Assembly (NCBI GenBank): GCA_956465555.1
Contig: OY101123.1
Location: 1,302,001 to 1,366,000, forward strand
Reading direction: 5' to 3'
Length of the DNA stretch: 64,000 nt
Source of the DNA: Nitzschia sp. pyKryTriq1
Taxonomy: Eukaryota; Bacillariophyta; Bacillariophyceae; Bacillariales; Bacillariaceae
The position numbers were made by a program, and so were the translations under genes. A model generated the notes under the pieces. The model saw only the letters and a program-made list of their open reading frames with translations. It was not told the origin of the DNA and did not search any database. This document shows positions 1-64,000 of this stretch, piece after piece (the first letter of the stretch is position 1; every line of letters starts with the position of its first letter).

Positions 1-1312
1 CACCTCGGGTGGAAACTGTTTTGAACATTACTTTCGCCCATCGGAATTGGATTCCATGGCCAAAAATATTGTCTTTGTCTTCGATCTCTCTGATTCCATG
101 AGAGGAACGAAGTTAAACCAGGCCAAAGCTGCGCTCAAATCCTTCATCACGGAAACCCTGACTCCGAGAGATTCTTTTACCATTCAGCTCTTCGGGGATA
201 AGGGAACCATGGATTTGATTCGAGCACCTGCCGCTACTGATGCCGAAAAGTCGGATGCCATTGTCTTTATGAACAAGCAATGGCCCTCTTCTCACCGCAC
301 TAACCTCCACGCTGCCTTTTTGGAAGGACTGCTTCGCGCCCAACGGGATATGGACGCTAGAGAAGACGACGAGGAGGCTGTTCCGACAGTTGATCTAATC
401 GTCTTTATTTCAGACGGTTGGGCCACCACTGGACAAACCAACCGCCGTAGGATTGTAGAAGATATATACCACTTGAATCAAAGTGGGAAGAAGCCCATCA
501 AGATTTTCACTTTGGGATTTCGTGACTATGCCGACATGGAGCTTCTCAACGCTATCGCCGCCATGAATGGAGGTGTGTCGGCGACTCTGGTCTCCGACGA
601 TAATGTGGACTGGCAGATGGAAAACTTCTTCCTTAGCGAATTCGGGGAAGTGTTGCTGGCAGATGTCAGTGTCGACTATGAGGGCGGTAATCTTTTCGTC
701 TACGGAGAGACCGAGCAAACATTTCCCCTCTTAGCCGGTGGATACGAAGTTGTGGTGCGTGGTTTGTACGAAACCGACAATGTCGAAGGAGGTGGTGATG
801 ACTTGTTGCGTGCTGTGACAAAGGCCACGACCACCACTGGTTCTCAAGAATGGGTAGCGAAATCGTTCCCTAGAGATGCCAGCGATAGTGTGTGCCTACA
901 AAGTTACGCCCACGCCCGCATTAGTCAGCTTCTTCGTCTGAAGGATCTTGCAAATTTAGTAGGAGATGAAACACTTAAGAAGGCTGTTGGCCTTCGAGAA
1001 CCTTGCGAAAAAGACGAGAAGATGTCGGAATGCATCGAGGAAGAGGCATTGGCTGTTGCACTCGAGGCAGGGGTCGTCGCCACAGGGCTTACTGGAATGG
1101 TCACTGTGGACGAGGATAAGTGCTTTGACTTTGCGGGTGAAACCGAGATTTGCCGGGATGGTACAACGGCATCTTTTGGGTACGCTTCCACTTCAGGTAG
1201 TGGGTATAGCGATTCGTCTGATGCGGTCAAACCAGCATCGTGGCCCTGTTTGTGGCTCGTGATGTTTTGGACGGTTATCCCTGTTGCTGGTCTACTTCTA
1301 GACTGGCTTTAG
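1..1312 (+). CDS. ITIH-like von Willebrand factor A domain protein, 5' truncated by the window edge
   Basis: The reading frame is open to base 1, so the true start lies outside the window. The first in-frame ATG (56) falls inside the domain, and the residues before it read like the linker that precedes a VWA domain in inter-alpha-trypsin inhibitor heavy chains. The VWA fold is clear: the MIDAS motif DLSDS follows a hydrophobic beta strand, a later Thr lies in HRTNLHAAF, and the third metal-site Asp lies in FISDGWATTG. A complete MIDAS implies divalent-metal ligand binding. After the VWA domain comes a region of about 200 residues with no recognised domain, then a hydrophobic C-terminal segment of about 20 residues (CLWLVMFWTVIPVAGLLLDWL is its core), which suggests a membrane anchor. 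A VIT domain would be expected upstream. The family assignment is good; the ligand is unknown. Confidence 0.85.
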   Translation, partial: TSGGNCFEHYFRPSELDSMAKNIVFVFDLSDSMRGTKLNQAKAALKSFITETLTPRDSFTIQLFGDKGTMDLIRAPAATDAEKSDAIVFMNKQWPSSHRTNLHAAFLEGLLRAQRDMDAREDDEEAVPTVDLIVFISDGWATTGQTNRRRIVEDIYHLNQSGKKPIKIFTLGFRDYADMELLNAIAAMNGGVSATLVSDDNVDWQMENFFLSEFGEVLLADVSVDYEGGNLFVYGETEQTFPLLAGGYEVVVRGLYETDNVEGGGDDLLRAVTKATTTTGSQEWVAKSFPRDASDSVCLQSYAHARISQLLRLKDLANLVGDETLKKAVGLREPCEKDEKMSECIEEEALAVALEAGVVATGLTGMVTVDEDKCFDFAGETEICRDGTTASFGYASTSGSGYSDSSDAVKPASWPCLWLVMFWTVIPVAGLLLDWL

Positions 1313-1528
1313 ATGATCAAAAACTTTGCATTGGCCGCTCGTACGTATTCAAAAGTCTCCACATCTTTTAATAATTGTTTATGTCAGAATCGATTTCGCG
1401 ACGCCCCAGCGCTACTACTAGTAGTAGAGGACTGTACGATGCTCGTATTCTATAAGTACAGGTAGTAGACTCAAAACAAAATTACACCTCGCTGCAATAA
1501 CTGAAGACTAGCCAAACTTAGGAGCCTT

Positions 1529-3817
1529 CTAGTTATCTGATGGAGGTGGACTGTCCAGGCTTGAGACTATTTTGGTTCCAAGGTACTGGATCGGAACGTT
1601 GGAGCCATGTGTAGAGATAGCCTCTGTCACCAAACCAAGCTGGCGCTTAAATTGCTCATAACATTGCTTCACCGACAAAAGCAACTCCAGTGATTTGAGC
1701 CCATTCAACACAAGTTCTTCGTCTGTTTTTCCACAAACGAAACTCTTAAATATTATCTGGCACGCCCCTGCATCGACCAACTGTTCGCGATGCGATGTAT
1801 CGACGGCAACGCAAGCCAAAAAGATGCAGGTGCTCTTACATACATCTTTGTTCTCATCAAAGCGGAGACAGAATCGGAGAATCTGCCGATGGATATCGTC
1901 GACGAAGATGTTCTCAATCTGCCCCTCGGTACCAGAAGCAATCTGCTGAAACTTTTGCATGCAGAAAGTATTCACCCGAGGAGACCAATCATAATTTCGC
2001 ATGTAGTCAAGGATAGTTCGCGGGCCCTGGGGGATGTTCATCTGCGAGTCGATGATTTGCTGAAGTGTCCTGCAGGCTTCATCTTCCAGTGACGCATCCA
2101 TGGTGTGCGAAATTTGTATTCTATCCAACACGGCGCTTGCATCATCTATGCAACGTTGTTCAACTTGACTCGCATGCAAAATCAACGAATTGACATCTTT
2201 GCATTTCCGCAAGGTTCGACAATTCTTTTCTTCATGCGTATAATTTTTAAGAGCAAAACATGCTCCATGCAGCACAGATGACTCGTGGCGATGATTCGCC
2301 ATGGCTTGTACAACGGCATCCAGCTCGTCCTGTGGCACCACGGTGACGAACTGTTTTTCAATATTCACGGCACAATTCGAGAGAAATGCACAAGCATCCC
2401 GCTGGATTGATACGCAGCCCCGATGTACTATCATTGCTTCCGTCACCACCTTCGGAGCCCCCACACTTTGGAAAATATCGCGCCCTTCCGGTTCTGGACT
2501 CAGCGTTCTCATAGCGCCTATCGCTGTCTTGACCAAGCTTTCCGTCGCAATGAAATACTGCAAAGCAATGACAATCTGCTCGCACGCCTTTTGCCGCACC
2601 AGCATTATTCGGAACCCGCTGTTGACACCGAGTGACCATATTGCACCACAGCCCTTCTCCTGCACACTAGCATCCTGGGTGTGCAGCTTCAATGCTCGGA
2701 TAATATCTTCAGGAGCTCCCGCAAGCATAATAGCTGCCCGATTTTGCTCGTTTTCTTTACACAACTCCCAAATCACCCCTAAGCAGTGTGACTGTATCTT
2801 GGCACAGTTCACGTGCTCTCGAATAGCGCCCAATACAATATCCACCAAGAATTCGGAGCTCCCCGACGAGTTCATGTCTTGGACGAGTGAATCCACCCCA
2901 GTAATGATGCTCGCGATTTCTTCGTCAGAGAGAGAAGCTGGTTGCGAGCAGGATGGACGATCCGAGCGCACCGGACTTTGCGGCGGGCTACTACTTCGTC
3001 CTACTAGAGCTGCAGACGATGAACTCCGCCTGGCACGCCCCTCCGAACTTGCTTCATAGTCGTATGTAGGCAGTTCCGGCATGGATTCTTGGTTTGGCCC
3101 ATCAACATGTTGATCGTACAATTTAACGGTAATTTCATTCCCAGCTGCTTCCGCCATTACTTCGGGAACGTACACGCCCGCCCACTGAGGTCTTGGTCTT
3201 CCGTTGCTTGGGCTGGGTAACGGAGGCCTCGATTCGGTTGTTCTTCTACCAGAAGGTGAAATAGATCTGTAATTCCTTGACGAAGAACCTCCTTCACCGG
3301 AATTTGCACTACCATTACTGCCGGATGACACCGAAGCTACGTCCACCGTGCTACGAGGATTCACGTTTCCCTGCTGACGACCGGCAGATGTATTACGGAC
3401 CCGTGGAGGTGCACTTTGGATGCCGCTCCACCCCCCTCGTGTGTTGCCACTCGGTAACAATTCCCCACTACCTCCGTTCCCTCTTGCTCTCGGCAGCCTT
3501 GGGTGTGGATTTCTACTTGGATTACACACGAAGCAAACTCCCGCGGCGCATTCTCCAGCAACAGCTCGTGGCTCCCTCGTAAACCATAGGGGATTGAATC
3601 TCGATCTCGTGATGAAATACAGCTGAATGGGGACACCTTCACACCTCGTACAGAAGCCGTGCTTTGTTCTCAATTCCAGCTTATCAGCTCGGGTCAACAC
3701 GCTACCGTTTGGGCCAACAGTCATCTCATTGTAGGCCAAATTTATTTGAAGTGTATCAAAGCGTGAAGGGGGGTCGCCAAACGCACCGCCCCCGGGCGCG
3801 GCCACTACTCCATTCAT
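1529..3817 (-). CDS. Armadillo-repeat protein with N-terminal cysteine cluster
   Basis: Single-exon protein of 762 residues. The ATG at 3817 is the first in frame; the frame runs a little further upstream without a better start. Residues 50-100 hold a cysteine cluster, CTRC at 56-59 and C-x4-C-x2-C at 90-98 ending in FVCNP, preceded by LELRTKHG. This looks like a small zinc knuckle. Residues about 110-300 are Ser/Pro/Arg-rich and probably disordered. From about 300 to the end, helical repeats of armadillo type are visible (for example KGCGAIWSLG, DACAFLSNCA, HGACFALKNY), giving a superhelical protein-binding scaffold. The same architecture recurs at 59706-62486, where the cysteine cluster is better conserved. 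The partner and process are unknown. The gene is convergent with the VWA gene, with a gap of 216 bp. Confidence 0.85.
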   Translation of the reverse strand: MNGVVAAPGGGAFGDPPSRFDTLQINLAYNEMTVGPNGSVLTRADKLELRTKHGFCTRCEGVPIQLYFITRSRFNPLWFTREPRAVAGECAAGVCFVCNPSRNPHPRLPRARGNGGSGELLPSGNTRGGWSGIQSAPPRVRNTSAGRQQGNVNPRSTVDVASVSSGSNGSANSGEGGSSSRNYRSISPSGRRTTESRPPLPSPSNGRPRPQWAGVYVPEVMAEAAGNEITVKLYDQHVDGPNQESMPELPTYDYEASSEGRARRSSSSAALVGRSSSPPQSPVRSDRPSCSQPASLSDEEIASIITGVDSLVQDMNSSGSSEFLVDIVLGAIREHVNCAKIQSHCLGVIWELCKENEQNRAAIMLAGAPEDIIRALKLHTQDASVQEKGCGAIWSLGVNSGFRIMLVRQKACEQIVIALQYFIATESLVKTAIGAMRTLSPEPEGRDIFQSVGAPKVVTEAMIVHRGCVSIQRDACAFLSNCAVNIEKQFVTVVPQDELDAVVQAMANHRHESSVLHGACFALKNYTHEEKNCRTLRKCKDVNSLILHASQVEQRCIDDASAVLDRIQISHTMDASLEDEACRTLQQIIDSQMNIPQGPRTILDYMRNYDWSPRVNTFCMQKFQQIASGTEGQIENIFVDDIHRQILRFCLRFDENKDVCKSTCIFLACVAVDTSHREQLVDAGACQIIFKSFVCGKTDEELVLNGLKSLELLLSVKQCYEQFKRQLGLVTEAISTHGSNVPIQYLGTKIVSSLDSPPPSDN

Positions 3818-5047
3818 GATGTGATGAGTTGCCAACAACTGAACGTCGAAATGAAGGATTGGTAGCAAGAGTCGACATGCAACTCTTGATCAGTAGATAG
3901 GCAATACTTTCTGTGTTGTCCTCTGTACAGTGAACTCGTACTGGTATGTGTTGTGTGGAGCTCTATCTTCTTCAAGATCAACGGTAAAACTGAACTACTC
4001 AGAGCGTGTTGCATCATGCAGGATGCAGGCCAGGCCAGCCGCGGCCATGAGACGCAACCCCGCCGGCCGCCGCCGCATGAAGAATCATCATCATAATTAC
4101 GAGTTCGTAGTATGATACGCTACCTGGTATCATAAGAATAGCAAAAACCAGCTGGAACAAGGAACAACCGGAACAACGTCCTCAACGCATGGATTATGGT
4201 ACACAAGGTTCGTGGAAAGGCAAGTGCGTGGGGAATACGAGTACTCTTGTTGTTCACCGTCATCAGAAGGCGAGAAATATTTAACATTTACCCCTGCCCA
4301 TAATTTCGCGACTTCGCTGTTCATAATCACGATATTCCGACCTTCAATAGAGGGGGTATAATAACAAGTAGTGTATGTACTTGTACGCGGTGCATGGACG
4401 AGAACTAACTGACGACTATCACTGCAACTAAAACTACCGGTACGAACCGTAGGAATGAGGGAGACCCTGCGTTACCGCACCGCGCCGATGCTGGTAGACT
4501 AAGTGTATGATGGTACTATCCTATTCGGGGGGGGGGGGGTCAGTGCTGCGTGCTCCTCCTTCGTACTAGCAGGTACCAGCATTCTCTAGAGTTGATAGAT
4601 AGTTTTTGGTCATGAAAGTGATCATTGTTCCTTTTACTCGGAGAGGGCGGGTAATCAAAGATGCATCAGGGACGGTGGGAGATTGGGATACGATGACGTT
4701 TTTGTCAGCACATCTCGTGTCTCGTTCATCGAAGCAGCCAGGACGAGTAGTGGAGAAAGTTGATTGGGACTTGTCTACGAAGTATGAAGTTTGCTCTGGG
4801 GAGCTCGTGGCGTCAGCTGCTCTATGTACTGAGGTCCCACGCACGGCCTCCATTGTTTGTCAAGAAGTTGAAGTTCAACATGTATGCATTCGCAATCTAC
4901 ATATCATCGGTCAACTCTCTAGAGTACCATACCATACTCGTACTAGTAAATAAGAGAAGTTTTGCGGGTTCGTGATGTGTGAACAAACTTGGTCTCTTAT
5001 GCTTACAAGCGCTTGGTTGCTGGCATATACGTGTTTTCCCCGTCGTC
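3818..5047. other. Intergenic region, no convincing gene
   Basis: Several frames of 60-115 codons exist (for example 4606-4953) but overlap on both strands and show no domain or splice signals. The region holds a run of 13 G at 4527-4539 and scattered GTAC-rich segments. Confidence 0.6.
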
Positions 5048-6487
5048 TTAGATGGTATAAAATGCCAACTCTCTTTCGCGATTATTGACGGCTTTCTTGT
5101 ACGCCGAATCAAAGTCTTTCGGAAGGACCACATACCGATTCTCTCGCACCGCTTGTAGACCAGCCTCAGCACAAATCGAACTAATATCAGCAGCGGAAAC
5201 CTTTTCACTTCGGTTGACATAGTCTTCCAAGTCCAATTCATCACTCAGGTTCATTCTCGAGGTGGCCGCCTGGAACACCATTCGTTTTTGTCTGCGATCA
5301 GGATTGGGAAATTCAATCTTTCGATCCAATCGACCTGGTCGAAGCAGAGCAGGATCCAAAGTATCAGCTCGGTTGGTAGCCATGATGACCTTGATGTTGG
5401 TGGTTTGATCGAAACCATCCATTTGATTCAACAATTCGAGAAGAATACGCTGGACCTCGCGGTCAGCACCCGTTTGGGCATCGAAACGCTTGGTAGCGAT
5501 AGCATCTATCTCATCAATAAAGACAATGCAGGGAGAGTTTTCTCGTGCCAGCCGAAAGACATCTCGGACCATTCGGGGTCCCTCCCCGAGATACTTTTGA
5601 ACAAATTCGGAACCCACCATGGAGATAAAAGTGGCTTCAGTGGCGTTGGCTACCGCTTTGGCCATCATGGTCTTTCCAGTCCCGGGAGGTCCGTACAGCA
5701 ACACGCCCCGAGGGGGGTCGATACCGATCTGTTGGTAGAGATGGTGTTGGATCAACGGCAATTCAATCGCCTCGCGAACTTCTTGCTTTTGCATGTCCAT
5801 TCCTCCGATATCCTTGTAGGAAACGTCTGGCTTTTCAGCCATGAGCTTGACCGTCGAGTCACTTTCGGGCGGCAAAATGTCCACGAGGGAGTGCGAGTGC
5901 CGATGCAAGGCAATGCTCGTGTTGGGTTTCAAGAGTTCCCGATCTAACGTACTCAAGATACGAACGTAGTAGTTAGACCCCGCAGTACTGGAGACGATTC
6001 CATAGTTGGCATCAATCATTTCATTGAACTGCCCAATGACCAAGGGAACGGATTGAATACGTCGAATCTCCTCTTTGGCGCGAAGCAACTCTCGCTGCAA
6101 GTGTCGCATTTCATCCTTTAGATATTCCTCCTGGAGCTCCACGAATTCTAATTGTTTTTCGAGACCTTTCACCTCTTGATACAGGTCTAGCTCTACTGGT
6201 TCTGCCGCTTGAGGGATGGACTTGGGAGCATCCACTTGCTGTTGTCGTCATGGTTTGGTGGGCACAGTTGGTTAGAATACCAAAAGGAAATAAAAAATTC
6301 AATACGGAAATTCCGGTCTGGAATAAGAAAAAGTCACGCCATCGGATACCAATGAAGCCAATCGACCATGGCCGAAAATGTTCCAAACGGTCAAATGAAA
6401 ACAAAATCAGCGCGACATGAAATCGTTTCCTTTGTCACTCACCATTCCATTGCTCATGGGAGCGGGTAAGACTGCTGCGGAAGCCAT
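5048..6487 (-). CDS. RPT3: 26S proteasome regulatory ATPase Rpt3 (subunit 6B)
   Basis: AAA+ ATPase of the 19S base, which unfolds ubiquitinated substrates and feeds them to the 20S core. I read two exons: 6443-6487 (15 codons, [15 protein letters not shown], followed by a GTGAGT donor) and 5048-6238 (preceded by a CAACAG acceptor). They join in phase 0 and give 411 residues, close to the family length of about 418. Without the short first exon the long frame has no ATG near its start, and a stop lies just upstream. Visible features are the N-terminal coiled coil, OB region, Walker A GPPGTGKT, Walker [11 protein letters not shown] and arginine finger segment RPGRLDR. The close match to Rpt3 (for example [19 protein letters not shown]) separates it from the other five Rpt subunits. 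Oddity: the C-terminus reads FYTI instead of the usual FYK. Confidence 0.95.
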
Positions 6488-7171
6488 TGTCAAACAATAT
6501 TCGTTGAGCTGACTTCTGCGTTGTTTGTGGGAATGACACGAAAGTGATTTTGCGATGCCATGGTCAGATCGTGCAGATTTTACCGGACGCTCAACGAACC
6601 TCACGGAAGAATGAAGGCACATTTCGAGTCGAAGGTCTAACAAAGTACTTTTTGAGGACGGATAGACCGGACGATGGACTGACACATGACGACAACTACT
6701 CGTGATTGAAACTACCTGATGGAGGACCCTCCGGCGTACTAGCTACCTCTCTCTGTCTACTCTCTACGGGTACTCTCTCTCTCTACTCTAGAGAGTAGAG
6801 AAACTACTCTTGTAGAGAGAAAGGTCTAATAGTAGAGCTAGCTACTAGACTAGTAGAGGGTAGTACTTCGTAGTAGTGTGGTAGCGTATTTCAGAACGCC
6901 GAAGCAAAGACTACTCGCCACTGCCTTGTGCAGAAATAGGATAGTGCATGCGAGTAGACGTACTGCAGTAGAAGTCCGGTCTGTCTACTAGTTGCTATGC
7001 AGTAGTAGTGCTCTACTCTGGAACAGAGGGGAAATTTACTTTTCTACTCTCTTTTTTATACTCTAGTAGCTGGTAGAGTAGAGCGATTCTTTTTCTGTAC
7101 TCTAGTACTCTGATGTGATGATTCGAAGCATGAAATCATATCGTTATTCTTAAATCATAATCATGATGTAT
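6488..7171. other. Intergenic region rich in CT and TAG/CTA simple repeats
   Basis: No gene seen. From about 6740 to 7110 the DNA is dominated by irregular CTCTCTAC / TAGTAGAG units that can pair with one another on the same strand. It lies between the start of Rpt3 and the 3' end of the repeat membrane protein gene. Confidence 0.6.
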
Positions 7172-8883
7172 TTACCAGTTCAAATCCTTTTCAGCATTGT
7201 ATGTGGGATCAAAGCGGCTCCGGTAGAAGTCTTCCCAGAACTTTCCAGTGTTTTTGCCTTGCTCCTTCCAACTAGTAGGTGTTTGCGAGGTCACGGTAGT
7301 GCTAGATCCAGATGCCACAGTCTCCATACTAGAAGTAGCGGAAGAATCATCATTTTTCTCGTCACGTGCAACAGGAGCAGCCTTCTTGTTGTTGTTGCTC
7401 CGCAAACCATTTTGTTCCTTTCCTATTTCTTTTCCATGAGACGCCCAGTAGTCACCGATGGCCTTGCCGTGGGCCTTGTCTGCCTCGGCGTCTTCGCCCC
7501 ATGCGGGAAAGGAAAGACCGTCCCAAGAGTCGTTCGAAACAACTGCGGAAGCGTTGGTAACAAAAGTGGGATCATACTTGGCACGATAGTGGTTCGCAAT
7601 GGTCTGACCCTTGGCCTTCATTTCTTGCTGAAGTTTGGTGGCATGCTCCTTATCGTTTTGCCAGTCCATTCCCCAAATGTACCAATCGTTCTTGGCGTTC
7701 TTGGCAGCGGCGTTCTTGGAGGAAGCGGGGATCGCATCGGTAATGGACGCGCTTCTACTAGGACCAGGATTTGGCGAAGTGCTCACCGCATCAGGCGCCT
7801 TTTGTTGTTCATAAAAGCGGGAGATCGCTACGCCTTTGTCGTGGTAGTACTTTCCAATGGCTCGCCCTTGAGACTTGAAATCCGTCCAAGCAGTGGACCA
7901 TTCCACAGGTGTGGCAGGATCATTCGCGGCCGTTGTTTGATCAAAAAATGGTTGCTGGTAGTGTTCCTCGATTAGTTCACCCAATTCCTTGAAGTGCTGT
8001 TCAATGGCGGTACCACGGTCACGATCCGCCACCCAATCGTACACCGGCGGAGCCGCGTCACCCCCTGTTGCGGCTCGCAAGAAGCGATGCCCAGCATTGT
8101 CGTCCGTGGCGACCGCATTGTAGTAGGTGGGATCAAAGACTTGCTGGTAGTGTTCATCGATAGCATCACCAATCGACTTGTATTTTTTCGCCATCGCCAT
8201 GCCACCCTCAGCGTCTTTCTTCCAATCAAAAGCCCATGGGAAAGTCTCGTTCAAGGTCGCATTCATCAAACCAGCTTCTTCTGAAGTCTTGTTGTAGTTG
8301 GGCTATTAGAGATCAACAAATATAACAGAATGGTGAGTATGGTATGTTGTGGTATGGTGGGAGCTAGCAAGAGTGTGGCACTTACATCATACATGGACTT
8401 ATAATAATGTTTGAGAGCCTTTCCCTTGGCGCGGTAGTAGGCTCCAATCGCCGCGAAACTCTCCTTGTTGTCCTCCCACTCGAGTGCCCATGGGTTGGAT
8501 GACGAGGAGGAGTCGTCAGCCTTCAGGGAACGACGTCCATTTCCGGTCGCGGCCGCAGGGAAGAAAAATGCCTTGTCATCCACAAGCAAGGACGAGAACC
8601 GATCGTCCAAGAGAGACTGATCCTTCTCGACTGCTGCTTGGGTGTCCTTTCCCGTGCTGGCTGCGATGGTACCGAACACAGCCATGAGAAACACTGCGAT
8701 CAGTGCCGCCGTTCCGAGTATTTTTCTTTTCTGCGACTTTTCTCGTTCGAGAATGAGAGGATCCAGTTCGTCCAGGATCGTTGCCTTTTGGAATGATGAT
8801 AGGCTGAGTACATCAATGCTGCCATAGTCAACGGCCGGATTGAGGTTGGCACCTCCGCCGTTGGTTTGAGAAGTCCGAGTCAT
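7172..8883 (-). CDS. Type II membrane protein with about seven W/Y-rich repeats
   Basis: Two exons, 8386-8883 and 7172-8302, joined in phase 0 across an 83-bp intron (8303-8385; donor GTAAGT, acceptor TAATAG), giving 542 residues. The N-terminus is polar, and one hydrophobic segment at about residues 55-76 follows a basic KSQKRK stretch, consistent with a type II signal anchor. The rest consists of about seven degenerate units of 40-60 residues. Each opens with a Trp-rich stretch (FPWAFDWKKD, YIWGMDWQND), continues with a helix of the form G-x-AI-x2-YY or HYQ, and often ends in a DPTY-like turn (YDPNYN, FDPTYYN, YDPTFV, FDPTYNAEKD). The splice junction falls inside such a unit and restores it, which supports the gene model. 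I do not recognise the family. A wall or lumenal role is possible but is inference only. Confidence 0.85.
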
Positions 8884-9262
8884 CAGAAAGTGCGTTGGTA
8901 AAAAGTAGAAATGGAATTTATGAGAATGTTTTGGAGGGAGATTATTGTTTCACCTCACACAAATAGCATCATGATGGTGGACATCATCTGCGACCCCTCT
9001 CGAGACATCAGGGGGTTTCTCTCCGAGCGGGCTGACATTGCAAAGATGTCAAGCATTCGCAAATTGTGTGACCATTGAACGACCAGTCTGCAGACCATGA
9101 AGAAATAAGCCTGAGACTAGTCTCGGACCATGACAGATTGAAAATGCAGTTCGTACCGTGCTTTTGGACTTCGAGCGAGTGAAGCAAACGAAGTTCATGG
9201 AACAATCAGAACACTCAGAACTCAGAACTCAGAACAGGCCGACGCAAAAAAGACAAAAAGCA
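8884..9262. other. Intergenic region between repeat membrane protein and tRNA-Glu
   Basis: No gene seen. It carries the upstream region of the minus-strand membrane protein gene and the 3' flank of the minus-strand tRNA, where an AT-rich stretch with a TTTTTTG-type run (plus-strand CAAAAAAG at about 9245-9252) could serve as the Pol III terminator. Confidence 0.5.
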
Positions 9263-9335
9263 TTCCGGTGCAGGGACTCGAACCCTGGTATCCTGCGTGA
9301 GAGGCAAGTATGCTCACCACCTACATCACACCGGA
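9263..9335 (-). tRNA. tRNA-Glu (anticodon CUC)
   Basis: A 73-nt cloverleaf. The acceptor stem TCCGGTG pairs fully with CACCGGA, with A as discriminator. The anticodon stem CTTGC/GCAGG encloses the seven-base loop CTCTCAC, so the anticodon is CTC and reads the Glu codon GAG. The T stem CAGGG/CCCTG encloses TTCGAGT, which with its flanks forms a good Pol III B box (GGTTCGAGTCC). The D arm is short (ATG/CAT) and overlaps an A box-like TGATGTAGGTGG. No intron. No 3' CCA is encoded, as expected for a nuclear tRNA. Confidence 0.93.
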
Positions 9336-9642
9336 ACATGGTTGGATGTCGAATTAGTATTACTTAATCAGATAAAATTGTTGGCTGCTGCCGTAATGAG
9401 AAGATGAGGGGGGGCGGGCGTTCTCACTACCCAAATACATACATATCTACACATCATACGTACGAACATACATTTGATCATTATGAGGCGAAGCGTATCC
9501 GAAACAACAGAACATCGACAATGGCACAGTACTTTTACATCAACAATCTAATCAATAGCATACATATTTCAAGCAATACAACCGTCTCTTCAACCAGTAG
9601 ATCGTTGTATCTCAAGAGTAACCAAAGAAGCAAGCGAAAGCC
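9336..9642. other. Short intergenic region upstream of glycosyltransferase
   Basis: No gene seen. It must hold the promoters of both the tRNA 5' flank (minus) and the glycosyltransferase gene (plus). It is AT-rich with CATACATA-type short repeats at about 9437-9475. Confidence 0.5.
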
Positions 9643-10914
9643 ATGATAGCCCAACCAATCGTCAACGAGAACGAAGAAGAAAAAATCAACAAGGGTACCA
9701 TTTGGACCTTTTGGGACGGAAGCCCTCCCGAACTCGTCCTACGATGCATCGAATCAATGCGTCTCTTCAACCCCAGTCGGTCCGTGGTCGTCGTCAGCAC
9801 GGCCACTTTGGATCGATTCCTCGACCCGGCCGATTATCCTTCCTTTTCCGGTCGTCCCGGAACGCCCCAAGACTTTTCCTGTCCTCAGTATCTCTCCGAT
9901 TGGGTCCGACTCACGCTTTTGGAAAAGTACGGCGGTGTCTGGCTGGACGCCTCGGTCGTTTGTACAAACTGCGTCGAATCTTGGATTGCCAAGGAAAACG
10001 ATGATAGCAGTGATCATCCTAAAATTACCATGTTTCCCATGCACGCCAACGACAATGTGCATGGAAATTGGGCCATGGCCGCTCCCCGACCCGGCCATCC
10101 ACTGATTCAAGCCTGGCGACGGGATTTTGCCAGTGTTCTAGACAGTGTCGGTCCCCGCACCGTTCCCGAACAATATTGTATCGATGTGTTTGAGGAATAT
10201 CCAGGATTGGATGCGATTTGGAACAAACCGACTCCTCCGCCCCTTCCGTACCTCTGGGTCTATTTGGTATTGCAAGTCCTCCTCCAAAAAGAACCAGAAC
10301 TGTACGAGACGGTCCATCTCATCCCTAGTATCGACGGCCCCATGTACCGTCGGTATCAGCACAATGTCATTCATGGCATTACAGATGCCGAAGAATTGTC
10401 CGAAATCGTTGCCAAGGATTTGGCGACGCAACCCTTTTCGGAAAAGGCTCACGATCAACATTTTATCAAATTGGTGGGAAACGATCGGAATCCTACCATG
10501 GCCCATTTGGATGCCCAAGACTTTGTCAAGGGCAGTGTCTTGCATTTTGTCCATACAGTCTTGCAACCCATTCCGGTCGAATATGGGATTGATTTACGAC
10601 AAGTGACGAAACATCGGCCCAGTGCGTCGGAAAAACGTCCCAGTCAACATGCCCGCGAGCAATTGGTCAAGTACCGACAGCGTCCCAGTGTGATACGATT
10701 GATGCCACGGTCGAGTCGCTCGAGTCGCTCTAGTAGTATACCAATGATTCATTTGTTGGATATTCAAGAAGATTTGGAAGAACTGGAAGGACATTTGGAA
10801 GATGAAGGCTTTGACTATGAGGCGGAAGAAGGAGAAGAACAAGAACAGCAACAAGAAGAACAAGAACTTGCAGTTGTTGTAGAGCAAGGAGAGGCGACAG
10901 TTCATCAAGAATAA
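9643..10914 (+). CDS. Capsular-polysaccharide-type sugar transferase (GT32-like)
   Basis: Single-exon protein of 423 residues. Residues 20-200 show the pattern of the GT32 / capsular polysaccharide synthesis family: an opening strand TIWTFWDGSPP, CIESMRLFNPS, then YLSDWVRLTLLEKYGGVWLDASV. In this family the LSDxxR segment and the xLDA motif (equivalent to DxD) bind the nucleotide sugar and metal. No signal peptide or membrane segment is visible at the chosen ATG, which is unusual for a Golgi enzyme; a cytosolic location or a missed upstream exon are both possible. The last 100 residues are low-complexity, with Ser/Arg runs and then a Glu/Gln-rich acidic tail. The acceptor and donor sugars cannot be told. 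Confidence 0.8.
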   Translation: MIAQPIVNENEEEKINKGTIWTFWDGSPPELVLRCIESMRLFNPSRSVVVVSTATLDRFLDPADYPSFSGRPGTPQDFSCPQYLSDWVRLTLLEKYGGVWLDASVVCTNCVESWIAKENDDSSDHPKITMFPMHANDNVHGNWAMAAPRPGHPLIQAWRRDFASVLDSVGPRTVPEQYCIDVFEEYPGLDAIWNKPTPPPLPYLWVYLVLQVLLQKEPELYETVHLIPSIDGPMYRRYQHNVIHGITDAEELSEIVAKDLATQPFSEKAHDQHFIKLVGNDRNPTMAHLDAQDFVKGSVLHFVHTVLQPIPVEYGIDLRQVTKHRPSASEKRPSQHAREQLVKYRQRPSVIRLMPRSSRSSRSSSIPMIHLLDIQEDLEELEGHLEDEGFDYEAEEGEEQEQQQEEQELAVVVEQGEATVHQE

Positions 10915-10980
10915 GAAAAACGACAAGCTGATACCTCAAGGTATACAAAACAAATAAGTACCTGTAGTACCACTGTACTA

Positions 10981-10996
10981 CGCTGCTTTACGATAT
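10981..10996. repeat. Copy of the dispersed CGCTGCTTTACGATAT core
   Basis: The 16-base core CGCTGCTTTACGATAT is also found at 52716-52731, and with one or two changes at 23649-23663, 23874-23890 (reverse) and 30923-30938. Here only the core and a short flanking CTCTACTC stretch are seen, with no second arm, so this may be a remnant. Confidence 0.6.
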
Positions 10997-11154
10997 TTAG
11001 TTCTCTACTCTTTCTATAGACACCAATATTTTTGATATAATACTTTTGTTATTGTTTCAGCAAGCAATGGGAGTTTTAACATGGATACTACTATTGTACA
11101 AACTTTACTTTTTTCTCCACAAGACAGGATGACGACGGCTGACTGATTTACTCT

Positions 11155-12615
11155 TCATACCCAAAAATTGTCTTGCTCTTGATGCCCTTGGAGCCATGCT
11201 GACAAAGCCCGTCGATGGAAGGGCAGCATCCACTCCCAAGAGCTAATATCCTCGTTGTTGCACAATTTCCTAATGATCTCTGGCTCATACAATCCTAACT
11301 TCAACAGCTCTGTTGCATATAACTCCATTTGTAGTTTTGTAAAGTTCTTTGAGCCTCCGATGACTGTGTTGGCGAGCCACGCTGCCAATTCGGCAAGCTG
11401 GTTCTTTCTCTCATCCTCGACACGCTGCCCCTCTCGCCTACAGGAGACAGGACCTTCTTCTTCCTCGCTTTCATTCTTCACAAGATGACTACGACGAGTT
11501 CGGCATTGCTTTCTCCTTGGCTTACTTGGCACTGGGATGTTTGTATCTGTAGTACCAGTACCAGTACCAGTAGCAGTAGCAGTAGCAGTAGCAGTACCAG
11601 TAGCAGTAGCAGTAGCAGTACCAGTAGCCGAATCTTGACTATGTGCCTTCTCATCGGACGGAGAAGAGGATGAGTTATTCTTGGTCTGGCGATGTTGCTT
11701 TTTCCTTGGCCGGCTTCCCACCGGCATGTTTGCAGTTGGAATAGTCGAATCTTGATTGCCGGTCTTCTCATCAGGTGCTGCCGCTACAACTGTATCGTCA
11801 GCCGCCACCGCCTGCTGCAACAGGTTGGCATTTCGAAGAGGGAACCCAAGCTGACGGCACCTACGAGGTGGTTGCTTGTGACCCGATGGTACCGCTGGTG
11901 TCGGGTCTGGTTGCTTGCGCTTGCGGCGAGCTGCGCGCTCCTGGCGCTCTGTTGTTTGCTGCTTCTGGAGCATTGGAATGCCGGGTGATATCAGCTCATG
12001 TTGTGACCACCAATCTCCTACGGGCAAACTATCTTTCCATGGTCCACGTCGCGTCGTCCCATCTTTCAGAGTCACGATGGCGTTTGGATCATTTCCTGCG
12101 TAATCGATGTATTCTCCTTCATATATAAAGGGAATACCGACCTTCTTTCCATTAATTACCTGTTGGATCTCGGAACCAGGCGCACGATTCGTTTCCCAGG
12201 CCTTGGAAGAGTCAAGCCAATAAGTTATTCCTTTGCTCCAATAAACCATATTTTCCTTACTGTTCTTGCTTTCACTTCTTTGGGACGTGTGAAGAAGATG
12301 CACGCATCCCTTTGTGTCAAAGTAAACACCAAATCCATCCTGCACCGGATACTCGTGTGTATCTTCGTCCCAGCCACCCAGGTACATGTCACCGTCAAAA
12401 TATTGCCAAACTGGGGTATCATTGTCGGATGGAATAGGAACACTTTTGCCGTCCAACTTTCGGGTCCACCACTGTTGACCCTTTGCGGTCTTTTGAGCTT
12501 CTTCTAGGCTCACCCACCACCCGTTATCACCATAATATCCTCGTCTTCCATCAAAGGGTTTAATCTTCTTTGTCTTTGCTGGAGACGTTTTGTTGTTATT
12601 TTTACGGCGGGCCAT
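11155..12615 (-). CDS. Unknown protein with MORN-like N-terminus and SAM-like C-terminus
   Basis: Single-exon protein of 486 residues starting MARRKNNNK, a basic tail that could be a nuclear signal. Residues 20-220 hold Trp/Tyr/Gly-rich segments resembling MORN units (for example FDGDMYLGGW followed by QDGFGVYF, and later FIYEGEYIDYAG). Residues 225-390 are low-complexity and basic, with Arg/Lys-rich patches and a Thr-Ala/Thr-Gly run encoded by an in-frame microsatellite at about 11545-11625. The last 75 residues (LAAWLANTVIGG to the end) are helical with a W-M-L-P-F-H-R-R-A pattern like small SAM-type domains. I cannot name a function. The gene is divergent from the ribokinase fusion, with 320 bp between the starts. 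Confidence 0.75.
   Translation of the reverse strand: MARRKNNNKTSPAKTKKIKPFDGRRGYYGDNGWWVSLEEAQKTAKGQQWWTRKLDGKSVPIPSDNDTPVWQYFDGDMYLGGWDEDTHEYPVQDGFGVYFDTKGCVHLLHTSQRSESKNSKENMVYWSKGITYWLDSSKAWETNRAPGSEIQQVINGKKVGIPFIYEGEYIDYAGNDPNAIVTLKDGTTRRGPWKDSLPVGDWWSQHELISPGIPMLQKQQTTERQERAARRKRKQPDPTPAVPSGHKQPPRRCRQLGFPLRNANLLQQAVAADDTVVAAAPDEKTGNQDSTIPTANMPVGSRPRKKQHRQTKNNSSSSPSDEKAHSQDSATGTATATATGTATATATATGTGTGTTDTNIPVPSKPRRKQCRTRRSHLVKNESEEEEGPVSCRREGQRVEDERKNQLAELAAWLANTVIGGSKNFTKLQMELYATELLKLGLYEPEIIRKLCNNEDISSWEWMLPFHRRALSAWLQGHQEQDNFWV
11545..11625. repeat. In-frame AGTACC/AGTAGC microsatellite
   Basis: Tandem hexamer-like units of AGTACC and AGTAGC lie inside the coding region of the gene at 11155-12615. 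On the coding strand they give alternating Thr-Ala and Thr-Gly dipeptides. The unit length is a multiple of three, so gains or losses would keep the frame. Confidence 0.8.
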
Positions 12616-12935
12616 GATGCTGACCTTTTACTAAAATAATGAAGCAAGAATGAACCTGTTTCCCTTCATCAAATACGAGAAGTGGAGAGCTTTCGAAAGA
12701 AGAATGTGACATCTCATCAACTAAAACAACAAGAAGAATCATCGCGCGGGAAAAAGATATCTTTTCGATTTAGCGATGAAGTGCGCCATTTGCGCGCGCA
12801 CGCATAAAAGCCGCCAATTAAAGCTTCAACAAAAGATCCAAAATGTTGTTTGCGAACAAAACGCAACAGAAGACAATAATATGATGACGCCGACTTCCCG
12901 CATTTATTCCATCCGCTAATAGTAGTAGAGGTACC
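12616..12935. promoter_or_regulatory. Divergent promoter region
   Basis: A 320-bp gap between two start codons that face away from each other (12615 minus, 12936 plus). It must contain both promoters. A CATAAAAG element near 12803 could be a weak TATA-like site. No other element is recognised. Confidence 0.4.
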
Positions 12936-15077
12936 ATGAAGGTATACCAATTTGTGTCGTCTCTGTGCTACTCGCTGAGCATCGCCTTGTTATTCTGCCT
13001 CATTGGATCCACGCAAGGAGCAGGAGGAGGTGGAGGACCCAAAAAAATTTTGGTGGTCGGTTCGGCCAACGCGGACACGTTCCTTCCGGTGGCGCGACTG
13101 CCGACAGAAGGGGAAAACTTGACATTGATGCCAGGAACACATCCAGTGGTCGATTTGCCGGGTGGGAAAGGATGTACACAGGCCGTAGCAGTCGCCAAAT
13201 TGGCCGCGCCTGACGAAAGAACTTGTGTGTTTGTGGGTCAGTTTGGCAACGATTCGGCTGGAACGGTATTGAAAGAAGCTTTGAACGAGGTCGAAGTGGA
13301 TTGTTCGCACTGTAAAACTCACAAGACTTTGCCAAGTGGTCGAGGCTACGTGTTCTTGACCCAATCGGGATCGGTCAGCGCCGTCATCAGTGGTGGTAGT
13401 AATTTGGATGGCTGGCAACACTGGAAAAATGCATGGGAAGAGAAGGATGGCACCGAGATGGTTACCGAGCATGAGTTGGAATTAATCTTGGATGGGGTGG
13501 AATGTATTCTTCTACAAAGGGAGGTTCCTGAATACGTCAACCTATTGATTGCATCTCGTGCCAAGGAACGAAAAGGCATTCTTGTCATGCAAGATGTCGG
13601 CGGAGAAGACCGTCCCATTTCAGAGTTGATGCTCGGACTTTGCGACTATATTGTTCCAAATGAAAGCGAATTGAAGCGTCTCGTCGAAGGAATGGGTATG
13701 GAAATGGGTCCAGCTACTAGCAAAGGTCTAGACGACGATCACATCATTGTGGCTCAAGCCAAGTTCCTCCAGTCCAAAGGAGCGAACAATGTTCTCGTGA
13801 CGAGGGGCTCTCGAGGATCAACTTTATTGACAGCCGAGGGGACTATCATTCAGCAGCCTGCATTGAGACTTCCAAAGAATCAAGTGGTGGATGAAACGGG
13901 TGCAGGCGACTGCTATCGTGCAGCCTTTGCCGTGGCGCTACTTGAGGGACACTCCCTTGAAAAAAGTATGCAGTTTGCAAGCGCAGCCGGTTCCTGTGCT
14001 GTCGAAGTGAACGGGGCCGTCCCCTCGACTCCATGGAGGACCGACGTCGAAGCTCGTTTAGTGGATGACACCGTTCTCAGCATTCCACGAGGTGGCTTCA
14101 AAGATGAAGAGTATCCCTTTTTGATTGGTTCCAGACTCAATTCCATGAAGGATCGTCCCGAGTTGTGGGATTCCGAATTGAAAACTCCAAAGGACTACGT
14201 CCAACGCCAAGCTACTGTGCGGGGACTGACTTGTGTCGACTTTAATTATCCACAACACTTCCACACATGGAGTAACAAAGAAGCAAAGCAAGCGTTGGAG
14301 GAGGCAGGACTTGTGGCCGGGGCAGTATGCTTGCGCTACCCTTCCAAATTTGCACGTGGTGCCATGAATCACCCCGACCCCGCACTCCGGCGAGAAGCCA
14401 TCGAACTAACAAAAGAAGCGGCACAAACGGCTATCGATCTGGGCTGCAACGAAGTTGTCGTATGGAGTGCCTATGATGGATACGACTATCCATTTCAGGT
14501 CGATTACGACGAAACATGGAATCAGCTTGTCGAGGCATTTCAAGAAATCTGCGATGAGTATCCTAATATCAAATTTTCTCTCGAATACAAGCCAACAGAT
14601 GAGAATACGCGTTTCTTTACCGTTCCTTCCACTGCCGCTGCTTTGCTGCTTGTTGACGAAATTGACAGACCGAATATGGGTTTGACATTGGATGTGGGAC
14701 ACATGCTCATGAGTGGGGAGAATCCGGGCCAATCCATCGCCCAAGTCGGTCGACGAAAGAAACTGTTTGGTGTCCAGCTAAACGACGGCTTTACCCGTTT
14801 GGCGGCCGAAGACGGCCTCATGTTTGGATCCGTACACCCGTCCAAGGCATTAGAAATCATGTATCAGCTACGTCGTACAGGATTCTCGGGTCATTTCTAT
14901 TTTGATACGTTCCCACAACGAACCGACCCGGTCAAGGAAGCTGAGTATAATATCCGGCAAGTCAAACGCTTTTGGGCGGCAGCAGGGGCCATCGACGAAC
15001 AGACAATAGAGAAGGTGGTGAAGGAGCACGATGCCATTGGCGCGCTAGATATTGTCAACGAGGCACTGCGATTGTAG
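12936..15077 (+). CDS. Secreted ribokinase (PfkB) fused to a sugar-isomerase TIM barrel
   Basis: Single-exon protein of 713 residues with two enzyme domains. Residues 1-28 form a signal peptide (hydrophobic core ALLFCLIG, likely cleavage after STQG). Residues about 37-375 are a PfkB/ribokinase domain: it opens with VVGSANADTF, has the substrate-loop GGKG, and carries the catalytic anion-hole motif DETGAGDC near residue 322, so phosphorylation of a pentose or related sugar by ATP is likely. Residues about 390-690 are a xylose-isomerase/AP-endonuclease-2-type barrel close to rhamnose-isomerase-like proteins, with metal-ligand candidates Glu (LEYKP), Asp (LDVGH) and a later Asp (FDTFP). The segment GVQLNDG has Gln where I would expect a metal-binding His. 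The two activities may act in sequence on one sugar. Whether the signal leads to secretion or an organelle is unclear. Confidence 0.88.
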   Translation: MKVYQFVSSLCYSLSIALLFCLIGSTQGAGGGGGPKKILVVGSANADTFLPVARLPTEGENLTLMPGTHPVVDLPGGKGCTQAVAVAKLAAPDERTCVFVGQFGNDSAGTVLKEALNEVEVDCSHCKTHKTLPSGRGYVFLTQSGSVSAVISGGSNLDGWQHWKNAWEEKDGTEMVTEHELELILDGVECILLQREVPEYVNLLIASRAKERKGILVMQDVGGEDRPISELMLGLCDYIVPNESELKRLVEGMGMEMGPATSKGLDDDHIIVAQAKFLQSKGANNVLVTRGSRGSTLLTAEGTIIQQPALRLPKNQVVDETGAGDCYRAAFAVALLEGHSLEKSMQFASAAGSCAVEVNGAVPSTPWRTDVEARLVDDTVLSIPRGGFKDEEYPFLIGSRLNSMKDRPELWDSELKTPKDYVQRQATVRGLTCVDFNYPQHFHTWSNKEAKQALEEAGLVAGAVCLRYPSKFARGAMNHPDPALRREAIELTKEAAQTAIDLGCNEVVVWSAYDGYDYPFQVDYDETWNQLVEAFQEICDEYPNIKFSLEYKPTDENTRFFTVPSTAAALLLVDEIDRPNMGLTLDVGHMLMSGENPGQSIAQVGRRKKLFGVQLNDGFTRLAAEDGLMFGSVHPSKALEIMYQLRRTGFSGHFYFDTFPQRTDPVKEAEYNIRQVKRFWAAAGAIDEQTIEKVVKEHDAIGALDIVNEALRL

Positions 15078-15196
15078 GTGGTAGGATGTAATAGTATCCC
15101 AAGCAAAGCTAAAGTGCAAGTAACAGCCGCATTGTGAGGGTGTTTCTATTTTACAGTTAGTGTTAGTTGTGCAGTAGGGCGCCACTGTCTGCCCCT

Positions 15197-17857
15197 TTAA
15201 TCTCTCGATTCAGATCTTGACGAAGAAGAATAGCTTCTGCGTCGACGTGTAGGACGGTTACGGTCCCGGGAGGTGCTGCGGTCCTTTCGGCCGGTATCCG
15301 ACCGCCGATCACCCTGCTTGTTGGTACGACTTTCGGCCGTTTTAGCACCGGTATGCTCTTTCTCGCCCCTTTTCCGTTGACGAGGAGAATCATCGTTCCG
15401 AGGACTTGGTTTGGACTTTTGCCGATCCCGATCCGACTGGCTCACCGAGGATCGACTACCACTCGAGCTGGAAGGAGAACGCTCTGATCGTCGCTTGCGT
15501 CCACGGTCGCCACGTGGCGACGGCGAGTCGTCGCGTCGAGAACGGTGTCCCTTGTCGCTTCGACGTTTATCGTCCTTCAATTTGGTCACAGGTGACAACT
15601 CTTTGTCGTCGTCAGCTCTCTTGGTAATCTCTTTCGGGGGTGATATGGATCTGGTACGACTGACACTGTCTCGGCGACGGCTTTTCCCCCCTCGACGTCT
15701 AGAATTAGGACTACTAGACGACGACGTGTAGCTGGAAGATGCCGATCGTCGGCTTCGACGCCGCGAGGAGCGACCACGGCGACGCGAATAGGAACTGGAG
15801 CTTCGGCTACTTCCACTTCGACTGGAATAGCTTCTGGATGAGTAGGAGCTCCCCGTCCTGGACGTCGAACTTGAATACGTCGATGAGGACGACGAAGAGG
15901 AGGAAGATGACGACGAAGAAGAAGAACTGGATACCGAAGAAGAATCGTCCGTATCCTCTCCCTTTTTCGCCAAGGCTGCTTCTTTGGCCTTGGCCAAGAT
16001 GAGTTTGGGAGCATTCTTGAGAAATTCCCGTAGGTCATCCGTCAAAGGCCCGAGACCAATGGAAGTGAAAAAGTTGATGGCATAACGTGTATTTCGCACA
16101 TTGTCCTTGGGAAACATCCCTCCGTACCAAACTTTCCGTTCTGGATCGTCCGTCTCGAAACGTTTCTTGAGTTTGGAGATTCCAATGGCTTCGGCCATTT
16201 CTTGAATCACAATCTTGATGAAGATACGAGACGAGGAGGTGGTTTCGTCTTCATTGAGGTGAATGACCTCCAGAACACTCCACGGGATCGCATCCGTGTG
16301 CAAAATATGAGCAAAGAGCTTGGCAACATTTCGTAGCTTGTTGGTTTCCAAGCGGTGAATGGTTGTATATTGCTCCTTAAAGGATTCCATAAAGGCATCT
16401 CTCCATCGATCGTCCAGCAAGCAAAATCGTGAGGCGATCAGCCCATAGTAGCGCAAGAAGGTTCGCTCTTGCGAACAACATTCAATGAGCATATTGATCA
16501 ATTCCATTTCCCGACCAGGTGGAATTTCAATCTTGGCGAGTTTGTGGGCACACTCTTCAAAGGTGGCACTCGACATGATCGTTAGGTAAATTGTTCGACG
16601 CAAGTGCACCAGGTCTTGTTCGGTGAGATCATGCACGACAGTGAGCTCCGTGCTCTTCCTATCATTTGTGGTTGCGGCGGCAAGTTCCTGATCCGGAACC
16701 TCACTCGCCTCGGATTCATTATCGCTTCCACCATCCGATCCAGTGCTGCTATCGCCGTCGTCTTCGTTGTCATCATCGGAACTGCTCTCGCCTTCTCCTA
16801 GAATTTCAGCCCGAATCGCCGTCCATTCCTTTTCGTTCTCTTCAAACTGAGGATCTTCATGAAATACATCCAATTCTTCTTCCTTTTGGAGATCTTCGTC
16901 GTCCAAGGAGGTTTCATGCGTAATTTGATCATCCCGTTCGACCAAATCCAACTCTTCGGGAACCGGTGGAAACTCCCGAAATCCAGTTTTGCGCAACTTC
17001 AACAGCTGCTCCATTTTGTATTCGACCCGTTTGTTCAGCTGTCCTTCGTGCAAGAGTGCCCGCAAACGCTCCAAACAAGCTCGTACCCCGGCTGGACTGA
17101 CTTCCAGCAATGCCTGCCCCGTAGTTTGCAAGAGCTCGACGGCTACTTCCACGGAATCTTCCGTCGGATTTCCATCCAACAGGACACTCAGAATTTGCAA
17201 CACCAGCAGCTCGTGGACCACCGCTTGATGAAACAGGTGTGCCAAAAAGATACAAACCGCTTGGCACTGTCCTTTCTCACGACGTTGATAATGCCTTCGA
17301 AAGGCCAAAATGCTTCTGGCAACCACCAATTCTCCCACTTCGGGCAGTTTGGAATTCACCACCGAAATCAAGGCTGCGTAGACGTTGGAATACTTGGGAC
17401 TCGACAGAGCCGCCGCCAGAGTCGATTTGCAGAACACTCCTCGCAGACGCACCAAATTGACCTTTTGAAAGAGTTCCTGAATGAGCGGTTTGATCGTCGT
17501 AGCATTCAGTCGATTGACCGTTCCATGAATCACGCGTTGCTGTTCGATCCAAGTGTCTTGTTGCCTCTTCAAGAGAGCTACCGCGGTATCATCCTGTTGT
17601 TGTTGCGCCTCCTCTTGCATGCGACGACGTTTGGCGGGAGGCACGTAAGCAGCGACGGAACCAGGAAGCCTTTTTTTCTCTTCGAGTTTCGTGGGTTTGG
17701 CTTTGGGAGGGGCGGCGACCTCGACGACTCGAGGTTTCTCCTCTTCAATTTCACCTTCTTCTTCATCCTCCGAGCCGTCCTCCTGTTCCTGCTGGAATGT
17801 GGATGCTGTCAGATCCTTGATTTCATCGACATGACGACTAATCTCTTGGACAGCCAT
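15197..17857 (-). CDS. CWC22: Pre-mRNA-splicing factor CWC22
   Basis: Single-exon protein of 886 residues. After an acidic N-terminus come a MIF4G domain (about 110-290; begins WIEQQRVIHGTVNRLNA and includes GVFCKSTLAAALSS and FRRHYQRREKGQC) and an MA3 domain (about 410-530; DLVHLRRTIYLTIMSSATFE, KIEIPPGREMELINMLIECC). An acidic linker separates them. The C-terminal 280 residues are Ser-rich with many RS/SR dipeptides, as in animal CWC22. The protein binds eIF4A3 and loads it into the spliceosome, so it acts in the nucleus in splicing and exon-junction complex assembly. Order, spacing and motifs match the family well. Its 3' end is 119 bp from that of the ribokinase fusion (convergent). Confidence 0.95.
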   Translation of the reverse strand: MAVQEISRHVDEIKDLTASTFQQEQEDGSEDEEEGEIEEEKPRVVEVAAPPKAKPTKLEEKKRLPGSVAAYVPPAKRRRMQEEAQQQQDDTAVALLKRQQDTWIEQQRVIHGTVNRLNATTIKPLIQELFQKVNLVRLRGVFCKSTLAAALSSPKYSNVYAALISVVNSKLPEVGELVVARSILAFRRHYQRREKGQCQAVCIFLAHLFHQAVVHELLVLQILSVLLDGNPTEDSVEVAVELLQTTGQALLEVSPAGVRACLERLRALLHEGQLNKRVEYKMEQLLKLRKTGFREFPPVPEELDLVERDDQITHETSLDDEDLQKEEELDVFHEDPQFEENEKEWTAIRAEILGEGESSSDDDNEDDGDSSTGSDGGSDNESEASEVPDQELAAATTNDRKSTELTVVHDLTEQDLVHLRRTIYLTIMSSATFEECAHKLAKIEIPPGREMELINMLIECCSQERTFLRYYGLIASRFCLLDDRWRDAFMESFKEQYTTIHRLETNKLRNVAKLFAHILHTDAIPWSVLEVIHLNEDETTSSSRIFIKIVIQEMAEAIGISKLKKRFETDDPERKVWYGGMFPKDNVRNTRYAINFFTSIGLGPLTDDLREFLKNAPKLILAKAKEAALAKKGEDTDDSSSVSSSSSSSSSSSSSSSSSTYSSSTSRTGSSYSSRSYSSRSGSSRSSSSYSRRRGRSSRRRSRRSASSSYTSSSSSPNSRRRGGKSRRRDSVSRTRSISPPKEITKRADDDKELSPVTKLKDDKRRSDKGHRSRRDDSPSPRGDRGRKRRSERSPSSSSGSRSSVSQSDRDRQKSKPSPRNDDSPRQRKRGEKEHTGAKTAESRTNKQGDRRSDTGRKDRSTSRDRNRPTRRRRSYSSSSRSESRD

Positions 17858-19187
17858 GGTTCGGAGTCTGCTACAGTAGTCTGGAGACGCACACTACTTT
17901 CTGCAATATAATAGGTTGCATGATGCGATGATGGAGACGAGAGGTTGGAGGTTTTTCGCTGCGATGATGATGATGGTGATGATTCGATCTCACCTGCGTT
18001 CAACGCCGCGTGTGTTACAGTACCAGTACTTGCACTGTACCAGTACCGTACGAAGTACTGTGTTATTGGTATTGTGCGGCGGTCGGTGGGCGAAACCCGC
18101 GTGCCGCATCGCTCTCACCTCTCACCCGTGTGTGCGATGCAACGCGGGATTGATGATGATGTTCTAATCGAGGCAGTCTGTCCACCTGACCTCGTGCTGG
18201 CCCGCGCGCCGCTCAATGACCAGAGGAGCTCCGGGGAATTTTCTGAAACAAAAAAAATCGCGCGTTTTTCAGCGATTATTGCCGCTCTACTACTACGATT
18301 GTCGAATTGGCGGTTACTCATGACCTAAGAACTACTATACTCGTCCTGCAAGACCACTCACATCCCTAGAAGTACCGTCCCTACATATTTCTATGAGGTC
18401 ATCACTTCCAGTTTGATGACCAAGACCAAGTCTACTAAGATTAAATTGGAACCATGTCAACTAATCATAATTTCATCTGTTGCGTTTTCTCCATTGCTCA
18501 GCACGACCAATCATCTGGACTTCTGTAGTACTACCACCGCACAGCTGGTGATCCCACCTTCTAGACCTATTGGCAACACACTATGGGCATCTGACATATC
18601 CCACTGCCTAGCATACACGCACTTCCAACTTGCCAACAACTCTGGCTACCCAAATGGCATACACATTCGACAGAATTCCCGTCACGCCTTGGACAAAGGC
18701 CCACGACATGTTTTCAGCCAAGGCACCCGTGTGAATAAAAGTTGCGTCTACGATGACGTACGCAGGACGGACCATACAAACTATCGGATGGATGGCCAGA
18801 ATTCTTGATAGTATATACTGTACTGGTACTGCATGCCTTGCGACATCAGTCAGACACGCGAAACCTCGTCTTATTTCGGTCATCATCATCATCATCATCA
18901 TCATGATGTCAGCGCTTGCTTTCTTGCTTCGTCATGCGTGCCTTCTTATTTTTTTGCAGAACTTCAAACTAAAACTGCCACCACCACACCTTGTAAAATC
19001 CATGTTCGTTGCCATCCCCATGATCCTTCTACTTGTAATGGGATCGGATTACAGATTTGATAGTATATTTTAAAAAAATACCAATCCAATTGTGACTTGT
19101 GCCCAGACCATTGCGAGTGAGGAGTGAGTGAGTCTCTCGTCACTCGTAGCCATCTTGTGGGAAATTATTTTATTGGCAACAACAACA
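17858..19187. other. 1.3 kb intergenic region
   Basis: No convincing gene. It holds the upstream region of CWC22, GTAC-rich DNA at about 18019-18062, and a run of CAT/ATG triplets at about 18880-18904. A 131-codon plus frame (18413-18808) has no domain and unusual composition and was not accepted. Confidence 0.55.
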
Positions 19188-19829
19188 ATGACAACTTCGA
19201 TGGTGGTGGCGATGACGATGATTCTTCTGCGGTTATTCATTGGCATTTCGGTATATTTTTCGATCTGCACGTGCATCGAAGCGTTCATTCCGGAAAGAGC
19301 TACAAGTATACTTTCACTGCGACACTCCAGAAATAATCCTGGTCGATTGTGGGGTACTATCGACGGCAATAACAGCCTTGATGGCGACGACGACGATGAA
19401 GAAGAGGAATTGAAACCGACCGCTTATGGTAATCACTCATTGGCGTGGACCAATCGATATCGCCGACTCATAACCTACGAATATGCCCGTGCCCAAGCCA
19501 TGAGTTTGGGACTTTCCTCCAAAGAAGAATGGGAAGCACTAGGTCATCAAGGGCCCTACATGATTAGCCGGCCCGACGAAATGTATCAAGAAGAATGGGT
19601 CAGCTGGGAAGAATTCTTGGGAGTCATGCGACCCTACGAAGAAACCAAACAAATAGTGCAATATGTATTGAAGCTCAAGAGTATGGACGAATATCGACAA
19701 TTTGTCAAGAGTGACCCGAAACGTGCCGAGGGATTACGGATTCCGGCCAAACCAGATATTGTCTACAGAGACAGTGGCTGGCAAGGATCGCAAGTCTTTT
19801 TTGGAACGAGCAGTACCAGCACACAGTAG
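19188..19829 (+). CDS. Protein with hydrophobic N-terminus and two integrase-repeat-like units
   Basis: A protein of 213 residues from the ATG at 19188 (the frame opens 60 bases earlier only with GTG). Residues 1-30 form a hydrophobic segment that could be a signal peptide or anchor, followed by a short acidic stretch. Residues about 90-200 hold two units of the pattern found in the phage-integrase repeat (INT_rpt-like) family: YARAQAMSLGLSSKEEWEAL then a Pro-rich turn and EEWVSWEEFLG; and IVQYVLKLKSMDEYRQFV then IPAKPDIVYRDSGWQGSQVFFG. The units are known from recombinase N-termini and from many algal proteins of unknown function. There is no integrase catalytic domain here, so a recombinase role is not supported. 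The role is unknown. Confidence 0.65.
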   Translation: MTTSMVVAMTMILLRLFIGISVYFSICTCIEAFIPERATSILSLRHSRNNPGRLWGTIDGNNSLDGDDDDEEEELKPTAYGNHSLAWTNRYRRLITYEYARAQAMSLGLSSKEEWEALGHQGPYMISRPDEMYQEEWVSWEEFLGVMRPYEETKQIVQYVLKLKSMDEYRQFVKSDPKRAEGLRIPAKPDIVYRDSGWQGSQVFFGTSSTSTQ

Positions 19830-19977
19830 TAGAAGGTAAAAAATAACAACTACGTACGATCATGTGTCATATTATTATCATAATTGTCTTTCATGCACGA
19901 ACTGTCTGGAGTCTTGTCCACATTATATATCTTAACTCTACTGGCAGAAATCCAACCGTTGATTCTTTCCCCAACAT

Positions 19978-20947
19978 CTAGTCGTCTTTTGTCTTCGGAG
20001 TTGTCAAGATGGCTAGTGCAACTACACTGAACATCCCCCCCACGACGGCACAAAAACTCAAGACGACTCCTGCCAGTATAGGCGACACGCCATACGAATC
20101 CTGCAGGTACTGAAAAAAGTCCATGGCTCGGGCACCCAATGATATGAGAATCCCTTGAAGTAGGCCCATTGGGCCCATGGGTGAAGAATAAAGAGGTATT
20201 GGCTGCATTGAAGAATATAAAAAGACAAAGGTTTGGAATAATCGAGAGAATTTTAGGCTTGGAATGAGACTAATCCTATAGGCATCTTGTATGTTCCACG
20301 ACGTACCTCATGTTTCTTGTAGCCACCTCGTGCAAAGTCCATCAAAGCGGCTTCACTTCGTGGGCTATCGAACTCATACACGGACCATCCATCTACGAGA
20401 TAAAAGCTAGGAAAGGACGTGACTCCGAAGCGTGTCTTCAAAGCCTTCTCAGTCTGGCAATCAACTTTGCCAATCCGAATTCCTTCTTGTGGCGTGGAAT
20501 GAAAAGTTGCCGCCACATTATTATAGGAACTGGCAAAATTTTGACAGTGCTTGCACCTGTATTATATCACAACATAATAATAAGTTCTTTTCCCCCTCAT
20601 TTGCTCTCGGGCCCTTGGTCGACGACTTTAATCTCTAGCACTTACCATGGCGTGTAAAATTCAATCAACCAAATATTTCCATCGCCCACATTGGCACCAA
20701 AGTTCTTGGATGTTAAAGGTATCACCTGTAGACTGAGTGCCTTGTGTTCTTCCTTGGCTGCCGTTGATGACGACGACTCGTCTTTTGTTGTTTGACTAGT
20801 CACTTTGTTGACATTAGTTTCCGAGAAAGCATCCTTGGATGGCCGGGACGGATTAGACGACGTGGAAACCTTTACACTTGCTGCGACCGATGATGATTGA
20901 ACCACAGCCAACAGTGCTACGAGAAAAACCTTCAAAGGGAATGTCAT
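19978..20947 (-). CDS. TMX-type membrane thioredoxin / disulfide isomerase-like protein
   Basis: Three exons: 20646-20947, 20307-20556 and 19978-20202. The introns are 89 and 104 bp (donors GTAAGT and GTACGT, both acceptors CAG). The first junction splits the Trp codon of the active site, and joining gives FYTPWCKHC, a strong check on the model. The product has 258 residues: an N-terminal signal peptide (MTFPLKVFLVALLAV), a Ser/Thr-rich stretch, a thioredoxin domain with CKHC and the cis-Pro segment TSFPSFYL, and one C-terminal membrane helix (ILAGVVLSFCAVVGGMFSVV) with a short KTKDD end. It probably sits in the ER membrane with the redox domain in the lumen and forms or isomerises disulfides. 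The short basic/acidic tail is not a classical KKxx signal. Confidence 0.9.
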
Positions 20948-21591
20948 TGTTGCTGGAAGTTTTCTATTAGTAGTCGACGAGAGAGAAAGATGGGCACCTT
21001 ATTGCACAGCGAGATGATGGCTGCAAATGCGATCAGCAATCAGCATACGCAATAACGGCAGAGGGATCATCTTCAAAATTCCTCTTGACCCAGCTGTACA
21101 GGTATGTACTTGTACTGTATCGCTCCAGCGCGTGCCATGCCCGTCGATAACACCGATTGGGTCCGGTTAGTCATGTACATGATGATATTACACTGTATGG
21201 GTGTTCTCAACAAAAAATCTCACGCATCCGCGCAAACGTAATACATACATGTACGAGTGTGGCATACAAATCCCGGGGGATATCATCTCCGATCTCCGTG
21301 CTCTCTCAGCCCAGTTCTCTGTCTCAGCCATCGTCTACTTTCACTTCCAGCTATCCTCTATCCTCCTTCATCGTCTATCGTCCCTCGATCGGCTCGCCAT
21401 GCCAGTCGATCAAACCAACCGGGAATCATACGTCCTTCCCCTCCTTCCTCCATTCACCACAACATACACTCCAGCAAGCAACATAAATCCTCACTCCTTA
21501 TAGAGACGAAGGGCGACCACGAGGTACGTAACCACCAACATCGAGGACCACCGACCTCGCCTCCTCTGGTTGGCAGCAGGTTCACGAAAGA
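20948..21591. other. Intergenic region between two divergent genes
   Basis: No gene seen. Start codons of the TMX-like gene (minus) and the Rpp38-like gene (plus) face away from each other across 644 bp. Overlapping plus frames at 21157-21667 have no domain. Confidence 0.5.
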
Positions 21592-22212
21592 ATGCCTTCC
21601 TCCAAAACGAACCGAAAACGGAAATTGCCGCGGAGTTTTCTGGACTGTCCGACTTTGTCTCTGGTAACTGATTTCCCTTCAAATGAAGATCGTTCTTCGT
21701 TGGGGATTGTTGCCACCAATGTGGCATCCGAAGCCACCAAAGAAATCTTTCTAGATCGATTTGCGAAGGAAATCGTAGAACCCTTTCGTCCAGCTCCGCC
21801 TACGGGAAGAGAAACCTTTCAATCTACACGGAAGAAAAAGCCAGAAACGAAGGGTGGATTATGGAAGGAAAGGCTAGCAATGGGAACCAATCAATGTTTA
21901 AGAATATTGGAAAACGGAATAAAAGACGAGTCAGCCCCAAAACCGTCGTTGATGGTGCTGGCTAGGGATATCTATCCACCCACCATGTTGGTGCATGTCC
22001 CAGTGATGGCAAAACGGCTTGATATCCCCGTTTTGCTCTTACCCGGAAAGGCTTCCAACGAGATTGGCCAAGCAGTCGGTATCAAGAAGACGTCCATCCT
22101 ATTATTCCTATCCTCTAAGACAAACGATCAAGCCAATGCCACGATCAATTCGTTTGTCGACTTTGTCAAATCCGACATGGTATCCAAAGGAGAGAAAAAA
22201 TCCAATTCTTAG
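21592..22212 (+). CDS. L7Ae/L30e-fold protein, RNase P/MRP subunit Rpp38 (Pop3)-like
   Basis: Single-exon protein of 206 residues starting with a basic MPSSKTNRKRKL stretch. The region from about residue 88 to 185 has the L7Ae/L30e pattern: an opening helix RLAMGTNQCLRILENG, a strand SLMVLARDIYPP, then HVPVMAKRLDIPVLLLPG and the closing IGQAVGIKKTSILLFL. Within the family the long N-terminal extension and the spacing resemble Rpp38/Pop3, which binds a kink-turn in RNase P and RNase MRP RNA and acts in the nucleolus in tRNA and rRNA processing. A different L7Ae paralogue (for example an Nhp2-like protein) cannot be excluded, but these are usually shorter. Confidence 0.72.
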   Translation: MPSSKTNRKRKLPRSFLDCPTLSLVTDFPSNEDRSSLGIVATNVASEATKEIFLDRFAKEIVEPFRPAPPTGRETFQSTRKKKPETKGGLWKERLAMGTNQCLRILENGIKDESAPKPSLMVLARDIYPPTMLVHVPVMAKRLDIPVLLLPGKASNEIGQAVGIKKTSILLFLSSKTNDQANATINSFVDFVKSDMVSKGEKKSNS

Positions 22213-22398
22213 CTGTGTAGTTTCTACGGCTATTTGTAGTAGAGTGGGTGACATGACGGGAAATGGGTCTACCGAAAGTAGTTGTAGCGAACCACGACTA
22301 CATAGTCCATTCAAGCCAGCTTTGCACTCACTGATTCCCTTCTTTGTTGTTTGGTTGCGTACAGATTTCTGCGTACACCTCTCTATCTATACAGTTCT

Positions 22399-23188
22399 CT
22401 AGGATTCATCCTGCCAAGACTGCTCTACAATTTCTCGGACCCGACGATTGTATTCACGCCGGTTTTCGTTGTACAAGCGACTCGCTTCTGAATTGGCTGG
22501 CGATGCTGGATTTGGATCACACAACAATGATTGAATACTAGTCAGAATTGCCGATATGTCATAGATTGGCGACCACTGGTTCTGCAAAATGTCCAAACAA
22601 ATCTGTCCATCGTTGTAAATGTTGGGGTGAAACATTTTGGTCAAAAATCTGACCTGCGGCGCTTTGTTAGGGTAATCCTCAGTGAACTCCAAGACCAACT
22701 TAAAAGTGCCACCTTCCCACGGTGTATCATCCGGTCCAAAGATCACAGCCTGCCACATCATGATGTTCGTGTCCATGGGAGCTCCTGTCACACCGGAGGG
22801 AGGATCATTCTGGAGACTGCACAAAAATGGGAAGGTGAGAAGAAGGAATTTTGAGCACAAGCTACAGGCATGACACAAGCAACGAACCCTCAGATACATG
22901 GCAGTAGAGGGACATAAATGGAGTTACGATATCGCTGAATGAAGCTCGCATCAGTTCGGTGCTTCCAGAAGTGACGAGCCAAAGTCGAAAGTCGAGGTCG
23001 AACGCCAAAAATAATATTCCTACGGCGACCCACGTAGGATTGCTACGACGCACATGTAGCCGTTGAAAATGCCTCCGAAACGCGACCCGGCCCCGAATGA
23101 CTCCCTGCAACGACGATGGTGGCTTGAATCAACCACGAACTCACCGTTTGAAGTCTCGAAGGAGACGACGTCGTGCACTTGTTGACAT
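22399..23188 (-). CDS. RAD6: Ubiquitin-conjugating enzyme E2, RAD6/UBC2 type
   Basis: Two exons, 23145-23188 (44 nt, [14 protein letters not shown] plus two bases; donor GTGAGT) and 22399-22816 (acceptor TTGTGCAG). Joining restores an Arg codon and gives 153 residues, the normal RAD6 length. The N-terminus matches RAD6 closely, and the active-site Cys lies in [19 protein letters not shown]. The acidic tail of the yeast protein is absent, as in animals and plants. RAD6 ubiquitinates histone H2B (with Bre1) and PCNA (with Rad18), so it links chromatin marks and DNA damage tolerance in the nucleus. The 328-bp intron is among the longest in the window. Confidence 0.95.
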
Positions 23189-23589
23189 CTTCTTTGAATA
23201 GTTCTGGGAAAATACGTTTGGAAACAGCCAAGAATGAGCAACCACAACAACAACAAAGGAAGCGTCGGTATTAGTCGAGTACGCTTCTGTACAGTTCGTA
23301 CCGTACGGTATGTTCGTACAAGTATGTAGTACCACAAACCCGACCCGCTTCCGTACCGTATTGTCTGTGATCTGCCAGGAAGGCGCGCAGCGAGCGAGAG
23401 AAGGCAGGCGATGACACGCGCGTAATCCCAACAAATTTCGCGGAGTGCAGTGCGCGTTGATTTCAAGATCGTAGTAGTCGGCAGTCTTTTACGACTAGCA
23501 CGACCTTGTCACTTTTGGGGGGCAGGGCTGGAGCCGTCGAATTGGAATGGCGAATGAGATGAGGAGTGAGTCGGTCCTCTACTCCGGCG

Positions 23590-23990
23590 GAAGAGAGATT
23601 CATTGCTCTCGACCGTCAAGGTAGTAACTAAATTAGACAGCACTGTTTCGCTGCTTTACGATACTCTAGTAGTAGTAGACTACTAGAGCTCTACTCGTAC
23701 GGTAGAGTAGAAGAGTCGTCGTCGTCGTCAGAAAATACGATACTCTGCATCCGTACGTGTGCCGGTACGGACTGGAAGAGCGTCGCTCGCGTAGTAGAGT
23801 ACAGTACTTGTAGCTACCTGATAGTAGTCCACTACTACTACTCTAGTAGTAGTAGTAGAGTAGAGTAGAGTACTATATCGTAAAGCAGCGAGAATAGTAG
23901 AGAGTATTACAATGATCATAAAGCAGCGAAAAAGTGCGCTGTCTAATTTAGCTACTACCTTGACGCTCGAGAGCACTGAATCTCTCCTGC
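23590..23990. mobile_element. MITE-like inverted-repeat element
   Basis: Two arms of about 74 bases face each other: left 23590-23663 and right 23917-23990. Read in the same direction they share the blocks GAGAGATTCA, GCTCTCGA, CGTCAAGGTAGTA, CTAAATTAGACAG and TTTCGCTGCTTTA, with few differences. A further reverse copy of the inner end lies at 23874-23890. The interior is non-coding and is built of TAGTAG and GTAC units. No transposase is present. I saw no clear target-site duplication. Pieces of the same arm occur at 30901-30940 and 52711-52926. Confidence 0.75.
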
Positions 23991-24036
23991 GCCGACACGA
24001 CAACATTGATCCATGAATAGCCACGCCAGACAGTCC

Positions 24037-24060
24037 AGAGAGAGAGAGAGAGAGAGAGAG
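24037..24060. repeat. GA microsatellite
   Basis: About 12 GA dinucleotides in a row, followed by CTAGCTAGCTAG. Confidence 0.9.
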
Positions 24061-24162
24061 CTAGCTAGCTAGATTAGATAGTACAGTACACGTAGGGTCA
24101 AAGACTATTAAAAACTGTGCAGTGATATGCTGTAGACGTATTATATTCCCTGCATTGAGCAT

Positions 24163-26940
24163 TTACAACCCTTCCTCCATTCCGGAAGAATCCTGAAGCT
24201 CTTCGATAGAACCGTCGAGAGGAGGCAACTCTTTACTGATGTGGAGCAGGTGAGTGATCTCGTCGTTTGTACTGTATTGGAGAAAAGAGGGGAACAGGTT
24301 AATCAACTGAATGAAACTGTCAACAAATCTTTCAGGGGCGATGGAAAGGTACTCACTTTGTCAAAGGATACGAACAGATGAAATCCACGAATTGCTCTCC
24401 CTCTTTATCGAAATGTAGACGAGTAGCGCAACTAGCATTGCCTTTGCACACTTCCTCCAAGTCGTATGGCGCGCTTGGGTGGTCATCAGTAACCTCTCCT
24501 TCCAATGCCTTGAACAACTCCATTCCTTCAACTTCAACCTGCGTGTACTTGGTAAGCTTTGTCCAAGGTTCGTTGATACTGACAATCTGGAACGGGGGTT
24601 TTGCCAGCGTAATAGCGTGGGGTTCAGGGGCAGATGGAGACAAAGCCATTTCCAAACTACCCGGGATAATTTGAGCGGACATTTCACTGCCACTAGCCCG
24701 TTCTAGTTGCTGCATAAAACCCATGGCGTCGTACGTCATTTCCAAGCTCTTAAGCTTGTTGCGCTGGGTGAAGGTTGCACGAAGCATCCCAGGCATCACG
24801 CACTCGGCAAGAGCTCCACACAAGACGGCGTCGTGTGTCCTGAAGACGAATGGACACATGAGAATGTCGTCCATCAAAATCATGTCATCTTCGTTCAGAT
24901 GATAGTATGCACGGATCTGTGACCTATTACTTGATGAATTGCTTGAAGAAGTCTCGACGTCCCCAGAAATCATAACTGGGCGCCCCTCGACTCTTCCATT
25001 TGAAGAAGTACCACTAGATCGTGTTGGTTCATTTTGATCCTGGGCTTGAGATCCCATTTGATCCGGGCGTGGATTCATGTCAGTAGTTGCCTTCGCTGTT
25101 GACGGTAAGTCTTGCGGCAGACCACGTTTTCCAAGTCCAGCAAACGGTGGAAGTGCAATAGCTGGGGCCACAGAAAGCCTTACGCTTCCATTTCTGGGGG
25201 GCACCGGGAGTTGTGTGGCGAATGGGCGGACATTGTGCGAGATACCTCCTGCCTTGGCGATGTTCTGTGGGAGATGGGAGCCCGAGGCGACTGCTGCGGC
25301 CGCTGCACCAGCAGTTGGCCCCGCTCTTTCCTTGTTGGCCAGCTCGCTCTTTCGCCGTTTAGATGGTCTGGTGTCCTTCGTGGCAGCAGCCGAATCATCT
25401 CCAGAAGATGAATCGGTACTGATGCGTTTCATCTCCTCGGCGCTTGTGTTAGACTCCTCGGGGGAGTCTTCGGAAGGTGAACTACTACCCCTCTCGGAGT
25501 CTTGGAGCTTTGGATCAGGTAGAGGCTTGGCGTGATAGTCATGAAAGGCTCCTGCTGCATTCTCGTCTTGTGAACCAGATTTGCTCACATTCTGACTACC
25601 TGCCAGTATCTGGGCTTGCTTTTGCTTTGCTTTCGAATCCTCCCCACTAGATCCTCCATTGTTAGAGGAGTTTGCCGAGCTTGATGATAGACTTGAAACA
25701 GCATGCTGAAACCGGCCGTTCTGCCGGCCAATATTCTGGGGCATCATCTTGGTCCCGGTCCGCTCCTCTTCCTTGGCGAAGAAGTCTTCTCGCTTTATTT
25801 GCATCCATCGAATGCTCCTCGAGCCGAGACCTTCAATCATCACAGCTACACTCGCTGCATCCGAGATGACTGCATCCACTCCTCGGGACATTCGACATTC
25901 CTGAAAATTTCAATAAGTCAGAGATTCGTTAGTACACACAGTTGTTTTCTTTGGAAGAAACCGCCACTCCGACAGAGCAAGACATTAATTCTCACGTGTT
26001 CGATCTCGCTTCGACGGAAAGAGCGATAGGGTGTCACAGGCTGTTTCAGCCACACATCATCCTCTAGGAGCGTACACCACTTCCGCCGGTCACGTTCGTT
26101 GCTTGAATGGAACTGCAAGAAGCTACGGATCACAGCGCGTCGTACATTCTGCATCTCAGCTAAATGCTGGATAGCAACACGTCGCTGTCTCACTTCCTCC
26201 GTACGCTCAGAATGCAGTCCCTCCACAAGCTCCTTCAGCTTTTGAACATATGCTTTCTTTCGAAGCCTTGTTGACTTGGCGTGCTCTCGATTTCGATCCC
26301 TATTCTGCTTGGCCCGTTCAGCAGAACTCATATCCTTCCTTCGTTTCTTGTCATAGCCATCATAGCTATAATCATCGTTCTCAGCAACGGCCTCTGCAGC
26401 AGCAGCCGCTGCCATCAGGTGTGCATGTATCGATGAGCTACCCTGCCCTCCGTTTGGACCCCCGGGAAAGATTAGAGACCCAGTGTGATTCGGCATTTGT
26501 ATCTGTGGTATGTACTGCTGGCCGGACTGTACATGTTGGACTTGGTTCCCCATGGCATCCGTGTACAACGTTGCCGTGCCGTGCACACCGGATGAGGAGG
26601 ACGGCATTACCTGAGGAACAATCGCCGAGTGTTGAAAGTGCGTTTGTATTGTGGGCACAGCCTGCGTCCCAGCGGTGCCACTCGCAGCAAATACATCGGG
26701 CATCGCATAGAATGCGCCTGGGTTTGTTAATATCGCCGCGGGAGGAAACAGAGGAGACGCCGCCGCGGCCGCTGCTAGTGCTGGATTTGTCATTAACCCC
26801 ATGAGCATCGTATGATTGTGCGCCCCCATCGCATTCCCATTCCCTGCTGCCATTCCATTAGGATTTGGAGCTATTGGTGCTGGTGCTGGACTCCTTTGCG
26901 GTTGCCCACTAGGTTGATTCGGTTCTCGTTGCTGGTCCAT
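24163..26940 (-). CDS. bZIP-PAS transcription factor A
   Basis: Three exons: 25996-26940, 24357-25900 and 24163-24271 (donors GTGAGA and GTGAGT; acceptors TTTCAG and ATACAG), giving 865 residues from the ATG at 26940. The N-terminal 200 residues are Ala/Gly/Pro/Gln-rich. A bZIP domain starts near 207, with basic motif NREHAKSTRLRKK followed by a helical region. Next is a conserved WLKQPVTPYRSFRRSE block that crosses the first splice site into ECRMSRGVDAV. Residues 390-640 are low-complexity. Residues about 648-748 form a conserved block (MCPFVFRT, CGALAECVMPGM, YDAMGFMQQL), and residues about 749-850 a PAS domain (VSINEPWTKLTKYTQ to FVDFICSYPLT). The flavin-binding NCRFLQ motif of LOV/aureochrome proteins is absent. 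It is a nuclear DNA-binding regulator; the PAS ligand or partner is unknown. It is the paralogue of the gene at 28039, with identical intron positions and phases. Confidence 0.93.
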
Positions 26941-28038
26941 GGTGAGTTGGTTTATTGTGTGATAATATGCAGTCGATGTGGTGCCAGTAGTGACCAGGGG
27001 GTTCCTTTTGTACTGCATGAAAGAGGAGAAAGTAAGGTCAGTCGTCAAGCAAGGCCTTCGATAATTCAATCTGTTCCTCACATCTTCTTCTCGCTCGCAT
27101 GTTGAATTATGGGAACGTTAAGTGTAAAAATCGTGCGTACGTGTGGCGCGTTTAGAATCTCCCTTAAATCCACGTCATCTTGGGTCCTGAAACCGTGATG
27201 ATGTCATTCTTGCATCCCTGACGGCTCCTACTGTCGTTAATTGGAACATTTTCAAGTGCGTCATTCCTGCTCAAATTTTAATTAACAGTCTCATTATCTT
27301 GCCCTGGTTTCTCATAAGGCTCAAAAACCTTTTCGTAGAATCTCTACTGTGCGTACTGCGTTGAAATTGTCCCAGCTGTCTCTTCCTACATTTCTACTGC
27401 TTCTACGGGCACGCGGGCGACATGACGACTGTGATGATCTCAATAATGCGTTCGAGTAGCTTTAAATAAGAAAGCTTCTTGGGAGGGCGCTTTTAAAAAC
27501 GATCAACGCAAGTTCTTCGTGCAGTAGTTGTTGACGCAGTTTTACGAATGAAACGAAAGCCAAGTGCGTACGTGAGACCATCAAGGGCTATAATGAGCTG
27601 CCCCAGATGGATAGCAGACAGCTCAATAATGACGCGAACGAAGGACGCCATAATTATTGAACAAAGAAGGGTACACATACCTACCGGTAGCATTATTGTT
27701 GTCTCTCGCTCGAACAGGAAGGCTCGATTTTAGGAGACAACGAAGGTCTCGAGAGAATCATCTGAACGTGTCTCTATTTTCGTACCGGTATGGACACAAG
27801 TAGACAGCCAAACTCGCAGCAACAGCAAACGTTCCACAGGTCACACCATCCCCACTTCAGCTCACAACTCACAAATACTCTTCAAATCATCGCCTCAGGC
27901 TATCACGAGACGATAACGCACTACTATCAAACTTGAAATAGCTCAAGTCCCTCCATCCCCCTCGCGAACAAGACAACAAGCAAAAGCCTCTAATAGAAAG
28001 CGTGTGATTCTTCGAGATCCGCACAGTATCATTCATCA
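26941..28038. promoter_or_regulatory. Shared upstream region of the divergent bZIP-PAS pair
   Basis: The region of 1,098 bp between the two start codons must hold both promoters. The bZIP core ACGTCA (TGACGT on the other strand) occurs at 27172-27177 in CCACGTCATC, and related half sites occur nearby (GATGTCAT at about 27199, TGACGC at about 27532 and 27634). These fit bZIP binding and would allow auto- or cross-regulation, but such short motifs arise by chance. The pyrimidine-rich stretch ending in TTTCATGCAG just above gene A (about 27010-27025 on the minus strand) could be a 5' UTR acceptor. Confidence 0.45.
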
Positions 28039-30425
28039 ATGTCGAACCAGCCTCATTCTTCCTCGCAGTATCCTCAACAAGGACAGCATTTGGTCCCACA
28101 GGTGATGCCGAATTCACAGGTACAGGGTCCACTCCTCGGTTTTAACTCCCAGCAGACAACCCACGCTAGTCACCCCTTCAACGGACCACCAGGGAATCAT
28201 CCGAGTTCAGCAATGTCACAGTTCACACCGATACAGCCTTCAGCCGTCCCCGGCCAGGTAGCAGCTTGGAATCATCATGCCATGGCATCTCAGCAACATC
28301 ATAGCAACAACAACCACAACAACATGCATGGCTCCGCTGCAGCCGCAGCGTATCATATACCAGCGAACTGGATCGGAGGGCAGCAGATGGCGATGAGCTT
28401 TCAACATCAAGGTCATCAAGCAATTCCCGCTCAAGGGGCCGGGGCAAATATGGCGTCGTCCCCTTCGAAGAAGAAAAGGAAATCTGGGTCTACCCCCATC
28501 CCAGACCTGGCAGCCAGTGGTTCCAGTCTCGTGCCACCTGATCTAGATATGAAGAATCCAAAGGAGAGTCGTGCATCCAAACGTCGGTCATCCATCGGCA
28601 GCTTATCAAATACCGAGGGTAGCATGGAAAACTCTACATCACCTTCGAACAAAATGGATCACAATAGAGAACGAAACCGCGAACATGCAAGAACGACCAG
28701 GATGCGCAAGAAAGCGTATGTGCAAAAACTAAAAGAGATGGCGGATGGATTACGAGCAATCCAAACGGACGAGATTCGTCAACGTCGGTTGGCCGTTCAT
28801 CAAATGAATGAAATGCAAAAAACACGGAAGAGACTCATCCAGAAGTTTTTGCACTGCCATGCAAACTACGAAGAGGACCCGCATGAGTGGAGCCTCATGG
28901 TGGAGAACAACTTTTGGTTAAAGCAGCCCGTGACGCCGTTTCGATCGTTTCGTCGATCGGAAGTAGAAAGGGTACGATTCCTCGTCATCAGACATCCATA
29001 TACATATCCAACTTTGTTCTTATCCTCACACTGTTTCTATTTTTTTGTTTCAGGACTGTCGGATGGTTCGTGGTATCGAAGCAGTCATTTGCGATTCAGC
29101 AAGCATTGCGACCATGATACAGCGTACAGGCTGTCGGAATGCTCGTTGGCAGCGAATCAAGCGAAGGCAGTTTGAGCGTTGCCTTGAATCATCTCGTATA
29201 CACCTGTCACATATCGACGAGAATCAACGTGTTGAATCTAGCCTTTCCAGCTCTTCAAGCACAGACTCATCATATGGCTCCGGCTCTCCAACAAATGACT
29301 TGGGCCTAATAAGCCCCCCAACGGCAATTCAAACAACGAATGCCGCATCGGATGTCAAGAAGGTTAGCTCGTCAAGTGGTGGGGAGAATAGCATTAACCA
29401 CAAACGTAAGCGAAACGAAGAAACGACAGAAACTGAGCGATCTGAAGGCCATATTTCAACCTCGAGTGAGACAGAAGTCGAACCGGCACAAAAGGCAGTC
29501 AAGACAAGTGGATTGCCAAGCAACATTGCTCGGTCTGGCGGGATCGTCCATAATGTCACCCCGGTGATGAATGTCATTCCTTCCAGCAAAGTACGCACGG
29601 GAGTGAAGCCCCAAAAGTCATCCCACATGCCCAGGCCCGGCCCATTCACTAGTGTTCAGTTGAAAGAAAAGAACACGCAAGAGATTGGGGCGTCTTATGC
29701 TATCAACGAAGATGACATGATCATGATCGACGATGTCTTGATGTGTCCGTTTGTGTATCGAACCAGAAACGCAGTACACTGTGGTGCTCTTGCCGACTGT
29801 GTCATGCCAGGTATGATCCGAGCGAATTTTTCAAAGCAAAACAAGCTCCAAAACATGGAAATTGTGTACGATGCAATGGGGTTTATGCAGCAGCTTGACG
29901 GATCCAACGGTGGTCAAGTCACAGCACAGGTGATCCCAGGTAGTTTGGAGATGGCACTCATGAGCTCTCCGGACGAAGCGCGAGTAATCACGGAAGCTCG
30001 TCCACCTTTCTCTGTGGTTCACGTGAACGAATCCTGGACGCGACTTACCAAGTATACCCAACTAGAAACAGAGGGACGCCCACTTCTCGAATTGTTGGAG
30101 GGCGAGCGTACTGATCCTTCAGCCAAAATCAGGCCAGGGAAACCAAAACATATGCTGGAGGAAGTAGCAAAAGGAAGGAGCGCATGCTCCACCAATCTTC
30201 ACTATGACAAGAGTGGGGCCACTTTCGTTGATTTCATGTGCTCATATCCTTTGACAAAGTAAGTACTTGGATATCGCTGTTGAGGGCTTCTCGGCTTCTG
30301 CAGTATTGCTAATCTCAAGCGCCTATCTCTCTCCCCCCCTCCCTCTCCCTCTTAGTTCCGATGACGAAATTAGTCATCTACTGCACGTGAATATGAAGTT
30401 GTCGGCCGAACATGCACTAATCTGA
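28039..30425 (+). CDS. bZIP-PAS transcription factor B
   Basis: Three exons: 28039-28971, 29054-30258 and 30356-30425 (donors GTACGA and GTAAGT; acceptors TTTCAG and TCTTAG), giving 735 residues. The introns are 82 and 97 bp and interrupt exactly the same codons, in the same phases, as in the divergent paralogue A. The N-terminal 200 residues are Gln/His/Ser/Asn-rich. The bZIP domain begins near 204 with NREHARTTRMRKKAYVQKLKE. The block WLKQPVTPFRSFRRSE follows, then DCRMVRGIEAV after the first intron. The conserved middle block (MCPFVYRT, CGALADCVMPGM, YDAMGFMQQL) and the PAS domain (VNESWTRLTKYTQ to FVDFMCSYPLT, about 627-735) are present. As in A, no LOV-type cysteine motif is seen. The two may form hetero- or homodimers. 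Confidence 0.93.
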
Positions 30426-31456
30426 TCATACCGTAGCCTACTGATCTACCGGTTGCGATACCGTATCCTGATTATCACGCCTGTCCGTGACTAGTAATTT
30501 CTTCTTCGGCAAAGATCATTGAAAGGACGTCTCTACTTGCAGAGAGCGGTCTTTTTTGTTTCAACAATGTGACGAAAATCACAACCCGCCCCTTATCTGC
30601 GGCTGTAAACTCGCCCCAAAGCGGGACGATACGGAAAACCAATGTATCAACAAGATCCACGACAGCTTTTTAGACGAATTGTAGGTTTTCCGGTTTTGTG
30701 CACTGTCTACTACTACTCCACTAGTAGAGCTAGCTAGTTATGGCAAGGCAAAAAGCAAAGCAATGGAAGATAAGCTTGCTATTTTATGTGTCTCCTGGCA
30801 GCAGCCCAATCTTTTGTTGAATCGCGCAAGCGAGCTCGACGAAGGATGCAAGCACAGGACTACTAGCTAGAGGTTCCATCGTCTCTGTAGATGTGGAGAC
30901 TAAATTTGAAAGTGCACTTTTTAGCTGCTTTACGATATAGTGTCTACTAATTATAGTTGTCTCCATGCGAATTGACTCACTTGTTAGGAGAGGTACAAGA
31001 ACGCAACTGTAGTTAGCTTTCGTAGCATTATTTAGCATCCTCGCATTCGCCGTACAAGTACAGTACTTCTTGGTACCGGCGGTACTACTGTTTTATTTCT
31101 TTTATAATGCGTATATGTACCGGTAGCGTTAGTACGTGGCAGTAGCATGCATCAGCAATAAATATCATGCGCGCAGCACCGAGGCTCATATCAGGGCCAT
31201 TCCAAGCCAATCAGATGTAAGGCAAGTTGAACAAGACATGGCTTTAATAAGTAAATTTCTTCGCATGCGAAGGCATTCACTTATCACCACAGCCTGACAG
31301 GGATTGTGAATGAAGCGATGATCGATGATGCTCGTCTACCCAATCGCCTTTTTATAGCCAATACGCGTTTGAGATCGGGTATTGGGTTACGACCCATCAG
31401 TTTGCGGAAAGCCACAAAAATAAATCATCACCATGAGACCCCCCCTATCTTCAGTA
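30426..31456. other. 1 kb intergenic region with one arm of the dispersed repeat
   Basis: No convincing gene. It includes one arm of the repeat family at about 30888-30940 and GTAC-rich DNA at about 31060-31140. A minus frame at 30784-31038 runs through the repeat and is not taken as a gene. Confidence 0.55.
30888..30940. repeat. Single arm of the inverted-repeat family
   Basis: GACTAAATTTGA, then GTGCACTTTTTAGCTGCTT and TACGATATAG, matches the inner half of the arms at 23590-23990. No opposing arm is obvious within a few hundred bases, so this is a decayed or solo copy. Confidence 0.55.
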
Positions 31457-31921
31457 ATGAGAGCCATAGAGGAGTCCAGCTCTTGGCCCCGCAACATCAC
31501 AGCAATGAATTCTACACTAGACACGGCAGATACGAAGGGAGAACGGGAGGTAAGGAGATAAGTTCACGTTATAGATGTTGGAATTCTGCACTTTTCGTTT
31601 GTTCTTCTTCTACTAGCGAGGCAACGATGATCGATCGGAAGATATCAGTACGTAGTCGTAAAGACATCAGGCCATTGCAATCTCGCTCACATTGATTTTT
31701 GATTAAAGATCTCTTCCGCCTTGTTGGCATTTGCAACTTGTTTGAAGGAAACGGGGGAGTCTTCGACTGCCTCCGATGCAAAGAAAACTGTGCAATTTTC
31801 AGGCGGCGCTATCATCGGCACGGACTATGATTCCAGTTCTACAGAAAATGAAAGGTCTTATTCAGATTATTTGAAGTCTATGTACACGAGAGGTCCGGTT
31901 GGAAGATTACAACGAAGGTAA
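31457..31921 (+). CDS. Possible small two-exon gene of unknown function
   Basis: Exon 31457-31549 (begins MRAIEESSSW) ends at a GTAAGG donor, and exon 31709-31921 starts after a TTAAAG acceptor. They join in phase 0 to give about 101 residues. The second part contains TVQFSGGAIIGTDYDSSS and SYSDYLKSMYTRG. The last codons overlap another good donor (AAGGTAAGA), so a third exon may exist. I know no family. The evidence is only the matching splice phase and reasonable composition, so this is a weak call. Confidence 0.33.
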
Positions 31922-32570
31922 GAAAACTCATTGCTTTTCTTGTTGACAATCATTTCATCAGAACGGCGGCGTAAAAAGAAAAAGCGAAGAAATCAGCGGG
32001 CGGGCGATGATGGCTGTCACTACAGTACCGAACCTGGTACCAGGTACTGGTACTGGTTCAGTACACGTCGTACTCGTATTCTCTACCATCTATCTCGATG
32101 ACAAGACAAAAAAGACAAAAAGCCATCTGCTACGTTTGCTATTTTCGCGGACGTTTATATTTTTATATACGCAGCTGGAGTTGGGGATGGGCGTTAAGTA
32201 AGATGTTCTTCGAGGCAATGAAACCAGATTGCCTCGCCCTCGTCAACCAATCATATCGCGGAAATTGGACGCATCATTCGCAGCTGGACATTATTCTTCA
32301 CAAGCGAAGTTGAACTATTTACAGTGCAAATTCGTGCAGTAGCGAAAACAAGCGCGGAATGCGCGGTGGTTTCCGAAGACCCCGTCCTGTGTTCTGCTCT
32401 CGTCCCGCCCAATGCTTTTTCTTCGTCCTTTCTATCGGGTCGCCCGGCCGTGATGGGAAAATGTCACGATTGATTGTTGTCGCATTTTCGCTATTCAAGC
32501 ACTGACTCACAGGTCTCTCTTTTACTGATTACTTCTATTTTCAACCTCTTTGATCATTGTCACACCGACC
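31922..32570. other. Intergenic region upstream of the double-bZIP gene
   Basis: No gene seen. It contains a GTAC cluster at about 32024-32075 (TACAGTACCG, TGGTACCAGGTAC) and the presumed promoter of the plus-strand bZIP gene. Confidence 0.5.
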
Positions 32571-33542
32571 ATGACTCGCCAATATCAAACATCTGTCTCC
32601 AGCCGCGAAAGAAACCGTGTCCATGCCAGGAAAACTCGCCAGCGAAAGAAGGAACAAATGCAGACCCTCTCGAATCGCGCGGAGGAACTCAAGAACGAGC
32701 AAATTCGTTTGAAGCAGAGCATCAACGAAAAGAACACGGCCAGTATCCTGGTTGGTCTTTTTGCATCCAGTGATAGCGGTGGCACACAACAGGCTGAAGA
32801 TCCCACGGTGGAAGCCTTGCTCAAGCGACCTGCGGAAGAAATTCCTGATGCCGCCAATCTTCCGGAGCTCCCGGCATTGATTCTTCCCGGGCAGCACAAC
32901 TCGAAGAAGCACCAGGACCCCGACGCCATTGTTTCCAAAGAAGAGCTCCCAGACGATGGTATCGACTATGAACTCCTCGGAAAGGATCGATCAAAATGCA
33001 CGCCGGCGGAACTTGATCAAATTCGCAGAGAACGGAACCGAATGCACGCAAAACGAACCCGTGATCGCAAGCGGCTTTTCATGGAGGAAATGGCTGAAAT
33101 GTGCAAACGTCTCCAGGATGAGAACGAACTTTTACAGGATCATCTCGATGGGCTGAACGGTCGCCCCTCAAAGCGAAAAGAAGCCACCGGTTCCATCGTC
33201 TCTCCGACTCTTTCGTCGTCGAATCCCGAGCAGGCCCCATCCGAACTTACCATGCCTCCGCGAAGCGGTGATGCCGACAGAGACAGAGCGTCCGAGAAGA
33301 AAGCGCCCAAAAGTCAGCACGGCGTTACTTTTGATCAAATCAAGACCTTGTTGGAAGCCGCCAGCACTTTCTCTTCGGCTGTTTCTGAGTCAACGAACTC
33401 CTCCGAGGCCGGCAGTGTTTCGGATCTTGCCGAGCACCAGTCTTCGAAGATAAGAAGGCTCGATTCTTCAAACGCGAAATCGTCCTCCCATGTCCCCGAT
33501 TCCATAACAACCACTCACATTCCCACTGCTGTTGGATGTTAA
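32571..33542 (+). CDS. Transcription factor with two bZIP domains
   Basis: Single-exon protein of 323 residues; the ATG at 32571 follows CACCGACC. It has two separate bZIP basic regions. The first (about residues 8-55) reads SRERNRVHARKTRQRKKEQ followed by heptads LSNRAEEL, IRLKQSI. The second (about 152-200) reads RRERNRMHAKRTRDRKRLF followed by MAEMCKRLQDENELLQDHL. Both keep the bZIP pattern N-x-x-H-A-x-x-x-R. The region between them is Pro/Glu-rich, and the C-terminal third is Ser-rich and low-complexity. Two DNA-binding/dimer helices in one chain could permit intramolecular pairing or binding of two sites. Nuclear regulator; targets unknown. It lies about 2 kb beyond bZIP-PAS B and is a third bZIP gene in the cluster. 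Confidence 0.9.
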   Translation: MTRQYQTSVSSRERNRVHARKTRQRKKEQMQTLSNRAEELKNEQIRLKQSINEKNTASILVGLFASSDSGGTQQAEDPTVEALLKRPAEEIPDAANLPELPALILPGQHNSKKHQDPDAIVSKEELPDDGIDYELLGKDRSKCTPAELDQIRRERNRMHAKRTRDRKRLFMEEMAEMCKRLQDENELLQDHLDGLNGRPSKRKEATGSIVSPTLSSSNPEQAPSELTMPPRSGDADRDRASEKKAPKSQHGVTFDQIKTLLEAASTFSSAVSESTNSSEAGSVSDLAEHQSSKIRRLDSSNAKSSSHVPDSITTTHIPTAVGC

Positions 33543-34901
33543 CAGAGCTGAGGCCTTCACCACTCACCTCTCGAAGCTGATCTCGAGCAGGCGACGTCTG
33601 GCAGTATGCCGAGACCGCTCCCAGCTCTTGACATTGGACGACAACACACAACGCAGCACTCAATTTTGCACCCTCCTTTTGTGTCCTTCTCTTTCTAGTG
33701 TCATCTCCTCACCTCCTCATTCCTATGCAACATATTCCTGCATGGACCTTGCGCCGCTCCAACGTCCTCGCCGTAGCGCGTGCACATGGCTTTTCGATAG
33801 ACAGGTCTTCCTATTACCGATAGCCTTGTACAACAACCAATTCCTCATAAGCACTACTCACTAACAAGTACTCTAGAGAGATACCAGCACCACACGAGTC
33901 CAATACACTACAACACGCACTAGGGTTTTTATGTACGAGTACGCGTGCCCGAGCTATTTTGTTCTATGATTTCGTTCTTGGCGAGCCAGATCTCACTCTC
34001 CTATCTCTACCACCGTACTAGAGAGGTATCGTGGATGGATGCCTCTGAAGTATCGGCCATTCTTTTCGGACCAGCTATCATACAGGAGATGATATCCCTC
34101 CATTCTCATCGACCATCGATCATCTATGACCAACTACTCTTATACCGGTACAGAGCAACCAACAACCACCACAATGATAAGTAAGAAAGTGCCAGGACGA
34201 GAAGAATTCTGGTAATTCTTGCCCTCTTGGACATCGGATTCTTCTTCTCACCGACCCACGGGTTTCAATTGGAGGACTTGCCCGCCATCTGCTCTTCTGC
34301 GCGCGCGGGAGGATGGCGAACACTACTAACTGCCGAACACGTACTCAAGTACGTGTTCAACTTGATTGGCTCATTGAGTCCTGAATTGTGCAGTCCCGTC
34401 AATCGAACTTGGGCTTGACGCCTTGACATCTCGATGCCTGCAAGCTCAAGACTTTTCTCCAAGCCTGGAAACCGCGCACGAGCGATCGCAGATCGCAGTA
34501 CGAGTACGTACAGTACCAGTACTGGTTAACTGGTACCGGTATGTACTGGTAGTGTACCTGGTAGATTGACGCCATGCTTGACGTCTGTAGAGTTCAGTAC
34601 CAAGGCTACTGAGTCATTTGGGTCGGAGACGACCGCGGTGTTCTTTTCGCGTTTCGAGAATTCTGTCATCGGCTTTCGTTCGTCGTCATCTTCTCGCTTT
34701 CGCTTTTTGTGTGCGATGCCAGAGCGAAGACCAACGAGCGCCATGACGTGCATGTTCGTTTGATAAGTCGACGTTGCCACAATACAGGACATTCTCTTCC
34801 TTGATTGCTTTCTTCTTTCCTCTTGACGATGGAAGTTGGTCCAGAAGGAGCGATACCCTTTGCTCTCCACCCACAACAAAGATTATAATTTATTAGCTAT
34901 A
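33543..34901. other. 1.36 kb intergenic region
   Basis: No convincing gene. It holds a perfect 11-base inverted repeat with a two-base centre at 34335-34358 and a GTAC-rich block at about 34500-34562 (AGTACGAGTACGTACAGTAC and similar). A minus frame at 34526-34879 has no domain. Confidence 0.5.
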
Positions 34902-36614
34902 ATGATACCCGCGGGGGATCACAGCAGCCGCAGCATCGTCCATCGGCGAGTGTCCAGTTGGGCTAGCTGGTCCGAAGTGGGAACGGGAACGGGAACAGCG
35001 ACTCCTCCTAGGACGAATGAGGGAGAAACTGGCTCCGCCGTGGCAGCGTCGGCGTCGGAAGAATTGTCTAGATCGCTGTTACCGGGGCTAGAATACGAGG
35101 ATGAAGAAGATGACCTCCTATCACTCGTATCGCAGTCCTTGCGGAAGCTAAACTGGAAGTTATGGATTGTGTTTCTGTTGATGATTCTTTCCGGTGTCAG
35201 CAACGTTGTACTTGCAAAGCTCCAGGCACTTCCGATGTAAGTGCTACTCTTATATTATTCGATCCAGAAGTTGCGAGAAACAGCAGCTCACCGAGTCGGT
35301 ATTTTTTCATCCAGGTACAATTACCCCACATTCCTGAATATGTATGCCAATGGCATGTACGTCATTCTCTCTTTCTGTTACATTTTACCCGTGTCCTATT
35401 TCGGCCTGTGCCACAACTCCATTCCAAGAGCACATCTTACCAGCATGTCCAAAAAGCCATTCATGGTCATGGGATTTCTGGATGCCATTGCCGGTGCCAT
35501 GCAAGTGTTGGCAACGGTGTATTTGCCTGGGACGCTTCTCGTGCTGTTGCCGCAGGCAGCCATCCCTCTCAGTATGCTTGCCACCCGTTTCATTTTGCGA
35601 GAACGCTTCACCCAATACCAGTATCTCGGTGCTATCATTGTCATTACGGGAATTGTTGTCGTGCTATTTCCAGTGTTGACCCAGCTAGGGGCTCCGAATT
35701 TCTCATGCCAAGCGCTGGATGAAGATGAGAATTGCGCGATTTGTGAAAACGAAACCACTCAGGAAGATTGTGAGTCTCATAAGCGAACCACTGATCCTTC
35801 CTTCGAATCATCGATGATGACTGAGGACGACGAAGATGCACGATACTGTCAGTGGATTTCCAAGGACGAGTCGCTGCGGCATGATGACTTCTTGAAGTTT
35901 GTTTGGAGTTTGGTCATGTTGGCGTCTTGTGTGCCAATGGTGCTCTCTACAGTGTACAAGCAAGTGGCGCTACAAGTGCAATTGGATCCAATTTTGATCA
36001 ACGGGTGGGTTTCACTTTTTCAGTTTGTTTGTGGGCTCTTCCTAGTTGTCCCTTCAGGGTACGCGTCTTCCCCAAAAGTCAAACCGCTGGATTTGCCGGA
36101 GAACTGGGCGCAGGCTACCGCGTGTCTATTTTCCCAGAATAATAGTATCGAAACTGGCTGTCATCCCGACCAATGTTCCCAGGCGGCACTCTGGGTTCAT
36201 CTTGGGCTGCTCACCTCGGTGGTCTACACGGTCTCCATGATCTTGGTCTTGAAGTACGGCTCCGCATCCTTGTTGTACCTGGGCCTTACCCTAGTGGTTC
36301 CTTTGGGTCATTTGGTGTTTTCTTTACATTCGCCTTCCTATACTCATACGACGGATGTTACTGGATTAATTGTCCTGGTGGCGGGTTTGGTCTTGTTTCG
36401 ATTTGGACACGACGACGTCGAAGAAGAGGAGGAAGTGCTAGCTCCTCCCGCCGACTATGTACAGCTGTCAAGTGGTGACGAGGGCGATGCGGCCAATGCA
36501 GCCAACAATGTTCCCGTCTCTGATCCGAATCTCGGCAACCATGGGCTTGGTGACGACAAGAATGGATTCCTCGAGTTCCTTCGGGAACCATTCATGCTGG
36601 TCGGAGATATATGA
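34902..36614 (+). CDS. CRT-like (chloroquine resistance transporter-like) membrane transporter
   Basis: Two exons, 34902-35236 and 35315-36614 (78-bp intron, donor GTAAGT, acceptor CCAG), joining to restore the Met of LQALPM and giving 544 residues. An N-terminal soluble, acidic region of about 85 residues precedes roughly ten hydrophobic segments. The first is WKLWIVFLLMILSGVSNVVL. The segments YNYPTFLNMYANGMYV and GAMQVLATVYLPGTLLVLLPQ are typical of the CRT-like branch of the drug/metabolite transporter superfamily. Between segments about 5 and 6 lies a hydrophilic loop with several Cys. Plant members move glutathione and related thiols across plastid membranes, and the Plasmodium member moves peptides and drugs out of the digestive vacuole. 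No plastid presequence is obvious here, so an endomembrane location is more likely. Confidence 0.88.
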
Positions 36615-37029
36615 ATTGTCCATGACGAATGATCGATTTTTGCTCAGCTGCGTCCTCCGACGAGCCTCTAGAGTATGCTCATGCTCATGCTCGAGTCATG
36701 GACTCCTCTTCCACTCTCTCGAATACAGGCGATACTTCTCGACGACTCAACGATTTAATTGGGGGGGGGAACCAGGCCTCTAGAATTGCTTCTCCGGGCC
36801 AAAGTTCCGTATTAGCATGACTACGATGCCATTCCATGTATTGTGAAACGCACTATCATGGACTGCTCCCGTAGACTTTTCTGGACTTTGAACGGATAGA
36901 GGTACCTTCCCTTCAAAATCGCTGGAACTATCATATGCAACTATTTGCCCAATCGAAGTGAGAGAGTACCACGGAATAGATCTATCTTCCTTAATGCGAG
37001 AGAGGACACTCAACGATACGCTCTCTTCG
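36615..37029. other. Intergenic region between convergent genes
   Basis: No gene seen in about 415 bp between the stops of the CRT-like gene (plus) and the MYND gene (minus). A run of eight or nine G lies near 36761-36769. Confidence 0.55.
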
Positions 37030-37737
37030 TTACCAGGTCAGATTTATGTGCCGTTGATCCAAAAATATAATCAGTTTCTTATCCCTAGCCCGGAATTTTG
37101 CATCGAAGTAGGCTTTGGATCCCATGACATCACCCGTTCTACGAATTGTGCGATCCAACAACTTTGACTTCTTGCAGTTTTCAGCGCTAATCAAATAATA
37201 GACGGATCTTGAGTAGTCGTAGGCAATCATGGGACTGACACTGCTATTCAAAGCGACTTGAACCTTCAAAATAAATACATTCAGAGATATGGCATCTGGT
37301 GGCAGTGCTTCGGGGCTTCCTTCTTCCGTGACGTCGACCAGAACTGTTCTACCTTCCACGGACTGGCATTGCTTCTTGTGGCCGCCATCGATCCAATGAG
37401 CTTTTTGGCATGCTACTGAACAGTATTTCTGTGATCGGCATTGGGTGCAGATCAATTTAGCGTCGTTTCCGCAACAGGGACAAGAATTGTGGATCACCAG
37501 CTCGTCGGAATTCCCTGCAGCCTTTGCGTCATCAAATTGGAGAGACGAATCATCATTATCATCAGAATGTGGTTTCTTCGGTGCCGACTTCACGGGTTCG
37601 GATTTCCCAGGCGAAGCAGGCAACGAATGTTTCGCAGAGCCGTCCAGAGATAACGCGCCTAGGGAAACCCGCAAATCAGCAGGATCTTCTCTTGTCTTAC
37701 TAGTACGATGTACCGAATCCGATGGTTCACATTCCAT
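37030..37737 (-). CDS. MYND zinc-finger protein
   Basis: A protein of 235 residues from the ATG at 37737. The frame stays open further upstream to a possible acceptor (TTGACAG near 37807), so an additional 5' exon is possible. The MYND finger occupies about residues 89-125: CPCCGNDAKLICTQC, then KYCSVACQKAHW and HKKQC, with all eight Cys/His ligands. The N-terminal part is Ser/Asp/Lys-rich. The C-terminal 100 residues follow a pattern seen in small algal MYND proteins but have no known domain. MYND fingers bind proline-rich peptides, so a protein-interaction role is likely. Confidence 0.85.
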   Translation of the reverse strand: MECEPSDSVHRTSKTREDPADLRVSLGALSLDGSAKHSLPASPGKSEPVKSAPKKPHSDDNDDSSLQFDDAKAAGNSDELVIHNSCPCCGNDAKLICTQCRSQKYCSVACQKAHWIDGGHKKQCQSVEGRTVLVDVTEEGSPEALPPDAISLNVFILKVQVALNSSVSPMIAYDYSRSVYYLISAENCKKSKLLDRTIRRTGDVMGSKAYFDAKFRARDKKLIIFLDQRHINLTW

Positions 37738-38477
37738 GTTGGTCGTCGTGGCCAACGAAACAGCAGGTTTCGGGTTTCCCTCCTTTTTAGTGGATTTCCG
37801 GTAAGATATCTGTCAAGCCCCGCTTTCAACTTTCAACAATCTAGCAAATTGGGAAGTGGAAACAAAAAGGATATCCTGCTTTGAAAAATGTTGTCTGTTG
37901 TCTTCACTCTTCACTCTTCGATTTCTGACGACCACACGAACGGGGCGGGCCACTGTACCGTACCGGTACTGTACGAGTAATCATCGTGCCGCTGCACAGA
38001 TCATCACTATCTATTACGAGCGCTTTCGGATACGACGACGTCGCAGTGACATTTTTGTTTTAAACAATATATAATAATTCAAATTGCATTGTTGATGAAA
38101 CGCCGAGTTGTTGGTTTGTCGTCGTACACGTACAGTACCTGGTACTTGTACCGGCACCGGTGTACACGTACCGGTACAGTACATATTTTAAAATACGTAC
38201 ACGTACCGGTACAGTAGACCACTTTTGTGATTTTTCACTTCTTGTTGTTGGTTGTTGTGCCTTTTGTGCCTGGTCAAGCGTCAAAAGGAGAGGAACAACA
38301 CAGCAAGGAACGTTTGAAATTTGCAAAAGAACGACCAGAAGACGCGATTGTAACAACAAAATACCTTCCATCTTCGGACAACAAACCACTGACTCTAGAA
38401 TAGCCAGGACCTCATAAATCTTGCGAATCACAGATTCTTAGCTGGGACTAAAGTTCGAACAAAAAGTACAAAAGACA
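37738..38477. other. Intergenic region with GTAC palindromes and a direct repeat
   Basis: No gene seen between the divergent MYND and adenine deaminase genes. CGTACCGGTACTGTAC-type elements lie at about 37955-37975 and 38129-38218. GTACACGTACCGGTACAGTA occurs twice, at about 38161-38180 and 38198-38217. Confidence 0.6.
38161..38217. repeat. Tandem near-identical copies of a GTACCGGTAC palindrome unit
   Basis: Two copies of GTACACGTACCGGTACAGTA are separated by an AT-rich ATTTTAAAAT palindrome. The unit core GTACCGGTAC is self-complementary. Confidence 0.8.
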
Positions 38478-39545
38478 ATGGCAATCCTCCCAGTAACTCT
38501 GACACCTGAGATGGAGAGACTCATTGCCGCAATACCAAAGGTGGAATTGCACGTCCACATTGAAGGTACTCTGGAACCTGAATTGGTTTTTCAGCTGGCA
38601 AAACGAAACAATGTTACGTTGTCATTTTCCTCGAAGGAGGAATTGCGAAAGGCCTATCAATTCAAAGATTTGCAATCTTTCCTGGACTTGTACTATCAGG
38701 CATGTGCTGTTTTGCAAACCAAGCAAGATTTTTACGACATGACCATGGCGTACATGCGACGATCTCACAAGGACAATCTCGCACATGCAGAAATTTTTGT
38801 AGACCCTCAATCTCATACCTCTCGAGGTGTACCTTTGGAAGTGGTGTTGGATGGAATGACAGAAGCCTTGAGGGATGCTCACGAAGACATGGGAATGACT
38901 CACGGAATTATTGTGTCAATCTTGAGACACTTGGATGCCGAAAGTGCCATGGAACTGATTGAATCTACCTTGGCATATCGTAAAGAAAACCCAGATTCGC
39001 CCATCATCGGAATCGGCTTGGATAGCAGCGAGCTAGGGCACCCGCCGTCGAAATTTGTCGAGGCCTTTGCTAAGGCCCGAGAACATGGTTTGAAAGTGTG
39101 CGCTCATGCAGGAGAAGAAGGCCCCGCCTCCTACATTGTAGAGGCGCTCGATCTCTTGAACGTCGACCGCGTCGATCATGGCGTAAGATGTTTGGAAGAT
39201 GAAGCCCTGGTCGAACGTTTGGTCAGGGAACAGACCCCATTAACCGTGTGCCCCCACTCCAACATCAAATTGTGCGTGTTCGAGAGCATGAAAGACCATA
39301 ATATTCGAGAACTACTGAAGAAAGGATTATGTGCCAGTATTCACTCCGATGATCCGTCCTATTTCTCGGGGTACATTTCAGACAACTACCGCTCGTGTGT
39401 TCATGCACTCGATTTGCAGCACAGTGAGATTTTGCAGCTAGCCAAAAATGCCATCAATGCCTCGTTCCTGGACAAGGAAGGGAAGGCTGCCCTCCATGCT
39501 CGTCTCGAACGGAGCACTAGTGACCTGGTTCCAGCTTCACAATGA
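38478..39545 (+). CDS. Adenine/adenosine deaminase family enzyme, adenine deaminase-like
   Basis: Single-exon protein of 355 residues, the usual length for the family. Metal and catalytic motifs are complete: HVHIEGT (two zinc His), CAHAGEEG (third His and catalytic Glu), VDHGVRC (His) and IHSDDPSYFSGYI (zinc and catalytic Asp). The details EGTLEPELVFQLAKRN and SDDPxYFxGYI resemble adenine deaminases (Aah1-like and bacterial relatives) more than adenosine deaminases, so the likely reaction is adenine to hypoxanthine in purine salvage in the cytosol. Substrate choice from sequence alone is not certain. It is convergent with the RuvB-like 2 gene. Confidence 0.9.
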   Translation: MAILPVTLTPEMERLIAAIPKVELHVHIEGTLEPELVFQLAKRNNVTLSFSSKEELRKAYQFKDLQSFLDLYYQACAVLQTKQDFYDMTMAYMRRSHKDNLAHAEIFVDPQSHTSRGVPLEVVLDGMTEALRDAHEDMGMTHGIIVSILRHLDAESAMELIESTLAYRKENPDSPIIGIGLDSSELGHPPSKFVEAFAKAREHGLKVCAHAGEEGPASYIVEALDLLNVDRVDHGVRCLEDEALVERLVREQTPLTVCPHSNIKLCVFESMKDHNIRELLKKGLCASIHSDDPSYFSGYISDNYRSCVHALDLQHSEILQLAKNAINASFLDKEGKAALHARLERSTSDLVPASQ

Positions 39546-39666
39546 CACCTAGGAAACGACCGGAAAGAATAACTGTATGGCAGATACTTCGTAGGGTTGT
39601 TCGCTACAAAAAATAGTACCACCATCGCAAGTATTCGCGAGCAATATCAATTTTAGTATTCACTGC

Positions 39667-41629
<1,963 letters not shown>

Positions 41630-42487
41630 TCAAATCCAATACTTTGGAATATTCCACAACGCTCCATCATTTGGATCCAGCATCGACATAGGAAAATCAC
41701 GACCGCCTGGCCAACCTGGGAACCATCCACTGTAGACACTCCCTGCCGCGAAAGAGCCAGCTATCCCCAATAAGAAAAGTAGTACACCAATGGAAAGCCA
41801 TCCCACCACTTTTGACGCCAATAGAGCACCCTTAACGCGCGTGATATCCTGTCGATATTCTTGCATCTTTTGTTCCGCAATCTCGGGGGCGCAGGTATCG
41901 GTCGATTGGGCAAACGTATCAAATACAGCACGAACTGCCAGTGGATTTGCTTTACTATTGGCGGCCTGAAACGCCGCAAACGTCAAGTACCCTTGTTTCG
42001 CCAGAAAACTCCCGTCGTTTGGCGATTTCTTAACAATGTCTTGGATCGACAGCGGATTATTGACGACCTGCTCCACATCTTTGACTGTCAAATCTTCCGG
42101 GTATCCGCATAGTGGGCTCAGTCCTATTGTCTCTCCACCCAACGTAGATCCCTGGCCTTTGAGACTCTGAATATATTGGATTTTCTGGAACATTTTGGGA
42201 AATTGGCCGAGGGCTATTCCAGACGCACCCGATCCACCGAAAAACCATAGAACGAATTCGGCACGAGCCGATGAGGCAGCTTCCGTCAACAACTCGTCAC
42301 TCAAGAGTATCATATTGCGAGCTGTCGACGAGGAAGATGAGGAGGACGATGCTGCTTTGGATACCGTCGACGGCGTCTTCTGGGAAGTGAGACCAACCAC
42401 CAAACTTTGGTGACTTTGTTTAGGTGCAAATCCTGCGACCAAGGAGATTGTTGCTACTACCAGCAGCAAAGATGATTTGCCTATCAT
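41630..42487 (-). CDS. Predicted plastid-targeted membrane protein of unknown function
   Basis: A protein of 285 residues from the ATG at 42487 (MIGKSS). The N-terminus is a signal peptide (SSLLLVVATISLVA) followed by GFAP, matching the A-x-F-A-P type site of diatom plastid presequences, then a Ser-rich transit-like stretch with few acidic residues. The mature part has one weak hydrophobic segment near FVLWFFGGSGASGIALG and one strong segment WLSIGVLLFLLGIAGSFAAGSV. It ends in a Trp/Pro/Gly-rich tail (SGWFPGWPGGRDFPM) that may lie in the thylakoid lumen or stroma. I do not recognise the family. The features suggest a thylakoid membrane protein; any link to a photosystem is speculation. Confidence 0.8.
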   Translation of the reverse strand: MIGKSSLLLVVATISLVAGFAPKQSHQSLVVGLTSQKTPSTVSKAASSSSSSSSTARNMILLSDELLTEAASSARAEFVLWFFGGSGASGIALGQFPKMFQKIQYIQSLKGQGSTLGGETIGLSPLCGYPEDLTVKDVEQVVNNPLSIQDIVKKSPNDGSFLAKQGYLTFAAFQAANSKANPLAVRAVFDTFAQSTDTCAPEIAEQKMQEYRQDITRVKGALLASKVVGWLSIGVLLFLLGIAGSFAAGSVYSGWFPGWPGGRDFPMSMLDPNDGALWNIPKYWI

Positions 42488-43190
42488 ATTCAATAATATA
42501 GACAGAATGTCCGATTTGTGTGACAACGGTAGCGCAGATGGTCGATATTCGATATTCGATATGCGATACTGTAGTAATGAGCCATGGTCGAAGAGAGTTG
42601 AGAGTTTTCTGTTGTCTCTCCTGCTGCTGGTCGATCTGATCTGGATCTTCAACAACAAAACCGTCAGGCAGCCTGGACGTCGTCAGTCGTGGATGTTATT
42701 TAAGCTTTTTTTCGAACCTTTTTACAGTACAAGTACTAGTCTTCTACTTGTTGTACCCACTACATTATTTTTTCAATCGCATCCACCATCCCGGCATTCT
42801 CTACGAGTACCAGGTACTGCAAGTACTTGTAGACTAGTAGAGACTACTGGTACTCTATCTCTATTCCACACGAGCAGTTCGAATATGCTGAAAACTTACC
42901 TTTTTTAAGCTTACTTCTTACTTCGTAATCCGTAGTTTAGTCTGTACAAGTACCCATCATTTTTTGCATGTTCAGCAGTCTACCTCATGCAAATCCAGAA
43001 AAGAAATGTCTTTAGACTGCTGTTGCACTTGGGGACCTACAACGATGAGTTTGCTACCGGCACGAGTAAACATTGCTAATAAACTGTACAAGTTGTAGTC
43101 TATAATATTATTACTCAAGCAAGTCGGTTGGTCAATATAGCGAGACCTACCGGTTTGCTTCATATTGTGATGAATTTTAACGCGACTTCT
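42488..43190. other. Intergenic region
   Basis: No convincing gene. Short ATATTCGAT-type repeats lie near 42540-42565, within the presumed promoter of the plastid protein gene. A plus frame at 42477-42908 has no domain. Confidence 0.5.
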
Positions 43191-44666
43191 TTACCCCGAA
43201 GCAGAAGCGGCAATTCCCTCCCCCGACGGAGACTGATTGATGGCTGGAACATAGTTCGGAATCATTGTTTGGTCATAGTAAATACGATGTTTCTTCAAGT
43301 AAGACTGAGCAAAACGCTCGGCTTGATCCGAAGTAATCTTCAAGTCCAAACTCTTTGGGTTGTCGCAGACAAATCGCATGTGATCAGTCAACATGTGCAG
43401 TTGGCCGATGATCTGGAGAGGGGTTGGATTAGACAAGAACATCACACTCTTTGGCAAGGCATCCAATTGCTTTGAAACAATGTTGGTAGCTGTTCTTTCC
43501 TCCCCCGAGTCCCCGAACGAAATGATCTCACGACTTCTCGTTGGCATCTCGTCTTCCGACTCCACTGATGAAGCAGACGAAACATCGGTTAACTCCATAC
43601 TGGCGCAATCGTTTGCATCCTCTCGGAGCTGTGCGTAGATCTCGTTCACTTCATGTGCAAAAGCTGCCGCCTTCCAACATAGTGGTTGTCCAGGATAGAA
43701 CTTCTCGTAGCCTGTCCGGGCGGAAACAACTCGATACTTTGCGACGACTGGGAGCAGCTTTGGGCAATACTTCTCAGCAGAGAAATTCACCCAACCTTCA
43801 TCGGAATTCGTAATGATAATCACCTGAAAGACGGGTAAAAAGAAGGTCAGTCGGGGTGTTATCGAAACAGGGAAAGGATTGATACGATCTTTCGATCGTT
43901 CACCCAACAAGTCAAGGCGGGTAATCGAAAATTGGTTGAGCGTCAAAACAATTTGTTGACCGTTGGCGGGCAAATATTGTCCTCTAGAAATTTGCAGGCA
44001 CGTCTCGTTATTTTTGAGTGCCAATAGTGTTGGGAGGTTTCCGTTCAGGGACAGAAAAGAAGCCAAAAATTGTCGAGGGACTTGGAAACATATGCCTCAA
44101 TAGGAGAACTGTAAAGGCGAACGGCACCGAAATTGGCACGCGCCAACAAAAGATAACCGCCCCCTAACCGCCACCGGGACAACACTAATTTTGAACTGCA
44201 TCCGCAACAACATGCCGATCAACTCTTTTTCGAGGGACCATCACCATGACGAAAATGAACAGCACCATCTCAACGAAGACGCTTTCAAACAAACCAAACG
44301 AGCAAATCGTTCACTCACCTCCCCATATTTAGATGCCTCTTTCAAGAATTTGTCAGCGCAGCTGCTCAGTTCCCCAAGGAGATTTTGAAACTGTCATGGG
44401 GAAGAACAACAGAAAAAGTGAGAAATAATGGTGATGGCGGATGTACCATTAGACACGCCGCCGTCCGATGCGGTATTGGGATCATAATAACACAGTTCAT
44501 CGTCATATAATAATGACTAGAGATCCCATCGACTCCCAGAAGATTGAATACTCACGTGTAAGGGGAGATCTCTGGAATTTTCGATTTGCCATCGATCCAC
44601 AAACGTTGAAGGTAAAATCGTATCGTCCCAATCAACAATAATAACTTTTGGCGTATTCGAATGCAT
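43191..44666 (-). CDS. HAD-superfamily-like protein
   Basis: Three exons in phase 0: 44556-44666, 44319-44390 and 43191-43823, with introns of 165 and 495 bp (donors both GTGAGT, acceptors GACAG and TTTCAG). The product has 271 residues. Exon 1 carries HAD motif I, VIIVDWDDTILPST (nucleophile and acid Asp). The third exon opens with motif II, VIIITNS, placed about 60 residues later as expected. A later Lys for motif III is not assigned with confidence. The combination DWDDTxLPS plus ITNSDEGWV is shared by a group of protist proteins of unknown substrate. It is probably a phosphatase-type hydrolase in the cytosol. The split of motif I and motif II into different exons explains why no long frame shows the whole domain. 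Confidence 0.8.
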
Positions 44667-45670
44667 GGTATATCGATTGGATTAGATGGAAACTAAAGGT
44701 TGGAATATGAAGAGAAACAGTCAGCGGAAACACCGAGTGTTGGCGCCGTTGCTGATGGCCGAGTTTAGTGGTCCTCTTGAGAAAAAGTGATGACTTGTCT
44801 CTTTTGTGGATTGACAAATGGACATGAGCGGCCGGTTCAATTTGGAATTTGGCAGAGCGGGCTTTCGAGATTTTTCGATTTATGGGAAGGGTCGTGCTAT
44901 CTCGAGAATATTGCGCGAAAAATTGGCTCAAAATGTTTGAACGGAAATATGTATACATATATGGAGATATATATTATCTTCATGCAATAAAGAACCAATC
45001 CATCTAGTCGTGGAAATTGCGGAGGTGCGAGAATTTTTTGCCCCTCGATATTCGTGTGGTAATGTTATGCTCCCTACGACGAAAACCACTACCGGTAGTA
45101 CTTTACCCACCAGAAAAATCATTGAGAATAGTCACATACGAGTACTCCTCTACTTTGACTTTGACTTTGACTCTATGGCTTTAGTAATCGTCGAGAGACT
45201 GTTGAGCCATTATTGCCATCCGCCTCGTGTCCATACCGGTATGATGGTTGTTACGGGCTGAAAAAAGTATTCATTATTCATCGCATCACTAAGACGTGCG
45301 AAACTTGATGCCGACCAAACAATTGACGAGGTGTCTTGGAAGGACATCAACTGACGCCGGCGGGAGAATCCGAAATATTGATGGCTAAGTATCTTTATCA
45401 TATATCTATTCAAATCTGTATAAAATTATTCTTTTTGTTTGTTCCTTCCACATGGGAAAAATCCGAGGGGGACAGTAAAAAGATACCATGTTCCTGGCGG
45501 TCAACTAACTCATTTGAAAGGAGCCCGCCTACCTAGCATGCCTTCAAAGGAGCTTTTATGGGATCAACTCTACCGGTACAAGTACCTCCATCATTACCGG
45601 TACAGCGTACAGCGTATTGTACCTGGTACCTACCTGTATCAGGGAGGAGGAGAGGTGTCTTTACCAGGTG

Positions 45671-45721
45671 GTACCGTACCAGGTACCGTACCGAGAGGTA
45701 CCGTACCAGGTACTGTACCAT
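45671..45721. repeat. GGTACCGTACC palindromic cluster
   Basis: GGTACCGTACCAGGTACCGT is followed by near copies with GAGA and AGGTACTGTACC spacers. Every unit is close to its own reverse complement, so the stretch can form several hairpins. Confidence 0.8.
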
Positions 45722-45981
45722 GCGTACTGTGTTAGCAGGGGTACCCCCATACCAGTATCTCTAGCTAGAGTAGAAAGAAGAGACACACACGAGCTCGTAA
45801 GTGCATTGATTGTGTATTTGTACAGTACCGGGTATCACGCCTCCTCCTCCTCTACTACCTCGTGCCGGTGCCTGGTAGCAGGTAGCAGGTACTCTCTCTC
45901 TCTCTCTAGTAGATGCTCAAAAACTGCGGCACGTGAGAATATTTCTCTCTCGTAGAGTAATAAAGTCTCTATTAGAGAGTA

Positions 45982-46004
45982 GCTCTCTCTCTCTCTCTCT
46001 CTCT
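45982..46004. repeat. CT microsatellite
   Basis: About 11 CT dinucleotides in a row, flanked by TAGAGAGTAG and CTAGCTAGAG. Confidence 0.85.
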
Positions 46005-46486
46005 AGCTAGAGTAGTCGTAGTAGAGAAAGGTTCCCATTCGTGGAAGCATATGTGGGACTCGTCCCCACTCACTCCTGGTCAATTCTTTTCTGTTGAGAC
46101 GGTGCGTTGGTGAGGATGATGAGGCATATCTACTTGTTGCACTCTCTACTGTAGAGAGAGAGCCACCTCTTACACATCGCTACTCGCATACACCATTACC
46201 ACTGAGGAGACTGTATGTAATGTACGAGTACTTTGAACACAACTTTCGTCTACTAGAGCAGAGTACGATCCTCTCGACTGTCATGATACATGGAAGTTTT
46301 TAAACAAGTTTATTATATGGCCTGGCCTGCGAGCACAACCAAAAGAAGTAGGCCTTTCGGGAACTTTTCACAATATCCTCTGGTGGCTGGCTATACAATG
46401 GTATATTATACCGTTCATGATATTTTGATGCATAATACAAGATACAAGAAGTAGTCTCTGCTATTGGACAATGTACCAGGTTCGTA

Positions 46487-46512
46487 GTCTCTCTCTCTCT
46501 CTCTCTCTCTCT
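46487..46512. repeat. CT microsatellite
   Basis: About 12-13 CT dinucleotides upstream of the MFS transporter gene. Confidence 0.85.
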
Positions 46513-46745
46513 ACTCTAGTTACTCTCTCTCTATTAGAGTACTGTAGTACCGGTAGATATTATTTTATTGCCGCCCGCCTCTTTTCCAAAACCGACATAT
46601 TGTACGTACCACCCACGGACGATCTGCTGAAAAGCAACGCAACCACAACATCGGCCGCCATCATCCAACCTCCAACCATAATGGACCAAATACCAAAGCG
46701 ACGAGGGGTGTCAACGCTCAACGCTGCACTTCACAACTCTCGTTC

Positions 46746-48296
46746 ATGCATTCAGCAATGGCATCTTCCAATAGTAATGACGAAGTGCTTCCGCAAGACG
46801 AGGCTGGTGCTAGTGGGGTCGCTTTGTTACAGCAGCCCCTCTTGTCGGCCGAAGATCGACGAGAATCTAGCGATGCAGAAGATGGCGACGAAGACCGAAT
46901 TGTGGATGGTCTGCCATGGAAAACGTCGATATTGATCAAATCGCTCTTTTTCTTGGATGCTCTGGGGAGCTCCACGTGGGGGCGATTCAGTGCCATCTAC
47001 TACAACCTGCACGGTCTAAGCCCCAAGCATATTGGCTTGATCGAAGGACTACGTTCCGTCATTCCTACGCTCTCGATGGTATCTTGGGGCATCGTAGCCG
47101 ATCGATGCCATTCTCAAAAGCTCGTTTGGGTGATCACAAAAACGGTCAGTACTACCGTGCTACTGATGTTGGCATTACCTTGGGTATATTCCTCTTATCT
47201 ACGGATCATGGGCGTCTCCATTTTAGCACAACTTTTTGTCTCGAGTGGACTCCTCGATGCTTACACCCTGGAATTGCTGGGAACAGAAAACAAAATCTTC
47301 TATGGACGATATCGGCTCTACGCGTCTCTCTCTTGGGGGGTCGGATCGATCATTATGGGATGGGTCACCGATCACTACGGCTTTGAGCCGAACTTTCTTA
47401 TGTTCGCCCTGCTGGGTATTCTGATGATTATTTTGGTTGGAACGAAGATTCCGGACACATCCTCTTCTACACCCATAACGGTAGGGGGCAACAGCACAGC
47501 AGAACTGATTCCCGAGACTGGGAAGATTATTGAACTGATCTTCTTGGCCCTCCGGCCGCGAGTTTTTGTATTTTTACTGGAAGTGGTCATCATGGGGGCG
47601 GGGATGGCGACCGTCGAACGGCTCCTTTTTTTATACATGGTCAATGACTTGAAAGCATCTACCTTATTATGCGGGCTCAGTGTCGGTGTCAATGTTCTTT
47701 TTGAGCTGCCCATCTTTTGGTATGCCAGCAAATTTATGGCCGTTCTCGGTCACGACGGAATGTTCATTTTAGCCATGACATGCTTCGTTTTTCGCCTCTA
47801 CGGCTACACGCTTCTAACACCATCGACCAGGTGGCTCATTCTCGTGCTGGAAGTCATGCACGGGATTACCTTCGCCTGCTTTTGGGTGGTTTCTACCGAT
47901 ATTTCCAAGGTTCTCGTTCACCAAACTCAAGGTGCCTTTTGGAAAACGGCGATCCCCAGCTCGGTGCAAATGCTCTATGGGGCACTCGGCGTCTCGGTGG
48001 GGTCCATCATGGGAGGGTGGGCCATGAATCGCTATGGATCTCGAGTCATGTATATCTACACAGCCGGTATCGTTGGGGTGACTCTGGTATTACATATCAT
48101 TGGTTCTATCGCATCGAGATTATTCTGTAACGGGAGTAGTTTCCTGCCTGACTATCAGCACTCTCACTCACCCACCGAAGATCGGCAGACCGACGAAGCA
48201 CAAGTTGGTCTTATACTCGTAGACCCGCCAGAGGAGCAAGTGGGCGCGGAAATCGTGGAAGAAAGTTCTAGAGAAGATGTGACGACAAGCGTTTAG
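46746..48296 (+). CDS. Major facilitator superfamily transporter (MFS_1-like / MFSD6-like)
   Basis: Single-exon protein of 516 residues with a polar N-terminus of about 55 residues and about 12 hydrophobic segments. The first half has SLFFLDALGSSTWGRFSAIY, then GLSPKHIGLIEGLRSVIP and WGIVADRCHSQK. The last corresponds to the loop 2-3 motif (G-x-x-D-R) of the superfamily. A loop with Ser/Thr residues separates the halves, and the second half includes MEVMHGITFACFWV-like and GVSVGSIMGGW segments. This arrangement resembles the MFS_1-like/nucleoside-H+ symporter branch that includes MFSD6. The substrate is unknown. The C-terminus is acidic and cytosolic. The stop codon is only 28 bp from that of the convergent HEAT/ARM gene. 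Confidence 0.85.
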   Translation: MHSAMASSNSNDEVLPQDEAGASGVALLQQPLLSAEDRRESSDAEDGDEDRIVDGLPWKTSILIKSLFFLDALGSSTWGRFSAIYYNLHGLSPKHIGLIEGLRSVIPTLSMVSWGIVADRCHSQKLVWVITKTVSTTVLLMLALPWVYSSYLRIMGVSILAQLFVSSGLLDAYTLELLGTENKIFYGRYRLYASLSWGVGSIIMGWVTDHYGFEPNFLMFALLGILMIILVGTKIPDTSSSTPITVGGNSTAELIPETGKIIELIFLALRPRVFVFLLEVVIMGAGMATVERLLFLYMVNDLKASTLLCGLSVGVNVLFELPIFWYASKFMAVLGHDGMFILAMTCFVFRLYGYTLLTPSTRWLILVLEVMHGITFACFWVVSTDISKVLVHQTQGAFWKTAIPSSVQMLYGALGVSVGSIMGGWAMNRYGSRVMYIYTAGIVGVTLVLHIIGSIASRLFCNGSSFLPDYQHSHSPTEDRQTDEAQVGLILVDPPEEQVGAEIVEESSREDVTTSV

Positions 48297-48324
48297 CAAT
48301 CATCTGCGGTGTTTCCAAGTTCCT

Positions 48325-49716
48325 CTAAGAGAGCTTGGCCATGACCGCTTTCATGATCTCTCTCGATGATTTGTCAACGAAGTAACTCTCCACTATGTCT
48401 GCGAGCCATGACCGCAGACACCAAAATGGAAGAAAAGCATCCATATTTTCCTCGTTTGACAAGAGGCTCAGAAGAATTTCAGTTGCATAGCCCTTTGAAG
48501 TGTGGCCGTGCTCACCCTTCTCGGAGAGCACTACATCCACTAGACATGGCAAGAAGTCCGAATCGCTCAAGAGCTTTTCGTGATACAAGGATGAACGTGC
48601 GATTTGCCGAGTACTGTTCAAGATGTTGGTACAGTCTTCCCTTGATCCACGCTTGATGACCAGGCTTATGTTCTCAACTAGCTCGGTTGTAGTCAAAAGA
48701 TTCATAATGCCGTCGGGAGAACAAGTAATGGCCTCCAACGTTTTCAGAGCTTCTCTGCGGACCTCGGGAAATGGAAAGGTCGTGAAATCAGCAACCGCCC
48801 ACAGGTACCTATCGATCAATTCGAGCTGGGGCGTGATACTTTTGGTCAAGTTAATGGCAGATTGAATGATGACATCATCAGAGGTACCACTGTACGCATA
48901 GGACTTGAAAATGTCCAAGACGTCATCAGTTGCTTCATCCATTACGTGGAGAAGTCCTTGCAGTGCCGAAACAAGTATGAGTTGACACTTTGGGTTAGTA
49001 GCAACCTGAGCAGCATTTACCAGTCCCTCCCGAAGAATATCCACATTTTCACTGGCACCACGGTAGAGACAGATTTTGCAGTCATCGTCGACGCAGAACT
49101 GATGGGCTACAAGCAAGATCGATTCACGAATTGTGGCATCTTGATGGGATAAGTGTCTGGTGAGCGCCAAGATCGTACAACGACGTTTCACCATTTTGGT
49201 TCGGAAGATGGGTGATATTGCCAATCGGCAAAGACACATAACGACGTTTGGGTCGTCTGTTGCGTTTGACGTAACGGAAGCGGTGCTCAATACCGAGAGA
49301 ATTTTACTGGCGCCCTGCTCGATACTCGTAATCATCGATTCTTCCGCCTCAGACCCGTGGTATGTCCAGAGAATAAGGGAAATGTCCATCGCCGCCTGCA
49401 TGCGTATGAGCGGATGAGTTGAAGGGGATGTTACACGCAGTATCAAGTCTCTCACGACCTTCGATTCCGCAGGATAAGTGCTATTGTGCACCTGGTTAGT
49501 ACCTGCTTTGAAGTTATGAGACGGGCTCTTTGCCAACACCGAATCGTACTGCGAAGAAGCACGGAGTGCTGCTTGGAATCGGCACAAACTTGCGCTGAGA
49601 AGCATCTCTGAATAACCCAAAGTCATCAACCGTGGATCGTAGATGCCAGTAGATCCCAGCCTCGTGATATGGGTCCGATTCCATAATCCCTGGAGGGCAT
49701 CATAACGAGGGTCCAT
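48325..49716 (-). CDS. HEAT/ARM-like helical repeat protein, function unknown
   Basis: A protein of 463 residues from the ATG at 49716 (MDPRYDAL). The frame continues upstream for 19 codons without an ATG, so a small 5' exon is possible. The whole sequence consists of amphipathic helices in pairs, for example LIRMQAAMDISLILW, ATIRESILLVAHQFC, KCQLILVSALQGLLHVM and FPEVRREALKTLEAITC, which fit an alpha-solenoid of HEAT or armadillo type. There is no signal peptide, cysteine cluster or membrane segment. I do not recognise the family; a scaffold role is the most that can be said. Confidence 0.7.
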   Translation of the reverse strand: MDPRYDALQGLWNRTHITRLGSTGIYDPRLMTLGYSEMLLSASLCRFQAALRASSQYDSVLAKSPSHNFKAGTNQVHNSTYPAESKVVRDLILRVTSPSTHPLIRMQAAMDISLILWTYHGSEAEESMITSIEQGASKILSVLSTASVTSNATDDPNVVMCLCRLAISPIFRTKMVKRRCTILALTRHLSHQDATIRESILLVAHQFCVDDDCKICLYRGASENVDILREGLVNAAQVATNPKCQLILVSALQGLLHVMDEATDDVLDIFKSYAYSGTSDDVIIQSAINLTKSITPQLELIDRYLWAVADFTTFPFPEVRREALKTLEAITCSPDGIMNLLTTTELVENISLVIKRGSREDCTNILNSTRQIARSSLYHEKLLSDSDFLPCLVDVVLSEKGEHGHTSKGYATEILLSLLSNEENMDAFLPFWCLRSWLADIVESYFVDKSSREIMKAVMAKLS

Positions 49717-50496
49717 CTGCGAGACAATAGCTTGCTTTATAGCGAAGGTATGTCGTTGTCTCCTCCATCTCAAGCTAGGCGCACGACGATTTTTCTTGTT
49801 TCAGCACCTATCCAATTTCAAACTGGCACGAAACTTTTCCTACGTACTCGTCAAAACTAACCAAATATTCTACTACTGTAGTAGAAATAGCTAAATTATA
49901 GAGAGACGATAGTACCGTACCGTACCGGTTTGTTTACCGGTAGGAGTATGCGGCAACCTGCAGAGGAATGAACATGCGGGTGACGGAGTCTACCTACTGG
50001 TAATATATTATTATGACGAGAGATCACGGGCGTGACCTTGCTTTACTTCGGTTCCCGGTACCAGGGTAAAGTCGAGCCGGTCGTATGATCTGGTGTTGTA
50101 TTCGAATGAGTCGTCGATAGGTTGCTTGCGCGTGTGTGCGTGAACCGACGACCGGACCGTGATCTCCTGCCATCTCGCTCCCGTAGCGGTTGTACCAGGT
50201 ACCGGTACAGTACTGCACAGCACAGGTAGTCCGTGCGTAAACGCGGTTTTCCACTTGGCTTTTCCCGCCCAAAAAGATGGGTGTCGGAGTTGTCAATAAC
50301 TCAGCAAAGATTTTTCATGTCCATTCGCCCCACGAAATGATGCCTCGACGACCATGGGGATAATGATGGCAGATGCATTGTGTACGAGTGCAATATTTGA
50401 CGACAATTAGTGTAAAAGTCGCCGCAATTGACGTCTAGACGGTTTCGTGTCTTGTTCATTGCTTCATATTAGTAGAAGTCGTCCCATCACCAGACA
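49717..50496. other. Intergenic region with GTAC palindromes
   Basis: No convincing gene. CCGTACCGTACCGGTTTG and TTTACCGGTAGG lie at about 49914-49943, and another GTACCAGGTACCGGTACAGT cluster at about 50189-50212. The region holds promoters for the HEAT/ARM gene (minus) and the PX gene (plus). Confidence 0.55.
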
Positions 50497-50967
50497 ATGG
50501 AGCAAACGCGAGAGCGCGAATCCGCGTCGTCTGTTCCAGAAGCGTTTCTGGCCTCTGACCAGTGGTCGCCTCGTTTCGAAAATACCTTTTTCACTGTGAA
50601 ACATGAAGGCTTTGAGTTGGTTCAGTCATCACCAGAGCCAGATGAGCCTTCCGACATGTTCAAGGGGAAGGGGGTCTTTCCAGCATACTACTATAAAATC
50701 GATGTGTGCTGTGGCCACGCAAAGCACACTGTGCTTCGTCGATATTCCCAGTTTGCTTGGCTCGTCTCAAAAGTCCCTCGTGATACGCGACCGGATGCCC
50801 CAGAAATGCCACCGAAGACTTGGATCTGCCAACCACAGGATGCTACCTTCGCGCAGAATCGACTGGAGCAGCTACAAGAATTTCTTGAAGGATTTTTGCA
50901 GCGGCCTGGGATTGCAGCCGATTCTGCGGTGGTAGCGTTCCTGGAGCTCGAGAGGTTTGTCCGCTGA
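50497..50967 (+). CDS. PX domain protein
   Basis: Single-exon protein of 156 residues. Almost the whole chain is one phox-homology domain. YYYKIDVCCGHAKHTVLRRYSQFAWL contains the RRYSQF motif whose first Arg binds phosphoinositide phosphate. PPKTW takes the place of the Pro-rich loop, and RLEQLQEFLEGFLQRPGI is the C-terminal helix pair with the second conserved Arg. Such proteins bind PI3P on endosomes. There is no BAR or other sorting-nexin domain after it, so this is a minimal PX-only protein. It could act as a membrane adaptor in endosomal traffic. Confidence 0.9.
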   Translation: MEQTRERESASSVPEAFLASDQWSPRFENTFFTVKHEGFELVQSSPEPDEPSDMFKGKGVFPAYYYKIDVCCGHAKHTVLRRYSQFAWLVSKVPRDTRPDAPEMPPKTWICQPQDATFAQNRLEQLQEFLEGFLQRPGIAADSAVVAFLELERFVR

Positions 50968-51287
50968 TAAGCAAAGACAGCTGTTTGTCACATGTTGGTG
51001 TAGGAGCATGCACGTTGGTAATGTTGACCTACTTCTGGAAAAGGCATTAAATCAACCGTGAAACAGTTTGTTTTGCTTGGCATCTTTGGGTCGGCAGGGT
51101 AGACTCCCCACGAAATCAACGGTATTCTGGCAGTAGACTGCCCGTTTTCTGGAAAACCAGATTGCTTTAGGTTACGATCGATTTCCTGTGCTGTACAGCT
51201 TGGTGTCACTTTCTTTTTTATATGAATGTAAAAACTGTGTGTGTTCCAGTCAGATTGATTCAATATTTGCAATATCTATTCTAAAAT
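50968..51287. other. Short intergenic region between convergent genes
   Basis: No gene seen between the PX gene stop and the bilin reductase stop. Confidence 0.5.
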
Positions 51288-52265
51288 CTAATCCTGTGGA
51301 AACAGGACTTCGTCCAAAACTCTTTCCGTCCACTCTGCACCAAACAAGGAATTTAGCATTGGTTTGGCTGGATCGTTCATTCTTCGATATTCTAGGTAGC
51401 TGGGTTGGTGGTTTTGACCCTGAACACTCTCGCTATTGCTGCTATGCTGTTCGAGTAAATCCAGATACACGTCAAGATGTGCGACGAATGCTTCCCATAC
51501 TTCTGTCTGGATGACCGACACCGGATCCTCAAGCTCTTGTAATCTTGTCCAAAGAGCGTATTTGGAAACATATTGTTTGACGGGCTCTGGAAAGTCGCCT
51601 CCCCACGGATAGTTTGAGTTCTCTTTTACATAGTTCGAATACCAAGCTTGCCATTCACCTTCGAACGGATTTGGGTGCGTCATGGGTTGAGCATCCAGGA
51701 GCAGCAGATGTCTATTGCCTGGTAAACTAACCAAATCTATACCGAGGACAGGGAGCGAGGTAGCTTCGGATGGCATTACTACAAAATTGAGCACCTGGAT
51801 ACCCGCGCTTTGAATTGGTTCGGACGAAGATTCAGAAACTGTCTCCAGCAGGGCCACTCGAGCATACCGCACTAGTCCCTGTGAATCTGCTGTTGGTATC
51901 ATTGCTCTTGTTGAGATCTTGACCACCGAATCTCCTGTTCCCTTTGCGGGTGCTTCATTATGTTGCAGATCGAAGGGAAGATCGGCATCTTGAAACAACC
52001 CCGACGCCTCTAACTTTTCCCAGGCGTGATCTGAGAATCGTTTGTATAATCCCGACGCCAACACTTCTTGATCTACACCATTCGTCTGCCACAAGCCATG
52101 GCGCCCATAGCCCCATGCCTGGATGGGGGCAGATATCCGACCAAATTTGCTGCTCGATGCGAATGCAGCCGTCTTGGCAACGACACGATGTGGCAAATCA
52201 AGACAACACAGTGCTGCCGTCAGAGACACGATCAGTGAAATGAACCTCACCATACCAAATTTCAT
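51288..52265 (-). CDS. Ferredoxin-dependent bilin reductase (HY2/PebB family), plastid-targeted
   Basis: A protein of 325 residues from the ATG at 52265; an upstream in-frame ATG at 52283 would add six. The N-terminus is a signal peptide (MVRFISLIVSLTAALCCL) followed by KTAAFASSS, an A-F type site as in diatom plastid presequences. The body matches the bilin reductase family: VLGIDLVSLPGNRHLLLLD holds the central catalytic Asp region (near residue 171), WGGDFPEPVKQYVSKYALWTR is a family signature, and YLEYRRMNDPAKPML (near residue 293) is the C-terminal conserved Asp segment. These enzymes reduce biliverdin or a dihydro-biliverdin with electrons from ferredoxin in the plastid. HY2/PebB-like rather than PcyA-like features are my reading, and the product cannot be fixed. 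No heme oxygenase or phytochrome gene is nearby. Confidence 0.85.
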   Translation of the reverse strand: MKFGMVRFISLIVSLTAALCCLDLPHRVVAKTAAFASSSKFGRISAPIQAWGYGRHGLWQTNGVDQEVLASGLYKRFSDHAWEKLEASGLFQDADLPFDLQHNEAPAKGTGDSVVKISTRAMIPTADSQGLVRYARVALLETVSESSSEPIQSAGIQVLNFVVMPSEATSLPVLGIDLVSLPGNRHLLLLDAQPMTHPNPFEGEWQAWYSNYVKENSNYPWGGDFPEPVKQYVSKYALWTRLQELEDPVSVIQTEVWEAFVAHLDVYLDLLEQHSSNSESVQGQNHQPSYLEYRRMNDPAKPMLNSLFGAEWTERVLDEVLFPQD

Positions 52266-53200
52266 ATGCTCAAATATAGCCATGTTGCTTGCTATTTTAT
52301 CACACCGGTATTAGGACTACTTCGGCTTTCGATATGTTATTGCATGGAGTCAACTTATTTGTGTGCTCCAGAAAAACCGATGGCCGATGGCGGCGCTCAT
52401 CAGCATAATACTGCGTATGTACCAGTACCGGTATGGATACCGCTGCGTTTAGCAGACCCTGGATCGGATTGATCGTCGTCGCGCGCATATCATACCGGTA
52501 CCGTAGTATCATCACGATCTTTGTTCTGTCTGTCATCCGGTTCTAGATCTTTTTGTGCTCGTTGTGTTGCGGGCGCGAGTCCTGGTATCATACCATCATA
52601 CCGTTACCGGTAGGTACCTCTCCTCTCCCTGTCCCTCTCCTCTCCTCTCCTCTCCTCTCTACTTGTACAGTACCGGTAGTACGAGTATGGCACAGGTAGA
52701 GTAGAGACAGTTTTTCGCTGCTTTACGATATAGTACCGTAGTAGAGAGTTTATAGTAGAGGATCTCTCTACCGGTACCTCTCTCTGTCTACTCTAGCTAG
52801 AGTAGAGAGTACCGACGATAGGCCGCCACGAGCATTCCTAGCTACCGTAGTAGCAGCAGCAACTAAAGAAGCGAAAAAGTGCCACATAATGTTTGGCAAC
52901 TACCTTGACGGTCGAGAGGGAGGGAATCTTGTTGCCGCCGGAACGATACTCGCCAAGTTCGACAGTCCAATGATTAATTGTGCTCTCTCTACCTAGTAGA
53001 GACTTTCTTCGTTCTGTTTGACTAATTATTCGTACTCCACTGCTGCGGTTCAATACTCTCCGAGATGGGAATTCACAATACGGTAATAGAGTTTTGCTGC
53101 TCGTAGAGCTACTTCCTCCTACTAGTCTATATCTTTGCTTCTTCTTATGATGAAAAACAAGGCAGTCAAGTCAAAGTTGACTATTCCATTGTTTTGTTTT
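52266..53200. other. Intergenic region with a hairpin repeat copy
   Basis: No convincing gene. It holds GTACCGG clusters at about 52420-52440, 52485-52510 and 52600-52680, a run of TCTCC units near 52618-52660, and the repeat copy at 52711-52926. Confidence 0.6.
52711..52926. repeat. Second copy of the inverted-repeat family
   Basis: The left inner end TTTTTCGCTGCTTTACGATAT is at 52711-52731. The right arm, about 52866-52920, read in reverse gives CTCTCGACCGTCAAGGTAGT followed by GGCACTTTTTCGCTTCTTTA, matching the arms of the element at 23590-23990. The left outer half seems lost or diverged. The interior is TAGTAG/GTAC-rich, as in the first copy. Confidence 0.65.
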
Positions 53201-54597
53201 TCATTCACTGTAGTCATCACCATCATCCTCGATGCTTTCGTCGTCGTCTTCTTCTTCTGAATCCACAAAAGCATCCAATCCGTCTTCGTCGTCAGAGTTA
53301 TCCTCATCCTCCGTGTCACTATCAATATCATCCTCTTGAAAAGCTGTTTGTATTTCGGCGATTTGCTGCTTAAGTGCTTCCTCTTTAGCTGGCATGTTCG
53401 TAATGCGATTCGAGGCCCAAGACGAGAAAACCACGCTGGCTTGGACAATACTAGTAGCCGTTTCATCCAATGAGTCCGTATAAATGCCAAAATTGGTGCG
53501 TGCCTGCGACAACCAAACGCGTTCCGCTTTCAAGTCTGCTTCTTGTTGCAGGAGAGGTGCGATTTTCTGGATAAACGGGACCGTAGAAAGCTCGGGAAGA
53601 TAACGAACAGCCTTGACATTAACGGCTTGTGGATAGTGCCTCAGTGAGAGAATAATCAAATCCTGGACGAGAGGTCGATTACATCGACGAGCCAGATAAT
53701 GAATTGGAAGCCCGTTGCCTCTTCTTCCCTTGGTACGGACAGCTTCCGGGCATTCGGATATCAAAAAACGGCAAATCCGCGACGTGTTTTCCGTGCACTT
53801 GCTGGGCGCAGTCGTTCCTTCTTCGGGCGTGGAGGCGAGTGCCTCACAGGCGTAGTGTAAGCAAGTCATCCCGAGACGATTGCGATGAGACATTGCTTCA
53901 GGGTATTGCTTCGCCATCCATTCGAATAGTTCGGCATCGCACTCGTCCCATCCAAGCAAGGAACAGCTGAGCGGGAGATCACCCATGCCGAGAATCAATT
54001 TTTTTGTCGGAGCGCCTGCGGGCATAGCTCATAGAAAGTACGAACCACAGATGCTGAGCACTCGCCACTGGCGTAATGACTCACCAATTCATAATGTGGG
54101 GGTTGTCTGCGAAGTTTGGGGTGCTCGAAAATCCAAGCATGATGCTCGACGATCCATGGAAGTAAAACACAGTGACAACTGTTCTCGGCAATGATATGAA
54201 TAGGACGCTTATGTTTCCCTTTCCACATCAAAGCATGAGGATTCATAGTAATGAGAAACTTAATAGCGTCGTGGCCGACATTTCTTCCATAGGTTTTTTC
54301 GCAGACAGTTGTCAAAAGCGACCACCCAAGTACATCCTTTGAGACAGTTCGAGCAAGGATTGGATGCTCTGTCACTTCTTGCCGAATATGTTCGCACATC
54401 TCCCGAGCGGCTTCCTGTATACTTTGCTCATCTTCATTGACGGAAAACAATTCATAGATTTCGTCAAAAAGACTTTGAAACTTGTCGTTCAAATTCTCCG
54501 GTAAATCCGAATCCAGGACAAGTTTCGGCGCTTCCGTACTCGCAGCAGTCGTCGTATAAGTTTGAGGATCGTCCATGGAGGCTTTTTCGTTCGACAT
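53201..54597 (-). CDS. Ankyrin-like repeat protein interrupted by a frameshift at an A7 tract
   Basis: Two overlapping frames make one protein. The upstream frame (54597 to a TGA at 53995-53997) gives 200 residues with units such as RPIHIIAENS and ALMWKGKHK. The downstream frame (to 53201) continues at once with GMGDLPLSCSLL, LGMTCLHYACEAL and LPIHYLARRC, which are ankyrin-type helices of the kind common in diatoms (xxALRxKxxxGxLPLH). The join is at seven A residues (plus-strand T run 53999-54005), where the zero frame reads CAA AAA AAT TGA. A shift of -1, or a change in the A count, connects the frames. The C-terminal 45 residues are almost all Asp/Glu/Ser. A sequencing error, a pseudogene or programmed slippage are all possible. 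No GT-AG intron of reasonable size fits. Confidence 0.75.
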
Positions 54598-55217
54598 GGT
54601 ACTTTCTCTCGTCTTTGGTTACAACAATGGTAGAAGTAAAGAAGTTGGATAGAGACACCGTTGTACCGGTAGTGATAATGGATAGAAGACAGTCAGTCGG
54701 TACAGTGTCGTATCGAGGTACAAGTAGCGTGTATGCTAATACAGTAAGTGCTAAGTACACAGAGTGTACATCAAGAAGTACATAGGCCTGCGCGTGTTTT
54801 GTCATGCATGGCCAATGCGGTCCCGCGTCTTCCGGGCGTCGCCTATTGGATCGTGCGTGACGTTTCAGTCGTGTGGTGGACTACGACGACCTGACGACTC
54901 TCTGACACAGTACATCATGCATACTCGTCCCAAGTACCTGGTACGTACCGGTACCAGGTACTGTACCGGTATGACAGTACGAACAAAGGCAACTGGCGGC
55001 AACTGGCAACTGGCAACTCGCAATAACGACGTTATCTCCTTCGTCTCTGCGAGTTACGAGTACTGTATTACAAATAATAGTCTTCCTTTCGATGATTTCC
55101 TGCCTCAAGAGGCTTGATTCTTGTGGTATATTCCTCGCTGCTTTTAGGTGGTATATTTGGTCGCATGTTACGTCGGGTTCCGATCCTGGATCCGTGTAGC
55201 TCGGTCCCAAAAAGGAT
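54598..55217. other. Intergenic region between divergent genes
   Basis: No gene seen. A GTAC palindrome cluster (GGTACGTACCGGTACCAGG and flanks) lies at about 54933-54985. Confidence 0.55.
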
Positions 55218-57035
55218 ATGAGCGCATTAGTTGTCAAAAGGACGAAAACCACGATGCGCTGCCTCTTTGTTGTACTTGTACTGTTGTGGTTGTTGAGCTC
55301 CACTGCTGCCTTTGTGCCCATATATCGAAGAGCATGTGTATCCTCGCCTTTGTGTGGAGTGATCCCATCCGAACGAGTGGACGAGCCCGCAGATGTCCTG
55401 GGAGGAGCAGCCGTCAGACGGATAACAACTCTGGTTCAAGCTAGATCAAAAGAGCGGGCAGAAGGAAATTACGAGAAGGCAGATCTGCTACGTCGCGATA
55501 TTCTAGAAATCCCGATCCCAGAAGGATATGAAATTTGGATTGAGGACGTCCCTCGGAAAATGGGAGGCGGGAGCAACTGGGCGCTACTACGGAACCCAGA
55601 AGACGAATCGGAAGGTAGTTTACCCGGATCAACGATTCTTCAGCTGGCCCATGTCGCATTGGGACTGGCTGTGGAAACATCGAATCAAGCTAATCGCATT
55701 CGATCCAGAGCGATTTCACTCGAGGAGGCTAATCAGCTGACTTCGTCGAGTGACGACTTGAAATCAAAACAGCTGGAGGTCATTGTAGACCAGGCCCTAG
55801 AGAGACTGAAACATTCCGCTGTTCAAATTGAACTGGGCGGACGAAAAGCAGCAGACGCGGCGTTTTGGTTTGCTCTTGCAGGTGTCAAGGAGCAGGCGCT
55901 TTTTGAGCGTCTCGTCGAGCTAAGCACCTTGGAGCTTGAGCGCTTTGGTGAGCGGGCCTCGTGTCGGACGAAAGACATCTATCAGATACTGGAAAGATTC
56001 GCTGCGGCGGGCGTTACATGCGACGCTGGGTTAGAAAGGGCGGTTGTGCAGAGTTTGAAATCCAAGGGTGACGCAGTGGGCTCAAATAGTATATTTCTAG
56101 ATTTGCATTCAGAAAGGCCGCTGCTCTTGATCTGGAAATTTTCCACCAAACAGAAGAAACAACGGGCATTCCTTCAGTCTGCTATACGACACTGGGAAAG
56201 ACAAAGAGGGATTCAAACTATACCAGAAGGAAAGACGGCGGAGTATAGTTCGAGCTCGGAATGCTGGTGTGATGCCTTCGATGATGCAACAAGACCACTG
56301 GTGGTGGATATTGGCTGTGGTATGGGGGTCTCAATCCTTGGACTTTCTACTTGCACAGACAAATCGAACTCAAATCACCTTCTTGGAAGAATGAATGAGA
56401 AGGAGCTGCATGAATGGAAAGACTGCAATTTCATCGGTGTCGATCTGGGTGGGCTCGGTATTGAGTATGCGAAGGGAGTCGCAAGTAGATGGGGAATCCA
56501 AGGACGAACGCAATTTTTCATGGGTGCTGCAGAAGAATTCGTGGAGAGAATACAACAGGAGTATCCTGGCCCTGTTCAACTTTGTTTCATCCAATTTCCA
56601 ACTCCCTACAGGCTCCAGAAAGAAGAACCAGGGAATTCACAACTCCCAACAAGCCCTCAAGACGGGTTTATGGTTACGCCTCGGTTACTGGGACAGGTGA
56701 GCTCAATGCTAAGTACCCATGGCAGGTTGCTGCTGCAAAGCAATTGTGAAGATGTTGCGCTTTGGATGAGATCGGCTGCCTGCGAAAATGGGTTTTTCTC
56801 AGTTATTGATAATCCCGCCGGTATGGAGCAAGACTACGAAATACCAGTTACGAGTCCGAGGATTCTTCCTCAAAGAACCCGCGACTGGATTGCGATGGGT
56901 GGCGCCCGTGCCGAGGGTCCTGGGTGGTACATGAAGCCTCTCCTCCCACGGAAAGGTGCCACAGAAACCGAAGTCGCCTGCATGCTGAACGGAACGCCTG
57001 TACATAGATGTTTATTATCGAACCGGATAAGATAG
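55218..57035 (+). CDS. Plastid-targeted TrmB-like tRNA (guanine-N7) methyltransferase with N-terminal extension
   Basis: Single-exon protein of 605 residues. After MSALVVKRTKTT comes a signal peptide (MRCLFVVLVLLWLLSST) and AAFVP, a diatom plastid-type cleavage site. Translation could also start at the second Met (55254). Residues about 75-125 (RSKERAEGNYEKADLLRRDIL, then EGYEIWIEDVP) resemble the AD-rich helical domain found at the end of CysRS-type proteins. Residues 170-300 are helical and unassigned. From about 360 to 520 there is a Rossmann methyltransferase fold: VVDIGCGMGVSILGL for SAM binding, NFIGVDLGGLGIEYA, then LCFIQFPTPYR, which corresponds to the TrmB F-P-D-P-W motif with T for D and Y for W. 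Likely role is m7G46 formation in plastid tRNAs, though the altered motif leaves room for another target. Confidence 0.82.
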   Translation: MSALVVKRTKTTMRCLFVVLVLLWLLSSTAAFVPIYRRACVSSPLCGVIPSERVDEPADVLGGAAVRRITTLVQARSKERAEGNYEKADLLRRDILEIPIPEGYEIWIEDVPRKMGGGSNWALLRNPEDESEGSLPGSTILQLAHVALGLAVETSNQANRIRSRAISLEEANQLTSSSDDLKSKQLEVIVDQALERLKHSAVQIELGGRKAADAAFWFALAGVKEQALFERLVELSTLELERFGERASCRTKDIYQILERFAAAGVTCDAGLERAVVQSLKSKGDAVGSNSIFLDLHSERPLLLIWKFSTKQKKQRAFLQSAIRHWERQRGIQTIPEGKTAEYSSSSECWCDAFDDATRPLVVDIGCGMGVSILGLSTCTDKSNSNHLLGRMNEKELHEWKDCNFIGVDLGGLGIEYAKGVASRWGIQGRTQFFMGAAEEFVERIQQEYPGPVQLCFIQFPTPYRLQKEEPGNSQLPTSPQDGFMVTPRLLGQVSSMLSTHGRLLLQSNCEDVALWMRSAACENGFFSVIDNPAGMEQDYEIPVTSPRILPQRTRDWIAMGGARAEGPGWYMKPLLPRKGATETEVACMLNGTPVHRCLLSNRIR

Positions 57036-57095
57036 ATGTTGCACTTTGGAATAGATATCGTCCTACTGTATTTTAGTTAAAATTCAAGTAATCGT

Positions 57096-58862
57096 TTATG
57101 GGCACTTTCGGTTGACAATCGCCGAGCCCCATTCTTCGTATTCCGCTTTTGTAATCCACATTTCATGGAATGTTCCCAGACTGGCCAGGATGCTCCCTCC
57201 CAACCAGCTACAAATCGCCCGCTCTTGAATCGATGGGCTTAGCATTTTGACTCTCCAACCCGGTGTGTGAGTATGGATAATTGCTTCAATTTGTTCGCGC
57301 AAGAGATCCGGAGCCGCTTGATCGGTCGGTCCAATACAGGCTCCTCCACCGCACAAGACAACGTTGCCAAGCATACTCGCTTGCTGGTCACGGTCACATC
57401 GAAAGGCCGAATCACACACCATGTTCGCAATGGGCGCCGAGGTGAGTTGTTCCAAATGACTTTGCAAGTAAGAAGAACTAGCACGCTGCAGGACGCGGTT
57501 GTCGAAGTGGACTTTGGGAGTGTCAGCTTGTTCGGCTTTGGCTTTGCTAGGGCTCGCCTTTTTGCTCACTTCTGAACGTGTCGTCGAGCCTCGTGTTGCG
57601 CGTCGAGAACTCACTCCTACCGCGGTTGCTTCCGTGTATTTCTCTGTCTGTGTCTTTTTCTCATCCGTGTCCATGGCATCGTCGTCATCAGTATCCTCCA
57701 CTTCCTCGTCCTCATCCGTCTGGGTCGCCGTTGTTAAAACCGATTGATATTGCGTCTTTAGTGTCTCTAGAGCATCCTCTCGAGGCTTGGGTCCAGACTC
57801 GGGAGCCGGTCCCAACGCCAGATCGGCCACGGCAAATCGATTATGGGATGGCACATCCACTTGCTTTCCATCGGGGAGGGTGTAGGCGATCGAGGGGACT
57901 AGAAGCGATTTGCTGACAGCCGTATTGATGGACTGACCAGCACCAGATTCTCGACATTCTCGGGCAATCTGCAACAAGGCCAAACGATGAAATTGTTCCT
58001 CTCGAGCCTCCAATTTGGGATTTCGGACCTGATAGATAGGTTTCAGTTGCGTCATCTTGTTGGCCGTACAGAGAGCTTGAAGTTGCTTCAACGCTAGTTC
58101 ATCCATTGCCAAGGTTCCAATCGGAGACCGACGAATCGCTTTTTGTTCCACATATCCCTCATAGACTGGAGTGACGGTCGTCCCATTATAGCCGATATCA
58201 ACGACCGTACTGGTCGTTCTTCCAGACGCGTAACATGCCAGAGTCGCATCTCGTCCAAAAAAGGTCGCCGGCACCTGACACTCCTCCATTAGAATCTCTA
58301 GCAGTTGTTGCCGCAAAGGAGGCGGATTGTACGAGCGCTCCACCATTAGCAATGGGTGTTCTGTCTGATCCTTCAACCCCAGGGACTTTTCGTAACCGTG
58401 CCGCAAGAAAGTAGGTATCAAATCGGCCCAATCGGCCTCGCTGGCGGTGTGCGACGAAGGATCGTACCAGAGTCCGGTCGTCGGATCCACAGGATTGGCT
58501 ACCTCCCAGTCTCCGTCCGTATCTCCAGCCAAAGGTCGACTTAAAGAATCATAGTGAACCTTTTTGATCGGCCGACGTCGTCGTCGTTGTTTGGAAGCTT
58601 CCTCGCCCCCTTCTTCTCGTAACACCGCGACATTCTAAGGATTGATTGAAATCAGGAGAAGAAGAAAAGGTACGTGTGTGAGCAGTGTGTGACTTGTTTG
58701 TGCTACGAACAAACACATTTTGACTCTCTCTCCCCTCAGCGCACGTACCGATCGAAAGTAGGATCGCGGGTAGTCCTCTCCGGCATAACCAATCTTGGTA
58801 GACCACGCGCCAATGTCCGCTACGATGGCATTGACCGAGTCGCCAGAGGTATAGAGTGCCAT
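57096..58862 (-). CDS. ARP4: Actin-related protein 4 (BAF53/ACTL6-like)
   Basis: Two exons in phase 0: 58749-58862 (38 codons, starts MALYTSGDSV; donor GTACGT) and 57096-58634 (acceptor CTTAG), giving 550 residues. The N-terminus IVADIGAWSTKIGYAGEDYPR is the actin phosphate-1 loop in the Arp4 form. Other actin-fold pieces are YNPPPLRQQLLEILMEE, TTSTVVDIGYNGTTVTPVYEG (phosphate 2) and NVVLCGGGACI. A Lys/Asp-rich insert of about 75 residues (near 320-395) makes it longer than yeast or human Arp4. Arp4 binds ATP and pairs with actin in the INO80, SWR1 and NuA4 complexes and, in animals, BAF. The gene is convergent with the TrmB-like gene, with 60 bp between stops, and divergent from the armadillo gene. 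Confidence 0.93.
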
Positions 58863-59705
58863 ATTGTTGTCTTTGTGGGCAGTGGTGTTGGAATGAGTAT
58901 ACTGTACGAGTAAGTCAGCCGGGTAGATAGATATACGACTCAACAATGAACCCTGGATTCAAACCGGAAGACCAATGTGGATGCTTCACAAAGTCGGTGA
59001 CGAGTGACGAGTGACGAAAGGATGAACGATGAATAATAACGTCGGGTGTGACGGGGAGAGATGGCGGGTCCTGGGTCGGTGGGTCGGTTGTGGTTGCCGC
59101 CATTGTCAGCTTTTTCTGGCTGTTGGCGTCTCGCTGTCTGCTGTCGTCGGGTATCGTGGATAGCGCGCTGTGGCCGGACGGACGACTGACGAGACCGCCT
59201 ATGTGGAAAAAGCGTCTGCTCGCATCTGATACTGCATGCGCGCTGCTGGCTGCTGTGCGGTTCCAGGGCGGTTTCGAGTTTCGAGATTGGATCAGGCAGG
59301 TCCAAACGAATTGCAAGACACGGCCGTCATCATTCATCCCATCAGCCGTCACTACAAACTATTCCTGGAAGTCATACAATAGTTGTTGTCTCGAAAAGAT
59401 CCTTCTCATATCGCAGAGCGACAGTTATCCTCCTCGTCGCTCCTTGGATTCATTTATTATCTCACTCTGCTAACGGTATAGAGACTACTTACTCTTTGAT
59501 TTCCGATCGGTTTCGAGCGAGTGAGGCGCGAACGAGAAAGCAAGCTTCTTCCTTCTTCTGTGACTCAAAATCAAGCGACCGCGGGCGAGCGGCCGTTTTG
59601 GTTTGGTTTAGTTTGGTTTTGTTGGCTGGGACCATACAAAGTAGACTGTTGGCTCATTCATTTCGCTCGACGCGCTGATAGTACAACAGCAGTAACATCA
59701 TCATC
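58863..59705. promoter_or_regulatory. Divergent promoter region of ARP4 and armadillo protein gene
   Basis: No accepted gene in 843 bp. Frames of 120-145 codons exist on both strands (58940-59473) but overlap each other and have no domain. GC content looks higher than in the other gaps near 59040-59280. Confidence 0.45.
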
Positions 59706-62486
59706 ATGGAGACTCTGGGGTCCGATTTCAATACCACCGGGTCGGTGATGAACCGATCAGAACTGGAGGAACTTCGAAAGAGACGAGGAGAATGTCTAAG
59801 ATGCGGACGAAAATGCTTCCAAAAGAAACTCTTCAAGTTGATCCCCATCACCGAGGAAGGATACGTTTTAGAGGGACGGTGTCTGAATTGTCTTCCACTG
59901 AATGGCGGATCACCCAAAGCAACACCGGGTGTACCTCGTCGGGCAACGCCCGAAGATCTCGAACGATTCACGAGAAGTCAATCCAACCTGGCGAACAGCA
60001 GTCGGAATTTGATGATGGGTGGATCATCGGGGGGCGCCTCTCCCATCGGCAATATGCCACTAGGAAGGAGGCATAATATGTCGCGGGCTGCGAGTTCTCT
60101 GCCGAGAACTGATTATTTCTCATCCTCGCCCGGGCCACAACATGCGGACTTCCGACGAGCCACAAGTGTGTCGCCATTTGGTGGAGGATCGCGAGAAGCA
60201 TCCTTGTCGCCACCACGACCATCGCGTCCTCGACCGATCCCCGCGTTGAATCATACGAATGGAGGAGGGGGAGGAGGAGGAGGAGGAGGCACCACAACAT
60301 TTAATAGCAATCAGTCTAGTAGTGGGTCCGGGGCAGCCGTGGCGGCAGAATCGCTGTCGACGAGTACTGGTCACCGTAGCGCGGATGATCTGGGTTTCAT
60401 GGACGATTTGGGTTTCACCGCGGGGGTACCAAACAGCAATGGTTCTCCACCACCAGCCCGGCTATCAGGTAGCATTGCGTCTGCACCTCCTACTGGTAGG
60501 GCAATCAAACGACGATCAAGTCACTCAGATGTATTAAATGGCGGGGACGCTTCTGAGGTGTCGAGCCGGTCGTCTTTATTGAGGTCAACGCGTTCTGGAG
60601 ACTTGCCGACACGAGAAGAATTACAACGAGCTCAAGAGACGATTTGGGCGGCCAGGCAACATGGGATTTATGACGTCTTTGAGAGCAGTCAAGAAGCGAT
60701 TTTACCCCACAACAATGATGATTCGCTGGAAATCCCTCCTGATATTAATTCTGATAATGCAGATGATAGTGACTTTGAAGCTGCTGCTCAGGTATCGCGG
60801 GATTTTGAAATAGCCATTGAGGCATCCCAAAGGGATATCCTCAAATTATCCCAGGAAGAACAAGAAGAGCGGGATTTCCAAGAAGCACTCCAAGCATCGT
60901 CTCGTGATGTATTCATGTCTCCCCACGCAATGGATGGTTTTGCGTCACCACAACGAATGTTGAACAGAGGAGGTAGCTTTCCGCTGAGTCCCGACAGCAT
61001 GCCAATATTTCCTCCCATTCATCATTCTAGTTCCGGGTCGTCGTTATTGGAAGAGAATGCTCCGAGAACTATGTCGGGGATTAACGAAGATTTTGCCGGA
61101 GGGGCGGAGACTTCTGTGAATCGTGGCCACACTGAAAGAATCGACATTCAAAGTCCACCCTTGTTCAGCGCTTCTGTTCCAAAAGAAGCCAGCGCAAGCG
61201 AACGGAAACTTTTGGACGATCTCAATCGAGCTGGTGATAATTATGGAGAAATTCTTATCACTCTGCGAGAGGGTTTCGAATCGGTACTGGTCGTAGCCAT
61301 GGGATTGGAGCAGCTGTCTCGTCTTAAATTTTCCCCACAGGATCAACATATGTTGGTTGAAATGGGACTTCTCTTGGTGGTTACCGACGTCATGCGCTCG
61401 CATCCATCGTCCAAGCCGGTCCAAGTTGCCGCCTGTGGAGCGATTTGGAATATGAGCAGCACAACTCGAAATCAGGTGGCCTTTGTCAAGTGTGAAGCTC
61501 TTGATGCAATTCTGGCTGCCATGGACCGTTTTGATAATGTGGAACTACAAGAAAAAGCGATCTCGGCACTCTCCAATCTTTGTGCTGCCGAGGCTAATCT
61601 GTCTATACTGGAGGAGAAGGGAGCTGTTTCTCGGATTGTCAAAGCCATGAACGAGTACTCGGAGGTTTCAAGCATACAGGTAAAAGGGTGTGGTGCTCTG
61701 ACGAACATAGCCTCGCACGACGTTCCCATGAAAGAGCGCATGGTGGAGTCTGGTATTGGCGGTGCTGTTGTAGTGGCCATGGTGATGCATCCAAACGATC
61801 CCTTCGTGCAGGAAAAGGCTCTGCGAGCGCTTCGCAGCCTCTGTGCCAATAGCGATCGTAACAAAGTGGAGCTCGCCAATGTTGGGGGGATTGACTCTGT
61901 AATTAGTGCCATGCAAGTCCACCGCGACGAACCGGGTGTTCAAGAACAAGGTGCTTGGACTCTATCTACCTTTGCTGGAAATGAGGTCAGCAAGATCGTC
62001 ATTGGTGATTGTGGCGGAGTCGACGTTGTGATCCGAGCAATGTGGGTACACGCTCTCAAGGTTTCCGTGCTAGAATGGTGCTGTCGGGCTCTGTATACAC
62101 TGACGCTCGACCCACAGAATTGTCGTGTCGTCCTAGACGTTGGTGGCATATCTGCGATTGTCAACTCAATGCAAGGCCATGTGGATTGTCAGACAGTGCA
62201 AGAAATGGGTTGCGCTATTTTTGGCAACCTTGCCGCAAACGATGATGAAACGCGGATGCGCATTGTGGATGAAGAGGCTCTAGATGCCATTGTGCTGGCG
62301 ATGGTCTTACACGCGGATGATATGCAGGTACAGGAAAGAGCATGCGTAGCACTGATGCGTCTTGCAGTCCCGTCCAACTACAATGCGATGAAAGCAGCGA
62401 ATATTCCCGAGCTTGTCCGCACGGCAGCTCGAAAGTTCCCGGATCGATGCGATGAGCCCGCTCAACAACTTCTCAGCGTTTTTTGA
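59706..62486 (+). CDS. Armadillo-repeat protein with N-terminal cysteine cluster (second copy)
   Basis: Single-exon protein of 926 residues starting METLGSDF. Residues 18-66 read SELEELRKRRGECLRCGRKC, then LFKLIPITEEGYVLEGRCLNCLP: two CxxC pairs (30/33 and 59/62) plus C37, a likely small zinc-binding unit. Residues 70-515 are low-complexity: Ser/Pro/Gly-rich with a Gly run, then acidic, with two or three similar DFEIAIEASQRDILKLSQEE-like segments (residues about 350-400) that resemble ubiquitin-interacting motifs. From about 540 to the end there are at least eight armadillo-type repeats of about 42 residues (ALDAILAAMDRFDNVELQEK, KGCGALTNIASH, EKALRALRSLCANSDRNK, EQGAWTLSTFAGNE). It is a scaffold of unknown role, with the same architecture as the gene at 1529-3817. 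Confidence 0.88.
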   Translation: METLGSDFNTTGSVMNRSELEELRKRRGECLRCGRKCFQKKLFKLIPITEEGYVLEGRCLNCLPLNGGSPKATPGVPRRATPEDLERFTRSQSNLANSSRNLMMGGSSGGASPIGNMPLGRRHNMSRAASSLPRTDYFSSSPGPQHADFRRATSVSPFGGGSREASLSPPRPSRPRPIPALNHTNGGGGGGGGGGTTTFNSNQSSSGSGAAVAAESLSTSTGHRSADDLGFMDDLGFTAGVPNSNGSPPPARLSGSIASAPPTGRAIKRRSSHSDVLNGGDASEVSSRSSLLRSTRSGDLPTREELQRAQETIWAARQHGIYDVFESSQEAILPHNNDDSLEIPPDINSDNADDSDFEAAAQVSRDFEIAIEASQRDILKLSQEEQEERDFQEALQASSRDVFMSPHAMDGFASPQRMLNRGGSFPLSPDSMPIFPPIHHSSSGSSLLEENAPRTMSGINEDFAGGAETSVNRGHTERIDIQSPPLFSASVPKEASASERKLLDDLNRAGDNYGEILITLREGFESVLVVAMGLEQLSRLKFSPQDQHMLVEMGLLLVVTDVMRSHPSSKPVQVAACGAIWNMSSTTRNQVAFVKCEALDAILAAMDRFDNVELQEKAISALSNLCAAEANLSILEEKGAVSRIVKAMNEYSEVSSIQVKGCGALTNIASHDVPMKERMVESGIGGAVVVAMVMHPNDPFVQEKALRALRSLCANSDRNKVELANVGGIDSVISAMQVHRDEPGVQEQGAWTLSTFAGNEVSKIVIGDCGGVDVVIRAMWVHALKVSVLEWCCRALYTLTLDPQNCRVVLDVGGISAIVNSMQGHVDCQTVQEMGCAIFGNLAANDDETRMRIVDEEALDAIVLAMVLHADDMQVQERACVALMRLAVPSNYNAMKAANIPELVRTAARKFPDRCDEPAQQLLSVF

Positions 62487-62885
62487 AACGGTACATCTAC
62501 TAGTTAGGCATTTTGAATTTGGTGCTGCGAACAGAGATAGACCGCTGTAATTAGTAGTTCTAGCTCTCTCTACAGCTAGAGAGTACTCCTAACGGTACCG
62601 GTACGAAAAGTCAGTGTTTTAAGATTCATTCTGATCGATTGAGTCGAATTTCGACTGATGACGACTGACTTTTACAATGATGCACCGGTTCGATGCGCGC
62701 GCTGAATGTTAGTGCGATGCGTTTTGTCGGAACTCGACGATCCTGCTCGGAACGCCTGACATCATGATCATCATTGTTATTGTTCGATGCTGACAAGCCT
62801 GCAATGGTGAAAGGTAAAACAAGAGGGAGCACAAAGACATCTCGACACGTTGTTTGGTGCTGACTTGCACGTCGCAATTGCCATC
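62487..62885. other. Intergenic region
   Basis: About 400 bp with no gene seen. It contains CTCTCTAC/GTAGAG-type units at about 62562-62588 and the presumed promoter of the small membrane protein gene. Confidence 0.5.
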
Positions 62886-63434
62886 ATGCCACCTTCAAGT
62901 GCAAACCCGGCAACCGTTGTGCTTGCTGCTTGCCACACTTTGGGGCCGATCGGAGCTGCCGTGGTCTTGTTATGGGTTGGGTTGTGGGGTCTTCTGGACA
63001 CGTATTTGTTCCCCGAGGACCCTACCTTGTCCGCCGCTGCTTGCGTTGGTGTTGCAACAGTTTTGGCTTTAATTTGTCATGCTTGGGCATCCTCTAGCGT
63101 CCCAAGAGACAACGCTGCATACGCGTTTCTCACAGCCACGTTGGCGGTTTGCTACTGGAGAGGAGTCTGGAAATTGTGGCAGACCCTTGTTTTTGTCGAC
63201 ATACCTTTGATTCAGTCATTATTGGCATTAGCCTTAGGAATTGGTATCTTGGTTCGGACCGGCAATTTCAAGGCCACTGTCGTTGGGCCTCCGATCCTAT
63301 TCCCTCAACCCAAACTGGATCACTTCACTCCTGCGACCGTCGACCGCCCAGGAATTGACCATGATTTAACAACTCCACTACATGCTGACTTCAACGACGA
63401 AGAGATGATGATTGCCTTGACGGACGTTGAATAA
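62886..63434 (+). CDS. Small multi-pass membrane protein, function unknown
   Basis: Single-exon protein of 182 residues from the ATG at 62886 (MPPSSANPA); the upstream part of the frame lacks an ATG. It has four hydrophobic segments: AVVLLWVGLWGLLDTYLF, AACVGVATVLALICHAWA, YAFLTATLAVCYWRGVWKLW and LIQSLLALALGIGILV. The last 45 residues are soluble and acidic (NDEEMMIALTDVE). The WRGVWKLW motif with GLWGLLDTYLF suggests an internal pseudo-repeat, since both place W-x-x-W/L-D next to a helix, as in Fuseless-type membrane proteins. That likeness is weak. Confidence 0.75.
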   Translation: MPPSSANPATVVLAACHTLGPIGAAVVLLWVGLWGLLDTYLFPEDPTLSAAACVGVATVLALICHAWASSSVPRDNAAYAFLTATLAVCYWRGVWKLWQTLVFVDIPLIQSLLALALGIGILVRTGNFKATVVGPPILFPQPKLDHFTPATVDRPGIDHDLTTPLHADFNDEEMMIALTDVE

Positions 63435-63874
63435 AAGAGAGCACCGTCTAGCTGGTGGCGATTCGGCTGGCGGACCGAGGCTCGAATCATTGTGGGGATG
63501 CAATTTCATTCTCATGCTATTGCTGCTATCTCGATTCCTTGTCCCTCGAGAATATCCTCTTCAGAGTGCTTCAATAGCTTACGCACGATGGCACCGAAAA
63601 GAGAATTGTTTGATAAATTATTGCCCCCAAAGCAAACTGTATGCACGGAACGGCAACTTGGTCACAGTGGAGAATTTCCAAGCACTTCGAAGCAAGCCCA
63701 TATTTTGATGGTCGAATCACTTGGCTCGAGTCAGAAACTTTGTCATTCCGGCGTTGCAGATACGACTTTCGATGGAAAACTGGTCGGTTGCATCAGATTC
63801 TGTATATTCTTCAAACAGGATGAGGTGTCATTGGATAATTTCAAGACCAGCGGCGGATGACAAACAACTAAGAT
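63435..63874. other. Intergenic region near the right edge
   Basis: Frames up to 122 codons on the plus strand (63492-63860) have no recognised domain or signal and overlap each other; nothing is accepted here. Confidence 0.45.
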
Positions 63875-64000
63875 TTATTTAGACTGACACCGAAGACGCA
63901 ATATTCCATTGCTGTACTTGTACGACCCAATTGCCTTCCCAATCATCTTATTGCATCGCTTGATCTCCTCTGTATTTGTAGTTTCCATGGAAAGGACGTT
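63875..64000 (-). CDS. Possible 3' end of a gene running off the right edge
   Basis: A minus-strand frame is open from base 64000 to a TAA at 63875-63877 (42 codons, includes TTNTEEIKRCNKMIGKAIGS and ILRLRCQSK). It may be the C-terminus of a gene beyond the window, or a short ORF starting with the Met at 63988. There is too little sequence to name it. Confidence 0.35.
   Translation of the reverse strand, partial: NVLSMETTNTEEIKRCNKMIGKAIGSYKYSNGILRLRCQSK

Follow-up and report, generated by a model that had tools for sequence, protein, structure and literature searches.

A divergent pair of bZIP-PAS genes in a Nitzschia genome, with a LOV-related PAS domain and a probable NTF2-like middle domain

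Two divergent genes and the region between them

Two genes transcribed away from each other, here called A and B, lie in the window, by which we mean the whole 64-kb stretch of Nitzschia sp. pyKryTriq1 DNA that was analysed. The original prediction placed a divergent pair of bZIP-PAS paralogues at 24163..30425, and the spliced models, which are predicted from the sequence by GT-AG splicing, span that interval exactly.

24163..26940, minus strand: gene A, bZIP-(middle domain)-PAS, 865 aa; exons 26940-25996, 25900-24357 and 24271-24163; spliced translation, GT-AG introns
28039..30425, plus strand: gene B, bZIP-(middle domain)-PAS, 735 aa; exons 28039-28971, 29054-30258 and 30356-30425; spliced translation, GT-AG introns
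26941..28038, no strand: region between the start codons, divergent promoter, 1098 bp, seven TGACG half-sites
25901..25995, minus strand: gene A intron 1, 95 bp, phase 0
28972..29053, plus strand: gene B intron 1, 82 bp, phase 0, codon identical to that of A
24356-24272, minus strand: gene A intron 2, 85 bp, phase 2, within the PAS domain
30259-30355, plus strand: gene B intron 2, 97 bp, phase 2, within the PAS domain
26143..26304, minus strand: gene A bZIP, aa 213-266, basic region NREHAKSTR
28663..28824, plus strand: gene B bZIP, aa 209-262, basic region NREHARTTR

BLASTP and the spliced translations agree with the predicted common plan of a bZIP, two conserved blocks and a C-terminal PAS domain, and the position of the PAS domain C-terminal to the bZIP in both proteins bears out their assignment to the known bZIP-PAS class, of which A and B are, by their sequences, members. 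The two introns do sit at the same codon and in the same phase, as had been claimed: intron 1 falls in phase 0 at a homologous codon (between SEIEH and ECRM in A, between SEVER and DCRM in B), and intron 2 splits the Asn codon of PLTN in phase 2 in A and B alike. Within their own genome only the pair has these two introns: the paralogue C5 has neither, and the paralogue C1, without intron 1, is interrupted at other sites.

The bZIP signature is present in both proteins, with N-x7-R intact and R-x9-L present, at Pfam bZIP_1 scores (18.2 and 17.6 bits for the two proteins) that lie below the cut-off of 27.6. The zipper d positions read L, L, E, A, M, so that the zippers are short, and A and B alike have Glu as the third d residue. 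Each protein is most likely a dimeric, sequence-specific DNA binder that would act through its aureochrome-like basic region.

A different account of the locus makes A and B a co-regulated pair on one bidirectional promoter, with products that are mainly obligate heterodimer partners. The genes do stand head-to-head with 1098 bp separating their start codons, and this region contains seven TGACG half-sites versus 2.5 expected, a number reached by 5 of 300 shuffles (nine patterns tried, uncorrected) and by 3.5% of the overlapping 1098-bp segments across the 64-kb window. TGACG was the only one of the nine patterns to be modestly enriched; TGACGTCA, CACGTG, TTACGTAA and TGACTCA are absent from the 1098-bp region. 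A scan for bacterial promoters and terminators found nothing, its bacterial models not being meaningful for a diatom nucleus. The seven half-sites are a weak hint of co-regulation, and in a compact genome the start codons of divergent genes may commonly lie this far apart. The zippers argue against obligate pairing: they are short and alike, and a search for g-e' charge pairs in A:A, B:B and A:B found none, leaving no charge-pairing code to favour A:B over A:A or B:B. We consider obligate partnership on a common promoter unlikely, and any specialisation of A relative to B would be an inference.

Duplication and selection

A and B align by BLASTP at 53.6% identity between A 205-355 and B 201-351 (E 1e-55) and at 58.0% identity between A 632-845 and B 510-728 (E 7e-87). 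This identity and the common introns support the predicted origin of the two as paralogues of a single ancestor in inverted, head-to-head arrangement. Over 371 conserved codons, pN between A and B is 0.29 versus a pS of 0.81, in support of the constraint on the domains that the original prediction had proposed; dN/dS is not computable for the pair because synonymous sites are saturated, and from the same saturation of synonymous change we judge the duplication to be old. We propose that one diatom bZIP-PAS transcription-factor gene was duplicated in inverted, head-to-head orientation long ago and that the two copies have been retained under purifying selection.

It is quite improbable, in our judgement, that dispersed copies were instead brought together later by rearrangement. 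The inverted matches remaining in the flanks of A and B are short, consisting of 23 nt at 23872-23894 and 30919-30941 and of CTA/TAG-rich repeats; the 23-nt match is itself repeat sequence whose core is found again at 10982 and 52717, and a dispersed foldback repeat directly downstream of A makes a rearrangement conceivable. Loss of flank similarity is, however, expected because synonymous sites are saturated, and A and B are adjacent and mutually closest relatives among the members found, so that local duplication is the simpler account. In two scans, viral contigs yielded no relatives. Duplication of the bZIP7 homologue has already been reported in N. putrida, according to the excerpts available of PMC9054022, PMC6738920 and PMC12018780, and the A/B pair is in itself ordinary, an old duplication within a class in which duplication had been described.

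The middle domain and its insert

The residues between the bZIP and the PAS domain fall into the following parts.

25778..26142, minus strand: gene A middle domain, first half, aa 267-356, split by intron 1
28825..29176, plus strand: gene B middle domain, first half, aa 263-352, split by intron 1
24926..25777, minus strand: gene A low-complexity insert, aa 357-640, missing from C5 and C1
29177..29674, plus strand: gene B low-complexity insert, aa 353-518, missing from C5 and C1
24695..24925, minus strand: gene A middle domain, second half, aa 641-717
29675..29905, plus strand: gene B middle domain, second half, aa 519-595
25223..25279, minus strand: motif SHLPQNIAKAGGISHNVRP, conserved within the insert of A
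29507..29563, plus strand: motif SGLPSNIARSGGIVHNVTP, conserved within the insert of B

The two conserved blocks that had been predicted are both present in A and B, although they are better read as halves of one domain split by an insert. Of the two paralogues in the same genome, C5 has a bZIP, a contiguous middle domain and a PAS domain, and C1 has a bZIP and a contiguous middle domain, with no PAS domain found. The domain is a single stretch of 164 aa in C5 and 162 aa in C1, and 20 of 177 alignment columns are invariant across the middle domains of A, B, C5 and C1; used as a query, the C5 domain recovers both A blocks collinearly, through query positions 3-54 and 87-164, and also matches the second B block. 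There is only a slim chance that the blocks are instead separate short motifs, for example for transactivation or interaction, with no single folded domain: they do lie 284 residues apart in A and 166 in B, and neither matches any Pfam or NCBIfam family, but the contiguity and invariant columns seen with C5 and C1, and the recovery of both A blocks in order by C5, speak for one domain. A further weak match in the same genome lies at C2:1966718 (E 0.36). In the single-domain reading, bZIP and PAS would be separated by one more folded domain, with a long disordered linker inserted into its loop in the pair.

The linker itself has conserved sequence. The claim that the low-complexity parts of A and B differ completely holds for the N-terminal parts, whose local score of 48 is at chance level (equalled or exceeded in 462 of 1000 shuffles), but not for the interior linkers, which score 120, a value that none of 1000 shuffles reaches (maximum 88), and which have in common the motif LPxNIAxxGGIxHNVxP (SHLPQNIAKAGGISHNVRP in A, SGLPSNIARSGGIVHNVTP in B).

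The middle domain probably has an NTF2/SnoaL-like fold, as judged from profile comparison. With hhalign, its profile scores 29.7 over 125 columns (probability 54%) against a 36-sequence SnoaL profile made from 30 of 52 SnoaL_2 matches (those with loci) and seven of eight own-genome matches, 37 in all, from which one with an internal stop (L093) was excluded. Control maxima were 19.7 (200 column shuffles), 14.1 (reversed), 10.7 (a 22-sequence PAS profile holding 22 of the 23 PAS matches in the genome, C5's own left out), 18.5 (91 single decoy segments drawn from 19 open frames of the window), 18.9 (60 profiles of four PAS sequences each) and 12.7 (40 profiles of silicon transporters). The genome holds at least eight silicon-transporter loci, which identify it as that of a diatom; own-genome searches score the best candidates only, so that family counts are lower bounds. 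Scored separately against the SnoaL profile, the two halves reach 21.8 and 24.2 (shuffle maxima 15.6 and 17.2, 100 shuffles each), and their alignments, with template columns 19-56 and 75-143, are collinear. The call leans on C5 and C1: the score is 20.7 without C5 and 23.7 without C1, and a profile of A and B only gives 16.7, inside the control range. As single sequences, C5 (17.4), C1 (13.1) and B (10.5) fall inside the single-decoy range (maximum 18.5, n=91), and only A (20.4) lies above it.

HMMER comparison of the middle domain with Pfam, NCBIfam and PDB sequences gave no match, and an AlphaFold model of B exon 2, which holds only part of the domain, with A exon 2 as the sole other row had a mean pLDDT of 33 and lends the fold no support. 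A literature search found nothing joining bZIP, NTF2-like and diatom; the terms bZIP, SnoaL and transcription factor led to work that was, judged by titles, fungal or on mycotoxins, and none of the papers listed for bZIP, PAS domain, diatom and oomycete mentioned NTF2-like or SnoaL.

The PAS domain and comparison with known systems

24226..24619, minus strand: gene A PAS domain, aa 743-845, LOV-related, without photoactive Cys
29981..30401, plus strand: gene B PAS domain, aa 621-728, LOV-related, without photoactive Cys

Pfam PAS_9 scores the two proteins at 21.2 and 24.1 bits, below the cut-off of 27; hhalign of the PAS domain with the profile of 22 of the 23 own-genome PAS matches gives a probability of 98%, and a PAS profile search of the PDB matched LOV structures with a best E of 4.6e-10, Aureochrome1 lying lower with an E of 3e-6. 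On these profiles the PAS assignment is firm. The LOV Cys column holds Phe in A and Leu in B, with a register that a one-residue gap leaves uncertain by one; Cys was sought at and beside this position and is absent from the whole loop in both proteins. A and B carry His and Asp in place of the two flavin-contact Asn residues, which seven of seven aligned LOV domains retain. In LOV domains these Cys and Asn residues serve flavin chemistry. The Gln column, with Ser in A and Asn in B, is little informative, since Gln occurs in only three of the seven LOV rows, some of which end early. At least five bZIP-LOV loci of the same genome retain GRNCRFLQG, the Cys and both Asn.

With the photoactive Cys and both flavin-contact Asn absent, a blue-light role is unlikely for the PAS domains of A and B, and the likeness to aureochromes drawn by the original prediction extends to the layout alone. 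The LOV-related C-terminal PAS domain would have lost its light chemistry and probably now serves to bind a ligand or a protein and to mediate dimerisation. That A and B are aureochrome-like photoreceptor transcription factors with functional light-sensing PAS domains is extremely unlikely, for although the order of bZIP and then PAS/LOV is identical, LOV domains are the best-scoring solved relatives and bZIP-PAS proteins are termed potentially light-sensitive in the part of PMC9054022 available, A and B lack residues that the bZIP-LOV loci of the same genome keep.

As described in the available text of PMC12018780, P. tricornutum bZIP7, a bZIP-PAS protein, is RITMO1-regulated and discussed as a potential clock component, its rhythm under constant light changing strongly in lines in which RITMO1 is overexpressed or knocked out. 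Of four bZIP-PAS genes in T. pseudonana, two retain day-night periodicity at all iron levels (PMC6738920, in excerpt). By analogy with these genes, the pair is probably part of a diel/circadian regulatory network. Our joint explanation, to which we give a probability of about 0.7, is that the locus is an old inverted bZIP-PAS duplication with both copies functional under purifying selection, encoding probable dimeric DNA binders with a light-dead LOV-related PAS domain, a middle domain that is probably NTF2/SnoaL-like and, probably, a diel role. A bolder proposal, tentative and as a whole rather unlikely, is that diatom bZIP-PAS proteins make up a separate class built of three parts (bZIP, NTF2-like and blind LOV), possibly a former aureochrome-type photoreceptor whose sensing has moved to the ligand pocket of a so far unannotated domain, and that the pair, with a motif-bearing disordered linker threaded through that domain, exerts mutual control via the TGACG sites of its common promoter. 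The authors describing oomycete PlBZP32 state that the function of its PAS domain and the signal are not understood (PMC7273347, excerpt). A blind-LOV PAS beside a candidate ligand-binding domain turns the light-sensor question into a direct one of flavin binding and structure.

Among known systems, the diatom bZIP-PAS proteins (P. tricornutum bZIP6 and bZIP7, those of T. pseudonana including bZIP7b, and the N. putrida bZIP7 duplicates), compared by description only, resemble the pair in joining bZIP and PAS; the available portions of the accounts (PMC9054022, PMC6738920, PMC12018780) leave the head-to-head arrangement, the middle domain and the lost LOV residues unmentioned, which does not imply novelty. 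The oomycete proteins PlBZP32 and PsBZPc32, in the excerpts at hand, likewise have a bZIP and then a PAS domain (PMC7273347, PMC4046829), but in PlBZP32 the bZIP spans 246-294 and the PAS domain 304-376, so that the 9 residues between them leave no room for a middle domain (PMC7273347), whereas the distance is 476 residues in A and 358 in B. The NTF2-like superfamily (SnoaL_2, PF12680) is similar in profile to the middle domain, collinearly over the 125 columns; A and B differ from it in their low-complexity insert and in a middle domain without Pfam or NCBIfam match, and catalytic function is not implied. Aureochromes (bZIP-LOV) are like A and B in layout, in the NREHA-type basic region and in the LOV-related PAS domain, but A and B have neither the photoactive Cys nor either flavin-contact Asn, and they carry the extra middle domain.

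A divergent bZIP-PAS pair and its relatives

The divergent bZIP-PAS pair formed by genes A and B is genuine and old, and belongs to a class already known. They and two paralogues elsewhere in the same genome (C5 and C1) are listed here, the middle domain being the region between bZIP and PAS.

The bZIP-PAS pair in the window and its paralogues
26940 to 24163, minus strand: gene A, 3 exons, GT-AG introns, 865 aa
28039 to 30425, plus strand: gene B, 3 exons, GT-AG introns, 735 aa
C5:1926645-1927613: C5 paralogue, open frame of 924 aa, PAS present
C1:698443 onward: C1 paralogue (locus L023), bZIP and middle domain, PAS not found

The start ends of A and B are separated by a 1098-bp gap, and BLASTP identity is 53.6% across the bZIP and the block after it and 58.0% across the pre-PAS block and the PAS; the first intron (phase 0) and the second (phase 2) fall at homologous codons, so that the divergent pair, its coordinates and its shared introns are as the original prediction described them. 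Two queries, A exon 2 and the B bZIP region, were run against the genome (40.65 Mb in 20 contigs) and recovered two more members with the middle region, C5 and C1, whose own middle domains, used as genome queries, returned no further clear member; these family counts are lower bounds, the best candidates having been scored. Intron 1 is absent from C5 and C1, intron 2 is also absent from C5, and the C1 introns sit elsewhere, one of them cutting the middle domain at a site not shared with A or B. Within this genome, the introns therefore identify A and B as sister genes. A LOV-type PAS carrying GRNCRFLQG accompanies a bZIP match at five other loci, which are aureochrome-type genes.

Over 371 conserved codons, A and B share 56% amino-acid identity, with pN of 0.29 and pS of 0.81, the latter beyond correction, and 70% of 83 common fourfold sites differ. 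This saturation indicates that the duplication is old and leaves the dN/dS comparison, proposed as a check at the outset, without a usable value; pN far below pS nevertheless demonstrates constraint on the conserved blocks. An inverted 54-nt match (81%; 24338-24391 and 30224-30277) around the intron 2 donor site stands despite the overall saturation of synonymous sites in those blocks.

The low-complexity parts had been thought to differ completely. This holds for the N-terminal 200 residues, where similarity is at the shuffle level (462 of 1000 shuffles equal or exceed it), but not for the interior linkers, which score 120 against a shuffle maximum of 88 (n=1000) and have a motif in common (SHLPQNIAKAGGISHNVRP / SGLPSNIARSGGIVHNVTP); local composition is not preserved by the shuffling, which leaves the motif as the more secure element of this claim.

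Other elements were also noted. A third bZIP gene (32571-33542, plus strand, 323 aa) lies 2.1 kb downstream of gene B; its two distinct basic regions read NRVHARKTR and NRMHAKRTR, and Pfam bZIP_2 matches it at 46.5 bits in two stretches. A foldback element (23585-23994; 64-nt arms, 88% complementary) sits immediately downstream of gene A, and a 121-base query from its left arm reveals a dispersed family with at least 45 matches (40 of 374 candidates scored). Another linked pair of bZIP matches, at C7:1075172 (plus) and C7:1076545 (minus), lies 1.2 kb apart on opposite strands, facing each other. The genome also has eight silicon-transporter loci, seven covering nearly the whole model with E below 1e-260; as this family is a marker of diatoms, they identify the genome as diatom. 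Three such matches fall inside 10 kb (C1:307304-317295).

One middle domain, divided in A and B

The original prediction recognized two conserved blocks; their conservation stands, though they are more plausibly parts of a single domain. Residues of both are contiguous in C5 (164 aa) and C1 (162 aa), and an insert of 284 (A) or 166 (B) residues divides the domain in the pair. The C5 domain matches A in two segments that keep the domain's order (query 3-54, E 4e-5; query 87-164, E 6e-7) and B only in the second half (E 1e-5). A single domain built from both blocks is well supported.

This domain is probably NTF2-like. When a profile of the four sequences (A, B, C5, C1) was compared with 36 SnoaL_2 (NTF2-like) sequences using hhalign, the score was 29.7 over 125 columns. 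All controls stayed lower: 200 column shuffles peaked at 19.7, reversal gave 14.1 and a PAS profile 10.7, the highest of 91 single decoys (165 aa each, taken from the window) was 18.5, and the maxima were 18.9 for 60 PAS profiles of four sequences drawn at random and 12.7 for 40 silicon-transporter profiles. The halves alone score 21.8 and 24.2 (shuffles at most 15.6 and 17.2, 100 each) and map in order onto template columns 19-56 and 75-143. Several results count against an NTF2-like fold: hhalign itself assigns a probability of 54%; leaving out C5 lowers the score to 20.7, leaving out C1 lowers it to 23.7, and A and B alone reach 16.7; among single sequences (A 20.4, C5 17.4, C1 13.1, B 10.5) only A exceeds the single decoys; HMMER gave no match to the middle domain in Pfam, NCBIfam or PDB; and AlphaFold gave no confident model for exon 2 of B (mean pLDDT 33).

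PAS domain, dimer pairing and shared promoter

Among the best 60 of 133 PDB sequences matched at E up to 1, the PAS profile of A, B and C5 finds LOV domains (best E 4.6e-10; Aureochrome1 3e-6). The PAS domains were aligned with seven LOV domains from the genome in which NCRFLQG and both Asn, residues that serve flavin, are retained. In place of the Cys, A has Phe and B has Leu, and His and Asp replace the two Asn in both proteins; C5 (L022:805-3579) keeps the Cys (KASCRILEG), with Arg and Asp replacing the flavin-contact Asn. At the third flavin contact (Gln), A and C5 have Ser and B has Asn, but Gln itself appears in just three of the seven aligned LOV sequences, some of which run out of exon. 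With the Cys and both Asn replaced, a flavin-based light sensor is unlikely in A and B, and binding of another ligand or partner would be the likelier role. On visual reading, two LOV-like PAS genes (L022:4221-5510 and L024:2809-3618) lack the Cys and carry a TNYT motif where the first Asn is expected; one of them sits some 0.6 kb downstream of the bZIP-PAS frame of C5.

The zipper d positions are L, L, E, A, M in both A and B, and none of six zipper combinations has a g-e' charge pair, so the zippers give no reason to favor the heterodimers originally suggested. The common promoter has seven TGACG half-sites against 2.5 expected (5 of 300 shuffles reach seven; nine patterns tried, uncorrected), a number reached by 3.5% of equal, overlapping windows; the excess is no more than a hint of the co-regulation originally proposed.

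Comparison with known bZIP-PAS proteins

Known diatom bZIP-PAS genes include bZIP6 and bZIP7, the latter duplicated in N. putrida (PMC9054022). In T. pseudonana, two of four bZIP-PAS genes keep day-night periodicity (PMC6738920), and overexpression or knock-out of RITMO1 strongly alters the rhythm that bZIP7 shows in constant light (PMC12018780). Microalgal transcription factors have been studied comparatively (PMC4827209). As far as the accessible text of these sources and of two oomycete studies (PMC7273347, PMC4046829) goes, no description of the middle domain was found, and searching the literature for bZIP in combination with NTF2-like or SnoaL turned up no diatom study. The P. sojae bZIP candidates are reported to have no extra domains except one PAS (PMC4046829). 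In oomycete PlBZP32 the PAS follows directly after the bZIP (PMC7273347), whereas in A and B the middle domain lies in between. To the known bZIP-PAS picture the pair would add a single split middle domain, a conserved linker motif and an apparently blind LOV.
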